Shown here: in pieces, positions 1 to 52,932 of the stretch | How the letters are laid out: the number at the start of each line of letters is the position of its first letter | How positions within the stretch are numbered: the first letter of the stretch is position 1 | Source of the DNA: Sedimenticola sp. | Lineage (GTDB): Bacteria; Pseudomonadota; Gammaproteobacteria; Chromatiales; Chromatiaceae | Direction of reading: 5' to 3' | NCBI GenBank assembly: GCA_002869585.1 | Contig: PKUO01000033.1 | Location: forward strand, 221-53,152 | DNA: 52,932 bases | Translations under genes and position numbers: made by a program | The notes under the pieces: generated by a model | Databases searched by the model: none | Told to the model about the DNA's origin: nothing | The model's input: only the letters and a program-made list of their open reading frames with translations

Positions 1-94
1 GGCTTGCAATCGTTTCATGGTTAAAAGTGTATCTGATCCATGCGGCAATAACACCTGACCAACAATCAGGCTCTATCGTGTCCGCGCTATCCAT

Positions 95-119
95 CCCCGC
101 CCTGAACGGCGGGGTTTTT
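95..119 (+). terminator. Rho-independent terminator-like hairpin
   Basis: A perfect 7-bp GC stem (95-101 CCCCGCC with 108-114 GGCGGGG), 6-nt loop and five T residues (115-119). It would end a plus-strand transcript coming from outside the window. Hairpins of this kind also sit at IS200/IS605 ends and after transposase genes, so an element end is an alternative. Nothing convincing is coded in 1-94. Confidence 0.6.
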
Positions 120-132
120 CGCGCGTTAGGAT

Positions 133-170
133 AAAAAAACCGGCGTGAACAATCCTATGTTCACGCCGGT
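133..170 (-). terminator. Rho-independent terminator of the small minus-strand gene
   Basis: Perfect 12-bp stem (139-150 with 159-170, core CCGGCGTGAAC), 8-nt loop, and seven A residues at 133-139 that are a U-run on the minus strand. It lies 22 bases past the stop of the 126-aa gene and so ends that transcript. Confidence 0.8.
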
Positions 171-192
171 ATTAGAATGCTGCCTGCTCGAA

Positions 193-573
193 TCAGTTTG
201 ATTCGGGCGGTGGTTCACCCTGAACTTCAGTCGGTTTATCTGCCAGCACCTGGCTGGCGTCAAGTACGTCCAGATAACCGCGTTCAACCGCCGTCTCCAA
301 GGCCTTGGCGGCGGTCACCAGCTCCTCATAGATGACGCGCAGGGTGCGCAGACTCTTGATCTGGTCGGATGTCGGCATGCCCTCACCCACCTCCTCCGCC
401 AAGGCAAACAGCTTGGCCAGGTAGAGCGCTCGGGATCTGGCCACCATCCCCATCACCGGGCCAAAATCCGCCAGCTTCAACTCAGGTATTGCCGGATTGA
501 TGATCTCCCGATTTAGAGAACGGATCTTGGTATTGATCTCGATCAGTAATCGCTTATGTTTTGACTCTGACAC
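193..573 (-). CDS. Hypothetical protein, 126 aa
   Basis: I do not recognise a family. The start chosen is GTG at 573, because a strong Shine-Dalgarno (AGGGAGG, 583-589) lies 9 bases upstream; the open frame extends to 663 but that part has no ribosome site and reads atypically. The product is soluble, mostly helical and charged, beginning MSESKHKR, with a low-complexity proline/glutamate-rich tail (EVQGEPPPESN). No signal peptide or membrane segment is seen. It follows the LysR gene on the same strand and has its own terminator at 133-170, so it is probably expressed as a real small protein. Function unknown. Confidence 0.7.
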   Translation of the reverse strand: MSESKHKRLLIEINTKIRSLNREIINPAIPELKLADFGPVMGMVARSRALYLAKLFALAEEVGEGMPTSDQIKSLRTLRVIYEELVTAAKALETAVERGYLDVLDASQVLADKPTEVQGEPPPESN

Positions 574-716
574 TGCTGCCAACCTCCCTAACCGAAAACC
601 TGAACAATCACAGAAAACGTTTTTCAGACACAGCGAAACGTCCGTGATTAACCACTGATCCATGTAACGGCAGATGGGAATAAAAGTTTAGTTTTGTCCG
701 GAAACGCCCGCTAAAA

Positions 717-1631
717 TCAGCACCGCAGGCTCTTTTCAATCTCCACCCAGAGCTTTTCCAGTTGTTTGTGGTGATTGCTGCAGGCGCGGTAGACCCTGAT
801 CTCCAGGGGTATATGCCAAGCGGCATCGCCAGCCGGAATCAGTCGTGCATCCAGACTCGTATCCAGCAGACGGGCCGGCAGCCAACCCACCCCATAGCCT
901 TCCGCAACCATCGCCTTGACACTGGTGGCGTTGGCATTTTCATTCACCACCAGCAGGTGCGGGGTTTGCACAACACGCAGCAAATGGCTGCTGATAACCC
1001 GGTTCAACATCGTCTGATCGTTATAGCTGATATAGGGTAGCGGGGATTTTTCCTGGCCCGGCAGCTGGTATTTCGGCTCGCCCTGTGCGTTCAGTGCGGT
1101 TACCGGCAATAGCGTCTCTTCAGCCACGCTCAGGTGTTCGTAGCCGGGCCCATCCAGGGTTTCTAACAGATCATTCTCCCGGGACCAGTAACAGACGATC
1201 AGGTCGCACTGCCCCTGCTCCAGGGCCTGCACCAGTTGACGGCCGTCCCAGGCCGCGGCCTTGAGGTTTACGCCAATATCCACCTGGGTGTTGAGCCCTT
1301 CCAGCCAGTGCCGAAAGAAGCTCAGATAGAGTGACTGGTTGGTCGCAAAACGCAGTTTTTGCGCCTCCACCCGTTCCAGTTCCAGGCAGGCCTCTTTGGT
1401 CTCTTTGAGCAGGCTGGTGATCTTTTCCGAGGTTTCCAGAAACAGCTTGCCCGCCGGGGTCAATGACAGGGGCAGGGTTTCGCGATCGATCAACAACATC
1501 CCCATCTCCTCCTCCAACAGCTTGATACGCCGGCTGAAGGTAGGCTGGGTGATATTCTGTTCGTCTGCGGCACGGGAGAAATGGCGGGTGCGCGCCAAGG
1601 CGCAAAAATCCTCCAGCCAGCGTATCTCCAT
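717..1631 (-). CDS. LysR-family transcriptional regulator
   Basis: A 304-aa LysR-type regulator of usual length. Residues 1-60 form the winged helix-turn-helix (DFCALARTRHFSRAADEQ, then ITQPTFSRRIKLLEEE), followed by the linker helix and a periplasmic-binding-protein-like effector domain from about residue 90. It lies 105 bases downstream of the last gene of the peptide ABC transporter operon on the same strand, so it may be co-transcribed with it and could regulate it; most LysR regulators are divergent from their target, so this link is inference. The ligand cannot be predicted. Confidence 0.88.
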   Translation of the reverse strand: MEIRWLEDFCALARTRHFSRAADEQNITQPTFSRRIKLLEEEMGMLLIDRETLPLSLTPAGKLFLETSEKITSLLKETKEACLELERVEAQKLRFATNQSLYLSFFRHWLEGLNTQVDIGVNLKAAAWDGRQLVQALEQGQCDLIVCYWSRENDLLETLDGPGYEHLSVAEETLLPVTALNAQGEPKYQLPGQEKSPLPYISYNDQTMLNRVISSHLLRVVQTPHLLVVNENANATSVKAMVAEGYGVGWLPARLLDTSLDARLIPAGDAAWHIPLEIRVYRACSNHHKQLEKLWVEIEKSLRC

Positions 1632-1736
1632 CGGTAAAGCTCCTGATCCGGTCGAATACGGAGTAAGTATTCTACGTTTTGATCTGCGGAGCTTACCACT
1701 ATTCCCGGGGCGGGCGTCAGGACAAACCCGGGCGGG

Positions 1737-2801
1737 TTATAGTCGTCCCTCCTCCATGGCATGACAGGCAACCTGACTCTGGTCGCTCTGTGTAATCAGG
1801 CGGGGAATCTCGTTGCGGCAACGATCTGCCGCGTGGGGACAGCGGGCATGAAAGACACAGCCCCTAGGCAGGTTGACCGGGGTCGGCACCTCGCCCTGAA
1901 GCTTGATATGGTTGGGACGGTTGTCATCGAGACGCGGGATTGCGCTCAACAGTGCCTGGGTGTAGGGGTGCTTGGGCGTGCTGAACAGGGTTCTGGTCTG
2001 TGCCAGTTCACAGATGGTGCCGAGATACATCACCGCCACGCGCGTACCGAAATGCTCCACCACGGCAAGGTCATGGGTGATGAACAGATAGGTCAGGTGC
2101 CGCTGCTCCTGGGTCTCCATCATCAGGTTCAGCACCTGTGCCTGGATGGATACATCCAGCGCCGAGATCGGCTCATCGGCGACGATGAACTCCGGCTCCA
2201 CGGTCAGCGCCCTGGCGATGGAGATACGCTGGCGTTGGCCGCCTGAGAACTCATGGGGATAACGCACACCCCAACTGGGATCAACGCCCACCGATTCCAT
2301 CACTTCGCTGACCCGTTCCTTGACCTGCATGCCGGTGAGCTGGGGGTTATGAAAGTGGACCGGCTCTTCCAGCGTCTGGGTGATTGTCTTGCGCGGATTG
2401 AGCGAGGCATAGGGATTCTGAAATATCATCTGCATCTTTTTCCGATAGGGCAGCATGGCCCGGTCGGTCAGATTGTCGATGCGCTGACCCCGATAACTGA
2501 TGCTGCCGCTGCTGGGGCTGAGCAATCCCATCACGGTGCGGGCAACGGTGGATTTACCACAGCCACTTTCGCCGACGATGCACAGCGCCTCGCCCTTCTT
2601 GACATCGAAACTCACACCGTTGATCGCATAGACATAGGCACGATTCAGACTGAAACGCCCACCCTTGAACTGCACCTGATCAAGAAAGTCGCCGGAGATA
2701 TCGAAACGCTTGTGCAGCGAATCGACCTGGACCAGCGTTTCATCGGAGACCATTCGGGTGACGATGGGTTGTTGCGCCTGTTTAGTCTGAGTGTTTTTCA
2801 T
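1737..2801 (-). CDS. Peptide/nickel ABC transporter ATP-binding protein (DppF/OppF-like)
   Basis: A 354-aa cytoplasmic ATPase that powers import by the DppBC-like permease. Walker A is GESGCGKST, the signature is FSGGQRQRI, Walker B is FIVADEP, and the switch is THD. The C-terminal oligopeptide-transporter extension typical of OppF/DppF is present (GCVFHARCPHAADRC, with the cysteines that bind an Fe-S cluster in some homologues). An insert of about 25 residues sits before Walker A (QVQFKGGRFSLNRAYVYAING). It is three bases downstream of the DppD-like gene, so the two are translationally close and form the usual heterodimer. Confidence 0.9.
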   Translation of the reverse strand: MKNTQTKQAQQPIVTRMVSDETLVQVDSLHKRFDISGDFLDQVQFKGGRFSLNRAYVYAINGVSFDVKKGEALCIVGESGCGKSTVARTVMGLLSPSSGSISYRGQRIDNLTDRAMLPYRKKMQMIFQNPYASLNPRKTITQTLEEPVHFHNPQLTGMQVKERVSEVMESVGVDPSWGVRYPHEFSGGQRQRISIARALTVEPEFIVADEPISALDVSIQAQVLNLMMETQEQRHLTYLFITHDLAVVEHFGTRVAVMYLGTICELAQTRTLFSTPKHPYTQALLSAIPRLDDNRPNHIKLQGEVPTPVNLPRGCVFHARCPHAADRCRNEIPRLITQSDQSQVACHAMEEGRL

Positions 2802-2804
2802 CCG

Positions 2805-3791
2805 CTAATCCTCCTGCCGCGCCTGATCTTTCATCACCTTCACCATGTGGCAGGCCACGGAACAACCACCCGAGGCGGTAAACTCTGGCAATGTCTGTTT
2901 GCAGATGTCCATTACAAAGTCGCAACGGGGGTTGAAGGCGCAACCGGCTGGAATGCCCTGCAGGCTCGGCATGGAGCCCGGTATCTGGTTAAGGCGATGG
3001 CCAGGCAGTGTCTGCTGAGGCAGCGCCTTGATCAACCCCTGGGTATAGGGGTGCTGGGCATCGTTGATGATCTCCTTGGTGGGACCGATCTCGATAATTC
3101 TGCCGGCGTACATCACTATCGCCTTCTCCGTCACTTGGGAGACAACCCCGAGATCATGGGTGATCAGTATCAAACCGACGTTGTTCGACTCGCAGAGATC
3201 CAGCAGCAGATCCATGATTTCCGCCTGAATGGTGACATCCAGGGCGGTGGTTGGCTCATCGGCGATAATCAGCACCGGATCCATCAATAGCGCGATAGCA
3301 ATAATGATGCGCTGGCGCATGCCGCCCGAGAGTTCATGGGGATACTGGTCCATGCGGGTTTCCGGCGACGGGATCTGCACCTGCCTGAGTTTGCGGATGG
3401 CGATGGTGCAGGCATCTTTCTGGGATATCTGGCGGTGCGCCTGCAGGCACTCCACCATCTGCTGACCGACGGTGAGTACCGGGTTGAGGGTCATCATCGG
3501 GTCCTGAAAGATCATGGCGATCCGGTTACCGCGAATCGTGCGCATCTGTTTGGGCGTCAGCTTCGCCAGATCCTGCCCCTCGAACATCACCTCTCCGGCG
3601 GTGATTCTCCCGGGCCGGCTCAACAGGTTGAGGATGGCGAAGGCGGCCACTGATTTTCCCGCGCCGCTCTCGCCGACAATACCCAGCCGTTCGCCGCGTT
3701 CCAGGGAGAAACTGACATCGCTCAATGCCTGCACCCCGCCGCTACGCAGCTCAAAGGTAACTTCCAGATTATTGACCCGAAGGAAGCTCAT
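2805..3791 (-). CDS. Peptide/nickel ABC transporter ATP-binding protein (DppD/OppD-like)
   Basis: A 328-aa ATPase, partner of the downstream DppF-like subunit. Walker A is GESGAGKS, signature LSGGMRQRI, Walker B LIIADEPTTALD, switch THD. The C-terminal cysteine-rich segment (GCAFNPRCDFVMDIC) marks the oligopeptide-type family. The length is normal. It lies three bases after the end of the interrupted permease gene. Substrate could be a di- or oligopeptide, a metal chelate or another small amide; the ATPase does not tell. Confidence 0.9.
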   Translation of the reverse strand: MSFLRVNNLEVTFELRSGGVQALSDVSFSLERGERLGIVGESGAGKSVAAFAILNLLSRPGRITAGEVMFEGQDLAKLTPKQMRTIRGNRIAMIFQDPMMTLNPVLTVGQQMVECLQAHRQISQKDACTIAIRKLRQVQIPSPETRMDQYPHELSGGMRQRIIIAIALLMDPVLIIADEPTTALDVTIQAEIMDLLLDLCESNNVGLILITHDLGVVSQVTEKAIVMYAGRIIEIGPTKEIINDAQHPYTQGLIKALPQQTLPGHRLNQIPGSMPSLQGIPAGCAFNPRCDFVMDICKQTLPEFTASGGCSVACHMVKVMKDQARQED

Positions 3792-3794
3792 AAT

Positions 3795-4754
3795 CTAACC
3801 CTTGTAGAGTTTCGGGTTGAGGACATCGCGCAACCAGTCGCCGAGCAGGTTCATCACCAGAACCAGCAGCACCAGCACGATGCCAGGAATAACCGTAATC
3901 CACCAGGAGCCGCTGAAGATGTATTCAAAGCCGCTGGATATCAGCGAACCCAGCTACGGCTGAGACACCGGCATGCCGAGCCCGAGAAAGGAGAGCGAGG
4001 CCTCGCTGATAATCGCATTCGCCACCTGTACGGTGGAGATCACCAGCAGCGGCGAAAGGGTGTTGGGCAGGATATGCGTCCACATGATGCGGCGGCTCTT
4101 GAACCCCATGACCCGCGCGGCATCCACATACTCCTTGTGCTTTTCCGACAAAACCGTGGCCCGCACGGTGCGCGCGTACTGGGGCCATTCGGCAATGCCG
4201 ATCACCAGAATCAGCATGAAGATGGCCAGATCGGCATAGAGCTCTGCGCCGAAGGCCGCCTGAAACACCGCCAGCACCACGATTGCCACCATCATGGTCG
4301 AGAAGCTGAGCTGGATGTCTGCCAGACGCATCAGGAAGCTGTCGATGCGTCCGCCGAAATAGCCTGCGGTAAGACCGATCAGAACGCCAATCAAGCATTG
4401 CAACATCACCGCACAGACACCGATCAGCAAGGAGATCCGGGTGCCATAGAGCATGGTGCTCAACAGGTCGCGACCCTGGGAATCCGTACCCAGAATAAAT
4501 CGCTCATCCGCCTTCTCCTGCCACTGTGGAGGGATCTCGGAATCCATAATGTCGATCATCGCCGGATCATAGGGATCGTAAGGCGCAATCAACGGGGCGC
4601 TGAGCGCCGCCAGAACATACAGGACAAACAGCGCAAAGCTGACGATAGCCACCTTGTCCTTCTTGAAGCTGTGCAGCAGATGTGAATCCCTGAAGCGCTG
4701 CCAGTGCGAAGGGATCACCAGTTGTTCGGCTATTTGTGCTGGAGAATCACTCAT
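3795..4754 (-). pseudogene. Peptide ABC transporter permease (DppC-like) interrupted by an in-frame TAG
   Basis: Inner-membrane permease. The first 266 codons read as a normal DppC: cytoplasmic N-terminus, first membrane segment (FALFVLYVLAALSAPLIAPY), then the BPD domain with the EAA loop (EYVDAARVMGFKSRRIMWTHILPN). A TAG at 3954-3956 follows FLGLGMPVSQP; the same frame continues for 52 more codons (GSLISSGFEYIFSGSWWITV ... DWLRDVLNPKLYKG) to TAG at 3795-3797, exactly the missing C-terminal membrane helix and tail. Family members have P-S-W-G here. One extra T after the Pro codon plus one missing G in the G run nearby would give PSWGS back, so the lesion looks like two compensating indels. 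It is either a sequence error or a recent inactivation. It overlaps the upstream permease by ATGA. Confidence 0.82.
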
Positions 4755-5731
4755 GCCTTGCTCCGCGTCAGTCTGACTGTTGGATTGACCAGGCCATAGA
4801 TCATATCGACGATGGTGTTGGTGACAACAAAAATGGCCCCCACCACGATCAGGTAGGCGACGATCAGCGGCGTATCAACCCGGTTTACCGCCTCCAGAAA
4901 CAGAAAGCCCATTCCCGGCCACTGAAACACGGTTTCGGTAAGAATGGTGTAGGCCACCATGGTACCGATCTGCACGCCGCCGACCGTAATCACGGGTAAC
5001 ATAGTGTTTTTCAGGGCATGCAGGAACCAGATACGAGTCGGCGCAAGCCCCTTGGCCCAGGCAAACTTGATGTACTCGGACTCGAGCACCTCCATCATCT
5101 CGGCGCGTATCAGACGCACAAACAGGGGCAGCATGATCGAGGCCAGAGAGACGCAGGGCAGGAGCAGGTGGAGCAGGCCATCCATGTTGAAAAAACCGGT
5201 ATCCCAGTAGCCGAAGACGTGCTCGGTAACCCCCCTGCCAAACGAGGGGAGCCAATTCAGCTCGACGGAGAAGAGATAGATCGCCATGATGGCGGTAAGA
5301 AACACCGGAATGGATATGCCGACAATGCTCAATCCCATGACGGCTTTAGAGAACAGGCTATGGGGCTTGATGGCCGAGTAAACGCCAATCGGCACCGACA
5401 GCAGGATAATGATAAGGGTGGCACCGAAGACCAGTTCAAGGGTCGCCGGCAGTTTTTTCAGAATGACCTGAAGCGCCGGTTCCTTAAAAAAATAGGAGGT
5501 ACCCAGATCGCCCTGCAGCGCCTTGCCGGCAAAGCGCAGGTATTGAGTAAAAAACGGGTCGTTCAGACCCAGTTGGTCGCGCAGTTCCTGACGCTGTTCT
5601 TCAGAGACCGACTGGCCGACCAGTTCACGCAACGGGTCGCCCAGATTATCCTGAATGGAAAAGCTGAGCAGACTGATGACAAACATCACGATTGCGGCCT
5701 GAAACAGACGTCTGATCAAAAAAGCAATCAT
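4751..5731 (-). CDS. Peptide ABC transporter permease (DppB-like)
   Basis: A 326-aa inner-membrane permease of usual length. It begins with the family's N-terminal helix (FLIRRLFQAAIVMFVISLLSF), has a periplasmic loop after it (DPLRELVGQSVSEEQRQELR), and then five further membrane helices with the EAA-type loop (SEYIKFAWAKGLAPTRIWFL). It pairs with the DppC-like permease, overlapping it by four bases (ATGA). The gap of 150 bases to the upstream binding-protein gene contains two hairpins. With an interrupted partner the importer may not work. Confidence 0.92.
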   Translation of the reverse strand: MIAFLIRRLFQAAIVMFVISLLSFSIQDNLGDPLRELVGQSVSEEQRQELRDQLGLNDPFFTQYLRFAGKALQGDLGTSYFFKEPALQVILKKLPATLELVFGATLIIILLSVPIGVYSAIKPHSLFSKAVMGLSIVGISIPVFLTAIMAIYLFSVELNWLPSFGRGVTEHVFGYWDTGFFNMDGLLHLLLPCVSLASIMLPLFVRLIRAEMMEVLESEYIKFAWAKGLAPTRIWFLHALKNTMLPVITVGGVQIGTMVAYTILTETVFQWPGMGFLFLEAVNRVDTPLIVAYLIVVGAIFVVTNTIVDMIYGLVNPTVRLTRSKA

Positions 5732-5784
5732 AGATTAGTACTCAGAGAGAGCCATCCGGAACAGGCCTGTCGGAGAAGTAAGAC

Positions 5785-5809
5785 CCCTCTCCTTATCCTT
5801 GGGAGAGGG
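5785..5809. repeat. Intergenic hairpin (CCCTCTCC / GGAGAGGG)
   Basis: An 8-bp perfect inverted repeat with a 9-nt loop between the binding-protein gene and the first permease. This short palindrome resembles dispersed intergenic repeats common in gammaproteobacteria, an impression from memory. In the transcript it would be a hairpin that could protect the binding-protein message from 3' decay. Confidence 0.5.
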
Positions 5810-5828
5810 ATCTCCCGGGTTTGTCACC

Positions 5829-5859
5829 GACACCTGCGGTTGAGTGAACCGCCGGTGTC
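5829..5859. promoter_or_regulatory. Hairpin just after the binding-protein gene
   Basis: A 13-bp inverted repeat (5829-5841 and 5847-5859) with one mismatch and a 5-nt loop, 22 bases past the binding-protein stop on the minus strand. There is no U-run, so it is more likely a transcript-stabilising or partial attenuating hairpin than a terminator. Such elements commonly let the binding protein be made in excess over the permease. Confidence 0.5.
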
Positions 5860-5881
5860 AGTCAGCAACAACACCCTTTGC

Positions 5882-7441
5882 CTACTCTTTAATGACTAGG
5901 TCACCGAGGAACGGGAAGTTCATCACGTTCACAACAGGGGCTATGTCCACCTGCTTTTTAGCGGCCCATGCCAGGTTCTGCCAGTGCAGCGGTACGAATG
6001 CGGCATCGTCATACAGGATCTGTTCGACCTCCTGCAACATCCCCGCGCGTTTTTGTGCATCGGTTTCACTGGAGCTGAGCTTGATCAGTTCATCGACTTT
6101 CGGGTTGCAGTAGTTACCGCTATTGTACTGCCCGGCGCCGGTCTCCTTGTTGGGACACATGGCCAGAAACTCGGTGAAGTTTGCGGAGTCTTCCGTGTCG
6201 GCATGCCAGCCGATCATCATGATGTCAGCCGCGCGTTCGTCGAATGTGGGCCAGTACTGCGCCTTGGGCATGGTTTTCAGATCGACCTTGATATTGATCT
6301 TAGCGAGCATGGAAGAGACCGCCTGGGCAATTTTCTCATCATTTACGTAGCGGTTGTTGGGCGCCATCATGGTGACGCTGAAACCCTTCTCATAGCCAGC
6401 CTCTTTCATCAACGCCTTGGCCTTGTTCAGGTCATAGCGGGGTTTCAGGCTCTCTTTGTACCCGGCATACCCCTTCGGGCTTTGCTGGGCGGCCGCGGTA
6501 GCGAAGCCTTTCATGATCTTTTCAACGATGCCTTCGTTGTTGATGGCATGCACAATCGCCTGGCGAACACGCAGATCCTTGAATTCGGCACGGCGTTCCT
6601 GATTCAGCTGGAAGGTGATGATACGGGTGCCGGGGAGGGCTACCAGATTCACCTTGTCATTTCCGGCAATCCGCTGATGATCGGTGGGTGGTACCGGCGC
6701 GATAAAATCGACATCGCCAGACAACAGCGCGGCGACACGGGTCGGCGCCTCTTTGATCGGGGTCATGACGATCTTGTCGACATTGCCCTTGGAGGCCTTG
6801 TCCCAGTAACCGCTGAAGCGGTCAAACTCAACCTTGACCCCCTGCTCACGGCTGGTGACCACATAGGGTCCGGTGCCGGATTCATGGGTGGATGCATAGG
6901 TACCGGCATGTTTTACCAGCTTGTCTTTCGGTTCGCCATTTTCATCTGGCCCGGTGTAAAACTTGGAGTCCATCGGGAAGATGTAAGTGGCGGTGTGCAG
7001 AACCAGAGGAAAGGCCTCTTTGGTGACCAGATCGAAGCTGTAATCATCAATCACCTTCAGAGAGTCAAAGGGCTCAAATATCCCCTTGAAGTCAGGACTG
7101 GATTTGAGGCGATTATAGGTCCACAACACATCCGCAGAGGTCATAGGATTGCCGGAATGGAAAGTTACTCCCTTACGCAGTTGAAAGCGTACAGTGCGCT
7201 CATCGATGCGCTCCCAGCTTTCGGCAAGCCGCGGCTCGAAGGTCAGTTCCTGGGTCCATCTCACCAGAGGATCGAACACCATGGGCGCCATCTGCAGGGT
7301 GCCACCTGAGAGTTGTTCATGGGGATCGAGTGAAACCGGGTCGGCATCATAGGCCATTTTCAGGGTGACTGCGTTGGCGCCCATCGCTATACCCAGGGCC
7401 AGTACAGACCCTGCCAACAGGGAAGTGATTGTTTTCATCAT
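5882..7441 (-). CDS. ABC transporter periplasmic substrate-binding protein, family 5
   Basis: A 519-aa periplasmic solute-binding protein of the peptide/nickel family. Residues 1-24 are a signal peptide (MMKTITSLLAGSVLALGIAM then GANA). The mature protein has the family's early motif VTLKMAYDADPVSLDPHEQ and the core segment ERIDERTVRFQLRKGVTFHSGNP. The length is typical. It is first in the operon with the two permeases and two ATPases. Related proteins bind dipeptides, oligopeptides, glutathione, heme or nickel chelates; I cannot choose. Aggressive read-through is reduced by hairpins downstream. Confidence 0.9.
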   Translation of the reverse strand: MMKTITSLLAGSVLALGIAMGANAVTLKMAYDADPVSLDPHEQLSGGTLQMAPMVFDPLVRWTQELTFEPRLAESWERIDERTVRFQLRKGVTFHSGNPMTSADVLWTYNRLKSSPDFKGIFEPFDSLKVIDDYSFDLVTKEAFPLVLHTATYIFPMDSKFYTGPDENGEPKDKLVKHAGTYASTHESGTGPYVVTSREQGVKVEFDRFSGYWDKASKGNVDKIVMTPIKEAPTRVAALLSGDVDFIAPVPPTDHQRIAGNDKVNLVALPGTRIITFQLNQERRAEFKDLRVRQAIVHAINNEGIVEKIMKGFATAAAQQSPKGYAGYKESLKPRYDLNKAKALMKEAGYEKGFSVTMMAPNNRYVNDEKIAQAVSSMLAKINIKVDLKTMPKAQYWPTFDERAADIMMIGWHADTEDSANFTEFLAMCPNKETGAGQYNSGNYCNPKVDELIKLSSSETDAQKRAGMLQEVEQILYDDAAFVPLHWQNLAWAAKKQVDIAPVVNVMNFPFLGDLVIKE

Positions 7442-7505
7442 AGATATCCTGAGGTTGTGTTGCCGTTATTATTCGGTTGAGGGCGAGTTACATATAACCC
7501 TTTCG

Positions 7506-7533
7506 GGTATAACCCACACTCCCGGCACTGCAA
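7506..7533 (-). promoter_or_regulatory. Candidate promoter of the peptide ABC operon
   Basis: On the minus strand, TTGCAG (7533-7528) and TATACC (7511-7506) are 16 bases apart, 65 bases before the start codon of the binding protein. Both boxes match four of six consensus positions. The -10 overlaps a short repeated TATAACCC motif. This is a weak computed-by-eye match. Confidence 0.35.
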
Positions 7534-7623
7534 ATAGATCTAATCTCGACTACAAAGACTAGTGGATAGCTGGAAATCGTGGCAATCGAAATTATCTGAA
7601 GGCCTGATAGAAAAAACGCATAC

Positions 7624-7638
7624 CGCTATTAAATAGCG
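7624..7638. promoter_or_regulatory. 15-bp palindrome, possible operator
   Basis: CGCTATT and AATAGCG arms around a single central A. It lies about 185 bases upstream of the ABC operon start. It could bind a dimeric regulator such as the operon's LysR protein; unproven. Confidence 0.35.
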
Positions 7639-7701
7639 TTCGATTAGACTATGGCCTGGGTGGAATCTGTACAATCCGGACATGCCTCATTCCCCTTTCC
7701 C

Positions 7702-7737
7702 AAAAAAAAACGGGAATGGCCTGGCGACCATTCCCGT
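7702..7737 (-). terminator. Rho-independent terminator of sulP
   Basis: A perfect 10-bp stem (7710-7719 with 7728-7737, ACGGGAATGG) and 8-nt loop, with nine A residues at 7702-7710 giving the U-run on the minus strand. It is 23 bases past the sulP stop. Confidence 0.85.
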
Positions 7738-7760
7738 TGTATCAGCTGTGGCGATTTCCT

Positions 7761-9512
7761 TTACGATTCTCTGTATAACGGGCACTTGGTACGGTCATAC
7801 TCGTCACCCAGGGAATCCCAGACATAGTCCAGCGCCTTCTGGACGCCCGAGAAGAAATGATCCTCCTGCATGAATTCGATCAGACGGGTACGCCGGATCA
7901 CATCCATGAACTGCTTCTTCATCCCGGCAAACACCAGCTCTATACCCGTCGCCTTCAGCCGCTCCGCGAGATGGTGCAGCACCTCTTCACCCGTCGCGTC
8001 GATATGATTGATGCCTGAGGCATCGACAACGATATAGCGCAATTTGGGCTTGGAGGCGACCTCCTTGAGGATCTTGTTCTCAAAATAGCCTGCATTGGCG
8101 AAATAGAGCGAACCATCAAACCGCAGCAGAGAGATGGTGTCGCTGGTCGGCAGCGGATGTACCGAGATATCGCGCATCGAGCCATCTTTATAGCGTGAAA
8201 GTACCGCAACGCGCGGACGCATGGTGCGGATCACGAACAGCAGCAGCGAAAGCACCACGCCGGTCAGGATGCCCCCTTCCAGATGGGGCGCCAGGTAGAG
8301 GGTCAGGGCAAAGGTGATTACCGACACCACACCGTCCTGAGGCTGGGCCTTCCAGGCGTGAATCACTGGCGTCGCCTTGATCAGGTTGATTACCGCCAGG
8401 ATGATTACAGCCCCCAGAGTCGCAGTCGGCAGGTGATAGAGCAGCGGGGTAAGAAAGAGCAGAGTGATGCCCACTACTATTCCGGTCACAATGGAAGAAA
8501 ACCCAGTCTTGGCGCCGGCGTTGATATTGACTGCAGAGCGGGAGAAAGAACCTGATACCGGGTAGCCTGTGAACAGACCGGAAACCAGATTGCTGATCCC
8601 CTGCCCAACCAACTCCTGATTGGTGTCGAGACGCTGACGGGTCTGGGCAGCCATCGCCTTGGCGATCGCGATCGCCTCCATGAAACCGATCAGAGAGATG
8701 ATCACGGCGCTGGTGATCAACTGCTTGACCACCTCAAAATCGAATACCGGAATAGTGATACTGGGCAGGCCCTGGGGAATCGAGCCAACCACACCGCCGC
8801 CGCCGGCCTCAAAATCAAGCAACCAGGACGCCAGGGTAGTTACTACCACCGCGGCCAGAACACTGGGAACCTTGGGGTAATAACGTTTGAGAAGCAGCAT
8901 GATGGCAATCGCCACTATACCCATCAGAAGCGTTGGCCCATGTGTATGGTCGAGGGCCGCCAGTATGGTGTTATAAACGGTTTCATAGTGGTGTTCCGCC
9001 TGGGGCGCTGTAACACCAAACAGTTTGCCGAGCTGAGAGGTGGCAATGATCAGAGCGCCGGCATTGGTGAAACCAACCACCACAGGATGGGAGAGCAGAT
9101 CCACCACCACGCCCAGTCGTAACAGGCCGAGCGACATCTGAAACAGGCCCACCAGGATCGCCAGAATCATCGCATAGGCAAGGTAGCCATCGGGATTGGA
9201 CGAGGCCAGTGGACCCAGTGCAGCGGCGGTCATCAACGAGACCACGGCTACCGGACCGGTTGCCAGCTGACGCGAAGAGCCGAAGAAGGCAGCGACAATC
9301 GGCGGCAGGAAAGAGGCATAGAGCCCGACATAAGGCGGCAAACCCGCCAGCTGCGCATAGGCCATGGACTGGGGGACCAGAACCAAAGCCACCGTGATAC
9401 CCGCGAGGATATCCGCCTTCAGCGTATCCCTGTCACGCAGCTCGCCTATCCAGCGAAGAAATGGAACGAAACGACCAGGAATGCTCAATAAAAACTCTGT
9501 GACCCAGACCAC
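7761..9512 (-). CDS. SulP-family inorganic anion transporter with STAS domain
   Basis: A 583-aa inner-membrane transporter. The N-terminal part has the sulfate-transporter signature near residue 45 (VALVLVPQSMAYAQLAGLPP) and about 12-14 membrane helices; the C-terminal part (about 445-560) is a cytoplasmic STAS domain (VVDASGINHIDATGEE). Start is GTG at 9512 with AGGGGAAGG just upstream. Family members carry sulfate, bicarbonate or dicarboxylates; the substrate is not readable from sequence. In a sulfur-oxidising or carbon-fixing host, sulfate or bicarbonate are reasonable candidates. It is a single-gene transcript with its own terminator. Confidence 0.93.
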   Translation of the reverse strand: MVWVTEFLLSIPGRFVPFLRWIGELRDRDTLKADILAGITVALVLVPQSMAYAQLAGLPPYVGLYASFLPPIVAAFFGSSRQLATGPVAVVSLMTAAALGPLASSNPDGYLAYAMILAILVGLFQMSLGLLRLGVVVDLLSHPVVVGFTNAGALIIATSQLGKLFGVTAPQAEHHYETVYNTILAALDHTHGPTLLMGIVAIAIMLLLKRYYPKVPSVLAAVVVTTLASWLLDFEAGGGGVVGSIPQGLPSITIPVFDFEVVKQLITSAVIISLIGFMEAIAIAKAMAAQTRQRLDTNQELVGQGISNLVSGLFTGYPVSGSFSRSAVNINAGAKTGFSSIVTGIVVGITLLFLTPLLYHLPTATLGAVIILAVINLIKATPVIHAWKAQPQDGVVSVITFALTLYLAPHLEGGILTGVVLSLLLFVIRTMRPRVAVLSRYKDGSMRDISVHPLPTSDTISLLRFDGSLYFANAGYFENKILKEVASKPKLRYIVVDASGINHIDATGEEVLHHLAERLKATGIELVFAGMKKQFMDVIRRTRLIEFMQEDHFFSGVQKALDYVWDSLGDEYDRTKCPLYRES

Positions 9513-9771
9513 AACCTTCCCCTGTTATCAGACTAGTTAACCACAAAATCCGTCAGTATATATTGATATTCTGTTTTCATCGACAGTTTTTCTGGCTTCG
9601 GTTATTGATTTCCAAGGATTTTTCGCAGCGCAGCAAGCCGATTCGGCCAGTCCTGCCCTCGACGGGGGTGATCGAAAAGAATCATAAGCAAGAACGGCTG
9701 TGGGAAGGCGTATTCTATGCGTGGTCAACCGGCCTTGGATAGCAGGTTTCACAGCCTGCCCAGACTGTCAT

Positions 9772-10623
9772 TTATCCGCTGATCAGCATATCTGACATGT
9801 CATCGCGAAGGTCATCAAAATCCGGCTCGCTCATTCCCACATAACCCAATATCACCTCTTTGCCCTGCTCCCATTCGTGATCAGGGGTGATGGACCAGAA
9901 CAGCTTGTCGATATGCTCCGCCATCTTCAGAATGGCAAGCAGCGACCCCTCCTTGGTTACTTTTCCGCCATTTTCGGTGAGTTTCTCCACGGCGTTGTGG
10001 TGATCACGGATAATCTCGACAATATCCCTCTCCAGACCCCAGGAGCGGGCCAGAAAATAACCCAGTACCGCATGATTGGTGTTGTACTGCTGTTCTTCCA
10101 GGTCCGTGATAACACCACGCACACTGTTCAGATTTTCTTGCAGAAAGGCGGGATAATCGGAAAACTTCTGCATCAGCAATCCATGACCTGCATTGTGGAA
10201 AAGGCCAAGCATATAGGCCTCGTCCTGGGGGACTCCGCCGATGACCTTGGCAATTTTCGCCGACACCATGGCGACATTCGCCGGTGAATCCCAGAAGTTG
10301 GGAGGACTTGCCGTACCAGACGTTTCAAACGTCCTGCGCAGCGCCAGGCCAGTAACAATATTGAGGGTGTTGTGAATGCCCAACAGACTGGTCGCCTGCT
10401 GAATGGAGTTGACCTTGACACGCAGCCCGAAGAACGCGGAGTTTACCGTACGCAGCACCAGGGCGGAGATAGCGACATCCTGAGCGACAATATTGGCGAC
10501 ATCAGCGAGAATCGGATCATCCTTCTGCAACTCCTCCTGCAGTTTGGTAACGATAAAAGGCGCCGGGGGAATTTTTATCCCATCGATCAATTTCTGCGTT
10601 TCATCACGATCTGACGTCATCAA
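9772..10623 (-). CDS. HDOD domain protein
   Basis: A 283-aa cytoplasmic protein consisting of one HDOD domain, a non-catalytic relative of HD phosphohydrolases found in signalling proteins. The pattern is typical: an N-terminal PPAP-type start (KIPPAPFIVTKLQEEL), ISALVLRTVNSAFFGLRVKV and the motif SIQQATSLLGIHNTLNIVTG, then LGLFHNAGHGLLM in place of a metal-binding HD site. No receiver or GGDEF domain is attached. A second HDOD protein lies at 31423-32907. Specific role unknown. Confidence 0.85.
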   Translation of the reverse strand: MMTSDRDETQKLIDGIKIPPAPFIVTKLQEELQKDDPILADVANIVAQDVAISALVLRTVNSAFFGLRVKVNSIQQATSLLGIHNTLNIVTGLALRRTFETSGTASPPNFWDSPANVAMVSAKIAKVIGGVPQDEAYMLGLFHNAGHGLLMQKFSDYPAFLQENLNSVRGVITDLEEQQYNTNHAVLGYFLARSWGLERDIVEIIRDHHNAVEKLTENGGKVTKEGSLLAILKMAEHIDKLFWSITPDHEWEQGKEVILGYVGMSEPDFDDLRDDMSDMLISG

Positions 10624-10843
10624 TCAAGTCCTTGTGTGCTCTTTCTTTAATCTATTGCGGAGAATTCTAATTCAGTAACTGCGGATCATTCTATATTGAA
10701 TTCGGACTCTTGGGTGAGATTAGTCAGTAACGCGCCAAACACCCTCAGCGTCAATAATCGAGACTTTCACGCCGCCCGCACCCGTCAACCCCCTATGCTA
10801 TATTTTCAGTAGGAGTTGATCATTTACCCTTGATGGCGCGAGT

Positions 10844-11578
10844 ATGGCTAAGCAACTGCGTGAATGGCTTGATAACGATGTCAGCGCAATCCGCCACAAG
10901 CCCATGCGCTGGTTATCCGAGCAGTTTTTCTTCCGTGATCCCAATCGTGCCGTCTTCGCAGATTCCTCTTATTTCTTTCCGCCTGCGGATGGCATTATTC
11001 TCTATGCAACAACTGTAGATCCAGAGTCTGGCATTGTCGATATAAAGGGCAAACCCTATTCACTGCGAAACGCATTGCGTGACGATAGCTTCGATACTGA
11101 GTGCCTGGTGATTGGCATATTCATGACCTTTTATGACGTCCATATCAACCGGGTACCCTATGCGGGAAAGCTCTCCTATCGGGAACTCGATACCCTCGAC
11201 AGCTACAACTACCCTATGATCGATGTCGAGAAGGATATCCTCGATGAACTTTCAGTCAGCGCACGAAATGCCGGCTACCTGTTCAACAATCAACGCGTGG
11301 TCAACCGCATCTTCAGCATGGATCTGAAGCAGCACTACTATGTGCTGCAGATTGCTGATTACGATGTCGACTGCATCACCCCGTTCAAGCTCAAACAAAA
11401 CCAGCCCTTCTCGCAGAACCAGCGTTTCTCCATGATCCGTTATGGTTCCCAGGTAGACCTGATCATTCCCCTGTCCGATCGGTACGACTATGAACCGATG
11501 CTCGAGCCGGGCATGCATGTCGAGGCCGGTGTCGACCCGTTGGTAAGAATTATCGCTAAAAAGGGAAAGTTGCCTTAG
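10844..11578 (+). CDS. Phosphatidylserine-decarboxylase-like pyruvoyl enzyme
   Basis: A 244-aa protein of the PSD family, in which a precursor cuts itself at Gly-Ser and the Ser becomes a pyruvoyl cofactor. The triad is visible: Asp49 in FFPPADG, His100 in FYDVHINRVPYAGKL, and Gly201-Ser202 in MIRYGSQVDL. The entry motif FFFRDPNRAVF matches the N-terminus of short (type II) PSDs. It is longer than archaeal-type PSDs (about 210 aa) and shorter than E. coli Psd (322 aa), with extra residues around 112-160, and lacks an obvious membrane anchor. It starts a three-gene operon with a pentein enzyme and a MATE exporter, not with phospholipid genes, so the substrate may be an amino-acid derivative and not phosphatidylserine. 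The ATG at 10844 is the only usable in-frame start after the stop at 10817; its ribosome site is weak. Confidence 0.8.
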   Translation: MAKQLREWLDNDVSAIRHKPMRWLSEQFFFRDPNRAVFADSSYFFPPADGIILYATTVDPESGIVDIKGKPYSLRNALRDDSFDTECLVIGIFMTFYDVHINRVPYAGKLSYRELDTLDSYNYPMIDVEKDILDELSVSARNAGYLFNNQRVVNRIFSMDLKQHYYVLQIADYDVDCITPFKLKQNQPFSQNQRFSMIRYGSQVDLIIPLSDRYDYEPMLEPGMHVEAGVDPLVRIIAKKGKLP

Positions 11579-11592
11579 CAGGAGCGTCTGTC

Positions 11593-12564
11593 ATGAGTAC
11601 TGAATTCAGAAGAGAGAACCTGGCCGGAATCGCTGAGGGGCTGCAAACAACCAACCCCACAGCGCTAGGCAAGCCTGCGTTTCTGATGAACGTACCCTTT
11701 TCTCTGGCCGCGTATGTGGCGAATAATGCCTGGATGGAAGAGCTGAAAGGGGATGAACGCAAGGTCGACAGGACAAAGGCGATCAATCAGTTTTTACAGC
11801 TTTATCACTTCATGGCCGCAGACGCCTTGATCTATCTGTTGCCGACCCCGAAAGTCTCCGGCCTGCAGGACCTGGTCTATTGCGCCAACATGGGGGTTGT
11901 CCTTGAGCATGTCCCGGATCACAACACCGTCATACTCTCCAACTTCAGCACCCCTGTCAGGGTTCCGGAAACAAGGGTCGGTGAAACGTTTTTCGCCTCC
12001 ATGGGCTACCAGGTGGTTGAACCCGCCTACCATTTCGAAGGCGAGGCCGAACTGAAACACCTGCACGACAATGTCTATATCGGGGGGTATGGTACCCGTT
12101 CGGACAAGCGTGTCTATGACTGGATGGCAGAGACCTTCGACATGAACATCATTGCCGTGGAGGAGACCGACCCCTATCTCTATCACCTGGATTGTACCGT
12201 CTTTCCGCTGACCCGAGAGACCACCCTGGTTTGCACGGAAATGTACAAACCGGATGAGATCAAACAGATTGAGGCCGTTACTGATATCGTCGCGGTAAGC
12301 CTTGACGACTGCTTCTCAGGCATCTGCAACTCTGTTCGGCTGGGTAACACCATGCTGAATGCCTCAAACATCCACGATATGAAACCGGGAGACGAGTACT
12401 ACGTCGAGGAGAGGGAAAAGAACCGGAAACTCGAAGATATCGCTGTGCAATACGCCTTCGAGGTCTCCTTCTTCAACCTCAGCGAATTCCTCAAAAGTGG
12501 CGCACTGCTCTCCTGCATGGTGATGCATCTCAATCGGAAGTCCTATGACCTGGTGCTGCTGTAG
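11593..12564 (+). CDS. Pentein-fold amidinotransferase/dimethylarginine-hydrolase-like enzyme
   Basis: A 323-aa protein of the guanidine-modifying superfamily (DDAH, arginine deiminase, amidinotransferases). Matches are FLMNVPFSL near residue 30, the acidic motif FEGEAEL (148-154), GGYGTRS (164-170), the catalytic-type His198 and Asp200 in YHLDC, and a C-terminal catalytic-type Cys308 in SGALLSCMVMHL. These proteins hydrolyse or transfer the amidino group of arginine-like substrates through a cysteine adduct. An N-terminal extension of about 25 residues precedes the domain. It starts 14 bases after the decarboxylase gene and precedes a MATE exporter. The exact reaction is not predictable. Confidence 0.8.
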   Translation: MSTEFRRENLAGIAEGLQTTNPTALGKPAFLMNVPFSLAAYVANNAWMEELKGDERKVDRTKAINQFLQLYHFMAADALIYLLPTPKVSGLQDLVYCANMGVVLEHVPDHNTVILSNFSTPVRVPETRVGETFFASMGYQVVEPAYHFEGEAELKHLHDNVYIGGYGTRSDKRVYDWMAETFDMNIIAVEETDPYLYHLDCTVFPLTRETTLVCTEMYKPDEIKQIEAVTDIVAVSLDDCFSGICNSVRLGNTMLNASNIHDMKPGDEYYVEEREKNRKLEDIAVQYAFEVSFFNLSEFLKSGALLSCMVMHLNRKSYDLVLL

Positions 12565-12609
12565 TCGCCAACCCAAAGTCGTCTGGGTCCATGCCGGGAC
12601 AGTAAAGAT

Positions 12610-13941
12610 ATGAGATTTCGTCCAAGTTACCGCAGTATCTGGGGAATCTCCTTCCCGATCATAATCGCTGGTGTCAGCGAAACCATTGTTGACATCACCG
12701 ACACAATATTCCTCGCTCATTACGGCATTACCGAACTGGCGGCCATTGGCATGGCCGATGCAATCTATGGGCTCAGCCTGTTTTTGATCATGGGACTGGT
12801 CGATGGGATTCAAATCATTATCGGCAGGCGGGCAGGCCAGGAGCAACGCCATGAGATTGGACGCACCTTCAATCAGGGGCTCTATCTTCTCTTATTGGCG
12901 TCTCTACTCTCGCTGCTGTTAATCCTTGTGGCCGTGCCTGCGATCACCGATACCCTACTTGCCTCCCATGAAGTGCATAACGCGGTGAATCGATACCTGC
13001 ACATTGCCGCCTTTGCCCTGTTTTTCCAGTCCACCAATCTCGCACTCAGCGCATTTTATGTAGGCATTTCCAGAACGCGGGTGTTGATTGGGGGCGCAAT
13101 CATTCTCGCCATCACCAACATAAGCCTCGATTATCTGCTGATCTACGGCAATTTCGGTCTTCCCGAGATGGGTATTGAAGGCGCCGCGATTGCCACGCTA
13201 TCGTCAGAGATTGCGACCTTTCTTTTCCTCTTCGCGGAGGTTCTGCGCAAACGCTATGACCTAAGCTACCATCTTTTCAGGCTCTCCAAATGGAACATGG
13301 CTCTGGCCCAGCATTTGGTTTCCATCTCCATGCCGGTCTCCCTGGAAACCCTGGTCAGCATGGCGAAGTGGTTTCTACTGTTGGTCATCATTGAACAACT
13401 GGGTGAAGAGACCCTGGCTGGCGCAAATATCATCCTCTCCTGTTATGCACTGTTCATTATTCCCGTTGAGAGTTTTTCCGAAACCATCTGTTCAATGATC
13501 AGCAACCTGATTGGTCAGCACCATGAAAAAAGGCTCCGGTTGCTGATCCGGAGAACCATCAACCTCAGTTACTCGGTTGTCGTGCCCATGCTGGCCCTGA
13601 CCCTGCTTTTTCCAGATCAGGTACTGTCATTGTTTACCCCGGATAAGGAGATCATCGCCGCCTCGCACTATGGTCTGATAGTGATGGTTTGCATAACCCT
13701 CATTGCCGTGCCTGCCGAGACCTACTACTCGGCTGTCGCCGGAACGGGTGACACGCGCATCATCCTGGCCATTCAGTGCATCGTCACCCTGGTTACTCTG
13801 ACCTATGCCTGGTATGCGGCACTGATCGCCGAACTGCCGCTGCAATACATACTCCTGGCCGAGATGCTGGGCGCCACAACCTGCCTGGTGCTCTCCTGGT
13901 TGTGGTTCAGAAGCGGACGCTGGAATCGCCTGAATATCTAG
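12610..13941 (+). CDS. MATE-family efflux transporter
   Basis: A 443-aa inner-membrane exporter with 12 predicted helices in two halves, the MATE topology (first half opening SIWGISFPIIIAGVSETIVD, second half near residue 240 with LVSISMPVSLETL). MATE proteins expel organic cations or metabolites using an ion gradient. It lies 45 bases after the pentein enzyme gene on the same strand, so it probably exports the product of the two enzymes. A short hairpin overlaps its stop. Confidence 0.88.
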   Translation: MRFRPSYRSIWGISFPIIIAGVSETIVDITDTIFLAHYGITELAAIGMADAIYGLSLFLIMGLVDGIQIIIGRRAGQEQRHEIGRTFNQGLYLLLLASLLSLLLILVAVPAITDTLLASHEVHNAVNRYLHIAAFALFFQSTNLALSAFYVGISRTRVLIGGAIILAITNISLDYLLIYGNFGLPEMGIEGAAIATLSSEIATFLFLFAEVLRKRYDLSYHLFRLSKWNMALAQHLVSISMPVSLETLVSMAKWFLLLVIIEQLGEETLAGANIILSCYALFIIPVESFSETICSMISNLIGQHHEKRLRLLIRRTINLSYSVVVPMLALTLLFPDQVLSLFTPDKEIIAASHYGLIVMVCITLIAVPAETYYSAVAGTGDTRIILAIQCIVTLVTLTYAWYAALIAELPLQYILLAEMLGATTCLVLSWLWFRSGRWNRLNI

Positions 13942-13959
13942 GGCCCGTTGGCAGGCCCT
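13940..13959. terminator. Weak hairpin between convergent genes
   Basis: AGGGCC (13940-13945) and GGCCCT (13954-13959) can pair around an 8-nt loop in the 23-base gap between the MATE gene and the convergent peroxiredoxin-like gene. There is no U-run on either strand, so termination here is only possible. Confidence 0.3.
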
Positions 13960-13964
13960 GGAAT

Positions 13965-14615
13965 CTACTCCGCTGACGATAGCCTGGCGACGATCTCGGC
14001 AGGCTCCATGCGCTGGGTGTAGTCTGAATTGACAAAGTCGTAGAAGATCACACCATCCTGACCAATGATGTAAGTTGCAGGCACCGGTAATTTGAAGCTC
14101 TCATCACCATTAAAGGCGGGAATATCAATACCCAGTTTTGCATAAATCTCTCGTAAGGATTCAGGCAGTTCGAAAACCAGCCCCAGTTGCTCGGCAACCC
14201 GATTACCCGGATCACTGAGGATATCGATTGCGATATCGTTGCGTTCAGCGGTGGTCATCGCCTTGTCCGGCGTTTCCGGAGACATTCCCACAAGCCGTGC
14301 GCCCCGGGCTTCGATCTCAGGCAGAAAAGCATGCAGGGCTTTCATCTCCATATTGCAGTATGGGCACCAACCGCCCCGGTAGATGTTGAGCACCAGGCTC
14401 GATTGCTGTAGATAATCCGATAAACGCCGTAGGTCACCGCGCTGATTAGCCAGTTGGAAATCCGGCATGCAGTCTCCAGCCTTCAGGGCACAGTTCTCGA
14501 TATCCAGTTTTCTTACATCCTCCGTACCCTGGACCATTACACCTAGGACTTCCGCAGGCAGATTGGCTGCTTTCACTGCGTTATAGGCATCTATTTCGTC
14601 TTTCAATACACCCAT
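13965..14615 (-). CDS. Peroxiredoxin-like (AhpC/TSA family) thiol protein
   Basis: A 216-aa thioredoxin-fold protein. The active region reads NIYRGGWCPYCNMEMKAL with Cys84 and Cys87 as a CPYC pair, as in the AhpC/TSA-like peroxiredoxin subfamily that uses a thioredoxin-like CXXC. About 45 residues precede the fold (MGVLKDEIDAYNAVKAANL). It likely reduces peroxides or other thiol-reactive compounds in the cytosol. It is divergent from a TetR gene, with repeated AT-rich motifs in the 131-base gap, so it is probably the target of that repressor. Confidence 0.85.
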   Translation of the reverse strand: MGVLKDEIDAYNAVKAANLPAEVLGVMVQGTEDVRKLDIENCALKAGDCMPDFQLANQRGDLRRLSDYLQQSSLVLNIYRGGWCPYCNMEMKALHAFLPEIEARGARLVGMSPETPDKAMTTAERNDIAIDILSDPGNRVAEQLGLVFELPESLREIYAKLGIDIPAFNGDESFKLPVPATYIIGQDGVIFYDFVNSDYTQRMEPAEIVARLSSAE

Positions 14616-14636
14616 GTTTATCGCTCCCAGCTATTT

Positions 14637-14711
14637 ATTGAATGATTATTCCATAACAATGGTAGATATTGAGTGATTATTCAAGTATTATTTTTGGATA
14701 TTTGCTCAATA
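14637..14711. promoter_or_regulatory. Repeated operator-like motifs between peroxiredoxin and TetR genes
   Basis: ATTGAATGATTATTC (14637-14651) and ATTGAGTGATTATTC (14668-14682) differ at one base and start 31 bases apart, three turns of the helix. An inverted half-site CTCAATA (14705-14711) pairs with TATTGAG (14667-14673). The gap is shared by the two divergent genes, which fits a TetR operator region. Confidence 0.6.
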
Positions 14712-14746
14712 ACGCTAGACTACCCATAAATATCAGGGAGTTGACG

Positions 14747-15328
14747 ATGGCAAGACCGGTTCAGTTCAAACACGAAGATGTCCTAGATAGCGCCATGCAG
14801 ATCTTCTGGAAGCAGGGCTACGCTGCCACCAGCGTGACAGATCTGATTGCCGCCACAAAGCTCAAGCCTGGCAGCCTGTACGCCGCCTTCAAGTCAAAAG
14901 AGGGGTTGTTCCTCGCCGCCCTGGATCACTACGGTGAGCGCAGCGCCGAAAGAATCAGACAGACGCTGACCAATGCGGATTCACCTCTGGCCGGGATTCG
15001 CGGCTACTTTCACCAGATGGCCAGGTCTGCGGCCGACTCCACGGCGCAGCATAGCTGTTTTCTGGTCAACACCGCCCTGGAACTGGCACGCAATGATGAG
15101 GTTGTACGTGAACATGTGAACCGGTATTTCGACCGCATTGAAAACCTCTTTCTGGATGCCTTGGTGGCTGCCCGGAAAAATGGAGAACTAGCGCCAGAAA
15201 AAGACCCTGCAGCACTCGCCACATTTCTCATGTCGGGGATATGGGGCCTGCGTGTTCTGGAGGGAACACACCCCACTCAAGAGCGTGCCGCTGTAGTCGT
15301 CGAACAACTCCTGCAACAGCTTGAATAA
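14747..15328 (+). CDS. TetR/AcrR-family transcriptional regulator
   Basis: A 193-aa repressor of normal size. Start is ATG at 14747 with AGGGAG six bases upstream; the frame is open further up but that part lacks a ribosome site. Residues 1-55 hold the helix-turn-helix (DVLDSAMQIFWKQGYAATSV, TDLIAATKLKPGSLYAAFKS). The ligand domain includes a Cys in QHSCFLVNTALEL, seen in a TetR subgroup that responds to reactive or electrophilic compounds (recalled, not checked). It is divergent from the peroxiredoxin-like gene, which suggests redox or electrophile control of that gene and itself. Confidence 0.9.
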   Translation: MARPVQFKHEDVLDSAMQIFWKQGYAATSVTDLIAATKLKPGSLYAAFKSKEGLFLAALDHYGERSAERIRQTLTNADSPLAGIRGYFHQMARSAADSTAQHSCFLVNTALELARNDEVVREHVNRYFDRIENLFLDALVAARKNGELAPEKDPAALATFLMSGIWGLRVLEGTHPTQERAAVVVEQLLQQLE

Positions 15329-15365
15329 CCGTTACAAAAGCAGGCCATCAAAAGGCTTATCAAGG

Positions 15366-15821
15366 TTACGGCATGGTTGCTGCGTTGGCAAAATTGGCCA
15401 GCGCATTCTCTATTTTCGTCAGAACTTCACCACATCCGTCAATCTGGTGGCGTCCAGCGAGGTATTTTGGATCATTGTAAGAGAGCCACACCTGCCCCGC
15501 TTCGTCTTCCCATATCAGCGCCTTTTGAGGTAGATCGATGGCCACACTCTGGCCACATTGCATGAGAGGCGTACCCACCTTCGGATTGCCGAAGATAACC
15601 AGTTCGGTCGGCCGCAACGCCTTTCCAATCTTGCGCGCAGCTTCGGCATGGTTGATTCGAGTAAAGACCGTCATACCCTTCGTCTTCAATGCATTCTCAA
15701 GACGATCTGCTGTGGTTTTTACATCATGCTGGCTTTTGATGTTCACCAAGCCATCACCTGCTATGGCCACTGAGGTGAAGAATAAAAGTACTGAAAGAAT
15801 AATCCCTAGTGACTTGCGCAT
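15366..15821 (-). CDS. DUF302 domain protein, secreted
   Basis: A 151-aa protein with a signal peptide (MRKSLGIILSVLLFFTSVAIA, cut near residue 21) and one DUF302 domain: GMTVFTRINHAEAARKIG, PTELVIFGNPKVGTPLMQC, IDLPQKALIWEDE. DUF302 proteins are common in sulfur-oxidising and other proteobacteria, often periplasmic; their function is unknown. It ends 37 bases from the convergent TetR gene. Two Cys residues (in LMQCGQS and DGCGEV) could form a disulfide or bind a ligand. Confidence 0.85.
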   Translation of the reverse strand: MRKSLGIILSVLLFFTSVAIAGDGLVNIKSQHDVKTTADRLENALKTKGMTVFTRINHAEAARKIGKALRPTELVIFGNPKVGTPLMQCGQSVAIDLPQKALIWEDEAGQVWLSYNDPKYLAGRHQIDGCGEVLTKIENALANFANAATMP

Positions 15822-16045
15822 TGCCTATTCCTCAAAGGAATTGTTCATGGGTATTGACAGAAACAGCTGGTCTTCACTGCTTTATTGATATCTGTCATAT
15901 GAGAATGATACCTATTTACTTTAATTCCATTGAAAGAACTATAGCAGAGAACCTGACACCTCAAGACCTCCGTCGATGAATATTCGTATAGTGTTAACAG
16001 GCCCGAGTACACCACCGTGATTTCCATCACGGCCATACGATCAAA

Positions 16046-16074
16046 TTGGTTCGATCCTGGAAACTGACTATAAT
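16046..16074 (+). promoter_or_regulatory. Promoter of the MarR gene with overlapping inverted repeat
   Basis: TTGGTT (16046-16051) and a perfect TATAAT (16069-16074) are 17 bases apart, 32 bases before the MarR start. An imperfect inverted repeat (16040-16055) covers the -35 box, and a perfect 7-bp hairpin (16015-16021/16026-16032) lies just upstream. Autoregulation by MarR would fit. Confidence 0.6.
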
Positions 16075-16106
16075 GCCCACCACCTGAATTCCCCCTGGGA
16101 CCCAAA

Positions 16107-16586
16107 ATGCCTGAAACACTCTATTGGCAAGACGTTCTCGTTTCCCTGCGACGCATCATTCGCGCCACAGACCTTCACTCCAAACGCATGGTGAAGAGCT
16201 GCGGTTTAACCATTCCACAGGTAATGGTATTAAGGGCAATTGCCGCCTTAGGAGATGTGACCGTGAAGCGGATTTCCGACGATGTCTCCCTGAGTCAGGC
16301 TACGGTGACCTCTATTCTTGACCGACTCGAGGCTAAAGGCCTTGTGGAGCGGGTTCGCAGCCTGACAGACAAGCGCGCCGTCAATCCACGGCTGACCACC
16401 GCCGGCCAGGAAATACTGGTCTCCGCCCCTCCATTGCTGCATGAACAATTCATCACTCGCTTCGAAGCCCTGGATGACTGGGAGAAGACCCAGATTCTGT
16501 CATCCCTGCAGCGGATCGCATCGATGATGGATGCCGAATCAATCGATGCCGCACCTCTGCTGGACATAGAATCACCCAATTCCTGA
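16107..16586 (+). CDS. MarR-family transcriptional regulator
   Basis: A 159-aa dimeric winged-helix regulator. The DNA-binding part is VKRISDDVSLSQATVTSILD followed by the wing LVERVRSLTDKRAVNPRLT, near residues 55-100. Length is normal. A good promoter lies just upstream with an inverted repeat over its -35 box. Downstream it is separated from the large GGDEF-EAL gene by a 22-base palindrome at 16677-16698, which may be one of its binding sites. Ligand unknown. Confidence 0.88.
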   Translation: MPETLYWQDVLVSLRRIIRATDLHSKRMVKSCGLTIPQVMVLRAIAALGDVTVKRISDDVSLSQATVTSILDRLEAKGLVERVRSLTDKRAVNPRLTTAGQEILVSAPPLLHEQFITRFEALDDWEKTQILSSLQRIASMMDAESIDAAPLLDIESPNS

Positions 16587-16922
16587 GTACCCGCCCGGCC
16601 ACACACTTGTAAACTGACCTACTCCTCCCACGTCACCCGGTCAGAGTGGCCAGCCAATCATCGAACACACTGACTTTTTATTTAGTCTACTAAATAAATC
16701 CGGCTTAACCGACGAGAATAGACATTCCAAATGTCTGTTAAAATGCCAAGAATAACCGTCAAGAACTATAGCATTAAGCCGCCAATATTCAGGGACAGGT
16801 GATTATTTTTTCTGCCAGCAGAGAGAGACAGTCGCATTCATTAGGGCCTGTTGCTTGCCCTGGCATATCAGTTCGCATTGCAAGTCTTGCCAGGGTCAAC
16901 CGAAACTTTGTGGATATAGAAA
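16587..16922. other. Intergenic region before the GGDEF-EAL gene
   Basis: No coding frame looks real. It holds the perfect AT-rich palindrome at 16677-16698 and an 8-bp inverted repeat CCCTGGCA (16858-16865) / TGCCAGGG (16888-16895) 27 bases before the next start codon. Both could control the c-di-GMP gene. The ribosome site for that gene is weak. Confidence 0.6.
16677..16698. promoter_or_regulatory. Perfect 22-bp palindrome, candidate operator
   Basis: Two 10-base arms (TTTATTTAGT and ACTAAATAAA) around a CT centre. There is no T-run after it, so it is not a standard terminator. The size and symmetry suit a dimeric regulator of the MarR type; the neighbouring MarR gene is the obvious candidate. 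Confidence 0.55.
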
Positions 16923-19169
16923 ATGTTTAACTGGCCAGATCGGAAAAAGCGAGCAAACCGTCGCGGAATAATCGTGGCGCTATTGCTGCTCTGCACCTTC
17001 TGCATGCCAGCCCTCGCAGAGTGGTCACCAACCACCAGAGGTGTAAAGGTCGGTATCTACCAGAACAGTCCCAAGATATTTCTCGATTCCAACGGTAATC
17101 CCGCAGGCTTTTTTAAAGACCTTTTGACCACCATCGCCCAGGCCGAGGGCTGGACGATTCAGTATGAACCATGCACCTGGGGAGAGTGTCTTCAGCGGAT
17201 CGAAAGCGGTGAGCTCGACCTCATGGCCGATGTCGCCTACACCTCCGAGCGCGAAAAGAGATTCGATTTCGGGCAAGAGGTGGTGTTTGCGAGTTGGTCT
17301 GTCATCTATGCAAAAGCAGGCAGCAACATTGAATCCATACTCGATCTGGACAAGAAGCGAGTGGCCGTTCTGCGTGACAGTTTTCAGTCTCAGACCCTCA
17401 GAAAGCTCACGGAGAGTTTTGCACTAGCTACGGAATTCATCGAGGTTCCCAGTTTCGAACAGGGTTACCTACTTGTAGAAAGCGGCAAGGCGGATTGCAT
17501 TGCTGTGAACCGCCTCTTTGGCAAACTGCATGAATCGACCTACAGCGCCAGACCGACCAATATTCTGCTTGCTCCCGCACTGGTTAAATTTGCCGCTCCG
17601 AAACGAGACAATCATCTGTTACTCAACACCATCGATCGGCATTTGATCCGTTTGAAAAACGAGCTCAATTCCGAATATTACCAGGCGTTCAACCATTGGT
17701 TCGAACCATCAAAGACAATACGGCTTCCGAGCTGGCTCAAATGGACCCTGATATCGGTAACGATAATCATACTTGGTCTGATTTTACTTGCCCTGATTTT
17801 CCGTCGAATGATTCGACACAAAACCCACGAGTTGGAGCAGAACAAGAGCTATCTCGAACGTCTATCCTACTTTGACCTGATTACCGAACTGCCCAATCGC
17901 GCGCTGTTTATTGATCGCATTGAACAGGCTGTCCGCAAAACCCGGCAGGGGAATCCTCACCTGGCGGTGCTGTTCATCGACCTTGATGAGTTCAAGCAGA
18001 TCAATGACAGTGTCGGCCATGAGATCGGCGACAAGGTTCTCAAACTTGCAGCGGATCGACTCAGACATTGTGTCCGGAACGAAGATACCGTAGCACGTCT
18101 GGGCGGCGATGAATTCACCGTGCTGATCGAATCTCTGCATCACTCGGAGCTTGCCGCGACCATCGCCGAAAATATTCTCAGCGCCCTGCGCGCGCCCTTT
18201 CTGATTTCAGAACACGCCTTCTATGTCACCGCCAGCGTCGGGATAAGCCTGTTTCCGCAGGACGGCAACAGTGCACAGGCGCTGTTACGCAATGCCGATT
18301 CGGCTATGTACAAGGCGAAGGAGGAAGGCCGGAATACCTTTCGCTTCTACACCGAGGATATGACGAACCGCGCAGTCGAACGGATGTCCCTGGTCGCCGG
18401 ACTCCGTGAAGGAATCGGAAACAACGAATTTTTTCTCAATTATCAGCCGCTTCTGGACCTTGAAAGCCGCAAGATCGTGGGAATTGAAGCCCTTCTAAGG
18501 TGGCAACACGAAAGCAGGGGATTAATTCCGCCGGATAAATTCATTCCGCTGGCGGAAGATAGCGGATTGATCTTCACGATTGGGGAATTTGTCCTGCGGG
18601 AGGCCTGTCAGCAGATGGTGCAGTGGCATCATGACGGCATCGCCCCGGACAGAATCGCTGTTAATCTATCAGGAAAGCAACTTCATCGCGGAGATCTCAT
18701 AGAAACGGTGACACGCGTTCTGGATGAAACAGGCTGCAAAGCGGCCTGGCTCGAACTGGAAATCACTGAAGGCTTCATCATGAGTACACCGGAGACCTCC
18801 ATTCTGGTCATGCAGGAGCTCAGAGATATGGGTATAGGGCTTTCGATAGATGACTTCGGAACGGGCTATTCCTCGTTGACCTATCTGAAGATGCTGCCAA
18901 TCTCAAGGCTCAAAATCGACCGCTCGTTTGTGAACAATATTCATTGCGATCCCAACGACGCCGCTATTGCTAGTGCCGTTATAGCCCTTGGAAAGAGCCT
19001 GGACCTGACCGTGCTGGCAGAGGGCATAGAAACAGATGAGCAGCTCAGCTTCCTGCAACAGGACGGTTGCAACGAAGGACAGGGTTATCTCTTCGGGCGT
19101 CCCATGTCAGCGGGGGAGATGACTGAAAGGCTGAAAAATGACACCGATACCACCCTCCCGAGGGGCTGA
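16923..19169 (+). CDS. Periplasmic-binding-domain sensor with GGDEF and EAL domains
   Basis: A 748-aa inner-membrane c-di-GMP enzyme. Residues 15-32 are a signal or anchor segment, 38-262 a periplasmic family-3 solute-binding domain (VKVGIYQNSPKIFLDSNG), 273-295 a membrane helix, 310-475 GGDEF and 487-740 EAL. The diguanylate cyclase motif GGDEF is intact at 394-398, with a product-inhibition I-site RNED at 385-388 five residues before it. The EAL domain keeps EALLRW (522-527), ELEITEG, DDFGTGYSSL and KIDRSFV, so both activities look possible. The binding domain probably senses an amino acid or similar ligand. It is a single gene. Confidence 0.92.
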   Translation: MFNWPDRKKRANRRGIIVALLLLCTFCMPALAEWSPTTRGVKVGIYQNSPKIFLDSNGNPAGFFKDLLTTIAQAEGWTIQYEPCTWGECLQRIESGELDLMADVAYTSEREKRFDFGQEVVFASWSVIYAKAGSNIESILDLDKKRVAVLRDSFQSQTLRKLTESFALATEFIEVPSFEQGYLLVESGKADCIAVNRLFGKLHESTYSARPTNILLAPALVKFAAPKRDNHLLLNTIDRHLIRLKNELNSEYYQAFNHWFEPSKTIRLPSWLKWTLISVTIIILGLILLALIFRRMIRHKTHELEQNKSYLERLSYFDLITELPNRALFIDRIEQAVRKTRQGNPHLAVLFIDLDEFKQINDSVGHEIGDKVLKLAADRLRHCVRNEDTVARLGGDEFTVLIESLHHSELAATIAENILSALRAPFLISEHAFYVTASVGISLFPQDGNSAQALLRNADSAMYKAKEEGRNTFRFYTEDMTNRAVERMSLVAGLREGIGNNEFFLNYQPLLDLESRKIVGIEALLRWQHESRGLIPPDKFIPLAEDSGLIFTIGEFVLREACQQMVQWHHDGIAPDRIAVNLSGKQLHRGDLIETVTRVLDETGCKAAWLELEITEGFIMSTPETSILVMQELRDMGIGLSIDDFGTGYSSLTYLKMLPISRLKIDRSFVNNIHCDPNDAAIASAVIALGKSLDLTVLAEGIETDEQLSFLQQDGCNEGQGYLFGRPMSAGEMTERLKNDTDTTLPRG

Positions 19170-19240
19170 GGGGGCATTCAGGACAACGGTTACCAATCGA
19201 TGCCGACCACCATCGGCTCAATAAAGAATACCGATAAAAT

Positions 19241-19275
19241 AAAAAAGGGTTACAGAGAAACTCTGCAACCCTTTT
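19241..19275. terminator. Bidirectional terminator between the GGDEF-EAL gene and tRNA-Lys
   Basis: A 15-bp stem (19243-19257 with 19261-19275) with one mismatch and a 3-nt loop, flanked by A-runs before and T-runs after. It can end the plus-strand c-di-GMP gene and the minus-strand tRNA transcript. The rest of 19170-19510 holds only the tRNA and short spacers. Confidence 0.85.
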
Positions 19276-19281
19276 ATTACA

Positions 19282-19357
19282 TGGTGGGCCGCGGGCGATT
19301 CGAACGCCCGACCAATGGATTAAAAATCCACTGCTCTACCGGCTGAGCTAGCGGCCC
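19282..19357 (-). tRNA. tRNA-Lys (anticodon UUU)
   Basis: A full cloverleaf of 76 bases on the minus strand: acceptor GGGCCGC pairing with GCGGCCC, discriminator A, and an encoded CCA. The D-arm is GCTCAGCCGGTAGAGC, the anticodon loop is TTTTTAA with anticodon TTT at 19324-19322, and the T-arm is CGGGC-GTTCGAA-GCCCG like. The anticodon gives lysine. Confidence 0.95.
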
Positions 19358-19510
19358 TAAACGCATACAATGCAATAGAAGCGCGGCATTATACCCTAGC
19401 CTCCCGATCAGTCAATGGATAGAGGGTGACTTCTGCCCATTGATTCTGAAAATATCGCCACTACTGCTTATCAGGGCGATACCACACGCCCAAGACATGT
19501 ACAGAATCCT

Positions 19511-20773
19511 CTAGATCGCATCCAGTTTGCGCAGTTTCTCCGGCAACAGTTTGAAATCCACCAGCCCGGTAATCAGCGCTTTGAAGAAAGATGCCTCATC
19601 TTCATACACCATCTTGTAGTACTGCACTTTCATCGTCAGTCCGCTACCCAGCACGATTGCAGCAAAAGCAAGGAATGATCCAATGGCCAACGTCGAGGCG
19701 CCTGTTATACCCTGCCCGATGGTACAGCCCATCGCCAGAACACCGCCGAAACCCATCAACACCGCACCGATGACATGGGTAGTGAAATCCTTCAGATTGA
19801 CGAACCACTCGATGCGAAAACCACGACTCACCAAGGCCCAGAGTAACGAGCCGGCAATCACACCGAAAAAGGCCATTACCCCAAAGGTGAGCAGTTTCGC
19901 GTTGAAACCGGAGGCGGCATAGCCCAGGGTCTGCCCCATCGGATTGATGAAGGTGAATGACTGGGGGCTGAGGGGACGGCTGTCAGCGGGCTTGCCCACG
20001 GCGGAGTCGGCCAGAAAATCCCACTGCTGTACATAACCGCTGAGTGAGTGCATCTCGCCATCCAGGTCTATGGCTACATTGGAGCTGACATACCAGGCAG
20101 CAAGAACGGCAAGACCAACGACCATGCCTCCGAGGATATTATCGAAACTGCTGCGGAAATCTGCGGATTTAAACACATAGATCAGCAGCATCAAGCCCAA
20201 CAGGCCACCAATTACCAGGCGCGCGATAGCCGCATTATCCCCGGCGATCACCGAGCCCAGATCCTGGGGTGTACTGAAGGTCACCGCCAGTGGGCGAATC
20301 CAGTCGTAGAACAGGACAGACATCAGTGTTTTGTCGGATCCAGGGAAGGGGTTGATCATGAAATAGGCGATGACGGCGATGATCAGCAGCACGACAATCG
20401 ACTTCAGGTTGCCGCCACCGATACGGATCAGGGTCTTGTTACCACAGCCTGAAGCAAGTGTCATACCCACCCCGAACATCAGGCCGCCAAGAATATTCTC
20501 AGCCCAGATCAACTGATTGGCCCGGTAGGGAGGGAAGGACGCGACCGGATCGACCTGTCCGGTGAACTCCAGGATGGTCACGCCGATCATGGCCACCGCA
20601 ATCGCCAGAAACCAGGCCCGCATCCGCCCCATGTCACCCATGTTTACCGCGTCGGATACCGCACCCATGGTGCAGAAATTGGTTTTATTGACTACTGCGC
20701 CCATGATCAGGGCGATAGCGAATGTTGCCCAGAGAAGCGCTGATTGCGCCTGAAAAAATGTCTCGAAAGCCAT
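19511..20773 (-). CDS. YeeE/YedE-family sulfur-compound transporter
   Basis: A 420-aa inner-membrane protein of the YeeE/YedE (TsuA) family, which imports thiosulfate or related sulfur compounds. The three conserved cysteine motifs are present: TNFCTMGAVSD (Cys34), GMTLASGCGNKTL (Cys110) and LAMGCTIGQGITG (Cys350). Many membrane helices follow. It lacks an adjacent TusA/YeeD partner, and instead lies 119 bases after queC on the same strand. A clear ribosome site (GGGGAGGT) precedes the ATG. In a sulfur oxidiser it could feed thiosulfate or elemental-sulfur-derived species into the cytoplasm; that part is inference. Confidence 0.9.
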   Translation of the reverse strand: MAFETFFQAQSALLWATFAIALIMGAVVNKTNFCTMGAVSDAVNMGDMGRMRAWFLAIAVAMIGVTILEFTGQVDPVASFPPYRANQLIWAENILGGLMFGVGMTLASGCGNKTLIRIGGGNLKSIVVLLIIAVIAYFMINPFPGSDKTLMSVLFYDWIRPLAVTFSTPQDLGSVIAGDNAAIARLVIGGLLGLMLLIYVFKSADFRSSFDNILGGMVVGLAVLAAWYVSSNVAIDLDGEMHSLSGYVQQWDFLADSAVGKPADSRPLSPQSFTFINPMGQTLGYAASGFNAKLLTFGVMAFFGVIAGSLLWALVSRGFRIEWFVNLKDFTTHVIGAVLMGFGGVLAMGCTIGQGITGASTLAIGSFLAFAAIVLGSGLTMKVQYYKMVYEDEASFFKALITGLVDFKLLPEKLRKLDAI

Positions 20774-20892
20774 TGAATACCTCCCCTAACGCGGCATGGC
20801 GTAACATCGTAGTGATGCCTTTTTATTGTTTCCGGCCTAAACAAACCAAAGGGGCAAGGTTAGCTTATTAGCAAAGGATGATCTACTGGGGT

Positions 20893-21579
20893 TTATAGTA
20901 ATGTTGGTTGCTGTTGGTAAGATGTAGGGTCTGGCACCCCGGCATCCCTGAATCCCTGGGCCCGTAGCCGGCAGGAATCACACACGCCACAGGCCCGACC
21001 CTGAGCATCCGCCTGATAGCAGGAGATAGTCAGCGCGTAATCGACTCCCAACCTGCCTCCCTCCTGAATGATCCTGGCCTTGGTCCAGTCGATCAGCGGC
21101 GCATGAATATGGAACTCATCACCCTCGACTCCTGCCTTGGTGGCCAGATTTGCCAGCTTTTCAAAGGCCTGGATAAACGCCGGCCGGCAGTCGGGATAAC
21201 CGGAATAGTCCACGGCATTGACTCCGAGGAAGATATCCCGTGCGCCCAGCACCTCTGCCCAGGCCAGCGCCAGCGACAGAAAAACGGTATTGCGGGCGGG
21301 CACATAGGTGACCGGAATCCCCTCAGCACTCTCCACAGGCACCTCGATTTCAGTATCGGTGAGTGCCGATCCACCAAACATATCGAGGGCAATCGGCATG
21401 ATGCTGTGTTGTTTGACCCGCTGTGCGCGGGCAACCCGTCGCGCTGCGTCGAGTTCCGAGGAGTGACGCTGGCCATAGTCCATGCTCAGGGCGTAACACT
21501 CGAACCCCTGATCAACAGCAATTGCCAGAGCAGTTGCCGAGTCGAGCCCGCCGGATAGCAATACCACGGCCTTTTTCAT
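20893..21579 (-). CDS. queC: 7-cyano-7-deazaguanine synthase QueC
   Basis: A 228-aa cytosolic enzyme that makes preQ0 from 7-carboxy-7-deazaguanine, ammonia and ATP for queuosine tRNA modification. The ATP PP-loop is [15 protein letters not shown] at the N-terminus, and the zinc-binding C-terminus is [18 protein letters not shown]. The start at 21579 ([11 protein letters not shown]) was chosen over the upstream GTG-side extension because family members begin there. It lies 13 bases after queE. Confidence 0.95.
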
Positions 21580-21592
21580 AGTGACACTCCCC

Positions 21593-22234
21593 CTATTTTC
21601 CAGACACATTGCCCCACAGGGCCTTGTGCAACTGGATCTGGAAACGCACCTGGAGCCGGTCGCGGATCACCCAGTCAGCCAACTCTGTTGCATCCTGTAG
21701 TCCTTGCGCGGGTGAAATCAGCAGCTCACAGCGGCGATCCAGATGCAGGGTATCGATCTGCTCCCTGGCCCAGAGATAGTCCGCCTGATCGCAGATGACA
21801 AACTTCACCTGATCTTTCGGCGTGAGGCAATCGATATTGGAGAGTAGGTTTTTCTCCATCTCCCCCGATGCCGGTGTTTTCAGGTCCATTACCTTCACCA
21901 CTCGCGCATCCACCTGACAGACATCCAGTGCACCACTGGTTTCGAGGGAGACCTGATAGCCGGCATCGCACAACGCCTGCAGCAGCCCAAGGCATTCCCG
22001 CTGAGCCAGGGGTTCACCGCCCGTAACCGTGACATAGCGGGCTCCGAAAGAGGCCACTGTAGCGAGTATCTGCTCAAGGGTCTGCCACTCGCCGCCCTTG
22101 AAGGCATAGGTGGTATCGCAGTAGCCGCAACGCAACGGACAACCGGTCAGACGAATGAATACCGTGGGCATGCCCACCGTGTTCGATTCACCCTGAAGGG
22201 AATAGAAAATTTCGCTGATACGGAGTCTGCTCAT
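21593..22234 (-). CDS. queE: 7-carboxy-7-deazaguanine synthase QueE
   Basis: A 213-aa radical-SAM enzyme that contracts the ring of CPH4 to 7-carboxy-7-deazaguanine in the queuosine pathway. It has [14 protein letters not shown] and the cluster motif [14 protein letters not shown] (Cys-X3-Cys-X2-Cys), then TVTGGEPL. I start it at ATG 22234 ([10 protein letters not shown]), matching the family; a GTG eight codons earlier (22258) is possible and neither has a strong ribosome site. It forms an operon with queC and follows the Tol-Pal genes. Confidence 0.93.
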
Positions 22235-22321
22235 TTCGACTTGCGCTGCCAAGGCCACAATTATCTGCTCATCACGCTGCTTACGGGTTTATGTTCCTCG
22301 AACGCCCCTCTCAGCGGATGA

Positions 22322-23125
22322 CTAGTGACCCTCGCTTCGCATCCGATCCAGGCGCTGTTGCGCCAACCGCGCAGCAGATGAACCCGGGTTCTCCTGGGTC
22401 ACCTTCTCCAGACTGGAGCGCGCTTCGGCCCATTTTTTCTGCTCATACAGAATAAACCCGGTTTTCAATCGTGCATCGGGTACCTTGGCGCTCTGGGGGT
22501 ACTGATTGAGGACCTTGGCAAATTCAGCCAGCGCGGTATCAAAATCGCGGGTCACGTAGCTCGCCTCGGCCAGCCAGTACTGGGCGTTGTCGGCGAACCG
22601 TCCACCTGGATAACTGACCAGAAACTGTTGCAACGCAACCTTGGCATCCGCATAGCGTCGCTGCATCAAAATATCAAAGGCCTTCTGATAGGCGGCCTCT
22701 TCCAGCGCCGGATCGGCACTGGATGCCACATCTACTTGCGGGGTATTGGAAACCCCAGAGGCCGCAACCGGAGGTGTCTCCGCCGCGGATGGGTTCATTT
22801 GAGAGACGGCTGGGGAGGGAGGCATGGAGGTCGCCTGTCCAGTCTTCATCTGACTCAGGCGCTGATCGATATCAAGGTAGAGGGCACGCTGACGCTGTTT
22901 CATCTCTTCAACGTTGTGATTCTGAACCTCGACATCTCCCCGCAACTGCTGAACTTCGCGTTGCAGGGCATCCAGCCTGAAGGCCATATCGGACAGCGCC
23001 TGTACCTTGCGCTCCAGCAGCATGACTCGTTGCTCCAACGGCATCGTTTGTGATGCCGGCGGGTTAGCCGCGATTGCCGGACCTACCAGCAACAGCGAAA
23101 CCATCACCCCAACCGTCTGTTTCAT
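22322..23125 (-). CDS. cpoB: Cell division coordinator CpoB (YbgF)
   Basis: A 267-aa periplasmic protein that links Tol-Pal to peptidoglycan synthesis at division. Residues 1-20 are a signal peptide ending AIA; about 28-90 is the trimerising coiled coil (VMLLERKVQALSDMAFRLDA); a Pro/Ser/Ala linker follows; and three TPR repeats fill 140-265 (AYQKAFDILMQRRYADAKVA). It is the last gene of the tolQRAB-pal-cpoB operon, 18 bases after pal, as in E. coli. Confidence 0.94.
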   Translation of the reverse strand: MKQTVGVMVSLLLVGPAIAANPPASQTMPLEQRVMLLERKVQALSDMAFRLDALQREVQQLRGDVEVQNHNVEEMKQRQRALYLDIDQRLSQMKTGQATSMPPSPAVSQMNPSAAETPPVAASGVSNTPQVDVASSADPALEEAAYQKAFDILMQRRYADAKVALQQFLVSYPGGRFADNAQYWLAEASYVTRDFDTALAEFAKVLNQYPQSAKVPDARLKTGFILYEQKKWAEARSSLEKVTQENPGSSAARLAQQRLDRMRSEGH

Positions 23126-23143
23126 CTCAACTGATCCTTGGCC

Positions 23144-23680
23144 TTAGTAGGCAAATACCGCACGGCGGTTCTGAGCCCAGGACATTTCACTGGAACCCAT
23201 GGCATCCGGACGCTCTTCACCATAACTGACGGTAATGATCTGGCTTTCCGCCGCACCCTGGTTCATCAGCAAACGCTTGACCGCATTGGCGCGACGCTCA
23301 CCCAGTCCGATGTTGTACTCGCGGGATCCGCGCTCATCACAGTGCCCTTCAACGGTCACACTGGCGGATGGATTGGCTGCGAGATAATCACCATGCGCAG
23401 CGACCACATCACGGAAATCGGCACGTACATCGCTGATGTCGTAATCGAAGTAGATCACCTTGGTGAAAAGCATGCTGTCCGGGTTATCCAGCGCGTTGCC
23501 AGTCCACGCACCACCTGCGCTTGCACCCGAGGTCTGAGCGCCATCCTGTCCCGCTTCACTTACCTCGGCGCCCATGCCGGCACCGTCTGTCTCGTCTGAC
23601 TTGCCGCCCATTGACGAACATCCCGCAAATACCAGCGAGAGTGCCAAAACGGGAATCAGTTTGAGGATACTCAGTTTCAT
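23144..23680 (-). CDS. pal: Peptidoglycan-associated lipoprotein Pal
   Basis: A 178-aa outer-membrane lipoprotein. The lipobox is LVFAGC (Cys20 lipidated). A Gly/Ala/Asp-rich linker leads to the OmpA-like peptidoglycan-binding domain (about 70-178) with TVEGHCDERGSREYNIGLGE and RRANAVKRLL. It anchors the outer membrane to the wall and binds TolB. It starts three bases after tolB. Confidence 0.96.
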   Translation of the reverse strand: MKLSILKLIPVLALSLVFAGCSSMGGKSDETDGAGMGAEVSEAGQDGAQTSGASAGGAWTGNALDNPDSMLFTKVIYFDYDISDVRADFRDVVAAHGDYLAANPSASVTVEGHCDERGSREYNIGLGERRANAVKRLLMNQGAAESQIITVSYGEERPDAMGSSEMSWAQNRRAVFAY

Positions 23681-23683
23681 TTG

Positions 23684-24997
23684 TTAATTGCTCCTGTCAG
23701 TTCTTGTATAGGGGGACCACACCGGCTCGCGGACATCACCTTCCTGGAGAGCCAGCCGTTGACGAACACGACCATCCACTGAAACGGCGGCAAGTTCGCC
23801 TTTGCTGCCAATCTTGGTGGCATAAATTACCATGCTGCCGTTCGGCGCGAAACTGGGAGATTCGTCGAGACGGCCTTCACTCAATATTTGCAAGGCATTG
23901 CTTTGCAGATCAAGCACACCAATTCGGAAATCACTCCCCTGGCGGGTAACCAGCGTCAGGCTCTTGCCATCGGGTGAATAAGAGGCGCGCGCGTTGTAAC
24001 TGCCTTCGAAGGTAACTCGCTTCTCCTCGCCACCAAATGCCGGTACGCGATAGATCTGTGGCTTGCCGCCACGATCCGAGGTGAACACGATCTGGCTGCC
24101 ATCCGGCGACCAGGCCGGTTCGGTATCGATCGCGTAGTGCGAGGTCAGGCGTTGCAGGGTTTTCTTATTGAGATTGTAGACATAGATATCCGGGCTACCA
24201 TCCTTCGACAGTGTCAGCGCCAACTTGCGACCATCCGGCGACCAGGCCGGCGCGCCGTTGATACCCTTGAAGGAGGCCACTTTCTCACGCTTGCCGGTGA
24301 ACACCTCCTGGACATAGATCGAGGGCTTGCGATTTTCGAAGGAGACATAGGCCAGTTTGCGGCCATCCGGCGACCAGGCCGGCGACATCAGCGGTTCGTC
24401 CGAGGTAACGATGGTCTGGGCATTGAACCCATCGGCATCAGCCACTTTCAGTGACACCTGCTGGCCTGCCTTGCCTCCTCCAGTGGAGATCACATAGGCG
24501 ATACGTGTCGCGAAGGCGCCACGCTGCCCGGTCAGCTTTTCATAGATGATATCGGCAATGTAGTGCGCGGTGGCACGCAGATCCCGTTCCGTGGTGGGAA
24601 TGTTATAGCCAACAAGCTGCTCGCCCTTATAGACGTCAAACAGCTGAAAGCGAATCAGGTAGCCCCCGGCACCGTTGGGCTTGACCTGCCCGACGGCCAG
24701 GTTTTCCATACCCAGCACCCTCCAATCCCGGAACTCCACCTCGGAGCCGATCTGTGGCCGCGCCAGCATATCCTTCACCGGCATGGTGTTGAAGCGGCCA
24801 CTGCGCTTCAGGTCATCGCGGATCACCTGGGCGATATCCTGGCTGGGGCCAGCCCCCGGCCCCTGCCAGCCAAAGGGTACGATGGCAATCGGCAAGGCAC
24901 CCTCGGCGCCTTCGGTAATCTCGATGGTCAGGCTTGCCGCGGACTGGGCATGCCACATCAGTAAAATCAGTAATATCCAGAGTTTTCTCATTGTCAT
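23684..24997 (-). CDS. tolB: Tol-Pal system periplasmic protein TolB
   Basis: A 437-aa periplasmic protein. A signal peptide ([20 protein letters not shown]) precedes the N-terminal domain with [10 protein letters not shown], then a six-bladed beta-propeller with repeated [14 protein letters not shown]-type motifs (blades near residues 205, 250, 292, 336). It binds Pal and is bridged to TolA. It begins two bases after the tolA stop. Confidence 0.96.
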
Positions 24998-24999
24998 CT

Positions 25000-25929
25000 C
25001 TAGCTCGGATTGAATTCAAAGGTTATATCCCGGAACTTCTCGAACAGACTGTCAGAGGGCACCGGCAGCGGATCAGCCTTGTACACAGCCGCACTCGCGG
25101 AGCGATCGAAGGCATCATTACCGCTACTTTTAACCACGCTCACCGCCAATACTGCTCCACCCGGTGCGAGACGCACGCGCAGGGTGCATTTCAGCCCCTC
25201 ACCAATGCCCGCCGGGCGTACCCAGGTGCGATTCACCTTCTGGCGGATCTGCAGCGAGAAACGATCCATCTCGCGTGCATTGCGTTCGGCTTCCTGCGCG
25301 GCCAGAAGTTCCGCTTCACGCGCCTTGCGGGCCTCTTCCTCGGCCAGTTTCTTGGCTTCCGCCGCCTTGCGTTTCTGCTCGTCTATCCTGCGTTTGGCCT
25401 CTTCCGCCTTGCGCTTCTTCTCCGCGGCAATGCGCTCGGCCTCCTGCTCCTTGCGTTTCTGCTCTTCCGCCTTGCGTTTTGCCTCGGCCTGTTCGGCCTT
25501 CTTCTGTTCAGCCTGACGTTTTTTCTCCAGCTCCGCCAGCTTCTTTTTCTCTTGTTCTGTCTTACGCTTGATCTCCGCCTGGCGCTTGGCTTCGGCCTGC
25601 TCCTCAGCCTGGCGTTTCTGTTCCAGTTCGGCCAGACGCTGTTTCTCATCCTGCTGCTGTTTTTTCAGCGCTTCGAGACGCTGCTCTTCCTCACGCTTCT
25701 GCGCAGCCTGCTGTTGTTTCTTCTCGTCGTCGGCCTGTTTCAGCCGCTGCGCCTCCTCGACCACCTTACTCTGGTCAATGACCCGCGCCTGTACCACTTC
25801 CACGTTGCTCTTCGGCTGCTGGGGCTTCTCCAGCCAGTCGACCCCCACCACCATGAACAGGATGATAACCAGGTGCATCAGCACGGCAATCAGCGCCGCC
25901 ATCGGGTTGCGTTTTAGAATCTGCAACAT
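25000..25929 (-). CDS. tolA: Tol-Pal system protein TolA
   Basis: A 309-aa inner-membrane protein that spans the periplasm. Residues about 11-32 are the membrane anchor ([20 protein letters not shown]); 55-215 is a long Lys/Glu/Ala/Arg/Gln-rich helix with repeated AEEQKRK-type segments; the C-terminal TolA domain (about 215-309) holds [15 protein letters not shown]. It transmits proton-motive force from TolQR to TolB-Pal. Length of the helical part varies between species. Confidence 0.95.
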
Positions 25930-25936
25930 CGCCGCG

Positions 25937-26362
25937 CTACCTTTCCGGTGTCTCTGTTATCAGACCCACATTGGGCGCACCTGCCTGTTTGATCAGCACC
26001 ATGGCATTGATTACCTTTTGGTAGGCGACATTGCGATCACCCTTGACCATAATTGGTGTCTTGGGTTTGTACTGCAGCACCGCCGCGACCCGGGTTACCA
26101 GGACGTCAGGATCTACCGGTTCATTTTTCCCCTCGCCGATGTCGATGAAGAGTTCACCCAGAGCATTCACCGAGACAATCACAGGATCATCCGCCTCCGC
26201 AGGCAGGGGCTCGGCATCCGCCTCGGGCAGATCCACCTTCACACCCTGGGTCAGCAGCGGTGCGGTGATCATGAAAATCACCAGCAGCACCAACATCACA
26301 TCGATGTAGGGCACAACGTTGATTTCCGACATTGGCCGCCGGCTCTTTTTCTGGCGACTCAC
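25937..26362 (-). CDS. tolR: Tol-Pal system protein TolR
   Basis: A 141-aa ExbD-family protein with one membrane helix near residues 18-40 (PYIDVMLVLLVIFMITAPLL), carrying the essential Asp of the proton pathway (Asp in YIDVML), and a periplasmic domain. It works with TolQ to energise TolA. Start codon is GTG at 26362. It ends seven bases before tolA begins. Confidence 0.96.
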   Translation of the reverse strand: MSRQKKSRRPMSEINVVPYIDVMLVLLVIFMITAPLLTQGVKVDLPEADAEPLPAEADDPVIVSVNALGELFIDIGEGKNEPVDPDVLVTRVAAVLQYKPKTPIMVKGDRNVAYQKVINAMVLIKQAGAPNVGLITETPER

Positions 26363-26410
26363 TGTGCGTCCATCCCCTGCTGGCGAGCAGAATAGATCAC
26401 GAAAAGGAAC

Positions 26411-27085
26411 TCAGACATGGGCCTGGCGCTGCAGAATGGTGGTGAACTCGTCAAGAAAGTCCTCATAGCGGCCGTTCAGGCGTTCGACATCGTTGGAGTA
26501 GCGGTTGTAGGCGACAACGGCGGGAATCGCTGCGAAGAGCCCCATTGCAGTCGCAATCAGGGCCTCTGCAATACCTGGCGCCACCAGCGCCAGGGTGGCC
26601 TGCTTGACATTACCGAGGGCATGGAAGGAGTTCATGATGCCCCAGACCGTACCGAACAGCCCGACATAGGGACTGGTGGAACCTACCGTTGCCAGAAACG
26701 AGAGATGGGTTTCCAGCTCATCCATCTCACGGCTGAGCGCCACATGCATTGAGCGCCGCGCGCCTTCGACCACCGCCATCGGTTCGATCTCCCGATGCTT
26801 CTTGAGCCGGGCAAACTCCCGAAATCCGGCATGGAAGATACTCTCCATCCCGGTGATTTCCCCGTGGTTGTGATCGACACTGCGATAGAGTTCGGCCAGG
26901 TCAATGCCTGACCAGAAACGTTTTTCGAAATTTTCGGCGGCTTTGCGCGCCTTTTTAAGCACCCTGGAGCGATCGAAGATCATGGTCCAGGAGATGATTG
27001 ACGCCAGCATCAGGGTCGCCATCACCAATTGCACCAACGGGCTGGCATTCAGGACCAGATGAACAAATGAGAGATCAGACTGCAT
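26411..27085 (-). CDS. tolQ: Tol-Pal system protein TolQ
   Basis: A 224-aa ExbB/TolQ proton-channel protein with three membrane helices: VQLVMATLMLASIISWTMIF (about 19-38), SPYVGLFGTVWGIMNSFHAL near 137-156 and the helix around IAEALIATAMGLFAAIPAVV near 170-189. Conserved GLFGTVWGIM and the Thr-rich third helix are present. It precedes tolR by 48 bases and overlaps the end of ybgC by 11 bases. Confidence 0.96.
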   Translation of the reverse strand: MQSDLSFVHLVLNASPLVQLVMATLMLASIISWTMIFDRSRVLKKARKAAENFEKRFWSGIDLAELYRSVDHNHGEITGMESIFHAGFREFARLKKHREIEPMAVVEGARRSMHVALSREMDELETHLSFLATVGSTSPYVGLFGTVWGIMNSFHALGNVKQATLALVAPGIAEALIATAMGLFAAIPAVVAYNRYSNDVERLNGRYEDFLDEFTTILQRQAHV

Positions 27086-27485
27086 CAGAGAGTACCGTCA
27101 ATAAAGAATGGGGTATGGCTTTGGGCCGGAAAGTGTGTGCATCGAGACTGGCTATTTTTACCTGTCCGCAACAGAGTGACTGTTCATCCTGTTTTCGTAT
27201 TATATCCTGCTGAAAGGTCAAACTCGCTTTTCCCCGTTGCCTGATCGTTGACACCACCACCAGTTCGTCATTGAAACGGGCTGGCTTATTATAATCCAGT
27301 TCGACCCGCCGCACGGCAAACAGCACCCCCTGTTCGTCGATCAGCCGATCCTGTTCAAAACCCAGAGCGCGCAGCCATTCGGTCCTGGCCCGTTCCATGA
27401 ATTTCAAATAATTGGCATAGTAAACCACACCGCCAGAGTCGGTATCTTCGTAGTAGACCCTGACTGGCCAGAGAAATTCCCTCAT
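27075..27485 (-). CDS. ybgC: Acyl-CoA thioesterase YbgC (Tol-Pal associated)
   Basis: A 136-aa hotdog-fold thioesterase. It shows the active-site motif YYEDTDSGGVVYYANYLKF with the catalytic Asp of the 4-HBT type. It hydrolyses short acyl-CoA or acyl-ACP and in proteobacteria heads the tol-pal operon, as here; its 3' end overlaps tolQ by 11 bases. The ATG at 27485 is used; a GTG three codons upstream is also possible. Confidence 0.94.
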   Translation of the reverse strand: MREFLWPVRVYYEDTDSGGVVYYANYLKFMERARTEWLRALGFEQDRLIDEQGVLFAVRRVELDYNKPARFNDELVVVSTIRQRGKASLTFQQDIIRKQDEQSLCCGQVKIASLDAHTFRPKAIPHSLLTVLSDAV

Positions 27486-27541
27486 AATCTTCACATTTTT
27501 CAGAATTAAACGCTTAATTGCCGGGTTTTATGTCGATCCGG

Positions 27542-28588
27542 TCACTCTTCGAACAGATCGGTTATTTCCGCAGCCGCCTCCACTCCCGGTTTTGGGGCCA
27601 GGCCAAAGTGCAGGTAGGCGGTACGGGTGGCAACCCGGCCCCGCGGCGTACGCATCAGATAGCCCTGCTGTATCAGGTAGGGTTCCAGCACATCCTCAAT
27701 GGTGCCGCGCTCCTCGCCGATGGCCGCTGCAAGGCTGTCGACCCCGACAGGGCCGCCATCAAACTTTTCGATCACCGCCGATAGCAGCTTGCGGTCCATG
27801 ATATCAAATCCGCTTTTATCCACCTTGAGCATGCCCAGCGCCTTATCCGCCACCTCGGTGTTGACCTCGCCAGCGGCCTTCACCTGGGCATAATCCCGCA
27901 CCCGACGGAGCAGCCGGTTGGCGATTCGCGGGGTTCCACGCGAGCGGCATGCAATCTCCCGGGCCCCGGCCTCATCAGAGGTGATGTTGAGAATGGAGGC
28001 GGAGCGGCGCACGATATGGGTCAGATCATCATCGCTGTAGAATTCCAGACGCTGGACGATACCGAAACGATCCCGCAGCGGCGAAGTCAGCAAACCGGCG
28101 CGTGTCGTGGCGCCGATCAGGGTAAAGGGCGGCAGGTCCAGTTTGATCGAGCGCGCCGCCGGGCCTTCACCGATCATGATGTCCAGCTGGTAGTCTTCCA
28201 GTGCCGGATAGAGCACCTCCTCGACCACCGGACTGAGGCGGTGAATTTCATCCACAAACAGCACGTCGTGAGGATCGAGATTGGTCAGCAGCGCCGCCAG
28301 ATCTCCCGGTCTCTCCAGCACCGGACCCGAGGTCTGGCGCAGATTCACACCCATCTCGTTGGCGATGATGTGCGCCAGGGTGGTCTTGCCCAGACCCGGC
28401 GGTCCGAAGATCAGCACATGATCCAGCGCCTCTTGTCTGGCCCGGGCGGCGCTGATGAATATCTCCATCTGCTCGTGCACCACCGGCTGACCGACATAAT
28501 CTTCCAATCGCCTGGGACGGATGGCGCGATCCATCGCCGCATCATCCAGACCGGCCTCAGGGCTTATAATTCGATCGATCTCTGCCAT
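27542..28588 (-). CDS. ruvB: Holliday junction branch migration helicase RuvB
   Basis: A 348-aa AAA+ motor. Walker A is [12 protein letters not shown], Walker B is [12 protein letters not shown], and sensor motif [11 protein letters not shown] is present; the C-terminal winged helix includes [11 protein letters not shown]. It forms hexamers on both sides of RuvA at Holliday junctions. The start at 28588 ([10 protein letters not shown]) fits the family better than a TTG two codons upstream. It follows ruvA by 38 bases. Confidence 0.97.
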
Positions 28589-28626
28589 TCTCAACTCTAC
28601 GCTTTGCCCGCAAAGGCGGTTGAATT

Positions 28627-29235
28627 CTATCTATTCGGCGCCATCGATTTCAGCGCGGTGCGGATGATCTCTTCGCTGCTCATTCCCTCGGTGTCGATGC
28701 TGCGCACCAGCCGGCTCGCCTCATTCGGTTTGTAGCCGAGGGCAATCAGGGCGCCCACGGCATCCGATACCGGGGTTTCTGCTGGAGCGCCCGGGGTGTG
28801 CACCACGGTGATCGCGCTGCCTGTGGTCACTTCCAGCTTATCCAGGCGGTCACGCATCTCTACGATCAGGCGTTCGGCCGTTTTTTTGCCGATACCGGGC
28901 AGGCGTACCAGTGCTGCCGCGTCATCAGTCTGCACACATCGGGTGAACTCTTCAATGTTCATTCCGGAGAGGATCGCCAGGGCCATCTTGGCGCCGACGC
29001 CACTGACCTTCAGCAGTGCACGGAACAGCGCCCGCTCGGACTCACTCCCGAAGCCATAGAGCACATGGGCGTCTTCGCGCACCGCCAGGTGGGTAAACAG
29101 GGTAATCTCGCCCGTTGCCGGCAGATCGTAGAAGGTGGACATCGGCGCTTCCAGCTCGTAACCGACGCCGTGGACCTCGATCATCAGAAATGGCGGGTGC
29201 CGATAGACAACCTCACCCCTCAGTCGTCCGATCAT
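28627..29235 (-). CDS. ruvA: Holliday junction DNA-binding protein RuvA
   Basis: A 202-aa junction-binding protein. N-terminal OB domain begins [12 protein letters not shown]; two helix-hairpin-helix motifs occur ([19 protein letters not shown] and [19 protein letters not shown]); the C-terminal RuvB-contact domain is [19 protein letters not shown]. The ATG at 29235 overlaps the ruvC stop (ATGA), showing translational coupling. Confidence 0.97.
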
Positions 29236-29744
29236 CGGCGCCACCCTCCCCCGGCTTTGGCCAGATTCATCAGGGTGCTGTTGGAGTGGGCATGGCTCAG
29301 GGCGACCGCCAGGGCATCCGCCTGGTCAGCCGCCAGTTTCTGTTCCAGCTTGAGGATGTGCCGCACCATATGCTGTACCTGATCCTTGTCCGCCTTGCCG
29401 GTGCCAACCACCGCCAGCTTGATCATCCGCGGGGTATATTCGGCCACGCTCAGACCAGCCACCACACAGGCGCAGATGGCCGCGCCCCGCGCCTGTCCCA
29501 GTTTCAGCGCGGATGAGGCATTCTTGGCGACAAACACCTGTTCGATGGCCATTTCACTGGGCTGGAACTCCTCCACCACATCCGAAATGGCACGATAGAT
29601 CTCACCCAGGCGTTCCGGCAGTTCCTGTTCCGTAACGCGTATGCAGCCACTGCCGATATGGACGCTATGGGTTCCGTTGCTGTCGATGATACCGAACCCG
29701 GTCACGCGGGAACCGGGGTCAATACCGAGAATTCGGCGCATCAA
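29232..29744 (-). CDS. ruvC: Holliday junction resolvase RuvC
   Basis: A 170-aa endonuclease of the RNase H fold that cuts junctions. The first catalytic Asp is in ILGIDPGSRVTGFG; the Glu in the EQVF segment (MAIEQVFVAKN) and the C-terminal acidic pair region (DQADALAVALSHAH) complete the site. Order ruvC-ruvA-ruvB downstream of yebC is classical. Confidence 0.97.
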   Translation of the reverse strand: MMRRILGIDPGSRVTGFGIIDSNGTHSVHIGSGCIRVTEQELPERLGEIYRAISDVVEEFQPSEMAIEQVFVAKNASSALKLGQARGAAICACVVAGLSVAEYTPRMIKLAVVGTGKADKDQVQHMVRHILKLEQKLAADQADALAVALSHAHSNSTLMNLAKAGGGWRR

Positions 29745-29850
29745 AATGGTGTTCCCGTGTCATTTTTCAATTGGATCAAGTCCATGAAAGTAACAGTTAT
29801 CCGGGCAATGAGCGAGCCCGCCACCCAGGATCGGAACCAGACTGTCGCGG

Positions 29851-30597
29851 TCAACCAATGGCGTCCATGATTTCTTCGGAGATATCCGCGTTGGTGTAGA
29901 CGTCCTGAACATCGTCCAGATCCTCCAGCACATCAATCATTTTCATCAACTTTTCAGCGGTATCCTGATCCAGTTCCGCCATGGTTGAGGCGCTGAATGT
30001 CACCTCGGCATTGTCCGGCGCCAGACCGGCAGCGACGATGGCGTCATTGACGGCACTGAAATCCTCCGGCGTGGTCATTACATCCACCGAACCGTCATCA
30101 TTGCTGATGATATCCTCGGCCCCGGCCTCCAGTGCAACCTCCATCAATTTGTCTTCGTTAACCCCCGGGGCAAAACTGATAATGCCCTGTTTGCTGAACA
30201 GATAGGCCACCGAACCGTCGGTACCCAGGTTGCCGCCGTACTTGGTGAAGGCATGACGAACTTCCGAGGCCGTGCGATTACGGTTGTCGGTCATGCAATC
30301 GACGATTACCGCCGTACCGCCGGCGCCATAGCCCTCGTAGCGGATCTCTTCGTAGTTATCACCCTCACCGCTACCTGCGCCGCGTTCGATCGCGCGCTTG
30401 ATAGTGTCCTTGGGAACATTTTCGCCATTGGCCTTGTCCACGGCGAGACGCAATCGGGGATTGGAGCCGATGTCGCCACCACCCTCTTTGGCCGCTACCG
30501 TCACCTCCCGCAGGAGTTTGGTCCAGATTTTTCCACGCTTCTTGTCATTGGCCGCTTTTCTGTGTTTGATATTGGCCCATTTACTGTGTCCCGCCAT
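29851..30597 (-). CDS. yebC: YebC/PmpR-family transcriptional or translational regulator
   Basis: A 248-aa protein starting [20 protein letters not shown], the invariant YebC opening, with [20 protein letters not shown] and the C-terminal [16 protein letters not shown]. The start at 30597 has AGAGGA about ten bases upstream; upstream codons to 30795 are shadow. YebC proteins act as DNA-binding regulators and, in recent work, help ribosomes through proline stretches. It precedes ruvC by 106 bases. Confidence 0.97.
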
Positions 30598-30634
30598 TTC
30601 GATCCTCTCAAGTTCTCGCCGCAGGCGGAGTTTA

Positions 30635-31330
30635 TCATTCCGGTTGATTCTCAGGAACCTGCGGAGATGAGGAAATAGGCCCGGATCCCTGTTCAAACCG
30701 GGCGGTTTCGAGGAATTTTTCCGTCTGCTTGGCAACTTCCCTGGAAAACAGCATGCCCATGTGGCCCACCGGCAGGGTGCAAAAGTCATCCGCACCCGCC
30801 AAACGGGTTTCAGCTACAGCCACGGTCCCGTCACAGGGCCCATCCAGGCAACCAAAAACCCGGCCAATACCCATCCCGCTGTTTCCGGCGATCACCCCCA
30901 GTGGTCTCGATCTTCGCCATGCAGGGGCATCGCCCAGCAACCCCTGATCGGTGGTCCGCCCCAGGAGATGATGCAGCAGCGGGTAGAACGACAGGGTCCG
31001 TGCCACCAGGCTTCCCAGAACCGGGGAGCCGAGCAGCACCACCCGCCCGGGCGGTTGCCCCGGGTAGAGATCGAAGAGATGCAGCAGGATGATGCCACCC
31101 AGACTATGACCAACAAAGTGGACCTGTTCCAGCTGTAGTTGTTTGACAAAGTCGTTCAGTTTCTCAGCGCTTTCCCTTGGCCGGGTACTGAACGATTGGT
31201 AGTGAAAATAGTGCACCGAATGACCCATAGCCCCCAGCCGTAGGCCCAGCCAGCCCATTTCGAGACCAGTCATCCAGATCCCATGCACCAGCACAACCGA
31301 TTGTTTTTCTTTTTGTTTTTGATCAGACAC
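30635..31330 (-). CDS. Alpha/beta-hydrolase, lipase-like
   Basis: A 231-aa cytosolic alpha/beta-hydrolase. The oxyanion region is VVLVHGIWM, the nucleophile elbow GHSLGGI with Ser76, and probable acid and base are Asp167 (CDGTV) and His190 (PVGHMGM). No signal peptide. The domain suggests esterase or lipase activity on an unknown ester. It lies 37 bases upstream of yebC and 92 bases from a divergent HDOD gene. Confidence 0.82.
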
Positions 31331-31422
31331 TGATCACAACCCCAAATTATTGCCGAAACTGCCTAAAGATAACCGCCCGCCCGCCGATCCAAAACAGAGG
31401 CGAAACTGATTGACGGAACACC

Positions 31423-32907
31423 ATGCAGGAAGAAAAAAAAGGTATATCACCCGCGTTGCAGGACTGGATCGCACGTCTGCAGGACAAGCCTTTGCCGGCA
31501 ATGGCGCTGACCGTGCAACGGGTGACCCAGCTGATCGACAGCCCCAATACCACCAACGCTGATTATCAACGAATCATCAGCCGCGATCCAGGATTTACCC
31601 TCTCTATATTTCGTGCCTTCAGCGCCAACAACCGCTCCCCCAAGGCGCCCGCCAGCAATCTGGCCCATGCCATCGCTTTGCTTGGTCTCGCACCGGTCAT
31701 CGCAGGCACCAAACAGCTGCCAATTCTGAAAAAAATGCTGCATGGCAAGGCCCGGCAAGGGCTCTATGGCTGCTACTCCAAAGCGACCTACGCAGCCTGT
31801 TACGCCTATAGCTGGGGTCAGCAACGCAAGGAGAACAACTCGGAAGAGATGGCGATCGCCGCCCTGCTGCATGATTGTGGCGAGATGGCCCTGTGGGCCT
31901 ACGCCAGAGAGGAGATGAAAAGGTTCCATGTACTGGTCAGCCGGGGGGAGGCCCGCCATGTGGCCGCCGAGGAGATTTTCGGTTTCACCCTCGAACAACT
32001 GAGCCTGGCGCTGGCCGAACAGTGGAAACTCCCTGCACTGACAATCGATGCGCTGCAGCACTACGGAGCATTTCATCCCCGCTCCCTGGGTGTCATGCTG
32101 GCCTGTGAACTGGCCACCGAAAGCGCCAGAGACTGGAATTCCGATACCACCCTCGAATTGTATCAACTGGTGGCCGACTACCAAGGCAAATCCATTGATC
32201 AGGCGGTCGCCAATGTCCATTGTCAGGCGGCCGATATCGCCCGCAGTCTCCATGGCCTGCCACTGCCAGTGAGCGCGGATTGCCTCTTGCAACTGCAACC
32301 GGCAACGGATAAACCCCGCTCAATCCCAAGCAAACAGCAACCCAGCATTGCACGTCAGGATGAACCGCCGGCCCCGGAAAAAACGAGCAAGGCGCCCGCC
32401 AGGGCAAGCACGACAGAGAAGCCGATGACAGCTGCACCCAGGGCGGACAAGAAGCAAACCCCCGCCGGCAACGGCCTGCAGCAGAAAATCTCCCTGGTCA
32501 TGCAGGACATGATGGATACAGCGGGTCTGGAGCGGGTCATGTTCGCCATGCTCACACCCGACCGCAAATCCATCCGATCACGCTTCGTCGTCGGTGGCGA
32601 CCAGGATGACCAGCTACGAAAACTGGATATCAGCCTGGAGCAGCGGCACCTCTTCTCTGTCTTAGTGGCGAAACAGCAGGGCTTCTGGCTGAACAGTGGC
32701 AATCGTCAGAAATACGCCCAACTACTCCCAGAGAATATTGCCAACTCACTGCACAGCAACAGTTTTTTCGCCAGCTCACTCTACCTGCGCAACAAGCCGA
32801 TCGGAATCCTCTATGCCGATTGCAGCGATCCGAATGACCTGAACAGCCATAATTTTTCACAATTCAAACAACTCTCCCAGCGGCTTTGTAATGATCTGGG
32901 CCAGTAA
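31423..32907 (+). CDS. HDOD domain protein with C-terminal GAF-like domain
   Basis: A 494-aa cytoplasmic signalling protein. Residues about 12-260 form an HDOD domain (LPAMALTVQRVTQLI, DYQRIISRDPGFTLSIFRAF, AIALLGLAPVIAGTKQL, IAALLHDCGEMALWAYAREE). A low-complexity Pro/Ala/Lys linker (about 295-345) leads to a C-terminal GAF-like domain (about 355-490: LVMQDMMDTAGLERVMFAML, SSLYLRNKPIGILYADCSDP). Here the HD pair (HDCGE) is partly kept. It probably integrates a small-molecule or redox signal; the partner is not seen. Confidence 0.85.
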   Translation: MQEEKKGISPALQDWIARLQDKPLPAMALTVQRVTQLIDSPNTTNADYQRIISRDPGFTLSIFRAFSANNRSPKAPASNLAHAIALLGLAPVIAGTKQLPILKKMLHGKARQGLYGCYSKATYAACYAYSWGQQRKENNSEEMAIAALLHDCGEMALWAYAREEMKRFHVLVSRGEARHVAAEEIFGFTLEQLSLALAEQWKLPALTIDALQHYGAFHPRSLGVMLACELATESARDWNSDTTLELYQLVADYQGKSIDQAVANVHCQAADIARSLHGLPLPVSADCLLQLQPATDKPRSIPSKQQPSIARQDEPPAPEKTSKAPARASTTEKPMTAAPRADKKQTPAGNGLQQKISLVMQDMMDTAGLERVMFAMLTPDRKSIRSRFVVGGDQDDQLRKLDISLEQRHLFSVLVAKQQGFWLNSGNRQKYAQLLPENIANSLHSNSFFASSLYLRNKPIGILYADCSDPNDLNSHNFSQFKQLSQRLCNDLGQ

Positions 32908-32991
32908 TGCCAACACCGGATCACTTGATCAGGATCATTCCTGCTCCAGTCCGACAACAGTAGCATTTGCAGGTTAATCGGCTGGAAACTC

Positions 32992-33600
32992 TTGAATGTG
33001 ACACCACAACAACTGAGCTACACTCAGAGCGATCGTCTCTACCTGAATATCACCGACCGGTGCACGCTGGACTGTATCTTCTGCCCGAAAAACCGCGGCA
33101 TATGGATGGCCGGCGAATACGATCTGACCCTCGACCACCGTCCCTCCGTGGAGGAGATACTCGACAGTCTCAGCCATCCGGAAGATTACCGCGAGGTGGT
33201 CTTCTGTGGTTACGGCGAACCCACGCTACGGCTTAATGTGCTGATCGCCGTGGCCCGCGAGATCAAACAGCGAGGTGGAATGGTCAGGGTAGACACCGAT
33301 GGGCTGGCAAACCTGGTACATAAATACGATGTTCTGCCCGAACTGGCCAGCTGTGTCGATGTAATCTCCGTATCGATGCACGCCCAGGATGCGGCGACCT
33401 ATGACAGGATCTGCCTGCCCGGCTTACCCGGTTCCTATGAAAAGATGCTAGAGTTTCTCACCCTGGCCCCCCGTTACATCAAGGACGTATGGGCAACGGC
33501 GATCGAGGGCATTGAGGGCGTGGATATCGACGCCTGCCGCAAGATCGCAGAGGGACTTGGCGTTACCTTTATACCCAGAACCCTGGACTGCATACTGTGA
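32992..33600 (+). CDS. Radical SAM protein, TatD-associated type
   Basis: A 202-aa radical-SAM enzyme. The cluster motif is RCTLDCIFC (Cys24, Cys28, Cys31), followed by CGYGEPTLR in place of the usual GGEP. It is short, about one core barrel with no extra Fe-S domain, and matches by memory a family often linked to TatD deoxyribonuclease genes. No tatD is in this window. Start is TTG 32992 or GTG 32998. Its stop TGA overlaps the GTG start of the oxygenase downstream, so the two are translationally coupled. Substrate unknown. Confidence 0.78.
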   Translation: MNVTPQQLSYTQSDRLYLNITDRCTLDCIFCPKNRGIWMAGEYDLTLDHRPSVEEILDSLSHPEDYREVVFCGYGEPTLRLNVLIAVAREIKQRGGMVRVDTDGLANLVHKYDVLPELASCVDVISVSMHAQDAATYDRICLPGLPGSYEKMLEFLTLAPRYIKDVWATAIEGIEGVDIDACRKIAEGLGVTFIPRTLDCIL

Positions 33601-34502
33601 CAAGCGTGACCGCTCCACTGATTCCTGTCTTTGACAGCCCCTTCGATCCGACCAATGACGCCGCCTACCAGGCATGGCGCGAACAGAAACTGGCCGGCTA
33701 TCCGACATCCCTTGCGGACCTGGTTGTCCCGGTGAACAACCTGCTGCAGCTCACCGCTGATGAATATCAGGCAATCAGCAGTCGTTTGAAAAAGACCAAT
33801 ATGGCGATCTACGCCAGTTGTGCCGAAGCGACCAGGGACAAGGCGTTGATTCGCGCCATTGGCCGACAGTTTGGACTGGAGCGGCTTGATCACAACATGT
33901 GCGCCGACAACGATGCCATCACCTCGCTGAGCGTACAGGAAGACGCCCTGCATCAGGGCTATATACCCTACACCACCCGCCCCATTGCCTGGCATACCGA
34001 CGGTTATTACAACGACGCCGATCACCAGATTCGCGGTCTGCTGCTGCACTGCGTTCAACCGGCGGAATCGGGTGGCTCCAATGAATTGATGGATCACGAA
34101 ATCGCCTATCTCCTGCTGCGCGATGAAAACCCACAATACATCGAGGCGCTGATGCACCCCGAAGCGATGACCATTCCCGCCAATATTGAAAATGGCGCAG
34201 AGTTGCGACCCGCCCGTAGTGGCCCGGTATTTCGGGTCTACCCGGACGGTGCTCTGCACATGCGTTATACCGACCGCAACCGCAGCATCGAGTGGCGCAA
34301 TGATTCGCTCACCCTGGAGGCGGTCGCCGCGCTGAAAGCGATTCTGCACAACCAAACCAGCTACCAGTTCACTGGCACCTTGCAGCCCGGCCAGGGCCTG
34401 ATATCCAGCAATGTGCTGCACACCCGCACTCAATTCGAGAATGGCGAGCATGAGCGTCTCATCTACCGGGCGCGCTACTTCGACGCCATTCATTTCCAGT
34501 AA
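33597..34502 (+). CDS. TauD/TfdA-family Fe(II)/2-oxoglutarate oxygenase
   Basis: A 301-aa non-heme iron oxygenase. The metal triad is His133 and Asp135 in AWHTDGYYN and His275 in SNVLHTRTQFE; an Arg near 287-291 (RLIYRARYF) would bind 2-oxoglutarate. The family hydroxylates taurine, gamma-butyrobetaine, trimethyllysine, carnitine precursors and others. GTG start overlaps the radical-SAM stop (GTGA). The following gene carries a DUF971 domain, which is the N-terminal domain of gamma-butyrobetaine hydroxylases, a suggestive neighbour. Confidence 0.82.
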   Translation: MTSVTAPLIPVFDSPFDPTNDAAYQAWREQKLAGYPTSLADLVVPVNNLLQLTADEYQAISSRLKKTNMAIYASCAEATRDKALIRAIGRQFGLERLDHNMCADNDAITSLSVQEDALHQGYIPYTTRPIAWHTDGYYNDADHQIRGLLLHCVQPAESGGSNELMDHEIAYLLLRDENPQYIEALMHPEAMTIPANIENGAELRPARSGPVFRVYPDGALHMRYTDRNRSIEWRNDSLTLEAVAALKAILHNQTSYQFTGTLQPGQGLISSNVLHTRTQFENGEHERLIYRARYFDAIHFQ

Positions 34503-34616
34503 TCGGGCAGGCGTCACCGGGAAATCATCACTGAGTCTGGCGGATTTGCGGAGTTGATCGATTCTTCCGGCTGTGACAACATCCGCAGCCCGGTACGCCA
34601 ATTTGATGAGTTTCCG

Positions 34617-35264
34617 ATGTCCGAGCACAATCCCGACAGAATTCCGACAGAGATCAATCTACACAGCAAGTCTCGACTGCTGATCATTGCCTTTTCCGAT
34701 GGCAAGCGCTTCGAACTGCCCTGCGAGTATATGCGGGTTTTCTCCAAGGCAAAAGAGGTGCGGACGCTGGATAAGCCAACAATCGGCAAGGAGAATGTCA
34801 ACATCACCCAGATCGAGCCTCAGGGTAAGTATGCTGTTCGCCTGGTTTTTGATGATGGCCATGAGACAGGCATCTACTCCTGGGACACCCTGTATGAACT
34901 GGGAGAAAACAGGGAGAAAAACTGGGCAGGATATCTCAAGAAACTGGAACAGATCGGTTACCAGAGACAGGCAGAGACCAGCGAAAGCGGGTCACGCAAG
35001 GTCAAACTGCTCTACTTCACCTATCTGGTGAAGAAGCTGCGCAAGGACCATGAAACCATTGAACTCCCCGCAAGCGTGGTGGATGTTCAGACCCTCATCG
35101 AATGGCTGCGCCGCCGCTATATGGACCGGGCCTTCCTGTTTCGTGATGGCAGCCTGCAGGTCACGGTAAACAAACAGTTTTCTGAACCCTTTACACGACT
35201 GGAAGATGGCGACGAGGTTGCCTTCGTACCCACCTCGCCTGTAGCACCCACCGCCGAGAAATAA
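34617..35264 (+). CDS. DUF971 (GBBH-like N-domain) fused to MoaD/ThiS-like domain
   Basis: A 215-aa two-domain protein. Residues about 8-105 are a DUF971 domain (SRLLIIAFSDGKRFELPCEY, YAVRLVFDDGHETGIYSWDTL, YELGENREKNWAGYL), known as the N-terminal part of gamma-butyrobetaine hydroxylase and fused to Mrp/ApbC iron-sulfur proteins. Residues about 130-205 are a MoaD/ThiS ubiquitin-like fold (KVKLLYFTYLVKKL, ending LEDGDEVAFVP). The C-terminus is TSPVAPTAEK, not Gly-Gly, so it should not be a sulfur carrier. The ATG at 34617 is chosen; the frame is open to 34554. Confidence 0.8.
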   Translation: MSEHNPDRIPTEINLHSKSRLLIIAFSDGKRFELPCEYMRVFSKAKEVRTLDKPTIGKENVNITQIEPQGKYAVRLVFDDGHETGIYSWDTLYELGENREKNWAGYLKKLEQIGYQRQAETSESGSRKVKLLYFTYLVKKLRKDHETIELPASVVDVQTLIEWLRRRYMDRAFLFRDGSLQVTVNKQFSEPFTRLEDGDEVAFVPTSPVAPTAEK

Positions 35265-35287
35265 ACCAACGGGCTGGCGATGTCAGG

Positions 35288-35905
35288 CTAGTCGTTGTAA
35301 ACGTTGGCGGCGATAACCATTTTCACCAGTTCAGCGAGAGATTCCGCCTCCATCTTCTCCATCACACGGGCACGGTGCGCCTCGACCGTTTTGGCGCTGA
35401 CACCCAGTGCCGAGGCAATCTCCTTGTTGGCCTTGCCGCTGGTCACCATCTCCATCACCTCATGCTCGCGCGGGGTCAACTGCGCCAGCCGTGTGGCGAT
35501 CTCCGCCCGCTCCGACTGCAACATCCGCTGATCGACATCCTGCAGCAGCGCGTTGCGGATACTCTCCAGCAACAACTCGTCGTTGAACGGCTTCTCAATA
35601 AAATCCACTGCACCCGACTTCATCGCCCTGACCGCCATCGGCACATCGCCGTGACCGGTAATGATGATGATCGGTATGCGAATCTGGTGGTCAACAAAGT
35701 GCTCCTGCAACTCCAGACCGCTCATGCCCGGCATGCGTACATCCAGCAACAGGCAGCCGGCACGGCCGGGGTAATAGTTACGGATAAACTCATCGGCAGA
35801 ACCGTAGGTTTCAACCTTCATGCCCACCGATTCGATCAACCACTTGAGTGAATTGCGCATTGCCAGATCGTCATCGACGACAAAGACTGTAGACTCATTA
35901 CTCAT
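35288..35905 (-). CDS. FixJ-like response regulator (receiver plus LuxR-type HTH)
   Basis: A 205-aa response regulator. The receiver has acidic pocket DDD (11-13), phospho-acceptor Asp55 (LLLDVRMPG) and Lys105 (FIEKPF). The C-terminal LuxR/GerE helix-turn-helix is LTPREHEVMEMVTSGKANKE then IASALGVSAKTVEAHRARVM. It pairs with the sensor kinase gene immediately upstream (18-base gap). Of the FixJ/TodT/NarL type, it probably activates or represses genes in response to the kinase's signal. Confidence 0.92.
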   Translation of the reverse strand: MSNESTVFVVDDDLAMRNSLKWLIESVGMKVETYGSADEFIRNYYPGRAGCLLLDVRMPGMSGLELQEHFVDHQIRIPIIIITGHGDVPMAVRAMKSGAVDFIEKPFNDELLLESIRNALLQDVDQRMLQSERAEIATRLAQLTPREHEVMEMVTSGKANKEIASALGVSAKTVEAHRARVMEKMEAESLAELVKMVIAANVYND

Positions 35906-35923
35906 CTGTTTTTTACCACCGGT

Positions 35924-38479
35924 TTAGTTCTCTTTATGGCTGCTGGGCAGTTTAACTGTGAATTTTGTACCCTGTCCCTTGGACGATACTACCTCAATCT
36001 TACCATTGTGATCCTCGATAATCGTCTGGCTGATCACAAGCCCCATGCCCATGCCGCTCCTTTTTGTAGTAAAGAAAGGCTGGAACAGATGCCTCAGGGT
36101 GGCAGGGTCCATGCCCACACCACTGTCTACCACCTCAACCAGCACCGTATTGCCACCATCCGTACAACCGGTCCTCACCACCAGCGAGCGTTCCTCCTCG
36201 GGCACATCGAGGAGGGCTTCCAGGGCATTGCGGGTCAGATTCAGCAACACCTGTTCCACCTGCACCACATCCACCCGCACCGGCAATTCGGCCAGTCCCA
36301 GCTCCTGCTCAATCACCAAACCGGCCTTTTTCGCCTCAAACTCAACGAAGGAGCAGACCTCGCGAACCAGCTCATTCATATCGGCAATGGTGCGCATCGG
36401 CGGCTGTTTCCCCACCAGGCTGCGCAGACGTTTGATGATCTCACCGGCACGGCTGGCCTGGGTGTTGATCTGCCCCAGGGCATAGATGATCGAATCGACA
36501 TCGTCTGACGAGGACTGCAGTCGCCGTGCACAGCCGCTGGCGAAATTGGCAATAGCCGAAAGCGGCTGATTCAGCTCATGGGCCAGCCCTGTGGCCATCT
36601 CGCCCATGGTACTGAGGCGACAGACATGCACCAACTCCTGCTGGTGTTCCCGCGCCTTGCTCTCCGCCTGGCGTACGGCGGTGATATCGCGCCCGTAGAT
36701 GTTAACGTAGCCGAAATCGATAACCGGGGTCAGTAACAGCGAGAAAATATGATCTTCATAGATCACCTCGGTCTCCCAGTCCCGCCCCGATTCGAATACC
36801 TCCGCAATCCGGTTGCGCCAATAGAATGGCAGTGTCTGGGCGAGTCCGCACCCCCAGTATTGCAACAGCGGCTCACTGGCTGGGTTGGCGTAGAGAATCA
36901 CACCGGGCCGGTTGACGCGCAGCACCGGACTGGGGCTCTCTGCCGGGAACTTGGCAAGGCTGTGTATTTCGCGTTCGGCCACCTTGCGGTTGGTGATATC
37001 GTGCATGTAGACAGTGAACACGGTTCGATTCTGGAGCTTGAGTGATTTGATGGCCAATTCAATCGGGAACCGGCTGCCATCCACCTTGACGGCGTTCATT
37101 TCAACCCGCGCCTCGCTCTGGGACTCCTCGGGCAGACGCAGGCAGTGTTCCAGCCGCTGGTTGAACTGGGGATGACACGTCTTATCCAGAATCATGCTGA
37201 TATGCGCCTGGCCGACCACTTCTGCACGTCGATAACCAAAGGTCTGCTCGGCCGTGGCGTTGAACTCGACGATCATGCCAGACTCATCGACAGTGATGAT
37301 CGAATCGAGGGCCGCCTCCATGATGGCGCGTTTGAGCGCCTCCGATTCCTGCATCTCGGACTCATGCTGGCGGCGCATGTCATCCCGCGCCTCTCTGACC
37401 AGGTAGATAAACTGCCTGATCCAGTCCTCCAGCACAAACAACTGATTGCCCTGCTCAATAAAGGGTTGATCCGATCCCAGAGCGCGTCGGGAGAAGCGGG
37501 AGATACGCCGGAGAATCCGGTTGAGCCGCTCCGACAACAGGAAAAACACCAGGGTAAAGGTGGAAACGAAGGTAATCGCCGCAACCACCCGCTGACGTCT
37601 CTCGATGGCCTCGACACGCTCGCGTATCACCTCCACAGCGCTACGGGGAATCATGGTTGAGAACTGCAAATTGACCGTGGATCCCTCGTACTCATAGAAA
37701 GACTGGGCGGTGACAAGATAGTCATCAACCGCCGAGCGCACATGCTGGCCTGCGATGATGCGCTCCGGATCACTGCTGGCGAGGAACAGCTGCTCATCGC
37801 CATCCAGAATGCCCACGACCACATCGCCGCTCGGCACGCCCTGCTGGGAGGCGGATAAAAAATCCGCATCAATGGGGGCGATCATGATCAGCGAACCCAT
37901 CTCGGTGCCGGTTGCATCATCGACGTTTTGCGAAACCAGCAGATAGGGTTTCTCTTCAATTGTGGTGATAAAGGTGCCGCCGCGATCCCCTCCCTGATAG
38001 AGCTCACTGATCCGCTTCAGCTCTTTGGGCAGATTGTAGGGACCGGCCTGAAAGATTTCCCGCAACCGGCCGTGTTTGTCGGCCAGCAGAATGTGGCTGG
38101 GTGTAACCAGCGATTCCCAAAGGGTTTCATCCGCCAGCCAGGGCGGCGTGTCAAAATAGAGGATCGGGATTATCTCGTCCGCGTCAAACCAGTAAACCGG
38201 TTCCAGGTAATTGGAGAGTGCGCGATGATTGGCCAGCAGGCGCGTGGTCGAGGCGTGCACCGCAACGAAGTTCTCGAATCGAATCAGGGTCTCCCGGGCC
38301 TGCTGGTCAAGCCGCCCTTTCAGTTCCTGGGAAAAAACTGTGCGGAAGGCCTTGGGCTGTATCTGCTCCAGTACCACCCAGGCAACAAACCCACAGGCCA
38401 GACCGACCATGATGGCGAGTACCGGCATGGGTATGCGTCTGAAAAAATCCAGGCGCCGGGAATGGATTGGAATGGGCAT
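35924..38479 (-). CDS. Membrane sensor histidine kinase with periplasmic Cache-like and PAS domains
   Basis: An 851-aa inner-membrane kinase. Membrane helices at about 18-38 and 298-316 enclose a periplasmic Cache-like sensor; cytoplasmic PAS domains lie at about 385-495 (IITVDESGMIVEFNATAEQT) and 510-605. The histidine box has His634 in MATGLAHELNQPLSAIANF, then N-box LNLTRNALEAL, G1 DSGVGM and G2 GMGMGL. The FixL/DctB-type H-box puts it with FixJ-type regulators, and the downstream gene is one. The ligand is not predictable. Confidence 0.92.
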   Translation of the reverse strand: MPIPIHSRRLDFFRRIPMPVLAIMVGLACGFVAWVVLEQIQPKAFRTVFSQELKGRLDQQARETLIRFENFVAVHASTTRLLANHRALSNYLEPVYWFDADEIIPILYFDTPPWLADETLWESLVTPSHILLADKHGRLREIFQAGPYNLPKELKRISELYQGGDRGGTFITTIEEKPYLLVSQNVDDATGTEMGSLIMIAPIDADFLSASQQGVPSGDVVVGILDGDEQLFLASSDPERIIAGQHVRSAVDDYLVTAQSFYEYEGSTVNLQFSTMIPRSAVEVIRERVEAIERRQRVVAAITFVSTFTLVFFLLSERLNRILRRISRFSRRALGSDQPFIEQGNQLFVLEDWIRQFIYLVREARDDMRRQHESEMQESEALKRAIMEAALDSIITVDESGMIVEFNATAEQTFGYRRAEVVGQAHISMILDKTCHPQFNQRLEHCLRLPEESQSEARVEMNAVKVDGSRFPIELAIKSLKLQNRTVFTVYMHDITNRKVAEREIHSLAKFPAESPSPVLRVNRPGVILYANPASEPLLQYWGCGLAQTLPFYWRNRIAEVFESGRDWETEVIYEDHIFSLLLTPVIDFGYVNIYGRDITAVRQAESKAREHQQELVHVCRLSTMGEMATGLAHELNQPLSAIANFASGCARRLQSSSDDVDSIIYALGQINTQASRAGEIIKRLRSLVGKQPPMRTIADMNELVREVCSFVEFEAKKAGLVIEQELGLAELPVRVDVVQVEQVLLNLTRNALEALLDVPEEERSLVVRTGCTDGGNTVLVEVVDSGVGMDPATLRHLFQPFFTTKRSGMGMGLVISQTIIEDHNGKIEVVSSKGQGTKFTVKLPSSHKEN

Positions 38480-38590
38480 AGGGCTAGATATCCACCTGCA
38501 CTGATCTGCCCATTATGGGGTGCAACCGCCCGTCAGGCAAAACCCTGATTCAACAACCGACCAGGGTTCAAAATGCCTGCGGGAACAGCG

Positions 38591-38947
38591 TTAGGCCATT
38601 GCCCTACGATTAACCCTTTGAACAGGGAATATATCGCCAATGTAGACCATATCATGCAGAAACATATGGCACTGTGGATCCAGATCGCGGAACATCAACC
38701 CCACGCCACCGCCAGCCTGGTGCACAACCATGGCCTCAGCGCGTATAGCCTCACCGGTAGCTCGACAATCCAGCAGCAATGACACTTCCACCAAGGCGTT
38801 CAGGGGTAACTGCACACAACCGAGATCAACAAACATGCCGCCCACGCCCAGATCTCTGACTTTGCCTCGCACAAGGCCTAAGGCCCTGAAGTTCAGAACG
38901 ACTTCGGCCTCGATGGGGCGTCTTAGTGAATAGCGATGTTCAATCAT
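38591..38947 (-). CDS. PilZ domain protein
   Basis: A 118-aa single-domain protein. It has the RYSLRRPI start (RXXXR c-di-GMP motif) and DLGVGGMFVDLG, the D/NxSxxG-like second motif with Val in place of Ser. Likely a small c-di-GMP receptor, matching the GGDEF-EAL gene at 16923. Start ATG 38947 has AGGAG about ten bases upstream; a GTG three codons earlier is possible. Confidence 0.85.
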   Translation of the reverse strand: MIEHRYSLRRPIEAEVVLNFRALGLVRGKVRDLGVGGMFVDLGCVQLPLNALVEVSLLLDCRATGEAIRAEAMVVHQAGGGVGLMFRDLDPQCHMFLHDMVYIGDIFPVQRVNRRAMA

Positions 38948-39123
38948 AACCTCCACTCTCCTTTGGTGCCTGGAAGCCCATCCAGTGTGACCGATGACAT
39001 CTCTTGTATGCAGCGGATGTTCTAACGGGTGTGCAAAGTATGGAACAAAATCTTGACCTGCCTAGTGGGAGAATTGCGATACACGACTAGGGAAACTACT
39101 AGGTTTTCCCTTAGAATGCTTGA

Positions 39124-39585
39124 ATGAGTTCACATTTAGAAAATCCCGTCATGGCCGGCCTTGGGCGCAGACTTGCTGCCGCCGCCTATGATCTACTGCT
39201 GGTCTTGGGTCTTCTGGTACTTGGCTCTGCGGCAGTAACCTTGCCTGTCGGCCTGATACTGGGGCCAGTGGCATCCGAAAACCTGGGAAATAATCCTTTA
39301 TTTATCGGATGGTTAGCCCTGATTCCTGCCGTATTCTTTATAGGATTCTGGCTGCGTGGCGGGCAAACGCTGGGTATGCGGGCCTGGCGCATCAGACTGA
39401 TCAGCAGCGACGGGGCACCAATCACATTCCGTCAGGCCGTGATTCGCTACCTCTCCGCCATCCTCTCCTGGGCGTTGCTTGGGCTGGGTTTTTTATGGTC
39501 GCTGCCAGACCCGGAAAGACGCACCTGGCATGACCGCCTGTCAAAAACCCGGCTGATCGTACTGGAGAAAAAAGAGCCGCTTTAG
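39124..39585 (+). CDS. RDD family membrane protein
   Basis: A 153-aa inner-membrane protein with the RDD signature at the N-terminus (GLGRRLAAAAYDLLLVLGLL), two or three membrane helices, and the C-terminal motif DPERRTWHDRLSKTRLI. Function of RDD proteins is mostly unknown; some are exchangers or assist transporters. Its stop overlaps the convergent lptG stop by four bases. A near-perfect palindrome (39087-39114) lies in its leader. Confidence 0.88.
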   Translation: MSSHLENPVMAGLGRRLAAAAYDLLLVLGLLVLGSAAVTLPVGLILGPVASENLGNNPLFIGWLALIPAVFFIGFWLRGGQTLGMRAWRIRLISSDGAPITFRQAVIRYLSAILSWALLGLGFLWSLPDPERRTWHDRLSKTRLIVLEKKEPL

Positions 39586-40646
39586 GTTATCCGCCGGGTA
39601 AACCAGATGCTGATCGAAAGAAACAGGATGGCGGGCAATGAGGCGACTAACAACGGGCTTAATTCATAGACGATTGCCATGTGCCCAAATACCCGGTTGA
39701 GCAGAAAAAAGCTCAGGCCGACCAGCGCGCCGACGAAAATCCGTTGACCGATCCCCACCGAACGCAGCACCCCGAACACGAAGGGGACTGAGAGAAACAC
39801 CATGATCAGCGTCATTACCGGCATCAGCAACTTGCTCCAGAAGGCCACCTCGTAGACAGTCACCTCCTGACCGTTCTTCCGCATGAAATTGATGTACTGA
39901 TGCAAATCCCAGATGGGCAGCATGTTGGGCTTTACCACAACCACGTCGAGAATTTTTGGGCTGATCATCGACTCCCAGGTCGCTTGTGGAATCTTGCGGC
40001 TGACTATCCGATTATCGGTGATCCGGCTCTGGCGTATCCCTTTCAACAACCACCTGTCTTCCTGATACTCCGCGGAGGCCGCATAGGTGCTGGTGAGCAG
40101 TTCACGGTCATCCGAGAATTCGTAGATGTAGATCTGCCGCAACTCGGAACCGGGAAGAATCTGGCGGATATTGATGAATGAGTTCCCATCCCTGGACCAG
40201 AAACCGTAGCGGGTCTGGAGGGTGATCTGCTTGGCGATTTTTTCCATCTTCATGCGTTCCGCGTACTGCTCGGAATGGGGCGCAATGACCTCACCGACAA
40301 CAACCACGAAAACAATCCCCAACAGGCCCACCCGCAACACCGACCAGATAATCCGTGACAAGGAGATGCCATTGGCGCGCATCGCAATCAGCTCGGAATT
40401 ACTGGCCAGCGCACCCAGGCCGATGAGACTGCCCAGCAAAACCACCACGGGGAAAATTTCGTAGGCCATACGCGGCAATATCAGCAGCACATAGAACAGT
40501 ACATCCCGTGTCTGATAATCGCCTCTTCCGACATTATCCAACTCGTTCATCAACTCGAAAAAGCCGATCAGCGCCAACACGGCGACAAAGGTGATTACCG
40601 TACTCACGATAACCGTGCGGCCAATGTAGTTATCGAGTATTTTCAT
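39582..40646 (-). CDS. lptG: Lipopolysaccharide export permease LptG
   Basis: A 354-aa inner-membrane subunit of LptB2FG, which extracts LPS from the inner membrane. It has the YjgP/YjgQ pattern: MKILDNYIGRTVIVSTVITF, six membrane helices with a large periplasmic jellyroll between helices 3 and 4, and LDVVVVKPNMLPIWDL. Its start overlaps the lptF stop by four bases. Confidence 0.93.
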   Translation of the reverse strand: MKILDNYIGRTVIVSTVITFVAVLALIGFFELMNELDNVGRGDYQTRDVLFYVLLILPRMAYEIFPVVVLLGSLIGLGALASNSELIAMRANGISLSRIIWSVLRVGLLGIVFVVVVGEVIAPHSEQYAERMKMEKIAKQITLQTRYGFWSRDGNSFINIRQILPGSELRQIYIYEFSDDRELLTSTYAASAEYQEDRWLLKGIRQSRITDNRIVSRKIPQATWESMISPKILDVVVVKPNMLPIWDLHQYINFMRKNGQEVTVYEVAFWSKLLMPVMTLIMVFLSVPFVFGVLRSVGIGQRIFVGALVGLSFFLLNRVFGHMAIVYELSPLLVASLPAILFLSISIWFTRRIT

Positions 40647-41749
40647 GGGGAGGTCTTCAGCAGCCGCCTGAGTAATTTTACCGAATCAGGGGATTTCAGG
40701 ATCATCACAATCGCCGTGATCAACAATATCGCCACATGTACCCACCAACGCCCGATTGAGGGTGGCGTCGCACCGGAGACCATCCACCCCCCGGAAATTG
40801 CCTGGAGATTGAAAAACAGCGCATAGATGAGCAGGGCCAGAATCAGGCTCCCATACATGCCCTGGCGCGGCAGGGATTTGCTCAGGGGAATGCTGATCAA
40901 GGGAAACACCAGCACCGAAATCGGCAACATCACCCGGTACTCTAACTCGGAGCGCATGCGGATATCATCCGAACCGATCAGCTGCGCGGTAGGCAACTGC
41001 TGAGGCGTCAGTTCAGACTGGCTCTGCTTGCCCTCATCGATGCGGATTGCATATTTATCAAAATCCCCGTTGACATAGTCATTCTGGCCGGGGTGACCTT
41101 CATACCTGTGCCCATCACGTAACACGATATAGGGTGTACCCGTTTCCGGATCGGTGTAACGGTAACCCTCTGAGGCAGTGATCAGTCCCAGTTTTCTATT
41201 CTGCCGGTTCTGCACGAAGATGTTCTGCAACCGGGTCTTGTCCTTGGACATATTTTCGATATAAAAAACCAGATCGCCCTGGCTGTATTCATTGAAGCGG
41301 CCCGCCACCGAGGTCGATAGCTCTATCGCCTGCTGTTGCTGCGCCTCGACAAGCTCGAATTTGGTCTTCTTGGCCCAGGGCAGAAGACCCATAGTCAGAT
41401 AGGCCACCAGTAACGCCACCGGTATTGCCACGAACAGATAGGATCGAAATATGCGGAAGGTGCCAACACCACTGGCGGCCAGCGCGGTCACCTCACTGTC
41501 GCGATACATCCTGCCCAGTGAGTAGAGAATCGAAAAGAAAAATGTGGGCGGGGTGATCGGGCCAACCACCTCAAGCACCTGCAGACCAACCAGGCTCAAG
41601 ACCAGTCGGCTGTCCACCGCGCCAACAGCCGCCTGCTGCAATATCCTGATGTAGCCCTGCACCAGTACAACAAGCAGGATCACACTGAAAATTGCGAAAA
41701 AGGTCTTCAGCACCTCGCGCAGAATATATCGGTCAATAATAGGAACCAA
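40643..41749 (-). CDS. lptF: Lipopolysaccharide export permease LptF
   Basis: A 368-aa partner of LptG. It begins MVPIIDRYILREVLKTFFAI and has LYSLGRMYRDSEVTALAASG, the conserved helix-2/3 region, a periplasmic jellyroll with YASEG-like segments, and C-terminal helices. It overlaps lptG by ATGA. The gene order lptF-lptG is standard. The only long upstream spacer (116 bases) to the next gene holds no obvious feature. Confidence 0.93.
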   Translation of the reverse strand: MVPIIDRYILREVLKTFFAIFSVILLVVLVQGYIRILQQAAVGAVDSRLVLSLVGLQVLEVVGPITPPTFFFSILYSLGRMYRDSEVTALAASGVGTFRIFRSYLFVAIPVALLVAYLTMGLLPWAKKTKFELVEAQQQQAIELSTSVAGRFNEYSQGDLVFYIENMSKDKTRLQNIFVQNRQNRKLGLITASEGYRYTDPETGTPYIVLRDGHRYEGHPGQNDYVNGDFDKYAIRIDEGKQSQSELTPQQLPTAQLIGSDDIRMRSELEYRVMLPISVLVFPLISIPLSKSLPRQGMYGSLILALLIYALFFNLQAISGGWMVSGATPPSIGRWWVHVAILLITAIVMILKSPDSVKLLRRLLKTSP

Positions 41750-41865
41750 GAAACCTTCCTTCAGGAGACGCTAAAGCCTCAACCGGCAAAACTCGAAACT
41801 GATGGCAGAATGTAACCAGGCAAAGGAACTTACCCTTTTGACTTGATTGATTACAGGCCAACATG

Positions 41866-43410
41866 TCAATTTTTCAATTTTACCAGAGCAATGCCATTGC
41901 GGTTGAACAATTGACGTTCAATGTCGAGCTTTTGCAGATGATGACCCTTGGTCAACACATAGTCCCCTGGTTGCGGCAGCCGCCTCGGTGATATCGTCTC
42001 GCTGTAGACATTGAAACTGGGCATCTTCAGATGCCACTGAACCACAGTGAGGCCCTGCTCCCTGGCCAGCATGGCGGCATCCCTGATCGGCTGCTGCTGC
42101 ACTGCCGCCACCGCCGGCAGCAATGCCGACGCCACAACCAGGACAGTGACAAAGCCGCTCGCCAGGAGTGCCTGCTGTAATTCGATTCGCTTCTCAAATA
42201 ACAGGTAACCCACGGCCAGCAGGCCCGCCAGAACAATCCAGCGATACGAAGAGCCCAAATCCTGCTGATGATTGCTGAGCATCAGTACCAAAAACTCGTC
42301 ATGTGAACGGCTGCGCACCATTTCCAGGATTTCGGGCAACAGCAGCAGCACCGCCAGGAACAGCAGAATAGGCAAAAGGCCCAACCAGCGACGGCGCAGT
42401 TGATCAAAATACAGCGCCATCAGGATGGTCATGGCGGTATAACCGTAGACCACATAGTGGGGGAGTTTGGTGCTGGAGAAGGAGAAAAACAGAAACACAA
42501 AACCAAACCAGAACAACAGGTAGAGTGAGAGATCATCCTTGATCAGTGCGGGAATCCTGCGCAACACCAGAAACAGGGCCGCGGTATAGGGCAGCACGCC
42601 CAGAATGACAATCGGCACATAGTAGAAAAATTTTCCGCTATGCACCTCTTTGGCGCTCTCGAACCGTCCAAGGTTGTGGTTAAACAGAAAATCATTGATG
42701 AACGCACCACCATCATGAAAGTAGGAGATCACGTACCAGGGCAATCCGATCAGGAGAAAAATCAGAATACCCAGTGGATTGAACACAGCCGCCAGCCAGA
42801 AACGAAACTCCTTGCGCAACAGGCAAAACAGCAGGCTCACCACCAGGGGAACCATCACCGCCACCGGGCCCTTGGTGAGAAAGCCCAGACCAATGCACAG
42901 GAAAGAGAGGTACAGGTATTTTTTCTCCAGAAAACGGTAATGGAGAAAGAACAACATCATCGAGGAGGCGATGCAAAAGTTGAACAGGGCATCGGCCGTC
43001 GCCGCCTTGCCCATGACCGAAATCTCAAGACAGGTCGCTGTAATGAGGGCCGCCACCAGAGCCCTGCGCCGATCGGCAACCCTGGTCACAAAATAATAGA
43101 CCATCAGCACCCAGCCGGAGGCTGCCAGTGCCGAAGGCAGGCGAAGACCGAATTCGTTGAAGCCGAACAGGGAGACGCTGGCCGCCTGCAACCAGTAGAT
43201 GAGAATCGGCTTGTCGTTGCGAGGCTCGCCATTCAGATAGGTGGAGAGAAAATCCCCCCGCAGAAACATCTCCCGCGTTGCCTCACTGAACGCCCCTTCG
43301 TCCAGATCGAATAAGGGCACACCCCAGATATTGAAGAAAAAGCTGGCGAAAATCGCGGCGGGCAACAGCCATTCACTGCGTCTTAGAACTGGATTAGTCG
43401 AGATCAACAT
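41866..43410 (-). CDS. ArnT-like GT-C glycosyltransferase (GT83 family)
   Basis: A 514-aa inner-membrane enzyme of the ArnT type, which moves a sugar from undecaprenyl phosphate to lipid A or other acceptors on the periplasmic side. The N-terminal catalytic loop reads LFDLDEGAFSEATREMFLRG with the conserved acidic DEG, then NDKPILIYWLQAASVSLFGF; about 12 helices and a C-terminal periplasmic domain follow. It lacks the clear aminoarabinose operon (no arnBCADEF) but sits by Ugd and an epimerase. Transferred sugar is inferred to be a uronic acid. Confidence 0.87.
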   Translation of the reverse strand: MLISTNPVLRRSEWLLPAAIFASFFFNIWGVPLFDLDEGAFSEATREMFLRGDFLSTYLNGEPRNDKPILIYWLQAASVSLFGFNEFGLRLPSALAASGWVLMVYYFVTRVADRRRALVAALITATCLEISVMGKAATADALFNFCIASSMMLFFLHYRFLEKKYLYLSFLCIGLGFLTKGPVAVMVPLVVSLLFCLLRKEFRFWLAAVFNPLGILIFLLIGLPWYVISYFHDGGAFINDFLFNHNLGRFESAKEVHSGKFFYYVPIVILGVLPYTAALFLVLRRIPALIKDDLSLYLLFWFGFVFLFFSFSSTKLPHYVVYGYTAMTILMALYFDQLRRRWLGLLPILLFLAVLLLLPEILEMVRSRSHDEFLVLMLSNHQQDLGSSYRWIVLAGLLAVGYLLFEKRIELQQALLASGFVTVLVVASALLPAVAAVQQQPIRDAAMLAREQGLTVVQWHLKMPSFNVYSETISPRRLPQPGDYVLTKGHHLQKLDIERQLFNRNGIALVKLKN

Positions 43411-43422
43411 CAGGCGTCAGAT

Positions 43423-44196
43423 TCACTTTCGTTGGAACAGGCAGCGCAAGCCCGGTATGGCCAGAATAATCACCGCCGCGGCGATCAGGTATTGCAGCCA
43501 GATCGCCTGGGGGTAGCTGGTATCGAGAACCAGCAGCGTATAGATAGCGCCAGCCAGTAATATCAGGGCCACCACCCGCTGCACCGGCAGCGTTACCACC
43601 GGCGACCAGCGTCCCGCCCAATAGACGCTCATAGCTGCGGTTGCCCAGCCAATCCCTGCGCCGACCAACACATCCACCGGCCAATGGGCACCGACGATCA
43701 CCCGCGAAAAGCCCACCAGCAGAGCCACCAGAAAACCCTCGATGAACCAGTTCGAGTCACGAAAATGCAACAACACCAAACCCGCTGCAATGAAGGCCGT
43801 AGCGGTATGTCCCGAGGGGAAGGAGTGGCTACTCAGGAACGGACCGATGACCTGAATCTGGTCTGCCGCCAGCACGGCGGCGGGCCTGGCCGCATCAAAC
43901 AGGGCCTTGGCGCCATGCACCAGCAGGGTGCCGGGAATAACCGATATCAGCAGGGCACTGATCAGACGGGGTTCGCGACCGCAAAACGGCAACAGCAGGG
44001 CAAGCGCGACCGCGGTATCCCCCAGGATCGTCATGCCCGACCAGAAAATCTCGTTTTGCCCCCCGTTCAGGACCAGAAAAAGTGGCTGGTTCAGGTCGGC
44101 CAGCCAGATGCCCAGCGCCGTTCCCCAAAGCAACAGCAACGGCCCCCAAACCCTGGGCTGCTGCCAATAGTGCTCGTTTTTCTGGCTGGTCCTCAT
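43423..44196 (-). CDS. PAP2-family membrane phosphatase
   Basis: A 257-aa inner-membrane phosphatase with the three PAP2 motifs: KALFDAARP, SSHSFPSGHTAT and SRVIVGAHWPVDVLVGAGIG. These act on undecaprenyl diphosphate, phosphatidylglycerophosphate or lipid A phosphates. Start is uncertain (MRTSQKNEHY at 44196 or twelve codons earlier at 44232). It lies 12 bases upstream of the ArnT-like gene on the same strand, suggesting co-transcription, and is divergent from the LPG-synthase-type gene. Confidence 0.87.
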   Translation of the reverse strand: MRTSQKNEHYWQQPRVWGPLLLLWGTALGIWLADLNQPLFLVLNGGQNEIFWSGMTILGDTAVALALLLPFCGREPRLISALLISVIPGTLLVHGAKALFDAARPAAVLAADQIQVIGPFLSSHSFPSGHTATAFIAAGLVLLHFRDSNWFIEGFLVALLVGFSRVIVGAHWPVDVLVGAGIGWATAAMSVYWAGRWSPVVTLPVQRVVALILLAGAIYTLLVLDTSYPQAIWLQYLIAAAVIILAIPGLRCLFQRK

Positions 44197-44349
44197 CGGA
44201 ATTGCGGCTCGTGTAAACTCAAAAGGCGCCATCCTAGCCCAACCACCAGGCCCAGTCCATCCGGCCGCGGGGGGAACAGAACGCGCGCTGGCTCTGACCC
44301 TAATGGTTGTTTGCTGCCGGTTTATCCCATCGGCTACACTAGCCCGCCT

Positions 44350-45294
44350 ATGGCAGCGAAATCCAGTTCTCCTTTAAAGATCCTCCTCGGCGGCCTGATA
44401 CTGCTCCTTTTTCTCGGACTGGTTGAACACTTCATAGGCTGGGGCAATCTCCTCAGTCCCTGGAAGGAGATACCCTCAGGCACCATCGCCCTGACCATCT
44501 TTCTGAGCTTTGTCAGCTACTGGCTGCGTACTGTTCGCCTGTATGACTATTTCCGAACGGATATGCGAGGGCAGTTCCTGCTCGGCTTGCGCCTGATGCT
44601 GCAGCACAATCTGCTCAACAACATACTCCCCATGCGCAGCGGAGAAATCAGCTTTCCGGTGCTGATGAATCGCTATTTCCAGGTGCCGCTGGTGCGTTCG
44701 CTCCCTGCCCTGCTCTGGTTCCGTATCCTGGACCTCCACACGCTCAGCCTGCTCGGTCTGCTGGCCATCGGTCACTACTGGTTTTCCGCAACCACAAGCA
44801 ATCTGCTGGCCGCCCTCTGGCTGACCATACCCTGGTGGCTGTACCACGGCCAACGCCGTCTGCACGCCCTGCTCGACCCACAGCATGCCAACCGGTTGAT
44901 AAGCCTCAGCCATCGTCTGCTGAAAAGTCTGCCCCAGTCCGGGCGTCACTTCTGGAGCAGTTGGTTCTGGACCCTAACCAATTGGCTGGTAAAGCTGGCT
45001 GTATTTGCCTGGGTACTGCTGATTTTCGTCGACATGCCGGTTTCGGCTGCCTGGATCGCGGCCATCAGCGGCGATTTAACCAGCGTCCTGCCCATACACG
45101 GCATTGCCGGCGCCGGCACCTATGAAGCCGGGGTGGTGGCAGGCGCCGCGCTGTTCTCCATCCCGATCGAAAGCGTGCTGCCAGGCGCTATCAATCTGCA
45201 TCTCTTCATTCTGGCGTCCACCCTGATAGGCGGAGCGCTCAGCCTGATCATTCCCGTGAGAAAAACACCTGCCATCAGCAATAACCAGCCCTAG
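44350..45294 (+). CDS. Membrane protein of the LPG synthase/UPF0104 flippase-like family
   Basis: A 314-aa protein with about seven or eight membrane helices of the lysylphosphatidylglycerol synthetase membrane domain (UPF0104). It starts MAAKSSSPLKILLGGLILLL and shows LPMRSGEISFPVLMNRYF and the helix GIAGAGTYEAGVVAGAALFS. The synthetase catalytic part is absent, so a lipid or lipid-linked sugar flippase-like role is possible. The frame is open upstream to 43684 but that part is shadow of PAP2. Confidence 0.85.
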   Translation: MAAKSSSPLKILLGGLILLLFLGLVEHFIGWGNLLSPWKEIPSGTIALTIFLSFVSYWLRTVRLYDYFRTDMRGQFLLGLRLMLQHNLLNNILPMRSGEISFPVLMNRYFQVPLVRSLPALLWFRILDLHTLSLLGLLAIGHYWFSATTSNLLAALWLTIPWWLYHGQRRLHALLDPQHANRLISLSHRLLKSLPQSGRHFWSSWFWTLTNWLVKLAVFAWVLLIFVDMPVSAAWIAAISGDLTSVLPIHGIAGAGTYEAGVVAGAALFSIPIESVLPGAINLHLFILASTLIGGALSLIIPVRKTPAISNNQP

Positions 45295-45398
45295 CAGAAA
45301 ACAGCCCACTCCTGACCATCTTTGCTTACTCGACCGGCAAGCTGGGGTAGAATGCACACAATCCAGCCCACCGCCAAACCAACAACAGGAATCAAAGG

Positions 45399-46430
45399 GT
45401 GATGACCGAGTCCGCCGCCGAGAAAAATAACACCCAGGAACACCGGTTGTCGGTGGTGCTGCCGATGTATAACGAAGAGGAGAACATCCAGCCGATGCTC
45501 CTGCAGATGCACGAGGCCATGGCTGACTACGGTCACCCCTGGGAGATACTGCTGGTGAACGACGGCAGCAGCGACCAGACACTGCAGCGCATGGAGAGCG
45601 AGGCTGCAAGCTATGGCAGCCATGTGCGCATCATCGACCTGCAGCGCAACTTTGGACAGACCGCCGCCATGCAGGCGGGCATAGACGCCGCCCGCGGCGA
45701 TGTCATTGTCACCATGGATGGCGACCTGCAAAATGACCCCAAGGATATCGTGCGACTGGTCAAGCGACTGCAGGATGAAAACCTGGATATGGTTGCCGGC
45801 TGGCGCAAGGACCGCAAGGATGATCTGGTGCTGCGCAAGATACCCTCACTGATCGCCAACCGGTTGATCCGTAGAATCACCGGCGTGCATCTACACGACT
45901 ATGGCTGCAGCCTGAAGGTTTACCGCGCCTCTATCATCAAGGACGTGCGTCTCTACGGAGAGATGCACCGCTTCATCCCAGCCTGGGTTGCCACACGTAC
46001 CACGGCGCAACGCATCAAAGAGGAGGTGGTCACCCACCATCCACGCCGCTACGGCACTTCAAAATATGGCATTTCCCGTACCTTCAGGGTCATTCTCGAC
46101 CTGCTGGCCGTCTATTTTTTCATGCGTTACCGCACCCGGCCAGGCCATTTTTTTGGCTCCATCGGCCTCTGGTTCGGCACCCTTGGGGGGCTAATCCTGG
46201 GTTACCTGTTATTTCTTAAGATTTTTTTCGGTGAGGCAATCGGCGGACGCCCGCTTTTACTGGTCGGCATTCTGTTTGCCGTGTTCTCTGTGCAATTCCT
46301 GACAACCGGCGTGCTGAGTGAATCCATCTCTCGAACTTATTATGAATCGAGCAATCAAAAATCCTACGCCATCCGCAATCACGCCGCACTCAGACTGGAT
46401 GATGACAAAGGCTGGAAACGGCTGGGCTAG
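45399..46430 (+). CDS. GT2 glycosyltransferase, ArnC/dolichol-phosphate-mannose-synthase-like
   Basis: A 343-aa family 2 glycosyltransferase of the polyprenyl-phosphate-sugar type. N-terminal Rossmann part: LSVVLPMYNEEENIQPMLLQ, LLVNDGSSDQT, DLQRNFGQTAAMQAGIDAA, VTMDGDLQNDP (DXD-like). Two C-terminal membrane helices (around 235-300) keep it at the inner membrane. It would load a sugar from UDP-sugar on undecaprenyl phosphate, the donor for the ArnT-like enzyme 2 kb away. Start GTG 45399 or ATG 45402. Confidence 0.9.
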   Translation: MMTESAAEKNNTQEHRLSVVLPMYNEEENIQPMLLQMHEAMADYGHPWEILLVNDGSSDQTLQRMESEAASYGSHVRIIDLQRNFGQTAAMQAGIDAARGDVIVTMDGDLQNDPKDIVRLVKRLQDENLDMVAGWRKDRKDDLVLRKIPSLIANRLIRRITGVHLHDYGCSLKVYRASIIKDVRLYGEMHRFIPAWVATRTTAQRIKEEVVTHHPRRYGTSKYGISRTFRVILDLLAVYFFMRYRTRPGHFFGSIGLWFGTLGGLILGYLLFLKIFFGEAIGGRPLLLVGILFAVFSVQFLTTGVLSESISRTYYESSNQKSYAIRNHAALRLDDDKGWKRLG

Positions 46431-46490
46431 CGATCGGCATTGAAATCTCAGGCTAACAATTTTGCCTGACCTGCACAGAGAGACCGACCG

Positions 46491-47207
46491 TTGAGCACAC
46501 GCCATCTCATCCGCCTGCTGGTGATTGTTATCACTCTCCATGCCTTTCCCGCTGTTGCTGAGAATACCCTGGCAACGGCGGTTTATACCGGTAATTTCAG
46601 TTTTCTCACCATCACCGCAGAGAGGAAACTGGTACACAACCAAGACACCCTCTATACCTTTTCCCAAGAGACCGACAACTTCATGGGGTCGATCATTGAA
46701 CAGAGCCAGTTTCATCTGAACCCCGACCGCAGTCTGACCCCTTACCGCTACCTGTACCGGCAAAAGATACTCGGCAAGACCAAGGCCTACGAGATGCATT
46801 TCGACTGGGAAAAGATGCAGGCCAGGTACCTGCACGACGGTGAGCAACAGATCATCGCCCTGGAAAAAGGTCTGCTCGACCCCCTGCTCTATCAACTGCA
46901 GCTACAAAAAGATGCGCGCAACAATAGAGAAACGCTCAGTTATCGTTTTTTGAAGAAAAACAAAATCAAACACTATACCTTCCAACGCGCCGGCGAAGAG
47001 TCGATCACTTTCAACAACCAGGAGAACAAGACCCTGAAAATCCACAGGGTCCCGGCAGATGACAAAAGGGAAACCCTGATCTGGCTTTCTCCGGAACACC
47101 TGTATCAGATCGCCCGGATCGTGCATACAGAGAATGGCGAATCGAACAGCCTCGTGATCAAGTCGGCTGAATCATCACCCGAATTTCAGAACTGGCTGTC
47201 CCACTGA
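46491..47207 (+). CDS. DUF3108 protein, periplasmic
   Basis: A 238-aa exported protein. Signal peptide MSTRHLIRLLVIVITLHAFP then AVA. The mature part resembles DUF3108: ETDNFMGSIIEQSQFHLNPD, YRYLYRQKILGKTKAYEMHF, LLDPLLYQLQLQKDARNN. TTG start with AGAGAGA upstream. In proteobacteria these proteins are periplasmic beta-rich and often near envelope genes; function unknown. It lies 60 bases after the GT2 gene. Confidence 0.78.
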   Translation: MSTRHLIRLLVIVITLHAFPAVAENTLATAVYTGNFSFLTITAERKLVHNQDTLYTFSQETDNFMGSIIEQSQFHLNPDRSLTPYRYLYRQKILGKTKAYEMHFDWEKMQARYLHDGEQQIIALEKGLLDPLLYQLQLQKDARNNRETLSYRFLKKNKIKHYTFQRAGEESITFNNQENKTLKIHRVPADDKRETLIWLSPEHLYQIARIVHTENGESNSLVIKSAESSPEFQNWLSH

Positions 47208-47351
47208 ACATTCGTTAAAAGCCCCTCAGCGCAGATCACCGGAATAAAAACCAGTATAATCCCTCATCCCTGTGGAACGGGCTGCGGAGCGCCTGTTCCT
47301 GATTGAGGGGAACGCTGAAATAGACTCGAATCGCATATTGGGCCCTGTCAT

Positions 47352-48674
47352 ATGAATGTTACAGTTTTCGGGATTGGTTATGTTGGCCTGGTGCAGGCCG
47401 CCGTGCTCGCCGACTCCGGCCACCACGTCTGCTGCGTCGATATAGACGAAACCCGGGTGGAGAACCTGAAGAAAGGGATCATCCCGATCTATGAACCGGG
47501 CCTGGCCCCGCTGGTCGAGCACAACTACAAACAGGGTCGCCTGCAGTTCACTACCGATGCCGCCGAAGGTGTGCAGCACGGTGAGTTTCAATTCATCGCG
47601 GTAGGCACACCGCCGGATGAGGACGGTTCCGCCGACCTGCAATATGTGCTGGCGGTGGCCGAGAGCATCGCCAGCCACATGCGTGAACCGAAGATTATCG
47701 TCGACAAGAGCACCGTGCCGGTCGGCACCGCCGACCAGGTCAAGGCCCGGGTCAGCGAGGTGCTGCAGCGGCGCGGCGAATCGATCGACTTTCATGTGGT
47801 CTCCAACCCGGAATTCCTCAAGGAGGGCGCCGCGGTGGGCGATTGCACCAAGCCGGATCGGATCATTGTCGGCACCGACAGCGACGAGGCGGCGGAGAAA
47901 CTCCAGGAGTTGTACGCCCCGTTCAATCGCAACCACGACCGCATGATCGTGATGGACGTGCGCAGCGCCGAGCTGACCAAGTATGCCGCCAACTGCATGC
48001 TCGCCACCAAGATCAGCTTCATGAACGAGATGGCCAACCTCGCCGAGCGCCTGGGTGCGGACATCGAAGCGGTGCGCCAGGGGATCGGTTCGGACAGCCG
48101 CATCGGCTATCACTTTATCTATCCGGGTTGCGGCTACGGCGGCTCCTGCTTTCCCAAGGATGTGCAGGCGCTGATCCGAACCGCCGACAGCATCGGCTAT
48201 GACGCCCAGGTGCTGAAATCGGTTGAGGCGGTCAACCACAGACAGAAAGCACTGCTGTTCGAGAAGATCAGCCACCACTTCAACGGCGACCTGCAGGGCA
48301 AGACCTTCGCCCTCTGGGGGCTGAGCTTCAAGCCCAACACCGACGACATGCGTGAAGCGCCCGCCCGCGTGTTGATGGAAGCGCTCTGGCAGGTCGGCGC
48401 CAGGGTTCAGGCCTTCGATCCCCAGGCGATGCACGAGTGCCAGCGCATCTACGGGCAGCGTGATGATCTGATCCTGATGGGTACCAAAGAGGCAGCCCTG
48501 CACAATGCCGACGCACTGGTGATTGCCACCGAGTGGCAGCAGTTTCGCGCACCGGACTTCGGCCTGATCAAATCCGAACTGACCAACCCCGTACTGTTCG
48601 ACGGACGCAACCTGTTCAGCCCCGAGCGTCTGAAGCGCAAGGGCTTCACCTATTATTCAATCGGCAGGATTTAG
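47352..48674 (+). CDS. ugd: UDP-glucose 6-dehydrogenase
   Basis: A 440-aa cytosolic enzyme that oxidises UDP-glucose to UDP-glucuronate with two NAD+. NAD fold [20 protein letters not shown]; catalytic Cys266 in [13 protein letters not shown]; substrate residues in [13 protein letters not shown] and [20 protein letters not shown]. It precedes a UDP-glucuronate epimerase-like gene by four bases, so the two probably give UDP-galacturonate. Confidence 0.95.
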
Positions 48675-48678
48675 CAGG

Positions 48679-49692
48679 ATGAAAGTACTGGTAACCGGCG
48701 CGGCCGGCTTTATTGGCTCGGCGCTCACCCTGCGCCTGCTGGAACGGGGCGATCAGGTGATCGGCATCGACAATCACAACGACTACTATGATCCGGCGTT
48801 GAAAGAGGACCGGCTGGCCCGGCATGCCGGTCATCCACACTACACCCACATGCGCATCAACCTGGAGGACCGTGCCGGGATCGCCGAGCTGTTCAGCCTC
48901 CACAAGCCCCAGCGCGTGGTTAATCTGGCCGCCCAGGCGGGGGTGCGCTACTCCATCGAAAACCCGCTGGCCTATGTCGACACCAACCTGGTGGGCTTTG
49001 CCCACATCCTGGAAGGCTGCCGGCACAACGGCGTAGAACACCTGGTGTATGCCTCATCCAGTTCAGTCTACGGCAGCAATACCCATATGCCGTTTTCGGT
49101 ACATGACAATGTCGATCACCCGATCAGCCTGTATGCCGCCACCAAGAAGGCCAATGAACTGATGGCACACACCTACAGCCATCTCTACCGACTGCCCACC
49201 ACGGGACTGCGTTTTTTCACTGTCTACGGACCCTGGGACCGCCCGGACATGGCGCTGCAGAAGTTCGCCCGAGCGATTCTCAAGGGCGAGACGATCCAGC
49301 TCTATAACTACGGCAACCACCAGCGGGATTTCACCTACATCGACGATATCGTCGAGGGGGTCATCCGGGTTCTGGACAAACCGGCCGAGGCGAATCCGCA
49401 GTGGAGCGGTGAGCACCCGGATTCGGGGACCAGTTCCGCCCCCTGGCGGGTATACAACATCGGCAACAACAACCCGGTGGAACTCAAAGAGTATATTGCG
49501 ACGCTGGAACAGGCACTGGGGAAAGAGGCGAAAAAAGAGCTGCTGCCCCTGCAGCCCGGGGATGTTCAGGCCACCTATGCGGATGTCGAGGATCTGGTCA
49601 GGGATTTTGCATACAAGCCCTCGACCAGCCTGACAACAGGCATGCGCCGGTTTGCCGACTGGTATCTCGGTTATTATCATGCCGATAGTTGA
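48679..49692 (+). CDS. NAD-dependent epimerase, UDP-glucuronate 4-epimerase-like
   Basis: A 337-aa short-chain (SDR) epimerase. NAD motif GAAGFIGSALTL; YXXXK motif Tyr152-Lys156 (LYAATKKANE); SSSSVYGSN; and GPWDRPDMALQKFARAILKG, matching UDP-GlcA 4-epimerases. Start ATG is four bases after the ugd stop, so an operon with translational closeness. It most likely interconverts UDP-GlcA and UDP-GalA; other hexuronate epimerases are possible. Confidence 0.9.
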   Translation: MKVLVTGAAGFIGSALTLRLLERGDQVIGIDNHNDYYDPALKEDRLARHAGHPHYTHMRINLEDRAGIAELFSLHKPQRVVNLAAQAGVRYSIENPLAYVDTNLVGFAHILEGCRHNGVEHLVYASSSSVYGSNTHMPFSVHDNVDHPISLYAATKKANELMAHTYSHLYRLPTTGLRFFTVYGPWDRPDMALQKFARAILKGETIQLYNYGNHQRDFTYIDDIVEGVIRVLDKPAEANPQWSGEHPDSGTSSAPWRVYNIGNNNPVELKEYIATLEQALGKEAKKELLPLQPGDVQATYADVEDLVRDFAYKPSTSLTTGMRRFADWYLGYYHADS

Positions 49693-49836
49693 ACCGCGTC
49701 TCATCGCCCTGCGGGTATCTTTAATTCCCGCTCTGCTTCTGCCACTATGTGGACATTCGTGCCGCAGTGAAAGCCGGGCAGACGAACCAAGACCCGCGCT
49801 GCGGCACCACTGAACACTGAACCATTTGGAGTTCCC

Positions 49837-51339
49837 ATGGAATATCAGCTGAAAACCGGCGATCTGACAACACTGCGCACTGCCTGCCTGGTGGTGGGCG
49901 TATTCACCAAGAAAAAGCTGACTGATCCTGCCTTGGCGATCGACCAGGCCAGCAGCGGCGCAATCAGCGCCATTCTGAAAAAAGGCGATTTTGAGGGCAA
50001 TGCCGATCAGACGCTGATGCTCTACAACATCAATGGCCTGGCCTGTGACAGGCTACTGCTGGTGGGGCTGGGAGATGAGAAGGAGTACGGCATTAAGGGC
50101 CTGCGCAAGTCAGCCGCACAGGTTGCCAAGATCCTGGACAACAGCCATATCCTTGAGGCGGTAACATCACTGCCTGCCGTGCCAGCCGGGGATGAAAGTC
50201 TCTACCGCATACTGACAGATACAGTAATCGCCAGTGAAGAGGGTCTCTATCAGTTCGATCAATGCAAAAGCAAACCCTCACCCAACAAACGACCGCTGAA
50301 GAAACTGGGCCTGTTCATCGGCAGTCAGCGCAAAAACCAGAAGCTAGACCAGGCGATCAGTCATGGCATGGCCATAGCCGCCGGATCGGGCCTGGCAAAG
50401 ACCCTGGGCAATCTACCCGGAAATATCTGTACCCCGACCTATCTCGCCGAGCAGGCAAAACTGCTGGGGAAAAAATCCAGCAAACTCAAGGTGCAGGTAC
50501 TCGATGAGAAACGCATGCAGGCGCTGGGCATGGGCGCTCTGCTCTCAGTCTCCCGTGGCAGCCGCCAACCGGCAAAACTGATCGTGATGGAATACAAAGG
50601 CGGCCCCGCCAAAAGCAAACCGGTCGTCCTGGTGGGCAAAGGGTTGACGTTCGATGCCGGCGGCATCTCCATCAAACCCGCGGCTGCCATGGATGAGATG
50701 AAATACGATATGTGCGGTGGCGCCAGCGTGCTCGGCGCACTCAGCGCCTGCGCCCAGGCGGATCTGCCGATCAACGTCGTAGGCATTGTGCCTGCCTCGG
50801 AAAACCTGCCCGACGGCGATGCCAATAAGCCAGGCGATATCGTCACCAGCATGTCGGGCCAGACCATTGAAATCCTCAATACCGATGCCGAAGGGCGTCT
50901 GATCCTGTGTGACGCACTCACCTACGCCAAACGTTTCAACCCCGATGTGGTCATCGACATCGCGACACTGACTGGCGCCTGTGTCATAGCCCTTGGCGCC
51001 CACGCCTCTGGCCTGCTCAGCAACAATGACGCTTTGGCCAACGATATCCTCGAAGCCGGTCAACGCTGTGGCGACCGCGCCTGGCGTCTGCCCCTGTGGG
51101 ATGACTACCAATCCCAGCTGGATAGCAATTTTGCCGATATGGCCAACATCGGCGGTAAAGGAGCAGGCACAATTACCGCGGCCTGCTTCCTGTCCAGGTA
51201 TACCAAGGAGTACAAATGGGCCCATCTGGATATCGCCGGTACCGCCTGGATCAGCAATGGCAGTAACAAGGGAGGCACCGGCAGACCGGTATCACTACTC
51301 ACTCACTACCTGCTGAAGCGCTGCAAACTGGGCGACTGA
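49837..51339 (+). CDS. pepA: Leucyl aminopeptidase PepA
   Basis: A 500-aa hexameric cytosolic aminopeptidase of the M17 family. The metal site is VLVGKGLTFDAGGISIKP (Lys268, Asp273) and the signature NTDAEGRL at 348-355. The family also binds DNA in E. coli. Length is normal, and the N-terminal macro-like domain is present. holC follows by five bases, as in E. coli. Confidence 0.95.
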   Translation: MEYQLKTGDLTTLRTACLVVGVFTKKKLTDPALAIDQASSGAISAILKKGDFEGNADQTLMLYNINGLACDRLLLVGLGDEKEYGIKGLRKSAAQVAKILDNSHILEAVTSLPAVPAGDESLYRILTDTVIASEEGLYQFDQCKSKPSPNKRPLKKLGLFIGSQRKNQKLDQAISHGMAIAAGSGLAKTLGNLPGNICTPTYLAEQAKLLGKKSSKLKVQVLDEKRMQALGMGALLSVSRGSRQPAKLIVMEYKGGPAKSKPVVLVGKGLTFDAGGISIKPAAAMDEMKYDMCGGASVLGALSACAQADLPINVVGIVPASENLPDGDANKPGDIVTSMSGQTIEILNTDAEGRLILCDALTYAKRFNPDVVIDIATLTGACVIALGAHASGLLSNNDALANDILEAGQRCGDRAWRLPLWDDYQSQLDSNFADMANIGGKGAGTITAACFLSRYTKEYKWAHLDIAGTAWISNGSNKGGTGRPVSLLTHYLLKRCKLGD

Positions 51340-51344
51340 GACCG

Positions 51345-51776
51345 ATGACGCAAGTTGACTTCTACATCCTCTCCGATCAGGCGCCAGGCAACCGTCATGC
51401 CCTCGCCTGCCGCCTGGCCAACAAGGCCTGGCGAGAGGGCCACCGTGTCTATCTGCATACCAACTCCGCGGAGGAGTCCCAACATCTGGACAAGTTGCTC
51501 TGGACATTTCGCGAGGACAGTTTTCTGCCCCACGGTCTGCTCGATTCTTCAGACCCCAGGCTCAACCCGGTGCTGATCGGAAACGGCGAAAATACCGGGG
51601 AGGAGCATGATGTACTGGTCAACCTCGCCACCCAAGTGCCGACCTTTTTCAGCCGGTTTCAGCGGGTAGCAGAAATCATCGATCACGATCCCGAGATCCG
51701 TAATGCCGGCAGGGAGCGTTTCCGCTTCTATCGGGACCGTGGATATCCGCTAAACACGCACGACATCAAGAAATGA
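51345..51776 (+). CDS. holC: DNA polymerase III chi subunit
   Basis: A 143-aa chi subunit linking the clamp loader to SSB. Recognisable features: N-terminal VDFYILSDQAPGNRHALACR, the central AEESQHLDKLLWTFREDSFL, PHGLL, and the C-terminal RFYRDRGYPLNTHDIKK. Order pepA-holC is standard. Its stop overlaps the next gene's ATG by four bases. Confidence 0.95.
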   Translation: MTQVDFYILSDQAPGNRHALACRLANKAWREGHRVYLHTNSAEESQHLDKLLWTFREDSFLPHGLLDSSDPRLNPVLIGNGENTGEEHDVLVNLATQVPTFFSRFQRVAEIIDHDPEIRNAGRERFRFYRDRGYPLNTHDIKK

Positions 51777-52180
51777 GTGGCAGCGACGACAAACCTGGTC
51801 AGACCCCACCCGATAATCTGGTATTGGATGATCAGGGCATCCCGATCCTTGATGAGATCGTGTTACCCGATGCAGAGGAGGATGAAGAGGAAGAGTTTGA
51901 TTTCAAAACATCCTCTCAACCTCTGCCACAAGCCTCCACCCTGGGCAGCTTCAATCTAAATCTGCCCAATCACAACGCCCTGATCATGGCAATCCGCAAC
52001 CAGCTGCGGGCCAGGCTGGTTCGCGAAATCACCCCGATCCTGGAACAGGTCACTGAAAAGGTGGCGGCAGAGGTCACTGCGGATTTTGCACAAAGATTCA
52101 ATGACGAACTCAACCAGTCATTGAAAAGGGATATCGAAGCCTTCATCGACGAGACACTGGAGAAGGAATTCAACGCGTGA
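51773..52180 (+). CDS. Small acidic hypothetical protein downstream of holC
   Basis: A 135-aa protein coupled to holC by an ATGA overlap. The N-terminal third is acidic and disordered (DDQGIPILDEIVLPDAEEDE), the middle a Ser/Pro linker, and the last 70 residues a helical segment (NALIMAIRNQLRARLVREIT). No known family recognised, though similar genes lie between holC and valS in related bacteria (recalled). valS is not seen; IS200/IS605 remnants begin right after. Confidence 0.75.
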   Translation: MSGSDDKPGQTPPDNLVLDDQGIPILDEIVLPDAEEDEEEEFDFKTSSQPLPQASTLGSFNLNLPNHNALIMAIRNQLRARLVREITPILEQVTEKVAAEVTADFAQRFNDELNQSLKRDIEAFIDETLEKEFNA

Positions 52181-52185
52181 ATGCT

Positions 52186-52252
52186 CCACCGGCTTAAAGC
52201 CGGTGGCTTCAGATTACGGCTAAAAGCCGGATTTATCGGCCTTTCGGCCGAT
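52186..52252. repeat. Three hairpins at the left side of the IS200/IS605 region
   Basis: Stems 52186-52193/52199-52206 (8 bp), 52217-52221/52225-52229 (5 bp) and 52235-52241/52246-52252 (7 bp). Such subterminal hairpins mark the right end of IS200/IS605 elements relative to tnpA. The first could also be the holC-operon hairpin, but it lacks a T-run. Confidence 0.5.
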
Positions 52253-52260
52253 CGCTGTCG

Positions 52261-52689
52261 CTACACAACATGGAATTCATCGTCCGGTTCAGGCGGTGTC
52301 TGGTTCTTTATGTATTCCTTCCAAACCTCGTCTGTTACATTCCCACTCGTGGCGACCCAATAACCTCTTGCCCAAAGATGCTGACCCCAGTACCGCCGAC
52401 GTAAGCTCTGGAATTCTGATAACAACTTGTGCGAACTCTTGCCCTTCAAGTATTGGACCGCTTTGGATACAGACAGTTGGGGCGCTATCCCTATCAGCAT
52501 ATGCACGTGGTCTCGGTTAATAGACCCCGCATAGATCACCATCTCCTTGCTTCTGGCTATATCCCGTAACAACTCCCGACACCGCAGACCTACATCTCCA
52601 CCCAATACCTCGTATCGGTACTTCGTCGTCCAAACCAAGTGGTACTTACAGTCAAAAACTGTGTGGCTGCCGCCTTTGTAATATTACAT
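52261..52689 (-). pseudogene. tnpA: IS200/IS605-family TnpA transposase with a stop at codon 2
   Basis: A HUH (Y1) single-strand transposase. The HUH pair is in NRDHVHMLIGI and the catalytic Tyr in EVWKEYIKNQ, both intact. The expected start ATG (52689-52687) is followed at once by TAA (52686-52684), then the frame reads YYKGGSHTVFDCKYHLVWTT, the normal family N-terminus. One base change in codon 2 explains it. Translation could only start at TTG 52638, missing the first strand, so the protein is probably dead or very weak. Confidence 0.75.
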
Positions 52690-52720
52690 TCAAGGAGCTC
52701 ACCATCACCCCCGCGATCCG

Positions 52721-52760
52721 TCGCCTAAAGGCGAGGGGTTTACGGATCCCCTATCGGGGA
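52721..52760. repeat. Hairpins between the two tnpA genes
   Basis: TCGCC-TAAA-GGCGA (52721-52734) and TCCCC/GGGGA (52747-52751/52756-52760). They lie between the divergent transposase genes and are likely the left-end hairpin of the first element, with the sequence TTTAC just after the first hairpin (52739-52743), a target-like motif for this family. Confidence 0.45.
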
Positions 52761-52764
52761 CTCT

Positions 52765-52932
52765 AAATATCGGCGTCATGTTCGTGATGGTGACGCCATC
52801 GAGCACTTGCGTGACATTTTTGCCAAGGTCTGCATGGACTTCGAAGCGGAGCTGGTTGAAGTGGACGGCGAAGATGATCATGTTCGCCTGTTGGTGAATT
52901 ACCCACCCAAGGTGGCAGTATCCCATCTTGTG
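52765..52932 (+). pseudogene. Second IS200/IS605 TnpA, 5'-truncated and running off the window
   Basis: From AAATATCGG at 52765 the frame reads KYRRHVRDGDAIEHLRDIF and EVDGEDDHVRLLVNYPPKVA, clearly a TnpA different from its neighbour. The first 20 or so residues, with a start codon, are missing. The HUH motif, normally HVHLL, is HVRLL, so a catalytic His has become Arg by a single base. The gene continues past the end of the window. Confidence 0.7.

Follow-up and report, generated by a model that had tools for sequence, protein, structure and literature searches.

Sedimenticola contig PKUO01000033.1 carries, within the 52,932-nucleotide stretch analyzed here (the window), adjacent genes for a protein of the phosphatidylserine decarboxylase (PSD) family, a pentein, and a MATE exporter. 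What would such proteins make together? The original prediction was a three-gene operon whose products decarboxylate and modify an arginine- or amino-acid-derived compound and secrete it. We infer, at a probability of about one-half, a route from arginine through ornithine to putrescine, followed by export, in which the PSD-fold protein acts as a pyruvoyl ornithine decarboxylase.

The Gene Trio and Its Surroundings

The three plus-strand reading frames have exactly the predicted coordinates and are separated by intergenic gaps of 14 and 45 bases (Table 1). The third gene was correctly recognized as a MATE gene, its product matching both Pfam MatE and TIGR00797 (198.7 against a cut-off of 147.4 bits). 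Neither flanking gene is a phospholipid gene, as had been stated, and no relatives of these HDOD and AhpC/TSA genes were found in the other loci (gene calls were rough in the G+C-rich ones). The number of promoter-like and terminator-like sites between positions 10600 and 14200 was not above that in shuffled sequence. All three genes recur in identical order in a genome from another family of the same class, with identities of 68, 64, and 58%. Because of this recurrence, and because the first two genes adjoin across phyla and in phages, the arrangement is beyond chance.

Table 1. Genes of the trio and its immediate neighbors in the window
Feature	Position	Strand	Evidence and assignment
HDOD protein, divergent upstream neighbor	9772..10623	-	PF08668 9.6e-43; outside module
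PSD-like pyruvoyl decarboxylase, 244 aa	10844..11578	+	PF02666 8.1e-25; proposed soluble ornithine (or arginine) decarboxylase
Pentein, 323 aa	11593..12564	+	ArgZ-like model; putative arginine dihydrolase yielding ornithine
MATE family exporter, 443 aa	12610..13941	+	MatE 3.2e-45; putative exporter of pathway product
AhpC/TSA peroxiredoxin, downstream neighbor	13965..14615	-	PF00578 4.3e-28; outside module

Linkage of the Two Enzyme Genes in Bacteria

The conserved module consists of the first two genes, and the third is interchangeable. Neighborhood analysis of 55 genome loci, one of which (L059) is a phage fragment inside a bacterial bin, found the PSD-like gene adjoining the pentein gene in 49, with the PSD-like gene first in 45 and the pentein gene first in 4. 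Judged by record titles, the pair spans eight phyla. Among the six loci where the pair does not adjoin, three (L018, L020, and L044) belong to genomes with a PSD-like gene elsewhere, encoding a protein 51-65% identical to that of the window; two (L050 and L066) are contig ends, and a search for a PSD-like gene for L051 found none. Distances between PSD-like proteins were correlated with those between the penteins (r = 0.864, 46 rows), a value reached in 0 of 999 permutations. The spread of the pair is patchy (2 of the 369 sampled genomes of the class), and its bacterial carriers include actinomycetes and Xenorhabdus.

In 44 of the 55 genome loci the pair has an exporter gene no more than 500 bases away. 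This gene encodes a MATE protein in 30 loci and an ABC exporter, which is unrelated, in 14; the remaining loci gave no match to four query proteins. The predicted three-gene operon thus holds as a conserved two-gene pair with a replaceable MATE gene; phages, too, often carry this pair, beside structural genes. No other gene family was widely shared across lineages in our rough gene calls. Searches with three query proteins placed polyamine-metabolism genes near the pair in only 3 of the 55 loci: in Longimycelium (L049) an agmatine deiminase homologue directly follows the PSD-like, pentein, and ABC exporter genes, and in two Xenorhabdus loci genes for aminobutyraldehyde dehydrogenase and 4-aminobutyrate transaminase lie within 6 kb.

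The PSD-like Protein

The first protein scored 88.1 with PF02666 (gathering score, 22 bits) and has the predicted catalytic residues Asp49, His100, and Gly201-Ser202, but its best score with an NCBIfam PSD equivalog, 71 bits, fell below the cut-off of 183. In a phylogenetic tree 44 PSD-like rows were split from 20 other PF02666 proteins, two of which (L089 and L090) are without the catalytic Ser and His, by a branch of length 2.4 with support of 96/99. The protein therefore lies in a deep clade of its own. The alignment of 48 PSD-like rows includes the partial or broken sequences L025, L058 (two pieces), and L064, and the identical sequences L060-L062. Asp-172 and Asp-174 are both present in 47 of 47 PSD-like rows, where the 20 other PF02666 proteins have Gly, Ala, Lys, or mixed residues. 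Eleven solved chains matched the protein at E ≤ 0.001, ten of E. coli PSD and one of PsiD, an L-tryptophan decarboxylase. The latter match indicates that the PSD fold can accept a free amino acid.

A second, stronger PF02666 gene was found in 22 of the 28 genomes searched for PF02666 and PF02784 (a set that leaves out L022), that of Sedimenticola included. This second psd, the tree, the residue swap, and the lack of a hydrophobic segment disfavor a role in phospholipid synthesis, and the protein is unlikely to be a phosphatidylserine decarboxylase. A mean hydropathy above 1.6 over 19 residues was seen in 0 of 43 PSD-like rows and in 8 of the 20 other PF02666 proteins, each of which belongs to the short type; the test does little to set the PSD-like rows apart from long PSDs of the E. 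coli type, whose membrane binding is through amphipathic helices, and such helices may be present here too. This overlap, the PF02666 score, and four genomes (G371, G372, G381, and G382) in which the PSD-like gene was the sole PF02666 match found would fit a true phosphatidylserine decarboxylase. We nevertheless regard that reading as very improbable, and the few identified neighbors of the pair include no lipid gene.

The Pentein

Pfam gave no match for the second protein, yet the guanidine-enzyme residues first noted in it are present (FEGEAEL at 148-154, His198, Asp200, and Cys308). The first structural matches of its predicted model were ArgZ and AgrE, with TM scores by target of 0.88-0.90 for the ArgZ chains 6jv0, 6juz, and 6jv1 (E = 2.6e-21 for 6jv0). 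Alignment with wild-type and N71S chains equated Asn-99 with ArgZ Asn71 and Cys-308 with Cys264 (numbering taken from the PDB titles), the N71S chain having Ser in the column of the family's Asn-99. Six residues, Asn-99, Arg-123, Glu-149, Arg-169, His-198, and Cys-308, are invariant in all lettered rows of a 60-row pentein alignment and in 100 of 100 distinct viral penteins. Arg-123 and Arg-169 align with ArgZ Arg90 and Arg139, which are carboxylate binders. The invariance of the two arginines hints at a pentein substrate with its carboxylate intact. A supposed loss of one of them was rejected, the aligned residue being Arg-123, which is kept, and not Asn-117.

The protein scored below cut-off with both NF052232 (ArgZ/AgrE; 84.9 against 450 bits) and NF045659 (DDAH; 79.6 against 300 bits). 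It stops at 323 residues, with the profile match ending at 270 of 696, and so has no C-terminal ornithine cyclodeaminase domain. An enzyme that hydrolyzes or transfers amidino groups had been expected. It is indeed a guanidine-type pentein, but the nearest structures and profiles are those of the arginine dihydrolases ArgZ and AgrE, and an amidinotransferase was rejected as the lead. This favors a simple polyamine as the product over an amidino-modified one.

Viral Copies

Scans of viral sequences confirmed 227, 212, and 206 loci, of which the best 80 per scan were analyzed; the first two scans gave an identical 80. Removal of identical PSD (or pentein) matches reduced 159 loci to 106 distinct ones. 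Both genes are present in 103 of these, the other three being at contig ends. The loci with the pair are mostly T4-like, with the pair often directly 3' of the major capsid gene, and within the same best-80 sets 2 nucleotides separate the matched parts in 82 loci. Asp49, His100, and Gly201-Ser202 are all present in 97 of 97 distinct viral PSD-like proteins, in which position 176 is mostly Asn. Pentein genes were also present in 39 of 39 Campylobacter phage records bearing the PSD-like gene, where the two are unlinked, their starts being separated by 39.9-93.5 kb in the coordinates of the records. In the Campylobacter phage protein Asp-174 is replaced by Gln. The 39 records come from closely related phages, with one phage entered more than once, and so represent one or a few events.

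A Candidate Route to Putrescine and Its Rivals

In the proposed scheme the pentein would convert L-arginine to L-ornithine, CO2, and two ammonia in the manner of an ArgZ-type dihydrolase. The PSD-fold protein would cleave itself at Gly201-Ser202, leaving a pyruvoyl group on Ser202, and decarboxylate ornithine to putrescine, with acidic residues in place of the basic or neutral ones of other PSD-family proteins. Bacteria would usually export the product through the neighboring pump, MATE or ABC. Where phages carry the pair, among structural genes, the product would remain inside the infected host and might serve, for instance, as counter-ion to the DNA being packaged. A phage spermidine pathway was rejected, because neither AdoMet decarboxylase nor spermidine synthase had a match in 10 phage records, which include 8 possibly fragmentary IMG/VR contigs.

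The pair is not a general replacement for missing SpeA or SpeC: the Sedimenticola genome encodes a SpeA (biosynthetic arginine decarboxylase) above cut-off. A SpeA-sized PF02784 frame of about 620-730 residues occurs in 10 of the 28 genomes, Sedimenticola included, and in those ten the pair is thus not the sole possible source of putrescine. Nine genomes have a single PF02784 match, which in all seven classified (G374 and G381 were left out) is LysA. In favor of the route, in 5 of the 28 LysA is the only PF02784 match and PF01276 and PF02675 are unmatched; one of the five, G388, yielded no PSD-like gene.

Putrescine might also be made in the other order, the PSD-like protein decarboxylating arginine to agmatine and the pentein converting agmatine to putrescine or N-carbamoylputrescine. 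The Longimycelium agmatine deiminase homologue fits this order, the acidic Asp-172 and Asp-174 suit arginine no less than ornithine, and the decarboxylase gene mostly comes first in bacteria. We consider it unlikely, however, given the carboxylate that Arg-123 and Arg-169 suggest is kept on the pentein substrate and nearest structures that are arginine, not agmatine, enzymes. A specialized exported metabolite other than putrescine, built by the same two chemistries from a different guanidino or amino acid, is a less remote but still doubtful prospect. The frequency of exporters from two unrelated families, the patchy distribution, and hosts such as actinomycetes and Xenorhabdus speak for it; against it, no widely shared family accompanies the pair and its exporters, the few informative neighbors belong to polyamine metabolism, and a bulk metabolite better fits a phage pair beside structural genes.

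Putrescine hypermodification is known in phages, and the pair might likewise hypermodify DNA or protein there, for example by attaching ornithine to a base and then decarboxylating it, with the role of the bacterial copies derived from that. The 103 distinct viral loci with the pair speak for this reading, but the exporters adjoining the bacterial copies point to a free small molecule, and we judge hypermodification improbable. On the putrescine reading that we prefer, the predicted pathway for an arginine-derived compound keeps its pyruvoyl-type decarboxylase apart from true Psd, guanidine-type pentein, gene linkage, and exporter; an amidino-modified product has become less likely. The three outcomes named beforehand as counting against that prediction all came out the other way: Sedimenticola has another psd, the PSD-like protein stands apart from the other PF02666 proteins, and the linkage is conserved.

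If this reading is true, a route to putrescine has been invisible to genome annotation, because both genes carry names that refer to other functions. It would account for PHROG families 12759 and 12670, whose function is unknown, put in question the phospholipid reading of viral psd-like genes, and mean that pyruvoyl amino-acid decarboxylases serving polyamines arose independently one more time. The part that polyamines play in phage packaging, and their export by bacteria, would become directly testable via two small proteins.

More tentatively, we suggest that the PSD family provides a further fold for ornithine decarboxylase and that this enzyme and an ArgZ-like dihydrolase together convert arginine to putrescine without PLP. 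This route would be spread over at least eight bacterial phyla and would also be a common, unrecognized module of T4-like phages directly after the major capsid gene, annotated, if at all, as phospholipid or amidinotransferase genes.

Comparison with Known Systems

Bacteria, archaea, and phages have pyruvoyl ornithine and arginine decarboxylases that descend from AdoMet decarboxylase, SpeD (PMC9992855, PMC10407285). The proposed enzyme would be their functional analogue, since they decarboxylate ornithine or arginine and phages carry them as well, but they come from another protein family; neither paper's text contains "phosphatidylserine" or "dihydrolase". In the literature that we searched, the PSD-like and pentein pair is not described.

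The window pentein shares its fold with cyanobacterial ArgZ/AgrE (PDB 6juy-6jv1 and 6lrf-6lrh), its best structural matches, and keeps the residues aligned with ArgZ Asn71, Arg90, Glu118, Arg139, His168, and Cys264. It differs in its low identity (21-25%), in having no ornithine cyclodeaminase domain, and in its decarboxylase partner. The PSD-like protein has in common with the short PRK05305-type phosphatidylserine/archaetidylserine decarboxylases the fold, the DVHxNRxP motif, the GS self-cleavage motif, and Asp49/His100/Ser202. However, it has D-Y-D-V-D-C where that type has G-x-x-A-R-R, is without the hydrophobic N-terminal segment, forms a separate deep clade, and is accompanied by a stronger psd in most of the genomes searched. 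PsiD (PDB 8x4q), an enzyme of psilocybin synthesis, is only 13% identical to the PSD-like protein in the fold alignment, but it shares the PSD fold and acts on a free amino acid, tryptophan.

Trio in the window

The original prediction of three consecutive genes was confirmed at the window positions tabulated below, as were the intergenic gaps (14 and 45 bases) and the residues it named. Pfam profiles identified the first gene product as PS_Dcarbxylase (8.1e-25) and the third as MatE; the pentein encoded by the second had no Pfam match. The MATE protein passes its curated NCBIfam cut-off. The nearest NCBIfam families of the other two proteins are matched below cut-off, namely the short phosphatidylserine decarboxylases (PSDs) for the PSD-like protein (71 bits against 183) and arginine dihydrolase for the pentein (5.3e-24; 84.9 bits against 450). 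The neighboring HDOD and peroxiredoxin genes do not belong to the module. In the related genome G337 the trio is preceded by a gene that resembles, by eye, a polyphosphate kinase 2 type kinase and is absent beside the window trio.

Coordinates of genes and loci discussed in the text
Feature	Record or locus	Position	Strand	Remark
PSD-like gene	window	10844..11578	+	
Pentein gene	window	11593..12564	+	
MATE gene	window	12610..13941	+	
HDOD protein gene	window		opposite to trio	outside module
Peroxiredoxin gene	window		opposite to trio	outside module
Polyphosphate kinase 2-like gene	L004	3212-3937		
Gene upstream of pair	L055, Xenorhabdus	4930-6621		
Broken PSD-like gene	L058	685-2420		
Phage fragment	L059	1-9541		
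Identical PSD-like genes	L060, L061, L062	~7989-9606		
PSD-like gene	L094, Campylobacter phage	6001-6768		
DDAH-annotated gene	PP475461.1	37835-38668		

Conservation of the pair and its exporters

The PSD-like and pentein genes form a conserved pair. Scanning a single genome for each species yielded 55 loci, and the two genes are adjacent in 49 of these (PSD-like gene first in 45, pentein gene first in four). At L018, L020, and L044 the PSD-like gene is elsewhere in the genome and is 65, 60, and 51% identical to that of the window; L050 and L066, with no PSD-like gene beside the pentein gene, lie at contig ends; and for L051 a PF02666 search of the genome found no PSD-like gene. According to record titles, from which lineages were taken and which may be wrong for metagenome bins, the pentein occurs in Pseudomonadota, Sulfurimonas, Latescibacterota, Actinomycetota, Planctomycetota, Verrucomicrobiota, Acidobacteriota, Eisenbacteria, KSB1, and Bacteroidota. 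The pair is side by side in eight of these ten groups; the Planctomycetota and KSB1 loci showed no such adjacency. Among 369 sampled genomes of the class, including that of the window, two have a close pentein, and the same two have a close PSD-like homologue and an identical three-gene order; weak matches came from one additional genome for the PSD-like protein (1.8e-23) and from eight for the pentein. Pairwise distances within the two families are correlated (r = 0.864 over 46 rows), a value reached in 0 of 999 permutations.

An identical PSD-like protein is encoded by three Bacteroidota records filed as Parabacteroides and Phocaeicola (L060 to L062); either the names cover a single species or the gene was transferred recently. 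In Photorhabdus tasmaniensis (L058) the PSD-like gene is split, with its two parts on either side of a 345-residue reverse frame, and it adjoins genes for a full-length pentein and an ABC exporter.

A MATE gene lies within 500 bases of the pair in 30 of the 55 loci (21 on the same strand, nine on the opposite one), and an ABC exporter gene does so in 14 (12 downstream, two upstream). The exporter is farther away in four more loci, and none was found in seven, which include the phage fragment L059 and three Bacteroidota loci. Both ABC proteins tested carry membrane (PF00664) and ATPase (PF00005) domains in a single chain. The recruitment of two unrelated exporter families argues that the product of the pair leaves the cell. 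The original prediction of a pathway that modifies, decarboxylates, and secretes a compound was right in outline and can be narrowed to a module of two genes whose exporter is replaceable.

A PSD-like protein that is probably not a true PSD

The Sedimenticola genome (3.93 Mb) has a PSD separate from the window gene: a PF02666 search matched the window gene at 1.3e-24 and one other place, on contig 92, strongly (3.1e-62). This search covered 28 genomes, all except the Sedimenticola genome reached via homologous loci. In 22 of them a PSD-like match is accompanied by a different PF02666 match of higher score, the PSD-like place being recognized in most cases by position or score and checked by alignment in three. 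The PSD-like match is the sole one in G371, G372, G381, and G382; only the other protein matched in G376, where the PSD-like frame is broken; and G388 gave no match of either kind. G369 and G370 (loci L089 and L090) encode a third PF02666 paralogue of ~220 residues, lacking the catalytic His and Ser, which is probably an inactive PSD relative.

In a tree flagged for long branches meeting, 44 PSD-like rows are parted from 20 other PF02666 proteins of the same genome set by a 96/99 branch of length 2.4. In 43 PSD-like rows the best 19-residue hydropathy on the N-terminal side of the FFRDP motif has a mean of -0.18 and never exceeds 1.6, versus a mean of 1.55 in the 20 other proteins, eight of which, all of the short type, exceed 1.6; the measure separates the PSD-like proteins poorly from long E. 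coli-type PSDs. Excerpts of PMC7952604 describe E. coli PSD as membrane bound by N-terminal helices, with the lipid touching hydrophobic residues, and its His144 mutants as inactive. The His of the E. coli DYH motif aligns with window His100. At an E value of 0.001 or better, the AlphaFold model of the PSD-like protein (pLDDT 83.5) matched ten chains of E. coli PSD as well as PsiD, a tryptophan decarboxylase.

The Q-I-A-G-x-x-A-R-R-I of the short enzymes is Q-I-A-D-Y-D-V-D-C-I in the PSD-like family. Asp-172 and Asp-174 are present in 47/47 PSD-like rows and Asp-176 in 41 (Asn in six), whereas the 20 other proteins have G/A/K, mixed residues, and R/G/D/A at the three columns. Asp-172 and Asp-174 each recur in 96 of 97 distinct viral PSD-like proteins, 81 of which have Asn at 176. 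Because acidic residues replace neutral and basic ones, the motif suggests a cationic substrate.

The pentein resembles ArgZ

For the pentein model (pLDDT 89.9), ArgZ and AgrE rank first and DDAH next, with a TM score against the ArgZ catalytic domain of 0.88-0.90 by target. In the ArgZ(N71S) crystal chain the Ser falls exactly on family Asn-99, and ArgZ Cys-264 aligns with Cys-308. According to the entry title, the N71S protein carries a covalently attached reaction intermediate, which is consistent with Asn-71 taking part in the second hydrolysis. Asn-99, Arg-123, Glu-149, Arg-169, His-198, and Cys-308 are invariant in 100 distinct viral proteins and, in a 60-row alignment, among all rows that have a letter there. 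If, as we take it, the carboxylate of the substrate is bound by Arg-90 and Arg-139 of ArgZ, and the Asn-71 position is occupied by Asp in deiminases, the pentein would be expected to convert arginine to ornithine.

The pair in phages

Both proteins are represented in PHROGs, by families 12759 and 12670, which have no assigned function. The best 80 matches per IMG/VR scan, with identical matches removed, gave 106 distinct loci. Among these best matches both genes are present in 103 loci, the three exceptions lying at contig ends. The order is pentein-PSD in 101, and in 82 the matched parts are separated by 2 bases. Of the 103, 96 have a match to a T4-type gp23 major capsid protein, which in 80 lies upstream of the pair at a distance below 1 kb. 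L059, from a Flavobacteriales bin, is a phage fragment that shares the gp21, gp22, and gp23 families with T4-like contigs and carries the pair.

Of 50,697 records of cultured phages, 45 contain the PSD-like gene (39 Campylobacter, six Bacteroides) and 47 the pentein gene; comparison of the lists shows that the 47 include all 45. The pentein-only records are a Campylobacter record with a fragmentary match and Xanthomonas phage phiXF1 (PP475461.1), which has no PSD-like match and whose gene, annotated as dimethylarginine dimethylaminohydrolase (DDAH), is 22.5% like the window pentein. The two genes are adjacent in Bacteroides phage DAC19 and 42 kb apart in Campylobacter phage NCTC12673; in the 39 Campylobacter records the starts are 39.9 to 93.5 kb apart, or at least 39.0 kb if read as circles. 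This co-occurrence without linkage points to a joint function, although the records are close relatives. The GenBank note on one Campylobacter phage PSD-like gene (L094) cites similarity to a protein of AF210249, presumably the bleomycin cluster.

Proposed pathway

We infer that the product of the pair is putrescine: the pentein step would yield ornithine from arginine, and the PSD-like step would then yield putrescine. Gene context lends this route modest support. In Longimycelium an agmatine deiminase homologue (7.7e-82, below its cut-off) follows the PSD-pentein-ABC genes. One Xenorhabdus locus has aminobutyraldehyde dehydrogenase and 4-aminobutyrate transaminase, each over its curated cut-off, less than 6 kb from the pair, and a second has counterparts 94 and 91% identical. 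Xenorhabdus loci L055 and L057 have a different gene 5' of the pair instead of the aminobutyraldehyde dehydrogenase set, the L055 protein being a weak relative of FAD-linked oxidases.

Counting against this route, the Sedimenticola genome encodes SpeA above its cut-off, which makes the pair dispensable for basal putrescine in that organism; a SpeA-sized PF02784 frame occurs in 10 of the 28 genomes; and ten phage records gave no match to AdoMet decarboxylase or spermidine synthase. Nine genomes have a single PF02784 match, and all seven of those classified are LysA. These seven lack a PF01276 match and five also lack PF02675; as far as PF02784, PF01276, and PF02675 go, the pair may be the only putrescine route in those genomes, several of which are drafts and one of the five (G388) without a PSD-like gene found.

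Relation to known systems

A full-text literature search, covering few subscription journals and no bioRxiv preprints, found no paper on the pair. Among viral enzymes, PMC9992855 describes arginase, AIH, NCPAH, and both PLP- and pyruvoyl-dependent decarboxylases; it counts the SpeD-derived enzyme as a third fold that decarboxylates ornithine. Neither "phosphatidylserine" nor "dihydrolase" occurs in that text or in PMC10407285. Passages of PMC11360552 take viral psd as a phosphatidylethanolamine synthesis gene, call its abundance negligible, and discuss viral creatine genes. The pentein is like ArgZ in its predicted fold and in the residues at the Asn-71 and Cys-264 positions. The PSD-like family differs from the short PSDs in having D-Y-D-V-D-C in place of G-x-x-A-R-R.
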